Shown in pieces: positions 1-33,038 of a stretch of DNA of 33,038 bases. Origin of the DNA: Ruminococcus sp. (lineage in GTDB: Bacteria; Bacillota; Clostridia; Oscillospirales; Ruminococcaceae); contig JAGAQC010000056.1 of the NCBI GenBank assembly GCA_017622925.1, forward strand, positions 1 through 33,038, written 5' to 3'. The position numbers and the translations under genes were made by a program. A model generated the notes under the pieces. It saw only the letters and a program-made list of their open reading frames with translations. It made no database searches and was not told where the DNA came from. Each line of letters begins with the position of its first letter. The first letter of the stretch is position 1.

Positions 1-136
1 AGCCGCAAAAAACAGTGAATAATGAATGATAATATGATATTTTTCCTGCTTTAGCAATAAAAAATTTGCTGAGACAGGATTTTTTTCTGAGTCATCTCAA
101 ACTCGTCTATATGGACTTTAATCAGCGTTTCCTTAG
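1..136. repeat. 136-bp inverted repeat, left copy
   Basis: Bases 1-136 are the exact reverse complement of 32899-33034. The inner boundary is sharp and starts with CTAAGGAAACG when read outward. On this side it interrupts the pilin-like gene on the minus strand. I see no transposase in the window. The copies face outward, so they are probably the same end of an insertion-type element lying just beyond each edge, a place where assemblies often break. The element family is unidentified. Confidence 0.85.
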
Positions 137-452
137 ATAATCCAAGACCAGCGTCTTCACTTGTTATAGCTGCAATAAATTTAGCTAATTCACTTTGAGT
201 TTCTGAACCAGAAGCAGTATTTGAAATTGCCCAGCTATCAATATTTACAGCACCGGTATCAGTTACAGAAACTTTAAAAATTTCATAAGCTTTTACATCA
301 TCAATTATTGAATCTGTTGGAACATTTGTCGGCATTGCTAAAGACAACGTTGTTGCAGCACTTGCAGTAAGATTCATAGCCATTGGAGCAACCGCGCAAG
401 CCGCTAAAGCGACAGCCGAAACCATAGCCGCAAATTTTTTAAATTTTCTCAT
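51..452 (-). CDS. Pilin-like secreted protein, 3' end replaced by repeat
   Basis: The protein opens with a Sec signal peptide: a basic start (MRKFKKF), a hydrophobic core and a likely cleavage after TASA. The mature part has a short stretch (KAYEIFKV, then ELAKFI) like the N-terminal region of SpaA-type, isopeptide-forming pilins of sortase-assembled pili; this is inference from motif style. The reading frame meets the 136-bp repeat near base 136, and its last ~28 residues are encoded by the repeat. The native C-terminus and any LPXTG sorting signal are therefore missing. A start at 452 is preferred over the ATG at 473, which lies upstream of the TGGAG ribosome site. It sits directly downstream of a signal peptidase gene, typical of a pilus locus. 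Confidence 0.55.
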   Translation of the reverse strand: MRKFKKFAAMVSAVALAACAVAPMAMNLTASAATTLSLAMPTNVPTDSIIDDVKAYEIFKVSVTDTGAVNIDSWAISNTASGSETQSELAKFIAAITSEDAGLGLSKETLIKVHIDEFEMTQKKILSQQIFYC

Positions 453-492
453 AAAAAACTCCATTTCCCTCATATAATATGAGTATCCCGAT

Positions 493-1098
493 CTACTCTG
501 CCGAACCGCCGTGAACGGGGCCTATTACCTCCCACGGCCATAAACGGAAGATAACCTTGCCTATAATATACTCGTCGGCAATACAGCCAACGGAGCTTGA
601 ACGGCTATCAACCGATACCGAACGGTGGTCGCCCATAACAAAAATTCTGTTGTCAGGCACCTGATAGGGCAGATCTATGTCGCATTCGCCGAATGCTTTC
701 TCGCTTATATACGGTTCGTCAAGAGCCTTTCCGTTGACGTAGACCGTACCGTCCTCACTTATATCAACAACGTCCCCCGCCGTGCCTATAACTCTTTTAA
801 GAAGGACCTTGTTGTTAAAATAGAAGGCAACAATATCGCCGCTTTTGAAATCCGCCCGTTTATTGCAGATCAGCAGATCGTCGTTTTTCATGGTAGGTGT
901 CATACTCGAACCCGTGACCCTGAAAACGGGGAGAAAAAGCATTGATATAAGAACAGCTACCGCCGCAACCACGATAAGTGAGGAGATCGTGTTATACAGC
1001 ATTTTCGCGTAGCTTTTCCTGTAACGTATACGCTCTGCAGCGGCGTTGAGCTGATCGGCTGTCGGCAAATCTTTTTTCACATCGTTCATAGCCGTCAC
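493..1098 (-). CDS. lepB: Type I signal peptidase
   Basis: A 201-residue S26-family signal peptidase that cuts signal peptides on the outer face of the membrane. One N-terminal membrane segment lies at about residues 38-58. The catalytic serine is in the box GSSMTPTM (Ser65) and the general-base lysine in LLKRVIGTAGD (Lys101). The conserved MGDHR box and the following DSR complete the fold. The frame opens with GTG in a GTGA overlap with the stop of the upstream coiled-coil gene, so the two are translationally coupled; an in-frame ATG lies three codons further in. Its position just ahead of a pilin-like gene suggests a dedicated pilin-processing peptidase rather than the housekeeping enzyme, but this is inferred from context. 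Confidence 0.93.
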   Translation of the reverse strand: MTAMNDVKKDLPTADQLNAAAERIRYRKSYAKMLYNTISSLIVVAAVAVLISMLFLPVFRVTGSSMTPTMKNDDLLICNKRADFKSGDIVAFYFNNKVLLKRVIGTAGDVVDISEDGTVYVNGKALDEPYISEKAFGECDIDLPYQVPDNRIFVMGDHRSVSVDSRSSSVGCIADEYIIGKVIFRLWPWEVIGPVHGGSAE

Positions 1099-1370
1099 TT
1101 CCCCGCCTTGCCTTTAGGAGCGTTTTTCCTGCCGGGCGGAGCTTTGCCTGCAAGGCAATCCTCCACAACGCTTCGGACGCTTTTGAGAAGCTCGTTTCGG
1201 CTCTCCTCCGACAAAACGACCTCAGCCCCGTGCGACGATTTAGTAAGCTCGTCGATTCTTTCGGTAAGGGCGGCGTTCTCGGCTTGAAGCTCGTCAAGCT
1301 CCTTTCTGAGGTAAAACAGTATTTCCAACAGTTCGGCTCGTTTAAGCTTCCGAAGTTCCTTGTCAGTCAT
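1095..1370 (-). CDS. Small coiled-coil protein of the pilus-type locus
   Basis: A 91-residue soluble protein. Residues ~5-50 form a heptad-rich helix (LRKLKRAELLEILFYLRKEL, then a leucine/glutamate-rich stretch ending IDEL), predicted to be a coiled coil. The tail is basic and rich in Lys, Gly and Pro (KAPPGRKNAPKGKAGK). The start at 1370 is chosen because an AGGAG site lies 6 bases upstream; an ATG at 1394 would place that site inside the gene. It is the first gene of a three-gene operon with the signal peptidase and the pilin-like gene, and a strong promoter lies just upstream. No function is recognised. Confidence 0.7.
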   Translation of the reverse strand: MTDKELRKLKRAELLEILFYLRKELDELQAENAALTERIDELTKSSHGAEVVLSEESRNELLKSVRSVVEDCLAGKAPPGRKNAPKGKAGK

Positions 1371-1415
1371 TTCTGCTCCTTTCAAAAAACGCATTCGTTA
1401 ATTAATCACAATATT

Positions 1416-1444
1416 ATTATACCTCCTTTTGCCCGTTGTGTCAA
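1416..1444 (-). promoter_or_regulatory. Promoter of the coiled-coil/signal peptidase/pilin operon
   Basis: On the minus strand, a perfect TTGACA (1439-1444) and a perfect TATAAT (1416-1421) are separated by 17 bases. It lies about 45 bases upstream of the start codon at 1370. Confidence 0.8.
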
Positions 1445-1615
1445 GACTTTTGAAGAATGTTCACAAATTATCATTAGAAATCACAAACTTTATATGCAAC
1501 TTTTATACACTTTGACGATTCTTCTTTAAGCTGTCGGGACTTCTTTTCTGAGGACACGGGGTTATAGGGCTTTATATGCAGTTCCTAAACACCCTATATC
1601 CTTTTCCATATGCTT

Positions 1616-1644
1616 ATTATAGCACTATTTCACTGAATTGTCAA
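1616..1644 (-). promoter_or_regulatory. Second minus-strand promoter, no adjacent ORF
   Basis: A second perfect TTGACA (1639-1644) and TATAAT (1616-1621) with 17-base spacing on the minus strand. The ~170 bases that follow contain no convincing ORF but do contain an imperfect hairpin (arms around 1562-1571 and 1592-1601). It could be an extra promoter for the operon below or could drive a small RNA. In the remaining part, 1645-1795, I see no feature. Confidence 0.55.
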
Positions 1645-1795
1645 TAGTCGGAAATTAATTTTGTTGAACTTCAACAAACCGCCGCATATTTCTTTAACAT
1701 ATGCTCCAATTCCGAGCCGTTATCGCCCCGAAATGTTCATATGGCGTTCATAAGAGCGGTTTTTATGTTAAATAAATTTATTTTTTTGATTCCTA

Positions 1796-1824
1796 TTGAC
1801 AAACCCGAAATTCCATGTTATAAT
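1796..1824 (+). promoter_or_regulatory. trp operon promoter
   Basis: TTGACA at 1796-1801 and TATAAT at 1819-1824, both perfect, spaced by 17 bases. Transcription should start near 1831, just ahead of the T-box leader. Confidence 0.85.
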
Positions 1825-1830
1825 ACATGT

Positions 1831-2111
1831 AAACCGTTGATGCGGAGATAACGTTGATCATGCTTTCACAGAGAGTCCGCGGCGCTGAGAGTCGGGCAAA
1901 ACACAGGTCATCAAATGGACCGCTGAGGGTACGGTCAAACGAGGGGGAGGATTCACCCTCGGAGTATTCCGTAACGTCAGACGCGCGTTAAGCGTCGGGG
2001 ATATGTTTGTATCCTGCAAAGCGCATGAGGTTTTTTCCCCTCATGAATCAAGGTGGTACCGCGGATCTTTATTCGTCCTTGGCAGAAGTTTTTTCTGCCG
2101 AGGACTTTTTT
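1831..2111 (+). promoter_or_regulatory. T-box riboswitch (tryptophan)
   Basis: A T-box leader that senses uncharged tRNA-Trp and controls the trp operon by transcription antitermination. The hallmark T-box sequence AGGTGGTACCGCG is at 2051-2063, within the antiterminator that pairs with the free tRNA acceptor end. It is followed by an intrinsic terminator. The 5' part (about 1835-1945) can form Stem I with an AGAGA-type bulge near 1870; the best specifier codon is TGG at 1916-1918, matching tryptophan and the trpE gene downstream. The exact 5' end is estimated from the promoter. Confidence 0.92.
2075..2111 (+). terminator. T-box attenuator terminator
   Basis: A GC-containing hairpin (GTCCTTGGCAGAA paired with TTCTGCCGAGGAC) runs into a run of T. 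It competes with the antiterminator of the T-box and stops transcription ahead of trpE when tRNA-Trp is charged. Confidence 0.9.
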
Positions 2112-2132
2112 ATTTCTTTCGGAGGTGTTATT

Positions 2133-3599
2133 ATGAACTTTTTGCCCGATTTTCAGACCGTCAGGGACATCGCAGACAGCGGAAAATACGATATTCTCCC
2201 CGTTAGCTGCGAAATCCTTTCCGACATCTGTACCCCTATCGAGGCTCTTATGACCTTGAAAAATATCTCGACCCACTGCTATATGCTCGAATCTGTCGCC
2301 GAAAAGGAAAAATGGGGGCGTTATACGTTCCTCGGCTTCGACCCAAAGCTGCAAATCTCGGCTGTCGGAAATAAGCTCACTACGGGCGGTATGACCGTTG
2401 AATCCGACGACCCGAGCGTTCAGATTCGTCAGCTTCTCTCCAACTACAAAAGCCCCAAATTCGACTATCTGCCGTCCTTTACAGGCGGACTGGTGGGGTA
2501 TTTTTCCTACGATTTTCTCGCCTATACCGAGAAGTCCCTCCGCCTTGATACCGAGGATTCGGAGCAGTTCAAGGACGTTGACCTGATGCTTTTCGATAAA
2601 GTTATCGCTTTTGACAATTTCCGCCAAAAGATAATTCTTATTGCGAATATGTCCCTCGAGGACCCCGAATCAGGCTACAACAAGGCTAAATTGGAGCTTG
2701 AACAGCTTGCTTCTCTCCTGCGCCACGGCGAACACCGCCATGAACCCGCAGGTCACCTCACTACGGACGTCACTCCCCTCTTTAATAAGGAAGAGTTCTG
2801 CAATATGGTCAACACCGCTAAACGCCACATCTATGAGGGGGATATTTTCCAGATAGTTCTCTCTAACCGTCTTAGCGCAGGATTTGAGGGCAGTCTGCTC
2901 AACACCTACCGCATTCTCAGGACTATAAATCCTTCGCCGTATATGTTCTATTTTTCAGGCACTGATGTGGAGATCGCAGGCGCGTCCCCCGAAACTCTCG
3001 TTAAGCTCGAAAACGGCGCGCTTCACACGTTTCCCCTCGCAGGAACGCGTCCCCGTGGCAAGACCGAAGCCGAGGATAAGGCTCTCGAAGAAGGTCTGCT
3101 GAAAGACGAAAAGGAGCTTTCCGAGCATAACATGCTGGTTGACCTTGGCAGAAACGACCTTGGTAAAATAAGCAAATTCGGTACGGTTAAGGTCGAAAAG
3201 CTCCACAGCATCGAACGCTATTCCCACGTAATGCACATAGGCTCGACCGTTTACGGCGAAATTCGTGATGAATTTGACGCTCTCGACGCAGTAAGCGCCG
3301 TTCTTCCGGCAGGAACGCTCTCGGGCGCGCCGAAGATCCGTGCCTGTCAGATAATCGCAGAGCTTGAAAACAACAAGCGCGGCATTTACGGCGGAGCTGT
3401 CGGATACATTGATTTTACAGGCAACCTCGATACCTGTATCGCCATACGCATTGCCTACAAGAAAAACGGCAAAGTCTTTGTCAGAAGCGGCGCAGGGATA
3501 GTTGCCGATTCTGTTCCCGAAAACGAATATCAGGAGTGCATCAATAAGGCGGCTGCTGTCGTCAATGCTCTTAAAATGGCTGAGGAGGCGGATTTATGA
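2133..3599 (+). CDS. trpE: Anthranilate synthase component I
   Basis: A 488-residue chorismate-using subunit of anthranilate synthase, first committed step of tryptophan synthesis. The N-terminal regulatory region carries MLES at residues 51-54, the counterpart of the LLES motif that binds tryptophan for feedback inhibition, so enzyme-level control is likely in addition to the T-box. The C-terminal catalytic domain shows the family signatures AGTLSGAPKIRACQII and YGGAVGYIDF. The start at 2133 follows a GGAGGTG ribosome site at 2121-2127; the open frame continues further upstream into the riboswitch, but that is not coding. Its stop overlaps the trpG start (ATGA), which couples the two subunits. 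Confidence 0.97.
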   Translation: MNFLPDFQTVRDIADSGKYDILPVSCEILSDICTPIEALMTLKNISTHCYMLESVAEKEKWGRYTFLGFDPKLQISAVGNKLTTGGMTVESDDPSVQIRQLLSNYKSPKFDYLPSFTGGLVGYFSYDFLAYTEKSLRLDTEDSEQFKDVDLMLFDKVIAFDNFRQKIILIANMSLEDPESGYNKAKLELEQLASLLRHGEHRHEPAGHLTTDVTPLFNKEEFCNMVNTAKRHIYEGDIFQIVLSNRLSAGFEGSLLNTYRILRTINPSPYMFYFSGTDVEIAGASPETLVKLENGALHTFPLAGTRPRGKTEAEDKALEEGLLKDEKELSEHNMLVDLGRNDLGKISKFGTVKVEKLHSIERYSHVMHIGSTVYGEIRDEFDALDAVSAVLPAGTLSGAPKIRACQIIAELENNKRGIYGGAVGYIDFTGNLDTCIAIRIAYKKNGKVFVRSGAGIVADSVPENEYQECINKAAAVVNALKMAEEADL

Positions 3600-4162
3600 T
3601 ACTTTTGATAGATAACTACGACAGCTTTTCGTATAACCTTTTTCAGCTTGTCGGCGAACTCTGCCCTGATATAAGGGTCGTCCGCAACGATGAGCTGACC
3701 ATATCCGAGATCGAAACGCTCGCTCCCGAAAAAATCATCATCTCCCCCGGACCGGGTCGCCCCGAGGACGCGGGAATTATAATTGAAGCCGCAAAAACTG
3801 TCTGCAAAAAAATACCCACGCTCGGCGTTTGTCTCGGTCATCAGGCTATCTGTGCCGCTTACGGCGCAAAAATAACCTATGCAAAGATCCTTATGCACGG
3901 CAAGCAGTCGGTTATAAGCTTTACAGGCTCATGCCCGATTTTTAAGGATATTCCCGAAAACTCGCCTGTCGCACGCTATCATTCCCTTGCCGCCGACCCC
4001 GAAACGCTCCCCGACTGCCTTGAGGTCACAGCTTTGGCGGACGACGGCGAGATCATGGCGGTACGTCACAGAGAGTACGACATTTTCGGCGTACAGTTCC
4101 ACCCCGAGTCGATAATGACTCCAAACGGAAAAACAATGCTTAAAAACTTTATAGATCTTTAA
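3596..4162 (+). CDS. trpG: Anthranilate synthase component II (glutamine amidotransferase)
   Basis: A 188-residue class I glutamine amidotransferase that delivers ammonia to TrpE. The nucleophile is Cys79 in GVCLGHQ, and the His/Glu pair is in QFHPES (His169, Glu171). The oxyanion-loop region [10 protein letters not shown] is present. Length is normal for a stand-alone, unfused TrpG. It starts by ATGA overlap with trpE and is followed 17 bases later by trpD. A PabA role shared with folate synthesis cannot be excluded, as many Firmicutes use one amidotransferase for both; the operon position favours tryptophan. Confidence 0.96.
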
Positions 4163-4179
4163 TTTTGGAGGTATCAATT

Positions 4180-5199
4180 ATGATAAAAGAAGCAATAGTT
4201 AAGATCGTTGACAAACAAGACCTGACATATGATGAAGCATATGCCGTAATTTCGGAGATCATGTCGGGAAACTCCACACCTACTCAGAACGCCGCATTTC
4301 TTGCCGCTCTGTCAACAAAAAGCACCAAGTCAGAAACGATAGACGAAATAACGGGCTGCGCGGCTGCTATGCGCGACGCGGCAATTAAATTCGAGAACGA
4401 CATGGATTTGCTTGAAATCGTCGGAACAGGCGGCGATAATGCGCACAGCTTCAATATTTCCACCACCTCGGCAATGGTCATCGCCGCTTCGGGCATACTT
4501 GTCGCCAAACACGGAAACCGCGCGGCTTCATCTCTTTCGGGTACTGCCGACTGCCTTGAAGCTCTCGGTATGAATATAGACCTCGAACCCGAGAAATGCC
4601 GCGAACTTCTGGAAAAAGCAGGCTTCTGCTTCTTCTTTGCGCAGAAATATCACACCTCTATGAAATACGTCGGACCTATCCGCAAGGAACTCGGTATCAG
4701 GACTGTGTTCAATATCCTCGGACCTCTTACCAATCCTGCGTCCCCCAAACATCATCTTCTCGGCGTTTACGATTCCTCCCTTATCGTACCCGTTGCGCAG
4801 GTGCTTATGAAGCTCGGTTCTCAAAGCGGAATGGTAGTCTACGGAAAGGATAAGCTTGACGAAATTTCACTTTCCGCGCCTACCATGATATGCGAATACA
4901 AGGACGGCTGGATGAAAAACTACGAGATAACTCCCGAGCAGTTCGGCTTTGAACGCTGCACAAAGGACGATCTTCTCGGTGGTACTCCTGCCGAAAACGC
5001 CGCCGTCACAAGAGGAATACTCTCGGGAGAGATCAAGGGTCACAAGAGAAACACGGTTCTCCTCAACGCAGGAGCTGCTATTTACACGGGCGGCAAAGCG
5101 CGCTCTATGGAGGACGGCGTAAAGCTCGCCGCCGAGCTTATCGACAGCGGTAAGGCTCTTGAAACGCTCAATAAAGTGATCGAACTTTCCAATAGCTGA
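4180..5199 (+). CDS. trpD: Anthranilate phosphoribosyltransferase
   Basis: A 339-residue enzyme that joins anthranilate to phosphoribosyl pyrophosphate. The PRPP-binding signature [14 protein letters not shown] and the loop [21 protein letters not shown]-type region (typical ..SSKSGxADxLExLG) are present. The central TNPASP segment and C-terminal glycine-rich region are intact and the length is standard. The start at 4180 follows a TGGAGG site; the longer open frame from 4165 would include that site. It is separate from trpG, unlike the fused arrangement in enterobacteria. Confidence 0.96.
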
Positions 5200-5207
5200 G
5201 GTGCGGA

Positions 5208-5990
5208 ATGACTATACTCGAAAAGCTTGCTGACTATGCGAAAATCCGTGTAGCATCGGCAAAAGAAAAGCTCTCATATGAGGAACTGAGGTCAATGGCG
5301 CTTTCTGTTCCGACAGGTTCGTTTGAATTTGAAAATGCGCTTAAAAAGCCGAACATTTCTTTTATCTGCGAGTGCAAAAAGGCTTCCCCCTCAAAAGGAA
5401 TTATTGCAGAGGATTTTCCCTATCTCCAAATCGCAAAGGACTATGAATCGGCAGGAGCTGACTGCATTTCCGTTTTAACCGAGCCGAAATGGTTTCTCGG
5501 AAGTAATGATTATCTGCGTGAAATAGCCGAAAATGTAAGCGTTCCCTGCATACGCAAGGATTTCACCGTTGACGACTACATGATCTATGAAGCTAAGCTT
5601 CTCGGAGCAAAGGCGGTTCTCCTGATATGCTCCATTCTGTCAGCCGAACAGATAAAAGCCTATATAAAGGTATGCGACAGCTTGGGAATGTCCGCCCTCG
5701 TGGAGGCGCACGATGAAGCGGAGGTCAGAACTGCGGTAAACTGCGGCGCAAGGCTTATCGGCGTAAATAACCGCAATCTGAGCGATTTTTCCGTTGACAC
5801 GGGAAACAGCCGCCGTCTACGGGAGCTTGTTCCTCACGACGTACTGTTCGTTTCGGAAAGCGGAGTAAAAACCTCGGAGGATATAGCTCTTTTGCGTGAA
5901 GCTGGCGCGGACGCCGTACTTATCGGCGAAACGCTCATGCGCGCGGAAGATAAGACCGCCAAATTAGCGGAACTGAGGGGCAGAGCATGA
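5208..5990 (+). CDS. trpC: Indole-3-glycerol phosphate synthase
   Basis: A 260-residue TIM-barrel enzyme that closes the indole ring by decarboxylating cyclisation of CdRP. Signature segments are ICECKKASPSKG (Glu55, Lys57), SVLTEPKWFLGS, VPCIRKDF (Lys117), ALVEAHDE (Glu166), IGVNNRNL and SESGV, in the expected order. It is monofunctional: trpF is a separate gene starting four bases before this stop (ATGA overlap). It lies 8 bases after trpD. Confidence 0.96.
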   Translation: MTILEKLADYAKIRVASAKEKLSYEELRSMALSVPTGSFEFENALKKPNISFICECKKASPSKGIIAEDFPYLQIAKDYESAGADCISVLTEPKWFLGSNDYLREIAENVSVPCIRKDFTVDDYMIYEAKLLGAKAVLLICSILSAEQIKAYIKVCDSLGMSALVEAHDEAEVRTAVNCGARLIGVNNRNLSDFSVDTGNSRRLRELVPHDVLFVSESGVKTSEDIALLREAGADAVLIGETLMRAEDKTAKLAELRGRA

Positions 5991-6580
5991 CTAAAATAAA
6001 AATGTGCGGCATAAGAAGGCTCGCCGATATCGAGTATGTCAACAAGCTCCTGCCCGAGTATATCGGCTACGTTTTTGCCAAAAAAAGCAAGCGTTATATC
6101 GCTCCCGAAAAAGCGGCTGAACTTACGGAGCTTCTTGACGAAAAAATAATTCCCGTGGGAGTTTTCGTTGACGAACCAATTGAAAACGTTAAGTCGCTCG
6201 TAAACTCGGAAACTGTAAAGGCTGTTCAGCTTCACGGAAACGAGAATGAAAAATATATCGCCGAGCTTCAAAGAGAGCATATATACGTCGTCAAGGCGTT
6301 TATAGTGCGGTCTGAAAAAGACGTTGAGCTTGCCGATAATTCGCCTGCCGACTTTGTTCTCCTTGACGCAGGAATGGGCGACGGCAGACAGTTCGATCAT
6401 GAACTGCTGAAAGGCATGAGCCGCCCTTATTTCCTTGCAGGCGGACTGTCACCCGAAAACGTCGGCTTCGCTGTAAAAACTTTAAACCCTTATGCCGTTG
6501 ACGTCAGCTCGGGAATCGAGACAAACGGCGTTAAAGACTTTGATAAAATGAAAAAATTTACCCAAAATGTTAAAATCTAA
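5987..6580 (+). CDS. trpF: Phosphoribosylanthranilate isomerase
   Basis: A 197-residue TIM-barrel isomerase converting phosphoribosylanthranilate to CdRP. The catalytic cysteine is Cys7 in IKMCGI and the catalytic aspartate is Asp127 in VLLDAG. The phosphate-binding segments [10 protein letters not shown] and VDVSSGIE are intact. It overlaps trpC by the ATGA quartet and precedes trpB by 13 bases, so it is inside a tightly coupled operon. Confidence 0.96.
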
Positions 6581-6593
6581 CGGAGGTTTTATT

Positions 6594-7784
6594 ATGTCAC
6601 AATCAAAAGGACGTTTCGGCGTTCACGGCGGACAGTATATCCCCGAAACGCTGATGAACGCCATAAACGAGCTTGAAAAAGCTTATAACCACTATAAAGA
6701 CGATCCCGAATTCAACAGGGAGCTTACACAGCTTTTCAATGAGTATGCAGGCAGACCGTCCCTGCTTTATTACGCCGAAAAGCTTACAAAGGAGCTTGGC
6801 GGAGCTAAGATTTACCTCAAGCGTGAGGATCTCAACCACACAGGCTCTCACAAAATAAACAACGTCCTCGGGCAGGCTCTTCTCGCCAAAAAAATGGGAA
6901 AAACTCGCCTTATAGCCGAAACGGGCGCAGGTCAGCACGGCGTCGCCACTGCTACCGCCGCAGCTCTCCTCGGTATGGAATGCGTTGTGTTCATGGGCGA
7001 GGAGGACACTAAACGTCAGGCTCTCAACGTTTACCGCATGAAGCTGCTCGGCTCCGAGGTTATCCCCGTCACAACGGGTACTGCGACCTTGAAGGACGCT
7101 GTTTCCGAGGCTATGCGTGAGTGGACGAAACGTATCAGCGATACGCACTACTGTCTCGGCTCTGTCATGGGACCTCACCCGTTCCCGACGATAGTACGTG
7201 ATTTTCAGGCGGTCATTTCGCGTGAATCGAGACAGCAGATACTCGATAAGGAGGGCAGACTTCCCGACGCTGTCATCGCCTGCGTAGGCGGCGGCTCGAA
7301 CGCCATAGGAAGCTTTTATCACTACATTCCCGATGAAAACGTTCGTCTTATAGGCTGCGAAGCCGCCGGAAGGGGCATTGATACCTTTGAAACGGCGGCA
7401 ACCGTAAATACGGGAAAAATAGGCATTTTCCACGGCATGAAGTCCTATTTCTGTCAGGACGAATACGGTCAGATCGCTCCCGTTTACTCAATATCGGCAG
7501 GTCTTGACTACCCCGGAGTAGGCCCTGAACACGCATATCTGCATGACATCGGACGCGCGGAATACGTTCCCGTTACAGACGACGAAGCCGTAAACGCTTT
7601 CGAGTATCTTTCAAGAGTTGAGGGCATAATACCTGCGATAGAGTCCGCTCACGCAGTCGCCTACGCCATGAAGCTCGCTCCGACTATGGATAAGGATAAA
7701 ATTATAATTATTACGATCTCGGGCAGAGGAGACAAGGACTGCGCCGCTATCGCGCGATACAGAGGGGAGGATATTTATGAGTAA
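6594..7784 (+). CDS. trpB: Tryptophan synthase beta chain
   Basis: A 396-residue PLP enzyme that condenses indole with serine. The PLP lysine is Lys87 in [10 protein letters not shown], the catalytic glutamate is in ETGAGQHG, and the phosphate-binding loop is GGGSNAIG. The YPGVGPEH segment marks the TrpB1 class that partners TrpA. The start at 6594 follows CGGAGG; an upstream in-frame TTG-type opening lies inside trpF and is not used. The 3' end overlaps trpA by 8 bases. Confidence 0.97.
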
Positions 7785-8553
7785 TATAAGAAAAGCATTT
7801 GAAAACGGCAAGGCGTTTATTCCCTTTATTACGTGCGGAGACCCCGATCTTGAAACGACCGCAAAGGTCGTTCGTGCGGCGGCTGATGCAGGAGCAGACC
7901 TTATTGAGCTTGGCATTCCTTTTTCCGACCCGACCGCAGAAGGTCCTGTTATTCAGGGGGCGAACATTCGTGCGCTGGCTGGCGGAGTAACAACGGATAA
8001 AATATTTGACTTTGTGACCGAGCTTCGCCGTGACGTGAAGATACCGCTTGTTTTCATGACATACGCTAACGTTGTTTTTTCCTACGGCGGCGAACGTTTT
8101 ATGTCGCGCTGCAAGGAATCGGGAATTGACGGTATCATACTTCCCGATCTTCCCTATGAAGAAAAGGACGAATTTTCCGACGTATCAAAAAAATACGGTA
8201 TTGATATGATCTCCCTTATCGCTCCGACCTCCGAGGACAGAGCCGCTATGATCGCAAAAGATGCCGAGGGATTTATTTACATCGTTTCCAGTTTGGGCGT
8301 TACAGGCGTCAGAAGCGAGATAAACACCGATATAAGCCGTATAGTTAAGGTAATACGTGAGAATACGGACGTTCCCTGCGCTGTCGGATTCGGTATTTCC
8401 GAGCCTCGTCAGGCTCAGAAAATGGCAGGCATTTCAGACGGAGCTATCGTAGGTTCGGCAATAATAAAGATCATCGAACAGTACGGTAAGGATTCACCCT
8501 ACTACGTCGGCGAATACGTCAGACTTATGAAAGAGGCTGTTTCGGGAGTATAA
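7777..8553 (+). CDS. trpA: Tryptophan synthase alpha chain
   Basis: A 258-residue TIM-barrel subunit that cleaves indole-3-glycerol phosphate and channels indole to TrpB. The catalytic glutamate is Glu44 in [11 protein letters not shown]. The position equal to Asp60 of the E. coli enzyme is Glu55 here (PTAEGPVIQ in place of ADGP). The phosphate-binding segments [10 protein letters not shown] and GFGISEP, and the late VGSAII, are intact, so the gene looks functional. It begins within the end of trpB. Confidence 0.96.
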
Positions 8554-8558
8554 TAATT

Positions 8559-9236
8559 ATGGCTTTTAAATTGGATAATGTAGTGCCATGGGGAAGAAAT
8601 ATTGACGAATACCGAAAAATGTTCATGTTATCCGATAATGATATGAAAAAGCGTATTGCAGGATTCGGCGACGGTCCTGCAAGCTTTAATTTTCAGGCAA
8701 CCGCACAAGGATTTTCGGTTACGTCTTTTGACCCTGTTTATCAGTTCACAAGAGAACAGATTGCAGAACGAATCGAAGAAGTCCGTACCGTTGTTATGAA
8801 TCAGATGAAACATAATATGGAAAATTATGTATGGACTGATATAAAAAATCTCGATGAACTGGAAAACCGACGAATGTCGGCTATGAGAATGTTTTTAGAT
8901 GATTTTGAACAGGGTAAGGCTGAGGGACGATATATTTATCATGAATTACCGTCAGAAGTCAGTTTGCCGGATAACTCTTTCGATATAGGATTAAGTTCGC
9001 ATTTTCTACTGATGTATACATCTCTCGGATATGATTTCCATATCAGGTCAATAACTGAAATGCTCAGGGTTTGCAGACAGATACGCATCTTCCCGATCGT
9101 CGATTTAGATGCGAAAAAAACAGATTTGACAACAGATGTTATAAATTATTTCAGCAAGGAATATTCAGTCAGAATTACCAATACGTCCTATGAATTTCAA
9201 AAGGGTGAAAATAAAATGCTGATAATTGAAAAATAA
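8559..9236 (+). CDS. Methyltransferase-like protein of unknown role
   Basis: A 225-residue soluble protein, placed 5 bases after trpA and so probably co-transcribed with the trp operon. The N-terminal part (VPWGRNIDEYRKMFML) and the centre with a post-I-like stretch (LPDNSFDIGLSSHFLL) followed by a helix and a strand resemble the second half of class I SAM-dependent methyltransferases found in many bacteria. The glycine-rich SAM loop is weak (GFGDGPASF near residue 35). Base composition is more AT-rich than the trp genes, which hints at a later arrival. Substrate unknown; a direct link to tryptophan is not supported. Confidence 0.6.
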   Translation: MAFKLDNVVPWGRNIDEYRKMFMLSDNDMKKRIAGFGDGPASFNFQATAQGFSVTSFDPVYQFTREQIAERIEEVRTVVMNQMKHNMENYVWTDIKNLDELENRRMSAMRMFLDDFEQGKAEGRYIYHELPSEVSLPDNSFDIGLSSHFLLMYTSLGYDFHIRSITEMLRVCRQIRIFPIVDLDAKKTDLTTDVINYFSKEYSVRITNTSYEFQKGENKMLIIEK

Positions 9237-9277
9237 AGCGATGATTTGATTTACAGAAATAAATCCGACAAATGCAG

Positions 9278-9306
9278 TTGACATTACAAAAATAATATGA
9301 TATAAT
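9278..9306 (+). promoter_or_regulatory. Promoter of aroC-aroF
   Basis: TTGACA at 9278-9283 and TATAAT at 9301-9306 with 17-base spacing, both perfect. It makes aroC and the DAHP synthase gene a transcription unit independent of the T-box. Confidence 0.82.
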
Positions 9307-9335
9307 TTTCAATATAATAATCGAGGTGAAACATA

Positions 9336-10421
9336 TTGAAAAATACATTCGGAAACAGCGTTGCGATCACGCTTTTCGGTGAAAGCCACGGGAACGCTAT
9401 AGGAGCTGTTCTTGACGGTATGCCTGCCGGTATTCCTGTTGACGAGGACTTTATCGCGCGTCAGATGTCCCTAAGAAAATCCGTAGGAGCTATTTCAACG
9501 GCACGTAAAGAAGCCGACGAGGTAAAGATCGTAAGCGGCGTTTTCAACGGTAAAACTACAGGTACGCCGATCACATTCATAATAGAAAATCAGGATACGC
9601 GCAGCCGTGATTACGGCGAACTTGCATATAAAGCGCGTCCCGGTCATGCGGACTTCACGGCAAACGTCAAGTACGGCGGTTCTCAGGATTTCCGCGGCGG
9701 CGGACACTTCTCGGGACGTATCACCGCAGGTATAGTCGCCGCCGGAGCTGTGGCGATCTCCGCACTTAAAGCGCACGGTATCACTATAGGAACTCATATC
9801 CTCTCATGCGGCGGCGTTTATGACAGGGAATTTCAGGATATTCAGGCGGACATCGGCTTTCTGGACGGACGGGAATTTGCCGTCCTCGATACTTCCGCCG
9901 AGGAAAAAATGAAAGAAGCTATCATGGCTGCCAAAGCTGACGGAGATTCTGTCGGCGGAATACTCGAAACAGCCGTGTTCGGTATGCCTGCCGGAGTCGG
10001 CGAGCCTTGGTTCGACACCATAGAGAGCGTTCTCTCTCATGCGCTTTTCAGCATACCTGCCGTAAAGGGCGTTGAATTCGGCGCAGGCTTCAAATTTGCC
10101 GAAATGAGAGGAAGTCAGGCTAACGACCCGTTCAGAAGCATTGACAATAAAGTAACTACGTCAACCAATAACTGCGGCGGAATCCTCGGCGGCATAACGA
10201 ACGGTATGCCCGTTACGTTCCGCTGCGCCGTAAAGCCTACGCCGTCCATTTATAAGGAACAGCAGACCGTTGACCTTACAAACCGCAAAAATACGACATT
10301 GCAGATACAGGGCAGACACGATCCGGCTATAGTCCACCGTGCAAGGGTCGTGGTTGACAGTATTACGGCTCTCACACTTCTCGACCAACTTGTACTCCGC
10401 TATGGAAATATTAATAATTAA
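9336..10421 (+). CDS. aroC: Chorismate synthase
   Basis: A 361-residue FMN-dependent enzyme for the last step of the shikimate pathway, turning EPSP into chorismate, the substrate of TrpE. The N-terminal signature GESHGNAIGAVLDGMPAG, the RPGHAD box, the SGRITAG-type flavin region, and the late RHDPAIVHRA motif with a catalytic aspartate are all present. The start is a TTG codon at 9336, supported by a GAGGTGA site 7 bases upstream and by the family's usual N-terminus (NTFGNS). It has its own promoter and is followed by the DAHP synthase gene 15 bases later. Confidence 0.97.
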   Translation: MKNTFGNSVAITLFGESHGNAIGAVLDGMPAGIPVDEDFIARQMSLRKSVGAISTARKEADEVKIVSGVFNGKTTGTPITFIIENQDTRSRDYGELAYKARPGHADFTANVKYGGSQDFRGGGHFSGRITAGIVAAGAVAISALKAHGITIGTHILSCGGVYDREFQDIQADIGFLDGREFAVLDTSAEEKMKEAIMAAKADGDSVGGILETAVFGMPAGVGEPWFDTIESVLSHALFSIPAVKGVEFGAGFKFAEMRGSQANDPFRSIDNKVTTSTNNCGGILGGITNGMPVTFRCAVKPTPSIYKEQQTVDLTNRKNTTLQIQGRHDPAIVHRARVVVDSITALTLLDQLVLRYGNINN

Positions 10422-10436
10422 AAGGATTGATATATT

Positions 10437-11465
10437 ATGCCAATGAAATTAATACGGGAACTCCCCCGTCCCTCTGAGATCAAGGAAAGCTACCCCCTGT
10501 CCCCCGAGCTTGCAGAGGTCAAGGCTCGCCGTGACGAGGAGATAAAGGCTATATTCCGCGGCGATTCGGACAAATTTCTTCTCATTATAGGTCCTTGCTC
10601 CGCCGATACGGAAGAACCCGTACTCGACTATATCACACGTCTGCGAGAGCTTCAGGAAAAGGTGAAGGATAAGATTTTTATTATCCCAAGAATATACACG
10701 GGTAAGCCCCGTACAACGGGCGACGGCTACAAGGGTATGCTCCACCAGCCCAATCCAACGGGTATGCCCGACCTTTCAAGCGGAATCGTAGCTGTAAGAA
10801 ACCTCCATATCAAGGCTCTTGCAGAAACAGGCTTTACCGCTGCGGACGAAATGCTTTACCCCGAAAACTACAGCTATCTTGACGATATTCTCGCTTACGT
10901 TGCCGTTGGCGCGCGTTCTGTTGAAAATCAGCAGCACCGCCTTGTTTCGAGCGGAGTTTCTATCCCTGTCGGAATGAAGAATCCTACGGGCGGCGACATT
11001 TCCGTTATGATGAACGCCATAACGGCTGCTCAGCACCCTCATGCGTTTATTTACCGCGCTTCCGAAGCAAAAAGCGACGGAAATCCTTATGCTCACGCCA
11101 TTCTCAGAGGATATGTAAACGACAGGGGTCAGTCCTTCCCCAACTATCACTACGAGGACCTTTACCGTCTTGCGCAGGTTTACGCCGAAAAAAATCTGAT
11201 GAACCCTGCTCTTATCGTTGACACAAATCACTCTAACTCGGGTAAGCAATATCTTGAACAGATACGAATTGCTAAGGAAATACTTCACAGTATGCGCCAC
11301 AGCTCCGATATTAATAAGCTCGTCAAGGGACTTATGATAGAAAGCTATATCGAGGACGGCTGTCAGAAGATCGGCGAAGCTGTCTACGGCAAGTCCATTA
11401 CCGACCCATGTCTCGGCTGGGAAAAGTCCGAAAGACTTGTACTTGACATTGCAGATTTATTATAA
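10437..11465 (+). CDS. aroF: 3-deoxy-7-phosphoheptulonate (DAHP) synthase, type I-alpha
   Basis: A 342-residue enzyme joining PEP and erythrose-4-phosphate, the entry step of the shikimate pathway. The metal-binding cysteine is in IIGPCSAD. Other family segments are PRTTGDGYKG, VGARSVENQQHR, VDTNHSNSGKQY, the late ESYIEDG, and YGKSITDPCLGWE. The sequence matches the AroF/AroG/AroH class, including its N-terminal extension, which in that class serves feedback inhibition by an aromatic amino acid; which one cannot be read from the sequence. Pairing with aroC under one promoter co-ordinates the first and last steps of the pathway. Confidence 0.95.
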   Translation: MPMKLIRELPRPSEIKESYPLSPELAEVKARRDEEIKAIFRGDSDKFLLIIGPCSADTEEPVLDYITRLRELQEKVKDKIFIIPRIYTGKPRTTGDGYKGMLHQPNPTGMPDLSSGIVAVRNLHIKALAETGFTAADEMLYPENYSYLDDILAYVAVGARSVENQQHRLVSSGVSIPVGMKNPTGGDISVMMNAITAAQHPHAFIYRASEAKSDGNPYAHAILRGYVNDRGQSFPNYHYEDLYRLAQVYAEKNLMNPALIVDTNHSNSGKQYLEQIRIAKEILHSMRHSSDINKLVKGLMIESYIEDGCQKIGEAVYGKSITDPCLGWEKSERLVLDIADLL

Positions 11466-11483
11466 TTATAAATACATTTTTTT

Positions 11484-11518
11484 AGGGAACGCCCTCTTTT
11501 ACAGGACGTTCCCTATTT
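11484..11518 (+). terminator. Terminator after the aro unit
   Basis: A stem AGGGAACG/CGTTCCCT with additional pairing inside (CCT/AGG), followed by ATTTTG. The T-run is short, so strength is moderate. Confidence 0.6.
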
Positions 11519-11595
11519 TGCGGAACTTTAACTTGCTTGGTCATAGGCGATTTCTAAAAAACAGAAAAAAATTATCGTTTTTCGATATTTAAGTA

Positions 11596-11624
11596 TTGAC
11601 AAATGGTAAATAATATGCTATACT
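11596..11624 (+). promoter_or_regulatory. Promoter of the DUF2975/XRE unit
   Basis: TTGACA at 11596-11601 and TATACT at 11619-11624, spaced by 17 bases, 30 bases ahead of the start codon at 11655. Confidence 0.75.
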
Positions 11625-11654
11625 GTATTCAGAAACATAAAGGAGCTCTATTTT

Positions 11655-12113
11655 ATGTGGACTAAAACTAAATCTCTGTTCTTATCAAGGATCCTGACAT
11701 ATGCCGTCGGAGGTCTGTTCCTTATACTCACATTTTTCGTGCCTGCCATATCCAAATACTATGAGGCTGTGTCCGAACCGCTCGGACTGCTGAAAGGCAG
11801 CATTTTCCTACCTATGTGTATAGGTCTTTATACTGCGGAAATTTTCGGATTTATTGCGCTCGGTTCTCTCAACAGGCTGCTTAAAAATATCGGCAAAGAA
11901 GCTGTTTTTGTAAAGGAAAATACAGTCTGCCTGAGGATAATCTCATGGATGTGCATGTTTGCAGCTATCTCTTTTGCCGTAATAGGCTTGTGGAGGTTCG
12001 TTTTCCTTATGGCTGCGCTTTTCGCCGCCATGCTCGGACTTATTCTGCGTGTTCTCAAAAACGTCTTTGAAAAAGCCGTTGAGATAAAGTCCGAAAATGA
12101 TTTTACAATATGA
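11655..12113 (+). CDS. DUF2975 family membrane protein
   Basis: A 152-residue protein with four predicted membrane helices (about residues 12-32, 50-70, 95-112, 117-135). The order and spacing, together with the YozG-like Cro/XRE gene 12 bases downstream, match the common DUF2975 plus HTH pair of Firmicutes. The AGGAGC site precedes the ATG. Function is unknown in the family; the pair is usually assumed to be an autoregulated membrane-sensor unit. Confidence 0.8.
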   Translation: MWTKTKSLFLSRILTYAVGGLFLILTFFVPAISKYYEAVSEPLGLLKGSIFLPMCIGLYTAEIFGFIALGSLNRLLKNIGKEAVFVKENTVCLRIISWMCMFAAISFAVIGLWRFVFLMAALFAAMLGLILRVLKNVFEKAVEIKSENDFTI

Positions 12114-12125
12114 GGAGGTCTTAAT

Positions 12126-12332
12126 ATGCCGATTATTGTAAATCTCGACGTTATGATGGCTGTACGGAAAATGTCCTCGCAGGAGCTTGCCGAAAAAATC
12201 GGTATCACTACCGCAAATCTCTCTATCCTGAAAACAGGCAAGGCTAAAGCAGTCCGCTTCTCAACTTTAGAAAAAATCTGTGAGATACTCGACTGCCAAC
12301 CGGGAGACATTTTGGAATTCAGAAAGGGATAA
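12126..12332 (+). CDS. YozG-like Cro/XRE transcriptional regulator
   Basis: A 68-residue protein that is almost entirely one helix-turn-helix domain: the recognition region is SQELAEKIGITTANLSILKT, followed by the typical ending CEILDCQPGDILEF. It is the partner of the DUF2975 gene upstream (SD GAGGAGG) and precedes the large membrane protein. It probably represses its own operon, by analogy with the family. Confidence 0.88.
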   Translation: MPIIVNLDVMMAVRKMSSQELAEKIGITTANLSILKTGKAKAVRFSTLEKICEILDCQPGDILEFRKG

Positions 12333-12357
12333 GGACAGATTATAAGGAGTGTTCTTT

Positions 12358-13878
12358 ATGTCTGAATCACCCGAAATTGCCGTAAACGAGAATATCCAAA
12401 CAGAAAAACGAAGCATAAGCTTCACTAAAACCGAAAAAATATATGCTGCTGTCATTGCGCTTCTCGCATTTCTTTATGTGGAATTCGAGATATTCAACCC
12501 TGCCGGATTTTTCACTACCGCTGTGAATTTCCTCATAATCACAGCGTCTATAATTTTCTTAAAAAAACACGACTGTAAACTAACCGCTTACAATAAAATG
12601 ATCGCGGTTGTTCTGTACCTTTTTTCATGCGTATTTTCGATAACCGATAACGGATTTATTAAATTTCTTGACGGAGTGTTTCTGTTTTTTGCAGGAGCGT
12701 ATTTCGTTTATTCAGCCGCTGAGGGAAAGAAAAACATGGAACAGTATCTCCCCTTTGCGCTCATAAAAGCTGTTTTTGAATTTCCCTTTTCACAGTTCGG
12801 AGCGGAAGCTAACGCTGCTAAAGAAGTTATCGGAAACTCAAAATCTGCCGGAAATATCAAATATATCGTCTGCGGACTTCTGCTTGCTCTGCCTGTAACT
12901 TCGCTTGTTGCGGCTCTGCTTATTTCGGCAGATAAGGGCATGGAGGACTTTTTCACAAACATCAGCTCGAATATGCTCTCCGCCGAGAGCGTGAGGGTTT
13001 TATGCCATTTCCTTGTATCAATTCCATGCGGACTTTACCTTTACGGCATGCTTTACGCCAACTGCAAGCGAAACAATCTCAATACCCTTGACAAAAATTT
13101 ATGCGAGTACACTTTGAACGGAGCAAGAATTATCCCGAATATTATCCTCTATACTGCCGTTACACCCGTTCTGCTGCTCTATATCATGTTCTTCATTTCG
13201 CAGGGCAGCTATTTTCTGTCGGCGTTTTCCGGCGATCTCCCCGAGGGCTACAGCTATGCGGAATACGCAAGGAGAGGCTTTTTCGAGCTTTGCGCCGTTA
13301 CGGTGATCAATCTGTTCGTGATCTGTTTTATCAGTCTGCTTGCACAGAAAAGCGGAAAAAATAAACCGACAGGTCTTAAATTTTACTCGACCGCTCTTTC
13401 CGTTTCCACTTTGATTCTCATTGCTGTTGCGGTCAGCAAAATGGTCATGTACATCTCAGAATACGGACTTACCCGTCTGAGATTCTATACCATGTGGTTT
13501 ATGGCTTTGTGCGCGTTGATTTTTGTCCTTATTATTGTTAAACAATTTAAGTTCAATATGAACTTTGCGGCGTGGAGTTCGGGCGTTTTTACGGTAATGT
13601 TCGCCGTACTCTGCTTTTGCAGTCCCGATTTCGTCATTGCTAAATATAATGTCGAAATGTACAATGCAGGCTATATCGAAGAACTCGACCGCAACCAGAT
13701 ATGCTCGATGTCCAACGACGCTGTTCTTTACGCACTGGAAGAAGGGGCAATTGATGAAGAAATGGCGTATGACGCCAATCGCTCATTATTTTTAGGGAAA
13801 AATAGAAAAATTCTTAACTTTATGAACGTTCCCTCGGTTATTATTCATGAAAAGCTTAAAAACGCTGAAATTTATTAG
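12358..13878 (+). CDS. DUF4153/DUF4173-like polytopic membrane protein
   Basis: A 506-residue integral membrane protein with about ten to twelve hydrophobic segments over its length and a short soluble C-terminal tail (about residues 430-506). Sequence style (AEGKKNMEQYLPFALIKA, then a segment with FFTNIS) resembles the DUF4153/DUF4173 family of uncharacterised membrane proteins. The start at 12358 follows AAGGAGTG; a GTG nine bases earlier overlaps that site. It lies 25 bases after the XRE gene and is probably in the same operon. Confidence 0.7.
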   Translation: MSESPEIAVNENIQTEKRSISFTKTEKIYAAVIALLAFLYVEFEIFNPAGFFTTAVNFLIITASIIFLKKHDCKLTAYNKMIAVVLYLFSCVFSITDNGFIKFLDGVFLFFAGAYFVYSAAEGKKNMEQYLPFALIKAVFEFPFSQFGAEANAAKEVIGNSKSAGNIKYIVCGLLLALPVTSLVAALLISADKGMEDFFTNISSNMLSAESVRVLCHFLVSIPCGLYLYGMLYANCKRNNLNTLDKNLCEYTLNGARIIPNIILYTAVTPVLLLYIMFFISQGSYFLSAFSGDLPEGYSYAEYARRGFFELCAVTVINLFVICFISLLAQKSGKNKPTGLKFYSTALSVSTLILIAVAVSKMVMYISEYGLTRLRFYTMWFMALCALIFVLIIVKQFKFNMNFAAWSSGVFTVMFAVLCFCSPDFVIAKYNVEMYNAGYIEELDRNQICSMSNDAVLYALEEGAIDEEMAYDANRSLFLGKNRKILNFMNVPSVIIHEKLKNAEIY

Positions 13879-13896
13879 AATTAATACTCCAATTAT

Positions 13897-13914
13897 AAAA
13901 CAGGCTGATGTCAC
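13897..13914 (+). repeat. Direct repeat, upstream copy (half of a terminator)
   Basis: AAAACAGGCTGATGTCAC here is identical to 14439-14456, which is the left arm of the terminator at 14439-14484. The two copies bracket the small XRE gene and a palindromic repeat. Confidence 0.75.
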
Positions 13915-13945
13915 GAGTTTCAAGATAGTCTCAGTTACCGATTTC

Positions 13946-13967
13946 GGGACGTCGAGGGCGCCGTCCC
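13946..13967. repeat. Short GC-rich palindrome
   Basis: GGGACG and CGTCCC flank a GC-rich centre in otherwise AT-rich intergenic DNA. Such GC-rich dispersed motifs are common in Ruminococcaceae-type genomes, but only one copy is seen in the window. Confidence 0.4.
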
Positions 13968-14043
13968 CTACAAAGTTCACTTTCCTACTAAAACTTTACA
14001 CATGCGTTCTATAAAAGTAAAAATATAGGAGAATTTATGAAAA

Positions 14044-14274
14044 ATGAACAAAAAAATTGAAACTCAAATCGGAAACAATATACGCTCTTTACGGGAACTT
14101 AAAAAAATGACTCAGGACGAACTTGCGGCAAAGCTTCAAATCAACGGGTGCGACATAACAAGAAGTGCCGTTGCCAAAATTGAAGTCGGGCAGCGGCACT
14201 TATATCCTGATGAAATAGTTCTTATAAAGAAGATTCTTAACGTAAGCTACGATGAGATCTTTGACCTGACATAA
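14044..14274 (+). CDS. XRE family helix-turn-helix regulator
   Basis: A 76-residue, single-domain DNA-binding protein. The helix-turn-helix runs from TQDELAAKLQINGCDITRSA to VAKIEVGQR, followed by the usual YPDEIVLIKKILNVSYDEIF ending. The ribosome site AGGAG (14027-14031) is 12 bases from this ATG but 5 bases from an out-of-frame ATG at 14037 that encodes only seven codons and ends inside this gene. This may lower or couple translation. The gene sits alone between the two copies of an 18-bp direct repeat, so it may have arrived separately. Confidence 0.8.
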   Translation: MNKKIETQIGNNIRSLRELKKMTQDELAAKLQINGCDITRSAVAKIEVGQRHLYPDEIVLIKKILNVSYDEIFDLT

Positions 14275-14436
14275 GAGCCTGTTCAATATCTCCTCGCGCA
14301 CGTCTTTTCGGCAAAATTTGCCGATTACTGCGTTGAAAAAGCTCACCATACATCAAGTATGCTTTCGCTTTTTCGCCTTGTACTCGTCAAATTTATGCTC
14401 GAAAATCCGCACACGCCGAGATACTAAACAGGCTCT
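14274..14436. repeat. 163-bp near-complete palindromic (MITE-like) repeat
   Basis: The two halves are imperfect reverse complements for about 75 bases. Both ends read inward as AGAGCCTGTT followed by a TATCTC; further in, both arms share TTTTCG, AAATTTG and GAAAAAGC. There is no ORF. It begins on the stop codon of the XRE gene. The same terminal sequence, AGAGCCTGTTC, frames the hairpin at 22040-22089. Confidence 0.75.
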
Positions 14437-14438
14437 AA

Positions 14439-14484
14439 AAAACAGGCTGATGTCACATAAAATGCGACATCAGCCTGTTTTTTA
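14439..14484 (+). terminator. Strong intrinsic terminator
   Basis: A perfect 16-base stem (AAAACAGGCTGATGTC with GACATCAGCCTGTTTT), an 11-base loop, and a T-run. It can stop transcription from the left, and in reverse, since an A-run precedes it. Confidence 0.88.
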
Positions 14485-14502
14485 TCACTATCCACAATTT
14501 AT

Positions 14503-14552
14503 GTGGGGGACTCTGTCCCCCACGCCCCCTGCCAAAGGGGTGACCCCTTTGG
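14503..14552. repeat. Two adjacent GC-rich hairpins
   Basis: GTGGGGGA...TCCCCCAC (14503-14523) is followed by CCAAAGGGG...CCCCTTTGG (14532-14552). Both are perfect stems with tiny loops, embedded in AT-rich DNA; they look like a dispersed intergenic repeat. Confidence 0.6.
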
Positions 14553-14564
14553 AATCTCTGTTGT

Positions 14565-14640
14565 CGTAAATTTTCCTGCATAAAGCCTACCGTATACATC
14601 GAAATCCATATTTTTATGGCTTTATGCAGGCAAATTTACG
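14565..14640. repeat. 23-bp inverted repeat, hairpin element
   Basis: The arm 14565-14587 pairs with 14618-14640 with one mismatch, around a 30-base loop (key part CCTGCATAAAGCC / GGCTTTATGCAGG). No ORF. It lies downstream of the GT-C-like gene on the minus strand and may end its transcript, but there is no clear T-run. Confidence 0.65.
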
Positions 14641-14716
14641 ATATAGGATTCAAGAGATTACTCTTTGACAAAAGATACAGGAAACAATATCCAACTAAGT
14701 TGTAGACAGTTATTAT

Positions 14717-17062
14717 TTAATTCCAAAAGCACAGCAATTCTTCAAGGTTATAAAGTATATTCGGGAAATGCTTGAAAAGAGCTATGTTTTGGAACGACAA
14801 AAGCTCCAAACAAACCAAAACAACGGTAAATACTGCCGTAACGGAAAAAGCGCAAACTACCTTGCCTGAAATTCCCCTGCATTCCGCAGTCTGCTGCTGA
14901 ACGTCAAGAAGAACGATCACAGACAAAAGCGTAATCAGCGGCAGAATATCACAGACATAGCTGAGTATGATACCTGCAACGCAGTAGTTGAACAATGCGA
15001 TAAATACGGAAAACAGCAGCATCATGATATAAGTTGCCTTACGCACGCTTACTTCGTTAAAGCTCAGCTTTTCGCCCTTGCGCCGTCTGAGATGATACAT
15101 GAGGAACGGGAAAACAGCCATACCTGCCGCAATTAACGGTACTGTCAGCGCACCAACGGCAAAATCGCTGTAAACATACGCCTGACGGTTCGCAAGATAC
15201 AGTCCGCCTATTTCCACAAACGGGAAACTTCCCGACATTCTTACGGGCTGAATAAAATAATGCAGTATAGCGTTCGGCAGGAAAGAAAGCTTCAAACTGC
15301 CTGCATTAACGTTGCTGACGGTAAGCTGATAAACTGCGCCGAATTCAAAGGGCGACTCGAAACGAGCGTTATTATACGCCATCAATGCGCCGCACCCAAC
15401 CGCTACAGGAAGCAAAAATGAAGCTGCGGAAACGATCTTGCTTTTGATCTTGATCTTTTTGCTGAATATCAGTTCAAGGAAGATCGGCGCAAGTATCAAC
15501 GCGCTCAACGCTCTTGTAGGCTTTGACGCGAGACAAAGTGAAAATGCAAGTCCGCATAATACAAAAAGTATTGGCTGCTTTTTTTCGCCGTCACGTATAC
15601 ATGCCTCAAAGCCGCACCACAGGCAAAGCATAAGATAGCACGTTCCCGTGATTCCCGGCAAAGCGTACATGTCCGAAAAATCTACATTGAAGTACACTCC
15701 AGAAGCAAAAACGCTTGCGGTCAGACACATTATCACAAGCAGGAAATTCGGCTTTTCTATGAACTTCCTGATAAACGCCATTATTGCCCCAAACATGAAC
15801 ACTACCGACAGCATTCCGAAGAACACGCATGCGCTGTTGATAGACGGCAGCTTACCCCTCATGAAATAGTACGGATAATAATACGTCAATACAGGCGCAA
15901 TGCCGTAATAGGAATAATACTTGCCCTTGTAGAACGCTCTGTCCCACGCGCATTCAACGCCCTGAGCCGAACGGAGGGACGTGTCATAAGGATTCTCCAT
16001 TGCAAGCAGACTTTCGCTGGGAGTAATGCCTATGCTTGTACGACCGTTTTCACATGCGTCAAACATCTGAACATAGGGGTTCTGCCAGCTTACGTCCATA
16101 CCCTTTTCATACTCTATATCCGACGCGTCAGGGTCTACAAAGCAAAGCATGGTAAGCGAACACAAAGCGGTCAAGGCAATTATAACAATGCGGTGACGAG
16201 CGTTTTTACGGTCATAAACGACCTTGTGAAGCTCGAAAGCTCTTACAGCCGCGATAGCCGTCAGAAGCAGGAAAAGCGCATAAAAACGTATTTCGGAAAA
16301 CGCAAACGGCAGAGCCTTGGCAAAGCTTAAACGCGTTATCGTAACGGGTTCGGATATGTCGTAAAATTCCAGACGCACGGATTTCAGTTCTTCATAGGTA
16401 CTGAATGCAAAATTACATTTTCCGTAGTCGGCAGAGGTCTTTTTCTCGCCTATTCCAACATATTCCTGTGAAAAATTACCGTCCATAATTCCTGCGCAGC
16501 ATCTGAATGTTGATTTGCCTTTGCCGTCAAACTCAAGCTCCAAAGCGTTTATATCCTTGGAATTAAGCTCGATATACAGCGTGGAATCTCCGGCAATTTC
16601 AATTTTATCGGCAGATATTCGGGCATTATTGGGATCGTTTGCAGTTATCGAAGAATAATCCTCGATAACTGTTTCGGTATTGCCCTTAGCAAACGATTTG
16701 AAGTTGAATATCAGCGTTTCCGTTCCGAAAGCTATCAGGCAGGCGGCGGCTGTTCCTTTCAGAAAACGTTTCAGCCTGTCCTTTTTGACTTTCTCCGACA
16801 TCACATATCCGCCGAAGCATACGGCAAGTATTATGAGAGCAGTCAATATAGACACATGTTTGCGGCATACGGTGAACGAAGCGGTCAGAACGCCGTATAT
16901 CACCGCTGCGGCAGCCATTAATATCAGGAAATAAATACATTTTCTTTCGACCGATGATGTTTTTTTCACCTCGGCAGACTTATCCTCGGCTTTTGTCACT
17001 GTCTGCTGCTCCGATTCCGTCTTTTTTTCGGTAGCCTGTTTCTCAGTTGTTTTTTTCTTCAT
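14717..17062 (-). CDS. Large GT-C-like polytopic membrane protein
   Basis: A 781-residue protein. A charged cytoplasmic N-terminus (about 40 residues rich in Lys, Glu and Thr) is followed by three membrane helices, then a soluble extracytoplasmic region (~130-260) that looks beta-rich, then ten or more further membrane helices. This architecture fits GT-C glycosyltransferases, which take a sugar from a polyprenyl phosphate and transfer it on the outer face. I cannot see a certain catalytic motif, and the family is inferred. It overlaps the FAD oxidoreductase gene by 20 bases and is the last gene of the gtrA operon, whose flippase-like first gene supports a lipid-linked-sugar role. Confidence 0.65.
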
Positions 17063-18602
17063 GATACTCTTTTTCCGTGTTTACGTTCCAGATGTTTTCC
17101 TTGGAAGTCTTTCCGCTTATGATATTCTTTACAGTCTCAAACGCTGTAACCATAGAATGATCCATATTGTTGTAGCGGTGCTGACCGTTTCTTCCGACGC
17201 AATAGAGGTTCTCGAAAGTATCGAGATATTCGATGATCTCGTCCATATGCTCATATGTGTCGAAATAAGCGGGGTACGCTTTCTTGACTTTCTCACGGTG
17301 GCAGTCCTTGACGCTCTTGCCCGAACTGATAACGCCCATTTTGATAAGCTCCTTAACGGCAAGGGTAATGCACTCCTTGTCCGACATGTTCCAGAAGCTG
17401 TCGCCCTCGGTGCAGAAATATTCAAGACCTATCCATACATAACGTTCAGGGTCTGTGACCATATACGGCGACCAGTTGTTGAATATCTGAATACGTCCCA
17501 GCTTTACGCCCGTATCCTGAACGTATATCCAGCAGTCGGGAACGATGTTTCCGAGAGTGCGGATATTTGTTTCGTTTTTCAGATTGAGGCGGTCAACGAG
17601 AAGTCCCACTGTAACAAAATCTCTGTAGGGAAGTCCGGCAGACCACTCGGCAATATTTTCGGGAACGTCGTTCATTCCGCCAACCAGATCCTTTACAGGC
17701 ATAGAGGATATGAAAATATCGCCCGTTATCTCCTTAGATACGCCGTTTTCCTCAGCCGTAAGAGAAACTATCTTTCCGTTTTCTGTTTTAACGGACTTTA
17801 CGCAGCAGTTTTTAACGATCTTTCCGCCCATTTTCTCGATGTGAGCGGCAACTGTCTCCCACAGATGACCCGGACCGTACTTGGGGTAGTAAAATTCCTC
17901 GATGAGGGAAGTTTCTTTCGTCTTGCTCTCGCCGCCCGGAATTATCTTTGAAACCATGTCCTTGATGACTGCGGTGATCGAAAGTCCCTTAACGCGCTGA
18001 GAACCCCAGTCTGCGGAAATTTCTCTCGGGTGTCTGCCCCAAAGCTTCTCCGTATAGCCCTCAAAAAACATGCCGTAAAGAGTTCTGCCGAAACGGTTGA
18101 TATAGAAGTTTTCCAGCGAATCCTCCGGCTTTTTTACAACGCAGGAATGCAGATAGCTCATGCCTGATTTTACCGTTGCGGTAAGTCCCATATTCTTGAA
18201 CGTTTCGGGCTTCATCGTTACGGGATAGTCGAAGAATCTATGCTTATAATAAATTCTCGAAACTCTGTTTCTTACAAGCATTACCTCGTCCGTCTTTTCG
18301 GGGTCGGGACCGCCCTCGCTGAGCTTCTTCTGTCTGTTCAGCTTGATATCGTCAAACGACGGCTTTCCCTGTGTGGGCATGATCTCGTCCCACCACTTTG
18401 TTACCTCGGCGTCTTTGGAGAAGAATCGGTGTCCGCCGATGTCCATTCGGTTGCCGTGATATTTTACAGTCTTTGAAATACCGCCGATCTCGTTGGATTC
18501 CTCCAAAATAGTTACCGAATACTTGTCGGGGGCTTTTTTCAAAAGCTCATAAGCCGCTGTAAGTCCCGCAGGACCTGCACCTATGATAATAACATTTTCC
18601 AT
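17043..18602 (-). CDS. FAD-dependent oxidoreductase, UDP-galactopyranose mutase/amine oxidase-like
   Basis: A 519-residue flavoprotein. The dinucleotide-binding motif is at the very start ([18 protein letters not shown]), then the second-helix glutamate ([11 protein letters not shown]), then the conserved MDIGGHRFF. Such proteins are often found with GtrA and membrane glycosyltransferases in surface polysaccharide loci; substrate unknown. The start at 18602 follows an AGGAG site; the open frame upstream to 18749 overlaps gtrA and lacks family similarity. It is the second gene of a three-gene operon, 44 bases after gtrA. Confidence 0.85.
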
Positions 18603-18646
18603 TATCAGGATCTCCTTTTCATTACAGCCTGTCTCGTCTGACGGCT

Positions 18647-19108
18647 TTATTTTGAATAAAGTATAAGCTTCCTTGCAACATAATTGTAAACAAGAACTAT
18701 CAACGCAACAATTATTTTGGCTATATATCGGTTCATGGACAGTAGCCATTCCGTGAACAGAAGCATGAGCAGAACGTTAAGTCCCGCGCCCACGATACCG
18801 ATAATAGTATACCATATAAATTCGCCTTTTTTTGAGACATTATTCGCGTCCTCGGTAAATACAAATTTCTTGGACATAAGGAAATTCACAATAAGTCCGC
18901 AGATAAAGCCGGCAATAGTTCCCACGGAGGTAACTATTCCGCCCTCGCCCAAAAGCAGACAGACTATCGAGAAAACCGCATAATCGACCACAAAAGCTAT
19001 TCCGCCTACAAAGCAGTACCGAAAAAACTTTATAAGTCCATTGTCTGTTTTTTCAATAAGTAATCCTTTAAAATCGAACTTGAATATAAGTCCCAGTAAT
19101 TCTTTCAT
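18647..19108 (-). CDS. gtrA: GtrA family membrane protein
   Basis: A 153-residue protein with four membrane helices. The signature N-terminal [18 protein letters not shown] and the following [10 protein letters not shown] are typical of GtrA, a family believed to move polyprenyl-phosphate-linked sugars across the membrane for cell-surface glycosylation. It leads the operon with the FAD oxidoreductase and the GT-C-like protein; a perfect promoter lies upstream. Confidence 0.9.
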
Positions 19109-19183
19109 TGCTTACGTTCTCCTGTTTGCAGCCATATTTGTGACGTTTTTTTCGGCATAGCTGCAATAAAATTATACATATTA

Positions 19184-19212
19184 ATTATAGCACATATTTA
19201 TAAAATTGTCAA
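19184..19212 (-). promoter_or_regulatory. Promoter of the gtrA operon
   Basis: Minus-strand TTGACA (19207-19212) and TATAAT (19184-19189) with 17-base spacing, about 75 bases ahead of the gtrA start. Confidence 0.82.
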
Positions 19213-19249
19213 CAGTAAAATTTTTTCTTTCATTTAACGTCCCCATATT

Positions 19250-19987
19250 TTAGACGAAATAAACTGCGTTTTTACTCTTATTTTTTGGAAAATGTTTACA
19301 AGACTGCGCTTTTTTCGGAATGTAAAGATTTTTCAAATCGACGCCCTCCAGTTCAAGAAGCATGATTTTTTTGTCTATTCCGCCTGCATAGCCTGTAAGA
19401 CTTCCGTTTGTTCCCACAACACGGTGACAGGGAATAATTATTGACAGCTTATTTCGTCCAACTGCTCCGCCGACTGCCTGTGCGGACATTTTCGGGATAC
19501 CGTGCTTTTCGGCAAGCTCTTTTGCTATCTCTCCATATGTGGCAGTTTGCCCATAGGGAATGCGTAACAGAATTTCCCAGACCTCATTTTGGAACTCCGT
19601 TCCGACCATGTGTACGGGCGGCGTAAAATCAGGCTTTCTTCCCGAAAAATAAATATCGAGCCAACGTTTTGCTTCTTTTAAAACGGCAGTTTCTTTTTCT
19701 TCATGCTCGCTATCAAGACCCAAAGCTTTATACTTGCCTCTATTACAAAATATACAATATCTTTCGGAATAAATTCCGTCTGTCTGCGTTGTCCTCCTCA
19801 CCGTGCGACAGCACGCTTTCGTCGTCCGCCTTGACAGACAAAATTTCTTCTCGAAATCTTTTGTACATTTTGCAATAGAGTCAAGTATATATTTTCCCTT
19901 TTCAAACCAAAGTCCCGTCAGTCCAATTTCATCGGCGGCAAGAAGAATTTCCCCGACAGGAGACTGATATGCTGATGTATATTGCAT
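19250..19987 (-). CDS. ogt: Methylated-DNA--protein-cysteine methyltransferase with 53-codon insertion
   Basis: The protein repairs O6-alkylguanine by moving the alkyl group to its own cysteine. The active site IIPCHRVVG (Cys187), the DNA-binding segment TATYGEIA and the late SLTGYAGG are intact. The N-domain is normal up to GLWFEKGKY (residue 33), then residues 34-86 are foreign and Cys/Arg-rich, after which the family sequence resumes with KALGLDSEHEEKET. The foreign part is exactly encoded by a TA-flanked palindromic element (19731-19887). Without it the protein would be 192 residues, near the family norm. Whether the longer protein folds is unknown. SD GAGGTGA supports the start. Confidence 0.9.
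   Translation of the reverse strand: MQYTSAYQSPVGEILLAADEIGLTGLWFEKGKYILDSIAKCTKDFEKKFCLSRRTTKACCRTVRRTTQTDGIYSERYCIFCNRGKYKALGLDSEHEEKETAVLKEAKRWLDIYFSGRKPDFTPPVHMVGTEFQNEVWEILLRIPYGQTATYGEIAKELAEKHGIPKMSAQAVGGAVGRNKLSIIIPCHRVVGTNGSLTGYAGGIDKKIMLLELEGVDLKNLYIPKKAQSCKHFPKNKSKNAVYFV
19731..19887. mobile_element. MITE-like palindromic element inserted in frame in ogt
   Basis: A 157-bp element with imperfect ~53-base terminal inverted repeats (TACTTG...CAAGTA ends), flanked by a TA dinucleotide on both sides (19729-19730 and 19888-19889). Removing the element plus one TA restores a normal ogt reading (GKY-KALGL). 157 + 2 = 159 bases, so the frame is kept, and no stop is introduced. TA duplication points to movement by an IS630/Tc1-mariner type transposase. 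A core of 48 bases (19786-19833) recurs at 26207-26254 in a second element of 156 bp. Confidence 0.85.
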
Positions 19988-20010
19988 TAAATCACCTCGA
20001 ATACTTCTCT

Positions 20011-20039
20011 ATTATAATACGCTTATTTAAAAAAATCAA
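20011..20039 (-). promoter_or_regulatory. ogt: ogt promoter
   Basis: Minus-strand TTGATT (20034-20039) and TATAAT (20011-20016) spaced by 17 bases, directly upstream of ogt. Confidence 0.7.
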
Positions 20040-20071
20040 GCTTTTGTTACATTTCAACTTAAATTTTAAGG

Positions 20072-20100
20072 TTGATTTTTCCTCATTAATATGCTATAAT
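20072..20100 (+). promoter_or_regulatory. Promoter of the dockerin mannanase gene
   Basis: TTGATT at 20072-20077 and TATAAT at 20095-20100 with 17-base spacing, divergent from the ogt promoter. No operator-like repeat stands out between them. Confidence 0.72.
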
Positions 20101-20165
20101 AAGGTTATAAAATCAATTTTTGAATTTACTGAATGTTGATAAATTAATTAAATGGAGGTCAAGAC

Positions 20166-22031
20166 ATGAAATTTCATAATTTGAAATCTGTTTCCCTGAT
20201 AACTGCCGCCGCTGCGCTGCTTTCGGCGGTCGGAAGCTTCCCTGCTGTCTCGGCAGCCGAAACGGACGTTTTGAAGTACGAATTTGAAAAGGGTACTACG
20301 AGCGGCGGCGCTTTTTATTCAAGCGAAGCTGATATACCCTCAGACAAAATGCCCGATGGCGCGGATTTTTCGGGATTTTCGGGGGACGGCTTCGCTTACC
20401 TCGACCAAAAGGGAACGTCCCTGAGCGTAGAAGTTGACGTACCCGAGGCAGGTCTGTACGAACTCGGGATATGCTACTGCGAACCAAGCGACCCGAATAA
20501 AAAAGTACAGTATTTAAATGTCAACGGCGTGAATCAGGGAGAAGTAAGTTTTCCCCATAATACGTCGTTTGAGGAGACCTCCGGCGGCGTTGTGAACCTT
20601 AAAAAGGGAAAAAACACAATAGAGCTGAAAGCGTACTGGGGCTATACCTATTACGACTACCTCACTTTGAAGCCTGCCGACGAAAAACTTACAAATCTTT
20701 CTCCAACGAGAACCTTATCGAATCCCAATGCCTCGGATTCCGCCAAACGGCTATACAGCTTTCTCTGTGATACCTACGGAAATCACATTATCGCAGGTCA
20801 GCAGGAATACTGCGGCTCTCACAACTACAACTCATGGAACGACCCTGATACTTTTATAAAAGACAACGAAGCGGAGTTCGAGTACATCAAGGAGCAGACA
20901 GGAAAACAGCCTGCTATCCGAGGAATCGACTTTTTAGCTTACAATACTACCTCGGATTGGCGTGATAATGCTCCCGAACGCTGCATCGAGTGGACAAACA
21001 AATATAAGGGCATTGCTACCGTAACGTGGCATTGGAACGTCCCTACCGAGGAGGGCAGCACAGAAACTGCTTTTTACGTTGAATCCGCAAGCGCGACATA
21101 TACCACTTTCAGCGTTTCCAATGCGCTTACCGAGGGAACATGGGAAAACAAAGTCCTTATGGCTGACATCGACCTCATTGCGCAGGAGCTTACTAAGCTG
21201 AAAAAAGCAGACGTTCCGATACTTTGGAGACCGCTTCATGAAGCGGAGGGCGGATGGTTCTGGTGGGGAGCTGAAGGTCCTGAGCCGTGCAAGAAGCTTT
21301 ACAGACTTCTCTACGACAAGCTTACCAACGAATACGGACTTGACAACCTTATATGGGTTTGGACGGGATATACGTTCCCGACTTCTCCGGCATGGTATCC
21401 CGGCGACGATGTTGTGGATATTGTCGGCTACGATAAGTATAACGCCGTTGACGGTCTGCCGAATTTAAGCTCTATTTCTTCGACTTTCTACAGCCTTGTG
21501 CAGAGTACCGACGGTCAAAAAATGGTCACAATGTCGGAAAACGATTCTATCCCCTCTCTTGAAAATCTCGTGAACGATAAAGCGGCATGGCTCTATTTCT
21601 GTCCGTGGTACATGAATTACCTTACAAGCGAGCAGAATAATCCCGTTGATAATCTTGTGGAAATTTATCAGAGCGAATACTGTATCACTCTTGACGAGCT
21701 TCCCGACCTTAAAGCTTATCCCATAAACGAGGGCGATAAACCTGTTACGCAGCCTACAACAGTCCCCACGACGGAGCAAACGTCCGCTGCCACAGATGAA
21801 AAGGATCTCCTCGGCGATGCAAATTGCGACGGTCAGGTCACTATCGCAGACTCTACGGCGATCTTGCAGGCTCTCGGAAATCCCGACAAGTACGGACTTT
21901 CCGAACAGGGCGCAAAAAACGCCGACTGCTGTAACCCCGGTGACGGCGTTCTCCCCTCAGACGCGCTTGCTATCCAAAAAGTAGACGCTAAGGTAATATC
22001 AAAGCTCCCCGAGATAACTGCTGAAAAATAA
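20166..22031 (+). CDS. Cellulosomal GH26 endo-beta-1,4-mannanase with dockerin
   Basis: A 621-residue secreted enzyme. Signal peptide at residues 1-30 (cleavage near VSAAE). Residues ~33-172 form a beta-sandwich carbohydrate-binding module of CBM35/CBM6 style. The GH26 catalytic domain (~178-525) shows the acid/base Glu359 in WRPLHEAEGGWFWW and the nucleophile Glu458 in VTMSENDS. A Pro/Thr linker (~528-547) leads to a type I dockerin (~548-618) with two calcium-binding segments (GDANCDGQVTIADS and a degenerate second copy, NPGDGVLPSD). The dockerin would attach it to a scaffoldin, so it acts on plant mannans outside the cell. The gene is alone, with its own promoter and a GGAGGT site. Confidence 0.93.
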   Translation: MKFHNLKSVSLITAAAALLSAVGSFPAVSAAETDVLKYEFEKGTTSGGAFYSSEADIPSDKMPDGADFSGFSGDGFAYLDQKGTSLSVEVDVPEAGLYELGICYCEPSDPNKKVQYLNVNGVNQGEVSFPHNTSFEETSGGVVNLKKGKNTIELKAYWGYTYYDYLTLKPADEKLTNLSPTRTLSNPNASDSAKRLYSFLCDTYGNHIIAGQQEYCGSHNYNSWNDPDTFIKDNEAEFEYIKEQTGKQPAIRGIDFLAYNTTSDWRDNAPERCIEWTNKYKGIATVTWHWNVPTEEGSTETAFYVESASATYTTFSVSNALTEGTWENKVLMADIDLIAQELTKLKKADVPILWRPLHEAEGGWFWWGAEGPEPCKKLYRLLYDKLTNEYGLDNLIWVWTGYTFPTSPAWYPGDDVVDIVGYDKYNAVDGLPNLSSISSTFYSLVQSTDGQKMVTMSENDSIPSLENLVNDKAAWLYFCPWYMNYLTSEQNNPVDNLVEIYQSEYCITLDELPDLKAYPINEGDKPVTQPTTVPTTEQTSAATDEKDLLGDANCDGQVTIADSTAILQALGNPDKYGLSEQGAKNADCCNPGDGVLPSDALAIQKVDAKVISKLPEITAEK

Positions 22032-22039
22032 CTAATTTA

Positions 22040-22089
22040 AGAGCCTGTTCAGAATCCAAATGTTCGCGTGGAGATTCTGAACAGGCTCT
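22040..22089. terminator. Bidirectional hairpin between converging genes
   Basis: A perfect 17-base stem (AGAGCCTGTTCAGAATC and its complement) with a 16-base loop, between the stop codons of the mannanase gene and the minus-strand membrane gene. T-runs are weak on both sides. Its ends match those of the 163-bp palindrome at 14274, so it may be a repeat recruited as a terminator. Confidence 0.65.
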
Positions 22090-22110
22090 AAATATAAGAT
22101 CTCAACATTT

Positions 22111-23625
22111 TTATTTTGCAATATATTTAAAGAAGAACGAATCCTCAAATTCACCGAAGAAATTATTGCGCATTCCGTCCTCAAGAAGGTCTATATGCGC
22201 CGCTTCGGACGTTGCGTCAGGATTTGCAAGCTTGTTCGGAGTAAGCTGTACCGCCCTCATTATTTCATGCTGTGCTGTTATTCCGCCTGCCGCAAGAACT
22301 AAAGTCAGCACCGCTGCGGCTGTCCGATTTTTCTCCTTTATAAGTGTGATCTCGGTGTCGATTATTAGTGTAAACAATATCACAAGAGAGGGAATAGAAG
22401 CTCTCATGCAAAAATCAATTCCAGAGCCTACCCTGATAAGCGGAACTATGAGCAGCGTTACCAGCGACACGTAGTAAATCGGCTTTTTGCCCTGATTTTT
22501 AAATATGAGAATATAATAAATAAGGCACTCGAAAAAGAGAAAAACTATATACGTCATAAATACCAAAGACGGCTTTGTAAATGTAAGTCCCGTAGTGCCG
22601 CTGCTGTTTGCTTTCAGGAATAATGCCGAGGTTATCCCGATAAGTCCGCCTGCTGCGACATTCTGAAATGTCATTATATCACGCAGGATAACGGGAATGT
22701 TGGCTTTAAAAGACTTCTTTTTATCATAAAGCTCAATTGACCGCTTTACTGCCATGTATCCGATAAGCGGAAGCATTCCTATGGCGGGCAGCGTGCAGAA
22801 CAGCAGGCTGAATGAGAACACGAATACCAGCGATCTGCTGTCTTTCATGTGGAGCAGCAGCAAAGTTATCAGCCATGCCGGAACTGCCTGATTAAATACC
22901 CAAAAAAGCTGCGTTGTCATAGAGGAATACTGAAATCCTGTTGACCAATGCTCTATGTGTCCCGAATTGAACCACAGAAAATCGGGGGAATTAGTGTAGA
23001 TAAACGTGCCGACTATGTCAAGTCCGCCAAAAAATATAAAAGCAAGTATTATCGGCAGAGACAGCCTTTTATGATATGCGGAAATCAGATAAAATACCAA
23101 AAGTACGCCGATAAGACACCAAAAATAAAGGAAAACATGGGCGGCATGAAGTCCCCAAAGCTTACCGGCACATGCGGCAGGCAGCCAAAGTGCAAAATAA
23201 TATACCATTGCCACCGGCTTTTCAAAGTGCGGAGATGCGTCCTCGATAATTACAGGCCACGGCTTGTCCACAAGGTTCTCCAAAATTGCATTGCGCCACA
23301 TATGATCGAAATTCTGATATGCAAACTCGCCTATACCCGACATATACATCCACAAAAAAACAAGTACCACAACAGCAAAAATTATCGCCGCATTTTTTTT
23401 GCATATAAATGATATGTCCGTTTTTGGAGCGTTTTTCATTGCAAAATAAAGTCCCACGGAAATTACTGCCGCCGAAATTAACGCGATCGGCAGCTTGAAC
23501 CAGCCAAATATAAATATATATATCGGAATGGCAAGATAAATATAGGCTGCTCTGATAAATACGGACGAGGTTGTTTTTTTGTTTTTTTCAGATGATCTGA
23601 ATATATTTTTTAATTGTTTTTTCAT
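22111..23625 (-). CDS. Polytopic membrane protein, possible GT-C transferase
   Basis: A 504-residue protein with about twelve membrane helices and few large soluble parts. After the first helices there is an extracytoplasmic stretch (FAYQNFDHMWRNAILENL, then an acidic ASPHFEKP) that looks like the first loop of GT-C glycosyltransferases or oligosaccharide-repeat membrane proteins. The start at 23625 gives an ATGA overlap with the HAD gene and follows AAAGGA; a longer opening lies inside the HAD gene. It is the last gene of the UbiA-HAD operon, and probably uses the lipid-linked sugar made there; this role is inferred. Confidence 0.6.
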   Translation of the reverse strand: MKKQLKNIFRSSEKNKKTTSSVFIRAAYIYLAIPIYIFIFGWFKLPIALISAAVISVGLYFAMKNAPKTDISFICKKNAAIIFAVVVLVFLWMYMSGIGEFAYQNFDHMWRNAILENLVDKPWPVIIEDASPHFEKPVAMVYYFALWLPAACAGKLWGLHAAHVFLYFWCLIGVLLVFYLISAYHKRLSLPIILAFIFFGGLDIVGTFIYTNSPDFLWFNSGHIEHWSTGFQYSSMTTQLFWVFNQAVPAWLITLLLLHMKDSRSLVFVFSFSLLFCTLPAIGMLPLIGYMAVKRSIELYDKKKSFKANIPVILRDIMTFQNVAAGGLIGITSALFLKANSSGTTGLTFTKPSLVFMTYIVFLFFECLIYYILIFKNQGKKPIYYVSLVTLLIVPLIRVGSGIDFCMRASIPSLVILFTLIIDTEITLIKEKNRTAAAVLTLVLAAGGITAQHEIMRAVQLTPNKLANPDATSEAAHIDLLEDGMRNNFFGEFEDSFFFKYIAK

Positions 23626-24197
23626 ACTTTTCCTTTCCCGATCTCCCACTTGTACGGTCTGCCCTTTCTGACAAGATATGCGCTCTCCGCAAGACGAGCC
23701 ATCGGGAGATCGGAATGGGAATCGGAATAAAATTCTTCAATTTTTACACTGCCGTAAGCTTTTTTAAAGCGTTTCACCTTTTCTTCACCCTTGCAGTTTT
23801 CGCTCCGAAACATGCCGCTTTTCGGGTCCACCTCAGAAGCGATAAGACGAATCTCCCCCAATATGCGGCAAAAGCCTTTCAAAAGGAACTCGGGAGAAGC
23901 CGAGATTATTATATCGTCCGCTTTTTGCTTTTTCCTATACCAAGGCATGATCTTATTTTGAGATCGCTCGCAGAAAAGTTCGGCTTCGGCGGAAATATCG
24001 CCTATCATCGGCAAAAACGAGAAAAAAGTCTCCTTAGCCTCTGTAAGAGAAATTTTTCCCAGCTTGTGCTTTGCCATTGCCAATATCTGCTTCGGCAGCA
24101 CACGAATTACAGACGGATGCCTTCTCAATATAAAAAAATAAAAATCAACGGTACTGTCGCCGCTGTAGATAGTTCCGTCAAAATCGTAAACATTCAT
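23622..24197 (-). CDS. HAD superfamily (subfamily IB) phosphatase
   Basis: A 191-residue HAD phosphatase. Motif I is YDFDGTIYSGDS (nucleophile Asp5, with Asp7), motif II is IIISASPEFLL, the lysine (motif III) is in KVKRFKKAYG, and motif IV is YSDSHSDLPMA. The IB cap is the helical insert at about residues 20-95. It overlaps the UbiA gene by 20 bases and the membrane protein by the ATGA quartet. In such a context it could remove the 5-phosphate from a polyprenyl-phosphoryl-phosphoribose, as proposed for the mycobacterial pathway. Confidence 0.85.
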   Translation of the reverse strand: MNVYDFDGTIYSGDSTVDFYFFILRRHPSVIRVLPKQILAMAKHKLGKISLTEAKETFFSFLPMIGDISAEAELFCERSQNKIMPWYRKKQKADDIIISASPEFLLKGFCRILGEIRLIASEVDPKSGMFRSENCKGEEKVKRFKKAYGSVKIEEFYSDSHSDLPMARLAESAYLVRKGRPYKWEIGKGKV

Positions 24198-25059
24198 TGA
24201 CTTCCTCCGGGAAATATATTATCACAAAAACAAGCGCACCGTAAACTCCTCCGAGGATAAGCAGAAGCTTGTCCCCGAGTATCATGTCAACGGGATTGCC
24301 GTTCACATCGACCTCCAGCTTATATGAGTAACGCATCATCATTACCAAAATAAGCGGCGTGGTGTAGATCATCAGTCCCGTATCATTGGCGTTAAGACTC
24401 CAGATCGAGTAAAATACCGCAAACAGCGACAGATACATGTACATATTGCTGTTAAGGTACTGCAAGCTGTAGAACCCCAGCACCTTTCTCGCAGAGTCGC
24501 CGCATGACATTTTTTCGTTTCTCCGCTTGCCGAATGCAAGAAACAGCGAAAGCGAAATTACTGTCAGATAAAGCCACCCCGATATTCTTATACCCGTGAT
24601 CGCCGAACCGTAAAATACTCTGAAGAAAAATCCCGAAACAAGCAAAACAATATCCGTAACAGGTCTGTTTTTTAAGGATATACTGTAAAGCAAATTCAAC
24701 AGCATGTATACTAAAGGTATAAAAGCGTGTACGCTGAATCCGCAAAGAAAATGATTCAGTACTGCGGCAAGAATCAGCAATACGGCGATCAGAACATACG
24801 CTTCACGTTTTGATACTGCTCCGCTGGCAAGAGGTCTTTTGCATTTTTCAGGGTGCTGACGGTCATTTTCAATATCGTTCATATCATTTATTATGTAAAC
24901 AGCCGAAGAACAAAAGGAAAACACAAAAAATCCCAATATAAGCCGTATGATAACGCTGCTTTCAATGAGCGCAGTACCGAAAAATGCCGGAATTACTATA
25001 AGTAGATTTTTTATCCAGTGCTTGACACGAATTAGCCTGATATATGATTTGAGTTTCAT
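24178..25059 (-). CDS. UbiA-family prenyltransferase, DPPR synthase-like
   Basis: A 293-residue membrane enzyme with about eight or nine helices. The opening YIRLIRVKHWIKNLL and the aspartate-rich motif NDMNDIENDRQHPEK followed by KRPLASG match the branch of UbiA that moves phosphoribose from PRPP to a polyprenyl phosphate (decaprenyl-phosphate phosphoribosyltransferase type), rather than the quinone branch. The start at 25059 follows GGGAGGTG; the ATG at 25074 overlaps that site. It leads a three-gene operon with a HAD phosphatase and a polytopic membrane protein. Confidence 0.82.
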   Translation of the reverse strand: MKLKSYIRLIRVKHWIKNLLIVIPAFFGTALIESSVIIRLILGFFVFSFCSSAVYIINDMNDIENDRQHPEKCKRPLASGAVSKREAYVLIAVLLILAAVLNHFLCGFSVHAFIPLVYMLLNLLYSISLKNRPVTDIVLLVSGFFFRVFYGSAITGIRISGWLYLTVISLSLFLAFGKRRNEKMSCGDSARKVLGFYSLQYLNSNMYMYLSLFAVFYSIWSLNANDTGLMIYTTPLILVMMMRYSYKLEVDVNGNPVDMILGDKLLLILGGVYGALVFVIIYFPEEVNECLRF

Positions 25060-25122
25060 TCCTGCACCTCCCATATAATTAGACTTACAAAATAATGTTT
25101 TTTCTCATATTTTTTCAAAATT

Positions 25123-25151
25123 TATAGTAAGCCTACTCTATTGCAAAATAT
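25123..25151. repeat. Fragment resembling the end of the palindromic element
   Basis: The stretch TATAGTAAGCC followed by CTCTATTGCAAAATA resembles the terminal sequence of both full elements (TATAGTAA at 26151 and CTCTATTGCAAAAT in the ogt copy). There is no core or partner end, so it is a remnant at most. Confidence 0.35.
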
Positions 25152-25160
25152 CCTTAAAAA

Positions 25161-25204
25161 AACACCGCACAAAGCCGTCAGACGGTCTTTGTGCGGTGTT
25201 GACT
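25161..25204 (-). terminator. Terminator of the LytTR-DUF3021 operon
   Basis: A 14-base perfect stem (AACACCGCACAAAG) with further inner pairing (CCGTC/GACGG). On the minus strand it runs into seven T. It begins at the stop of the DUF3021 gene. Confidence 0.88.
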
Positions 25205-25675
25205 TTATTCTTCCATGCTGCCTTTTACGTTATGCAGGTTTTTGTTCATTCTCTTTACATTACGCTTTCCGATCACAAATTGTATGATCCAAATAAAAGC
25301 AAATATTAAAACAAAAATCCCAAAATAACTGAAAACCCCGACGACGCTATGCTCCATCCAGTACGCAAAATATGCAATCGGCAACATTATTACAGAAATA
25401 ATAATAAAGTAAATTCCGGTCTGCTTTACGATGCTCCAATTTTCTATTTCCCATATTACTGAACTTGCCGCAAAACCGGTACCCAATGATCCACAGAGAA
25501 TCGCCTGTAAAACAACTGCATTGATCTCGTTTCCCATTGTGGAGATAAGTTCAGGCACACAAGGCAAATAATCTCCATTCGCCCAACCAAGAGAAATGAA
25601 TATAGTGATCAGATAACCGATAGAAATTCCAATAGGAAATCCCAAAATACCGCGTAAGACTATTTTCTTTTTCAT
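25205..25675 (-). CDS. DUF3021 family membrane protein
   Basis: A 156-residue protein with four membrane helices (about residues 9-30, 52-72, 83-103, 112-135). It is the regular partner of stand-alone LytTR regulators, and here it lies just after one (10 bases). The start at 25675 follows AGGTGAGG; a GTG nine bases earlier is possible. The pair is thought to sense something at the membrane, but the signal is unknown. Confidence 0.85.
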   Translation of the reverse strand: MKKKIVLRGILGFPIGISIGYLITIFISLGWANGDYLPCVPELISTMGNEINAVVLQAILCGSLGTGFAASSVIWEIENWSIVKQTGIYFIIISVIMLPIAYFAYWMEHSVVGVFSYFGIFVLIFAFIWIIQFVIGKRNVKRMNKNLHNVKGSMEE

Positions 25676-25685
25676 TTTCCTCACC

Positions 25686-26126
25686 TCATATTCCTAATAT
25701 TTTTTTGAGTTTTGAAACATAGCGTCTGGATACATATGTTATTGCGCCGTTTGCTAATTTAACGCAAATTGTACCTGTAAAGCTCAAATCAAAGTTATTC
25801 ACATTTTTCAGATTAATGATCTCCGAATTGGAGATACGGACAAACTGATCGGGCGGCAACCGTCCCTCTATTTCGTATAACCGAAGGCGCAGTACATATT
25901 CGCCTTTATGTGTAACGGCAAAAACTTTTCCTGAGCTTGCGTAGATCCGAATCAAATCAGCTTGTTCTATCACTTCAATTTTATTATCCTTGCTTCCTGA
26001 AATAATCTGCGGCGCGTGATCTGATAACTTGTTCAATATGATATTAACATCTTCTGTCATAGAAGCTGTTAATATCATTACTTTAGGCTCAATACATGTG
26101 CTGTCAATTTTTACTTCGAGCTGCAT
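25686..26126 (-). CDS. LytTR DNA-binding response protein
   Basis: A 146-residue protein. The C-terminal ~100 residues form a LytTR DNA-binding domain: VFAVTHKGEYVLRLRLYEIE, the segment FVRISNSEIINLKNV, and the closing VSRRYVSKLKKILG. The first ~45 residues are short and lack a receiver phospho-aspartate set, so this is not a two-component regulator. A GAGGAGG site precedes the ATG. The leader contains the 156-bp palindromic element, between promoter and gene. Confidence 0.9.
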   Translation of the reverse strand: MQLEVKIDSTCIEPKVMILTASMTEDVNIILNKLSDHAPQIISGSKDNKIEVIEQADLIRIYASSGKVFAVTHKGEYVLRLRLYEIEGRLPPDQFVRISNSEIINLKNVNNFDLSFTGTICVKLANGAITYVSRRYVSKLKKILGI

Positions 26127-26152
26127 TTGAAATTCCTCCTCTCTGTGTTATA

Positions 26153-26308
26153 TAGTAACCCTGCTTGAAAACCAAACAAGTTCACTGATAAAAATTTCCC
26201 ATAGCTGCGTTGTCGTCGTCACCGTGCGACAGCACGCTTTCCTCCTCCGCCTTGCTATGAAAAATTTTTATTCAGTTCCTTTTGTCTGCTTTCCAAGTAA
26301 GCTTACTA
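26153..26308. mobile_element. MITE-like palindromic element in the LytTR gene leader
   Basis: 156 bp with imperfect inverted arms (TAGTAA...TTACTA ends, then shared CTTG, ACAA, ACTGA, AAAAATTT, CATAGC), flanked by TA at 26151-26152 and 26309-26310. The 48-base core matches the ogt copy at all but four positions, all C/G swaps. No ORF. Confidence 0.82.
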
Positions 26309-26309
26309 T

Positions 26310-26338
26310 ATTATATCAAAAGCTGATATTGCTTTCAA
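26310..26338 (-). promoter_or_regulatory. Probable promoter of the LytTR-DUF3021 operon
   Basis: Minus-strand TTGAAA (26333-26338) and TATAAT (26310-26315), spaced by 17 bases. Its -10 abuts the palindromic element, so the transcript would start within the element's edge and carry nearly all of it as a ~175-base leader. Confidence 0.68.
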
Positions 26339-26385
26339 TAGTTTTTCTATAATCGGTTGATTTTTAAACACAAGTGGTTAAAATT

Positions 26386-26450
26386 TGAGGCAACCTCTAA
26401 GGACCTATCTGATTTTTGCTTTATCAAACAGTTTTTTAGAGATTGCCTCA
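26386..26450. repeat. Inverted repeat, probable terminator or small repeat
   Basis: The arm TGAGGCAACCTCTAA (26386-26400) pairs with 26436-26450 with one mismatch, around a 35-base loop. It lies downstream of the TPR gene on the minus strand. A T-run is absent on its far side, so a repeat element is as likely as a terminator. Confidence 0.5.
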
Positions 26451-26489
26451 AAAAATAATATGCTCTCAATAATAGAGAATTTAATATAT

Positions 26490-27392
26490 TTATTTTTTTC
26501 TTTTTGAATTAACTTTCTTCTTTGCCCATACGAAGTATTCAGGCATACTTGTGAACAGAAAATAGTTTTCTTCACATTCCACTATAAATTCTTCAATAGT
26601 AAACGGGCTGTATCCATAAGAGAAACTGTCGCTGACTGATTCCATCAAAGAACCGTCCATTAAATCGTTAAAGAATTTATGCGTATCTTTGTTCACAGCC
26701 ATCAGTTTTTTCAGATACTGATTTGACTTACGCATGTCGCCGAGTTTATAATACAATATGGATAACGGCAGTAAAAATTGTGTGCCTTCCTCAGGATATT
26801 TTTCATAAAGTTCAAGCGCTGACTGTTCATCTTCTAAAAATGTATAAAGGTGCATAAGAGTGTACCGCACACCTAAATTGTCATTAGTACACAGTTCCAG
26901 CATTTTTTCATATACTGAAATTGCAAGCCGCATCTGTCCGCATTGAACAAAGTGAGAAGCATATTTTTCCAACAGTCGCATATACGGACGTGTTTCAAAT
27001 ACAAGCCAGAAGTTTCCTATATTGTCGTCTTCAAAATACCCTTGTTCTTTTAATTTTTCCTCTGCTTCGGCAATAAGATCCCTATATTTTTCAGCCAACT
27101 TTTCGCTTGAAGTGCAGGAAAGTTCAAGCACCATAGACGCAGCGTCAAGATTGTCAGGTTCAAGTTCAACAGCTTTTTTCGCATACTTTAAAGCTTCCTT
27201 TTTAGTATCTGCCGATTCGGCAAGCTCTAAATAATCGTCCGCTGTCTCAATATCGTTTGCTGACGGCTGATATTTCGACATAAATGCCTGCATAGCATTG
27301 TTCATGTCTTCCTCGCTGTTTATTTCAATGCCGTCGTTTTCCTGCATAAAACGTTCAAATTCTTTAAATAATTTCTCTGTTTGTATGCTCAT
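26490..27392 (-). CDS. TPR-repeat protein
   Basis: A 300-residue soluble protein. Residues ~45-90 (ADDYLELAESADTKKEALKY, then a stretch with VELEPDNLDAASMV) form a clear tetratricopeptide repeat; more helical repeats follow at ~140-230 (CGQMRLAISVYEKML, DEQSALELYEKYP). The C-terminus ends in a basic tail. The start at 27392 has a TGGAG site; the longer open frame runs into the promoter cassette A and is not likely coding. Its promoter is inside repeat cassette A. Function unknown; a protein-interaction role only. Confidence 0.75.
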   Translation of the reverse strand: MSIQTEKLFKEFERFMQENDGIEINSEEDMNNAMQAFMSKYQPSANDIETADDYLELAESADTKKEALKYAKKAVELEPDNLDAASMVLELSCTSSEKLAEKYRDLIAEAEEKLKEQGYFEDDNIGNFWLVFETRPYMRLLEKYASHFVQCGQMRLAISVYEKMLELCTNDNLGVRYTLMHLYTFLEDEQSALELYEKYPEEGTQFLLPLSILYYKLGDMRKSNQYLKKLMAVNKDTHKFFNDLMDGSLMESVSDSFSYGYSPFTIEEFIVECEENYFLFTSMPEYFVWAKKKVNSKRKK

Positions 27393-27477
27393 AACAAGCT
27401 CCATTCTGCCATATACGGCGGTATCGTTTATCAGACCTCCTCGGAAACTTGGCAGTCTGTTTTTCATTCTTACATAT

Positions 27478-27506
27478 ATTTTACAATATTTCGCGAAGAT
27501 TGTCAA
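27478..27506 (-). promoter_or_regulatory. Cassette A promoter
   Basis: Minus-strand TTGACA (27501-27506) and TAAAAT (27478-27483), spacing 17. The same arrangement is kept in cassettes B and C. Confidence 0.72.
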
Positions 27507-27611
27507 TATTTCTGTTGAATCGTTTATAAATTGTTAATAAATTTCGGACTCATGAAGCCTATGAAAACCTTTTTCGACAAAACCCTTTTAGATATCATCT
27601 AAATTAAAAAA

Positions 27612-27637
27612 ACTGTAAGCAATCAAATACTTACAGT
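27612..27637 (-). terminator. Cassette A terminator
   Basis: Stem ACTGTAAG/CTTACAGT with a 10-base loop. A T-rich run follows on the minus strand (and a shorter one on the plus). It is the natural terminator of the tRNA-Leu fragment. Confidence 0.7.
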
Positions 27638-27648
27638 CTTTTCGTCAT

Positions 27649-27703
27649 TGTGCGGATAACAGGAGTTGAACCTGCACCGAGTTGCCCCGACCGGCACCTG
27701 AGG
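27649..27703 (-). pseudogene. tRNA-Leu 3' half, copy A
   Basis: On the minus strand: an anticodon-loop-like CTCAGGT (CAG anticodon), then GCCGG, a class II variable arm (CGGG-GCAA-CTCG), a T-arm with TTCAACT loop, and the acceptor 3' strand TATCCGCA. The 5' half of the tRNA is missing. The CCA is altered to CAA. Not a working tRNA. Confidence 0.7.
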
Positions 27704-27744
27704 GTTGTGTAACGTTTTTGTCACTGAATTTTGTATAAGAAGTT

Positions 27745-27844
27745 TCGTTTTTATTAGTTCATCTACATTATCTTCTTGCCAATCCGTTAAATTATTTTTA
27801 TCAGTATTATTGTCGGAGTTGAATTCTACATCAAACGAAATTTT
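27745..27844 (-). pseudogene. Truncated calcium-repeat segment (copy of 31837-31938)
   Basis: Minus-strand frame reading SFDVEFNSDNNTDKNNLTDW and ending near VDELIK is a close relative of the opening of the metalloprotease module at 31837-31938. It follows an in-frame stop and has no start codon. After VDELIK the similarity ends, and the frame runs into cassette A. The remaining ~30 bases to 27875 hold nothing. Confidence 0.7.
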
Positions 27845-27875
27845 TTAATTTACTGATGACTTTTTGAATGAAAAA

Positions 27876-28508
27876 TCATTGATACTCTTTCAGGTAATTT
27901 TCCATGATAGCTATCTTTTTATTTAAAGATTCTGTATCACTAATCATTTCCTCTGTTAAACCATATTTTTCAAGTCCCTCAAAATCTTTATTTACGAATT
28001 TTTCACCCATTTCTACAAGTTCATTATGATAAAGTCTGTCTAAATCTGTAAGGCAAATTTCCATAAGAGTACTGTCACATAACAACTCGTTTTTTACTTT
28101 GGCAGTTTCATCTTCTGTCATGTAATAATAATTATCATTGAGATAAAGACCTGTATAGAAGAACTCATCATATTTTTTTATTTTAAAAATATACAGCTTA
28201 GTTGTGTCATAATCGTCCATGCTGTCATTAATGTAGTAGCATCTGAAATACTGATTATCGCATATAGCTTGAAGATCTCTCTTATCTGAAAAATTATTTA
28301 TATATAAATAAAAATCAGAATTTTTATCTTCTATACAACATATCTCTCCCCAAGCATCACTGGTAACTCTGAATTTATCTCCATATTTGGTTTTAATGTT
28401 AATATGAGTATCCCCGAAAAGATATATCAAAAAGGAACAATTACAACATGTGTTTATCAAAAATATGATAAGGACTATGACTATTATTTTTTTATATTTT
28501 TTCTTCAT
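27876..28508 (-). CDS. Membrane-anchored protein, paralog of 31970-32626
   Basis: A 210-residue protein with one N-terminal hydrophobic segment (residues ~8-30, with a Cys pair), then a soluble outer part. It shares about half its residues with the 218-residue protein at 31970-32626, notably the C-terminal block LEKYGLTEEMISDTESLN and IAIMENYLKEYQ. Both are preceded by an overlapping remnant of the same upstream gene and followed by the same calcium-repeat segment. No known family recognised. By position it could be an immunity-type partner of the upstream gene. Confidence 0.7.
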   Translation of the reverse strand: MKKKYKKIIVIVLIIFLINTCCNCSFLIYLFGDTHINIKTKYGDKFRVTSDAWGEICCIEDKNSDFYLYINNFSDKRDLQAICDNQYFRCYYINDSMDDYDTTKLYIFKIKKYDEFFYTGLYLNDNYYYMTEDETAKVKNELLCDSTLMEICLTDLDRLYHNELVEMGEKFVNKDFEGLEKYGLTEEMISDTESLNKKIAIMENYLKEYQ

Positions 28509-28605
28509 TCACTTTTTCCCCTATCACTCTCATTAAAGCATATCTAAGAGCTTCGGATTCTTCAATTGTAATATCACCTGAATAATTAAAGCATAATTTG
28601 GTATA
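28492..28605 (-). pseudogene. 3' remnant of a gene like 32604-32969
   Basis: The minus-strand frame ending YSGDITIEESEALRYALMR and then KVNEEKI aligns with the end of the protein at 32604-32969 (HPGIVTEEESIALRNGF, ending SEENNMG). The remnant overlaps the start of the 210-residue gene by 17 bases, as its counterpart does with the 218-residue gene. The 5' part is gone. Confidence 0.6.
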
Positions 28606-28639
28606 ACTGGCGAATCACCATCGCCCACCTCTCTCAAAG

Positions 28640-28902
28640 TCACAATTTTTTTACACGTTTAATTCTAAACGTCATGTCAACGCCAAGCAATAAAAAGGGA
28701 AGTGATAATGCCATTTCAGCCATAATAAACTCAATAATGTCACTTTTTGTTTCTGATGTTTTCGGTCTGAAAATGAGATATATAAGAACGCCAAAAACCA
28801 CTCCAAAAAATACGCGCCTATCTCTGATGCACGACAATATGCAAAACTGAAATAAGAGATTCCCAATGGATTATCAACAGCTTTATAAGTTTCTCTTTCC
28901 AT
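28640..28902 (-). pseudogene. Small two-helix membrane protein with frameshift
   Basis: The start (MERETYKAVDNPLGISYF) is in one frame and the two hydrophobic segments and end (FFGVVFGVLIYLIF, then DMTFRIKRVKKL) are in another. The shift falls in a T6 run at about 28804-28809. Joined, it would be ~87 residues. It lies right after cassette B, whose promoter would drive it. Could be a sequencing error, a true break, or slippage. Confidence 0.6.
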
Positions 28903-28966
28903 AATCCCTATACATTTTTTTTAGACCTCCTCGGAAACTTGGAAGTCTATTTTTATTCTTACATAT

Positions 28967-28995
28967 ATTTTACAATATTTTGCAAAGATTGTCAA
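28967..28995 (-). promoter_or_regulatory. Cassette B promoter
   Basis: TTGACA and TAAAAT, 17-base spacing, on the minus strand. The spacer differs from copy A at a few bases but both boxes are kept. Confidence 0.7.
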
Positions 28996-29099
28996 TATTT
29001 CTGTTAAACTATTTATAAATTGTTAATAAATTTCGGATTCATGAAGCCTATGAAAACCTCTTTTGACAAAGCCCTTTTAGATGTCACCTAAATTAAAAA

Positions 29100-29125
29100 A
29101 CTGTAAGCAATCAAATACTTACAGT
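29100..29125 (-). terminator. Cassette B terminator
   Basis: Same ACTGTAAG/CTTACAGT stem as copies A and C, followed by a T-run on the minus strand. Confidence 0.68.
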
Positions 29126-29136
29126 CTTTTTGTCGT

Positions 29137-29177
29137 TGGTGCGGATAACAGGAGTTGAACCTGCACCGAGTTGCCCC
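29137..29177 (-). pseudogene. tRNA-Leu 3' end, copy B
   Basis: T-arm, acceptor 3' strand TATCCGCA and an encoded CCA are intact, but the similarity stops inside the variable arm (GGGGCAAC). Shorter than copies A and C. Confidence 0.68.
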
Positions 29178-29185
29178 TAAAATTG

Positions 29186-29698
29186 TTATTGGGGATTATT
29201 TTCTTTGGCATTATAATATCCTATAGCATAATTAAACTTATCTTTTTTGAATATTGGTATCATATCGAATTGTTCATCAAAACTATAAGGTTTTAATTGT
29301 TCTTGATTCAAAGGTATCTTACAAGTCCAAATTTCTGATATATTATTATCTACAATTTTTAATGTCCAATAAAAAGCTATTGATCTTTCAGGACTTGGAT
29401 TAACACTTATATTTTTTCTTTGATCACAATATTCATTAGTATCAATTATTAAATTATAATAGTTAGTTGTTTGCCCTGATATATATACTACTCCTTGTTC
29501 AGGTATATTGTTTTCTATACAATAATCAAAAAAGCTATAGTTATCTGACATAATACATTTTAAAATACTTTCTGCATCATAGTTACTCATATAAATATAG
29601 TTTTTGGTAACATTACGAAGAGATGCTATGGTAATCAGTACTAAAAACATTACAAGCAATGATAATGTAATTGATAAATATTTTATTACTTGTTTCAT
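29186..29698 (-). CDS. Membrane-anchored protein of unknown function
   Basis: A 170-residue protein with one N-terminal hydrophobic helix (residues ~7-28) and a soluble outer domain rich in Asn, Tyr and Ile. A GAGGAG site supplied by cassette C lies 6 bases ahead of the ATG, so it is expressed from that cassette. It ends 9 bases before the tRNA fragment of cassette B. No family recognised. Low GC suggests horizontal origin. Confidence 0.65.
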   Translation of the reverse strand: MKQVIKYLSITLSLLVMFLVLITIASLRNVTKNYIYMSNYDAESILKCIMSDNYSFFDYCIENNIPEQGVVYISGQTTNYYNLIIDTNEYCDQRKNISVNPSPERSIAFYWTLKIVDNNISEIWTCKIPLNQEQLKPYSFDEQFDMIPIFKKDKFNYAIGYYNAKENNPQ

Positions 29699-29744
29699 AT
29701 TTTCTCCTCAGAAACTTGGCAGCCTTTTTTTCATTCTTACATAT

Positions 29745-29773
29745 ATTTTACAATATCTTGCGAAGATTGTCAA
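29745..29773 (-). promoter_or_regulatory. Cassette C promoter
   Basis: TTGACA and TAAAAT with 17-base spacing on the minus strand, ~47 bases ahead of the start codon at 29698. Confidence 0.72.
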
Positions 29774-29877
29774 TATTTCTGTTGAACCGTTTATAAATTG
29801 TTAATAAATTTCGAATTCATGAAGCCTATGAAAACCTCTTTTGACAAAACCCTTTTAGATGTCACCTAAATTAAAAG

Positions 29878-29903
29878 ACTGTAAGCAATCAAATACTTAC
29901 AGT
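29878..29903 (-). terminator. Cassette C terminator
   Basis: ACTGTAAG/CTTACAGT stem, as in the other two copies; on the minus strand it is followed by a short T-run (TCTTTTAAT). Confidence 0.65.
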
Positions 29904-29914
29904 CTTTTTGTCAT

Positions 29915-29970
29915 TGGTGCGGATAACAGGAGTTGAACCTGCACCGAGTTGCCCCGAATGGCACCTGAGG
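29915..29970 (-). pseudogene. tRNA-Leu 3' half, copy C
   Basis: As copy A, beginning at the anticodon loop (CCTCAGGT), but with a changed stem (GCCAT for GCCGG) and an intact CCA. The 5' half is missing. Confidence 0.68.
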
Positions 29971-30039
29971 GCAGCGTCACGTTAGTGAATTAATGCTCTT
30001 TAACTATAGATTACTTAGCAGAATCATAAAAAAAATCAA

Positions 30040-30073
30040 TAGGCTCTGCAACTTTATTATTTTGCAGAGCCTA
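30040..30073 (-). terminator. Terminator of the protease-module transcript
   Basis: A perfect 12-base stem (TAGGCTCTGCAA/TTGCAGAGCCTA). On the minus strand it is followed by TTGA and then eight T. It lies ~90 bases after the 159-residue gene. Confidence 0.85.
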
Positions 30074-30163
30074 ATCATATTATAAAACTCTTATAATGTT
30101 AAATCAATAACAGATTTCCTGGAAGAAGTAATATGTTGATAATATTAATTAACAAGTGGAAAT

Positions 30164-30643
30164 CTAAAGAATATTATACCCAAAAACTTCATAAAAAACT
30201 TCTGCCATTTTATCATAAGTAAATGGAAATTTGGCATAACAATGTGTTTCTTGAACAGAACCATCTGTGAACTTAATATGGATAGTTACTCCTTTCCCAT
30301 CGTAAACATTTGAATTGTCATATGATTCTTTCCAGCAGAAAAAACCATATAAATTCGCTTTCTTCATAAAAGATTCTGCATCTTTATCAGTGAATTTTTT
30401 ATAAACAGTTTTACTTTCATCGTTATCACTATATCCTACTGTTTCATACATGAATGAATTATTTGGAAAATCAATTTCACATGTACATGTTGATAATAAG
30501 TAACCACTTTTACTTATTTTAATAGTTTCAATATCATTAGTATTTTTTTGACATATAAAATATCGCATCATAAATAAAATTATAACTCCAATAATCAAAG
30601 CCACAGATACTATTGATATCATTGTTCTTTTCTTTCTTTTCAT
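30164..30643 (-). CDS. Membrane-anchored protein, partner of the protease module
   Basis: A 159-residue protein. Basic start (MKRKKRT), one hydrophobic helix at residues ~8-28, and a soluble outer domain with several aromatic residues. It begins 14 bases after the metalloprotease module, with a GAGGT site, and a terminator follows, so the two are a unit. Unknown family. The layout (effector-like domain, then small membrane-anchored protein) is like toxin and immunity pairs, which is an inference. Confidence 0.65.
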   Translation of the reverse strand: MKRKKRTMISIVSVALIIGVIILFMMRYFICQKNTNDIETIKISKSGYLLSTCTCEIDFPNNSFMYETVGYSDNDESKTVYKKFTDKDAESFMKKANLYGFFCWKESYDNSNVYDGKGVTIHIKFTDGSVQETHCYAKFPFTYDKMAEVFYEVFGYNIL

Positions 30644-30657
30644 ATATACCTCATCAA

Positions 30658-31779
30658 TTATTCTGAAATTATATTACTTTTCCCATATACTTCTTCTAAT
30701 TCAGTTATAGTTACATTTATTCCATAATCCTCTTTTAATAATTCCTGATATGCATATGCATCACCTATTGAAGTAGTTGTTCTTGATTCTGAATCATAAA
30801 TGACAAATTCTTTATTATATTTATCTAAATATATATTGTTATTATTTTCTTTTATAGCTTTGGAAACTTCATTTTTCTTGTCAAATTCCGGTCTGAAATA
30901 TTGTCGTTGATTATCACAATATGCCTGTAAAATCATTTCTATATCATTTGGTCTTACCAATCCAAAGCTGCACATTAAATCACCATCAGGATTTTTCCCA
31001 TCATCTTTATACCATATTTCATTTTTAGTAGTTTTAATAATATCATAAACTACTGGTTGTAATCTCCATTTAGATTTATCAGAATATCCATAAAGATCAC
31101 TTAATCCTAATGCATGTCCCAATTCATGTGCTGGTGATGCAAATCGATTAACTTCCGCTAAATATTTTCCCGCATCATCTCTTGTAGATAATTCAATATA
31201 TTTTATATTTTTTGTTGTCCAGTCAATTCCAAACTTGGTATTAGTTGCATTATCATTTTTATCATTTATTTTAAATTTAATATATTTCTCATTAAACGAA
31301 GCTTCAATTAAATTTATTTCAATTTTAATAGACATTCCCGGATAAAAATCAAATATGTTTCCTTGAATTTCGGTATTCCATTTATCTGAAATAGATTTCA
31401 TAATAATTTCTTCGTTAGTGTAATATTCGGTTGAATCAGGTTTCATAATGTTAGACGATTCATATGCCTTGTCATTAAGTTTATATTTCACTTTTAGGAT
31501 GATAGTATTGTTATTTATATCAAGATATATAGGATTAGTATCAACATTAGTCTTACTATTTCGAGTCAGCTCAGGATATAAAGTTTCAATAGTATCTGCT
31601 TTTAATGGATCAATATTATCATACCTGCTGTCGGTTGTCAGATTTTTATATTCATCAGGATCTAAAATACCATCGCCGTCCGAATCAGCTTCAGTCGGGT
31701 CAGAAAAAATAGGAAGGTAATAATTAGGCACTTCATTTTCTGTTATAAATAAATATTTGTCGCCTCCATAACGCTTCAA
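30658..31779 (-). CDS. Metzincin-like zinc metalloprotease module, 5'-truncated
   Basis: The frame has a zinc site HELGHALGLSD (HExxHxxGxxD) and a downstream Met-turn-like DLMCSFGLVRPNDIEMI, typical of matrixin-like metzincins. Before it is a thrombospondin type 3-like calcium repeat (DPTEADSDGDGILDPDEY). The only start available is a TTG at 31779; the open frame continues upstream without any start to a stop at 31939. No signal peptide is present. It therefore looks like the C-terminal part of a larger surface protein, left as an orphan. The 159-residue gene follows. Confidence 0.7.
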   Translation of the reverse strand: MKRYGGDKYLFITENEVPNYYLPIFSDPTEADSDGDGILDPDEYKNLTTDSRYDNIDPLKADTIETLYPELTRNSKTNVDTNPIYLDINNNTIILKVKYKLNDKAYESSNIMKPDSTEYYTNEEIIMKSISDKWNTEIQGNIFDFYPGMSIKIEINLIEASFNEKYIKFKINDKNDNATNTKFGIDWTTKNIKYIELSTRDDAGKYLAEVNRFASPAHELGHALGLSDLYGYSDKSKWRLQPVVYDIIKTTKNEIWYKDDGKNPDGDLMCSFGLVRPNDIEMILQAYCDNQRQYFRPEFDKKNEVSKAIKENNNNIYLDKYNKEFVIYDSESRTTTSIGDAYAYQELLKEDYGINVTITELEEVYGKSNIISE

Positions 31780-31938
31780 TGATCCAGCAAGTGCTTTAAC
31801 AGTTACCTGCGGAAGAATATAATTTCCATTACTTAATTTTATTAGTTCATCTACATTAACTTCTTCCCAGTCTGTAAGTGTATCGCCGTCTGTATCAGTA
31901 TTATTGTCGAAGTTAAATTCTACATCAAACGAAATTTT
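31780..31938 (-). other. In-frame upstream extension of the protease module, no start codon
   Basis: Fifty-three codons open in frame, with a second calcium-type motif (DNNTDTDGDTLTDWEEVN), between a TAA stop and the TTG at 31779. No ATG, GTG or TTG is present. The first ~100 bases are nearly the same as 27745-27844. Confidence 0.7.
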
Positions 31939-31969
31939 TTAATTTACTGATGACCTTTTGAATGAAAAA

Positions 31970-32626
31970 TCATTGATATTCTTTCAGATAATTTTCCATG
32001 ATAGCTATCTTTTCATTTAAAGATTCGGTATCACTAATCATATCCTTGGTTAAACCATATTTTTCAAGTTCGTCAAATTCATGATTTATCAGTTTATTTC
32101 CAATTTCCAACATCTCATCATGATACAGATAATCTAAATCAATGATGCATATTTTCATAAGGAGATCATCACAAAGAAATTCACTTTTAACTTTTTCAGC
32201 ATCATCCTTAAACATATATTCAGATGAATATTTAACATCACCATAACGCACAGAGAAAAATTTGTCATACTTTTTAATTTTAAAAATAAATTTACCAGAA
32301 AATTTATCATTACCCAAATCACTATCGCCGTCAGAAATGTTGTAACATCTGATATATTGATTGTCACATATAGAATGAAATTGTTTTTTATCAGAAAAAT
32401 AATAAAGATCGGTAGAAAAATCTGAATTCACATCATTTATAACATACAAATCTCCAAAATCGTCACATAAAACACTAAATTGATCGCCAAATTCTGTTTT
32501 AACGCTTATTGTATCCGATGTAAAAAAAATAGAAAAAAATGTAATTGTCGCGATAAATGCCAATATAATGATTGTAGTTATAATATATCCTTTTTTCATC
32601 CTTTTAACCCATATTATTTTCTTCAC
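31970..32626 (-). CDS. Membrane-anchored protein, paralog of 27876-28508
   Basis: A 218-residue protein from a GTG at 32626, or 209 from an ATG at 32599. One hydrophobic helix near the N-terminus, then an outer soluble domain. The conserved C-terminal block (LEKYGLTKDMISDTESLN, then IAIMENYLKEYQ) is shared with the 210-residue protein. The GTG start overlaps the upstream gene by 23 bases. It precedes the start-less protease module. Function unknown; partner/immunity role inferred from the arrangement. Confidence 0.7.
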   Translation of the reverse strand: MKKIIWVKRMKKGYIITTIIILAFIATITFFSIFFTSDTISVKTEFGDQFSVLCDDFGDLYVINDVNSDFSTDLYYFSDKKQFHSICDNQYIRCYNISDGDSDLGNDKFSGKFIFKIKKYDKFFSVRYGDVKYSSEYMFKDDAEKVKSEFLCDDLLMKICIIDLDYLYHDEMLEIGNKLINHEFDELEKYGLTKDMISDTESLNEKIAIMENYLKEYQ

Positions 32627-32969
32627 TTAATTTTAAATCAATCCATTGACAAAATCCATTCCTAAGTGCTATTGATTCTTCTTCTGTTACTATTCCAGGA
32701 TGTTGTAGTGAATAAATTGGTACTTCTTCTATTGAAGTTATGTAAGAAGCTTCATATATATCCTTTATTTTTTGTACTTCAATTGTATCACTTGCAAATT
32801 TGTTCAGTATCAAATGTTTAATAAGATTGTTGCCTTTAGTATATTCTCCTACAAGTTCGTAAAATTCGTCTATTCCATTATAACAATTTATAAAATTACT
32901 AAGGAAACGCTGATTAAAGTCCATATAGACGAGTTTGAGATGACTCAGAAAAAAATCCTGTCTCAGCAA
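32604..32969 (-). CDS. 3' part of an unknown gene, cut by the 136-bp repeat
   Basis: The native part is 32604-32898 (about 97 residues, containing YTKGNNLIKHLILNKF and ending SEENNMG); the first ~24 residues of the open frame are encoded by the repeat. The true 5' end is lost. A shorter relative is at 28492-28605. Its position ahead of the 218-residue gene, which it overlaps, suggests a C-terminal effector domain with its partner. No family recognised. Confidence 0.5.
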   Translation of the reverse strand: MLRQDFFLSHLKLVYMDFNQRFLSNFINCYNGIDEFYELVGEYTKGNNLIKHLILNKFASDTIEVQKIKDIYEASYITSIEEVPIYSLQHPGIVTEEESIALRNGFCQWIDLKLSEENNMG

Positions 32970-33034
32970 ATTTTTTATTGCTAAAGCAGGAAAAATATCA
33001 TATTATCATTCATTATTCACTGTTTTTTGCGGCT
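32899..33034. repeat. 136-bp inverted repeat, right copy
   Basis: Exact reverse complement of 1-136; begins CTAAGGAAACG reading outward. The window continues for four more bases beyond it. See the left copy. Confidence 0.85.
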
Positions 33035-33038
33035 TGTA

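What the first reader, a model, noticed from the sequence alone, without database searches (positions are those of the whole stretch)
27433..29983. Three co-oriented tRNA-Leu-3'/terminator/promoter/RBS cassettes, each ahead of a different gene
A ~255-285 bp sequence occurs three times on the minus strand (27433-27716, 28923-29177, 29704-29983). Each has the 3' half of a class II tRNA (T-arm, acceptor strand, CCA in two copies), a hairpin terminator, a TTGACA-17-TAAAAT promoter and a GAGGAG site. Downstream genes differ: a TPR protein, a frameshifted two-helix protein, a 170-residue membrane-anchored protein. The tRNA part starts at the anticodon loop in two copies, a usual crossover site of integrases. 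This looks like a gene-cassette system in which a tRNA end plus promoter is the reused unit, giving each captured gene its own expression signals. No integrase is seen here.
Basis: partly seen in the sequence, partly recalled or inferred. Interest (0 to 1): 0.82.

Follow-up and report, generated by a model that had tools for sequence, protein, structure and literature searches.

The report
Stacked tRNA-Leu integration scars with promoters
Three repeated tRNA fragments in a gut Ruminococcus look like scars left where mobile DNA islands stacked up behind one leucine tRNA gene, and in this genome each scar also carries the same promoter, now placed in front of a different gene.

Summary
In detail: three minus-strand copies (92-94% identical) with a tRNA-Leu(CAG) 3' part, hairpin, TTGACA-17-TAAAAT and GAGGAG precede different genes. 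Relatives explain the tRNA part. Elements coding a large serine recombinase insert in the anticodon loop of tRNA-Leu(CAG), supply a new tRNA 3' half, and leave the old half displaced behind a conserved arm (CACTAWYRTGAC...). The arm pattern occurs at 38 places in 29 of 125 genus genomes; the reversed control at none. One relative lacking the array has intact tRNA-Leu(CAG) 39 bp before the same TPR gene. The array is most likely a worn stack of insertions, like Dehalococcoides ssrA islands and CIME accretions. The promoter is a separate module: at least seven full or partial copies in this genome and one good match elsewhere, before a TSCPD gene in a relative; it was probably copied locally. 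An integron-like, trans-mobilised cassette system is not excluded: 13 of 20 units between tRNA ends show no match to this recombinase, seven of them under 1.5 kb. No movement was shown, and the array's head, tRNA and any recombinase are not in this assembly.

The parts
29704..29983 (-). Copy A: element right arm + tRNA-Leu 3' part + terminator-like hairpin + promoter + GAGGAG
29963..29987 (-). Attachment-site arm CACTAACGTGACGCTGCCCTCAGGT (0 mismatches to the genus pattern), right end of an upstream element
29914..29976 (-). tRNA-Leu(CAG) 3' part in copy A, 95% identical to the L152 (G183) stretch that holds its intact tRNA-Leu(CAG)
29873..29908 (-). Terminator-like hairpin of copy A
   Evidence: not listed by the scan
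29745..29773 (-). Promoter TTGACA-17-TAAAAT of copy A
29186..29698 (-). 170-residue protein with an N-terminal hydrophobic stretch, sporadic in the genus
28923..29177 (-). Copy B: tRNA part truncated (29136-29177), hairpin 29095-29130, promoter 28995-28967, GAGGAG; no arm
28640..28902 (-). Frameshifted, truncated relative of the 183-residue gene at G000:C27:1466-2017; the -10 side of the promoter, leader and gene body match there (77% over 366 bp)
27876..28508 (-). 210-residue protein, paralogue of 31970-32626 (73% nt identity over 671 bp)
27433..27716 (-). Copy C: diverged arm CAAAAACGTTACACAACCCTCAGGT (3 mismatches), tRNA 3' part 27650-27701 (CCA lost), hairpin 27606-27643, promoter 27506-27478, GAGGAG
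26490..27392 (-). TPR protein, resident gene; directly downstream of intact tRNA-Leu(CAG) in G183
30164..31779 (-). Genes upstream of copy A: DUF6438-like protein (below Pfam cut-off) and a protein with a weak M6-metalloprotease match (below cut-off)

Best explanation
The three copies are displaced 3' halves (attR-type scars) of successive site-specific insertions behind tRNA-Leu(CAG). A mobilizable element coding a large serine recombinase recombines in the anticodon loop. It carries its own tRNA 3' half plus terminator, so the tRNA, and with it the target, is rebuilt at each insertion, and the old half is pushed downstream behind the element's right arm. Repeated insertions stack; the elements then lose recombinase and transfer genes and leave small cargo genes between scars. 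In this lineage a promoter region of about 80-100 bp, resembling the one before the TSCPD gene, was copied into the left end of one such unit, and two genes, the 170-residue gene and the resident TPR gene, came to be joined to it near the ribosome-binding site. For TPR this plausibly replaced read-through from the tRNA promoter, cut off by the terminators. Shown by comparison: arm, tRNA halves, recombinase next to the tRNA in relatives, one empty site, promoter copies. Inferred: order of insertions, deletions, promoter source, rescue of expression.
For: Arm pattern: 38 places in 29 of 125 genus genomes, reversed control 0 (the pattern was made from some of these sites); 19 exact stretches in the species collection, titled Ruminococcus (17), Oscillospiraceae bacterium (1), Clostridiales bacterium (1). 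Recombinase (Resolvase, Recombinase, Zn-ribbon) in 34 of 125 genomes at E 1e-60. Of 20 recombinase loci fetched (among the best of 48 places listed), 10 lie 34-646 bp from and convergent with tRNA-Leu(CAG), 3 near tRNA-Leu(TAG), 7 have no tRNA-Leu in view; the tree separates the CAG and TAG groups. The L105 element has relaxase, NikA/MobC, AAA_25 and Phd/ParE genes in the order tRNA - recombinase - mobilisation - cargo - arm + tRNA half. In L101 the intact tRNA and the displaced half differ in the variable arm, as expected if the element supplied the new half. Empty site G183: tRNA-Leu(CAG), 39 bp, TPR start. Promoter: at least 7 full or partial copies in G000 and 1 in G064 before the TSCPD gene; single-copy state in G064.
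Against: The intact tRNA-Leu(CAG) and its upstream neighbours in G183 gave no convincing DNA match in this 88%-complete assembly (the one other tRNA-Leu hit is CAA), so the head of the array is not seen. No recombinase of this family matched in this genome at E 1e-60. Copy B has no arm; that of copy C has 3 mismatches and was not among the hits. The three copies share about 200 bp beyond the tRNA, which insertions of unrelated elements would not give; a common left end, duplication or gene conversion is needed. Only one relative shows the empty site; in G051 (L153) the TPR gene has no tRNA-Leu upstream. Most loci studied were fetched because they hold scars, so they say nothing on frequency.
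Confidence: 0.78

Rival explanations
1. Gene-cassette system: recombinase-less units with an arm at one end and a tRNA half at the other circularise and are inserted behind tRNA-Leu by a recombinase acting in trans, much as integron cassettes are, the promoter-bearing left end being the reused platform. (Odds of the rivals overlap with the best explanation, since they share parts of it.)
For: 13 of 20 units between tRNA ends lack a match to this recombinase; nine are 0.3-3.3 kb; six run from an intact tRNA or an arm-bearing half to an arm-bearing half, among them L129 (1.36 kb, GIY-YIG-like + Imm26), L045 (2.05 kb) and L125 (3.26 kb). The 81-residue gene unit of about 0.3 kb is found behind intact tRNA-Leu in G011 and behind an arm-bearing scar in G085. 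Ends shared with different interiors in G043 and G085.
Against: Some units keep recombinase scraps in or beside them (L037, L046), and of the large recombinase-less units L102 keeps a relaxase gene and L122 an AAA_25 gene: they look like decayed elements. The G011/G085 case is equally explained by a later insertion in front of a resident unit. The G043 1.36-kb unit was not found whole in the other 124 genomes (which scored up to 3 candidates a genome). No circle or recent transfer seen. Other kinds of recombinase in the units were not searched for systematically.
Confidence: 0.17
2. Plain duplication: one tRNA-half/terminator/promoter unit was multiplied by unequal or ectopic homologous recombination, with no role for site-specific recombination at this locus after the first event.
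For: 92-94% identity over about 255-280 bp; the promoter also multiplied at the C16/C27 locus without tRNA halves; paralogous genes within the window (73% over 671 bp) and between the loci (75% and 77%).
Against: Arms in front of A and C differ from each other and both resemble the genus arm, which duplication of one unit does not predict; the genes between the copies are unrelated by the comparisons made.
Confidence: 0.2

Closest known systems
Dehalococcoides ssrA genomic islands (PMC3146451, passages seen)
   Same: Serine recombinase next to the RNA gene; tandem islands bounded by displaced 3' fragments of an RNA gene; 15 islands without the integration module
   Different: Target is the tmRNA gene, 20-bp repeat, two recombinase genes; here the anticodon loop of tRNA-Leu(CAG), about 50 bp restored, one large recombinase, and units as small as 0.3 kb
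CIMEs in tandem accretion with IMEs/ICEs (PMC5704250, passages seen)
   Same: Decayed elements keeping att sites, stacked with active elements at one target
   Different: The passages say that site-specific serine-recombinase IMEs disrupt dispensable genes; these rebuild a tRNA gene. Window units have lost part of their ends
SCC elements with Ccr recombinases (system recalled; NCBIfam CcrB match far below cut-off)
   Same: Large serine recombinase, target rebuilt at insertion, stacking of elements (recalled)
   Different: Target, host and gene content
Integron gene cassettes (recalled)
   Same: Single genes between recombination sites
   Different: No tyrosine integrase or attC identified here, each gene has its own promoter, target is a tRNA
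Tycheposons (recalled; search listing only)
   Same: tRNA-anchored remodelling of genomic islands (recalled)
   Different: From recall they use tyrosine recombinases, in marine cyanobacteria

Membership tests
Integrative mobilizable element with serine recombinase | Recombinase gene at one end | tested here: met
   Met in relatives (L047, L101, L105); not met in the window's genome
Integrative mobilizable element with serine recombinase | Relaxase / mobilisation genes | tested here: met
   L105: relaxase PF03432, NikA-like/MobC; relaxase also in L102, which lacks the recombinase; other elements not scanned for it; none among the 20 window proteins scanned
Integrative mobilizable element with serine recombinase | Excision as a circle and transfer | not testable with these tools
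   no reads, no experiment
CIME (att sites kept, no recombination or transfer genes) | att site at both ends | tested here: inconclusive
   Window: A has arm + half, C a diverged arm + half, B no arm. L129 and L125: arm + half at both ends
CIME (att sites kept, no recombination or transfer genes) | No recombinase or transfer gene | tested here: met
   Two window units: no recombinase match; the four ORFs scanned from them gave no such Pfam match
Integron cassette array | IntI-type tyrosine integrase and attC sites | tested here: inconclusive
   20 window proteins scanned with Pfam (10 at E 0.1, 10 at E 0.001; 97 ORFs listed), none matched an integrase; attC not modelled; the repeat is a tRNA half
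Plain tandem duplication | Same genes repeated with the unit | tested here: not met
   Genes between copies differ; upstream arms differ

The most novel reading that the evidence does not exclude
Ruminococcus tRNA-Leu(CAG) is an integron-like platform: recombinase-less cassettes of one or two genes (a toxin-immunity-like pair and small membrane proteins among them), each ending in an arm and starting with a tRNA half plus terminator, are circulated in trans by large serine recombinases of mobilizable elements, and in one lineage the cassette head has gained a promoter that makes each new gene expressed on arrival.
Probability: 0.15. Interest if true: 0.8.

Novelty: new variant of a known kind. 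Interest (0 to 1): 0.5.

Why it matters
It identifies a tRNA-Leu(CAG) insertion hot spot in rumen and gut Ruminococcus, with a recombinase family whose clades appear to follow the anticodon of the target tRNA; such recombinases with defined sites are also useful genetic tools. It suggests how stacked islands can cut a resident gene off from its promoter and how a copied promoter may restore it. If the small units move in trans, it would be a second kind of bacterial gene-cassette platform.

Tried and rejected
Phage origin: four 'phage' records matched; the two fetched (L149, L150) show ordinary bacterial genes by eye and an intact tRNA-Leu(CAG), so I take them for bacterial contigs; the other two were not fetched. 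No plasmid match. A longer arm pattern in viral contigs: none. ARAGORN and Rfam on the window: empty. PADLOC and NCBIfam gave no match for the 170-, 210- and 218-residue proteins. Whether encoded CCA marks element-supplied tRNA halves: 11 of 11 tRNAs with a convergent recombinase within 1 kb encode CCA, against 15 of 21 others (that 21 holds one contig-end truncation and two contigs not from the G genomes); not decisive, not used. The link with tRNA-Leu(TAG) is weaker than that with CAG: in G166 the nearby intact tRNA-Leu(TAG) differs from the displaced half, and 4 of 7 members of that clade show no tRNA. Structure prediction of the 170-residue protein never ran, so no fold search.

Full report
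Observation. The window is contig C32 of a 2.5-Mb, 76-contig, 88%-complete assembly. Three minus-strand copies of about 255-285 bp are present as described: A-C 92%, A-B 94%, B-C 92% identical. Each has a tRNA 3' part, a strong hairpin (not listed by the terminator scan), TTGACA-17-TAAAAT and GAGGAG. ARAGORN finds no tRNA in the window and Rfam gives no match. DNA searches of the assembly found no intact tRNA-Leu(CAG); the one further tRNA-Leu hit is the CAA isoacceptor.

What the tRNA part is. A BLAST of copy A against 149 relatives matched in 108 at E 0.001; apart from promoter matches, the best were intact tRNA-Leu(CAG) genes or 3' fragments of them. Many fragments begin at the anticodon loop and share an upstream arm that intact genes lack, typically TTCCACTAACGTGACGCTACCC; others are shorter and have lost it. 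A 25-letter pattern made from some of these sites, with up to 2 mismatches, occurs at 38 places in 29 of 125 genus genomes; the reversed pattern at none. In the collection of 84,980 species the exact pattern gave 19 stretches: 17 titled Ruminococcus, one Oscillospiraceae bacterium, one Clostridiales bacterium. Copy A of the window matches the pattern exactly, copy C has 3 mismatches, and copy B has lost the arm and the anticodon part.

The recombinase. Beside the intact tRNA-Leu(CAG) in G075 lies a 530-residue large serine recombinase (Resolvase, Recombinase, Zn-ribbon). Matches at E 1e-60 or better occur in 34 of 125 genomes, not in G000. I looked at 20 loci among the best of the 48 places listed: 10 have a convergent tRNA-Leu(CAG) 34-646 bp away, 3 a tRNA-Leu(TAG), 1 only a tRNA-Thr, 6 no tRNA. 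In the tree the CAG-linked ones all fall in one clade of 13 and the TAG-linked ones in the other clade of 7. Of the 3 members of the CAG clade without tRNA-Leu in view, two lie at or within 616 bp of a contig end and one follows an arm-bearing scar. The element of G050 (L105; the contig is that of Ruminococcus flavefaciens YAD2003 by its length) runs tRNA - recombinase - relaxase - NikA/MobC - AAA_25 - other cargo - Phd/ParE - arm + tRNA half over 8.8 kb. In G149 (L101) the intact tRNA and the displaced half differ in the variable arm, as expected if the element supplied the new half. In G149 a partial recombinase gene directly follows the scar, which suggests a stack. Together this is a mobilizable element that rebuilds the tRNA and so keeps the target usable.

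Units between scars. In 45 loci, most chosen because they hold scars or tRNA-Leu, 20 units between successive tRNA ends on one strand were found; 7 hold a match to the recombinase at E 1e-5, 13 do not. Lengths without: 0.32, 0.33, 0.78 and 1.49 (both window), 1.33, 1.36, 1.36, 2.05, 3.26, 4.4, 6.9, 8.7 and 10.3 kb. Six of the 13 run from an intact tRNA or an arm-bearing half to an arm-bearing half; the rest have at least one worn end. Only this recombinase was searched for; of the large units, L102 keeps a relaxase gene and ParE, L122 an AAA_25 gene and ParE, as decayed elements would. The 1.36-kb unit of G043 has an arm at both ends and codes a GIY-YIG-like protein (just under the Pfam cut-off) and an Imm26 protein. 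An 81-residue gene unit of about 0.3 kb lies directly behind the intact tRNA in G011 and behind an arm-bearing scar in G085. Some scars still have recombinase scraps beside them (L037, L046). This fits stacks of elements in all stages of decay; it does not prove that small units move by themselves. The G043 unit was not found whole in the other 124 genomes (up to 3 candidates scored in each), but its left and right ends occur separately in G085.

The empty site. The resident TPR gene has relatives at E 1e-15 in 2 of the other 124 genomes. In G183 the order is efp, a 158-residue gene, intact tRNA-Leu(CAG), 39 bp, TPR start; I see no promoter or terminator in those 39 bp. DNA similarity between the window and G183 begins 28 bp before the TPR start (window 27420); upstream of it the window has copy C. 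So I infer that the array was inserted between tRNA-Leu(CAG) and TPR, and the TPR gene now stands behind the copied promoter. In G051 the TPR gene has other neighbours, which tells nothing about insertion. The G183 stretch with efp and the 158-residue gene has no convincing DNA match in this assembly beyond the tRNA and TPR parts, so the head of the array is unseen.

The promoter is a separate module. Searched alone, the promoter region has seven matches in this genome, of 106, 106, 105, 99, 81, 46 and 33 bp: three in the window, one at C16, three at C27 (where 7 candidates were scored; one search scored 40 and found the same seven places). Elsewhere there is one good match, 86% over 81 bp in G064; all other matches, in 9 further genomes, are 52 bp or shorter. 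In G064 it lies once, before a TSCPD-domain gene. In G000 the corresponding place is filled by LRR genes (one scanned) and by the intact relative of the window's frameshifted gene, each with a full or partial promoter copy; C16 and C27 share an exact 176-bp end overlap, so they are probably adjacent. The -10 side of the promoter, leader and gene body match between copy B and C27 (77% over 366 bp), and a DUF6438-like gene is also shared by the two loci (75% over 501 bp). So a promoter-plus-gene unit was probably copied between the loci, direction unproven; the leader shared by A, B and C suggests that the genes behind A and C were joined to it later.

Against my reading. The three copies share about 200 bp beyond the tRNA, including the promoter, so the insertions were not of unrelated elements; duplication or gene conversion must have helped. 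Copy B cannot be classed as an attachment site on its own. The arm pattern was built from part of the sites it was then counted on; the reversed control guards only against composition. The assembly is from a metagenome, judging by its fragmentation and completeness; both contig ends carry a 141-bp stretch shared with the ends of C40 and C56, a sign of repeat-broken assembly, and a misassembly within the array is not excluded.

Literature. I saw passages of PMC3146451, PMC5704250 and PMC5357655. Dehalococcoides ssrA islands are the nearest described case I found: serine recombinase, RNA gene, tandem islands, 15 without the integration module. The IME review describes CIMEs and accretion and says that site-specific serine-recombinase IMEs disrupt dispensable genes; the streptococcal survey's passages name tRNA-Leu targets for tyrosine integrases. 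Searches combining serine recombinase or integrase with tRNA, Ruminococcus or anticodon listed no paper that by its title or opening describes a serine-recombinase element in tRNA-Leu of Ruminococcus; the lists showed 10-15 of 39-191 papers, only open-licence papers are held, and I opened none of the others.

Noticed in passing
window 1-141 and 32899-33038: Both contig ends are inverted copies of one stretch of about 141 bp that also ends contigs C40 and C56: an assembly overlap at a repeat.
   Followed up: yes
L129:6206-7138 (G043:C83): A 1.36-kb unit with an arm at both ends codes a GIY-YIG-like protein and an Imm26 immunity protein, a toxin-immunity pair by appearance.
   Followed up: partly
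L102 (G035:C1:93000-110000): A 10.3-kb recombinase-less unit behind tRNA-Leu(CAG) carries panB and panC (Pfam), a gene that looks like panD by eye, a relaxase gene and ParE.
   Followed up: partly
L113 (G166:C3:141000-158000): Near a recombinase of the TAG clade an intact tRNA-Leu(TAG) differs from the displaced tRNA half at the other end; perhaps an element-borne tRNA.
   Followed up: no
L012:1-2148 and L013:1380-2044 (G000:C27, C16): LRR gene array inserted before a TSCPD gene with the gene's promoter repeated; single promoter in G064.
   Followed up: partly
L014:952-1130 (G000:C8): Part of the window unit between hairpin and promoter resembles a short repeat with TAGGCAACCTCTAAAA-like inverted ends (by eye), perhaps a MITE.
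   Followed up: no
L105:2984-3181 and similar in L101 and L047: A 60-65-residue ORF lies directly behind the recombinase gene in three elements, similar by eye; no Pfam match for the L105 one; possible accessory factor.
   Followed up: no
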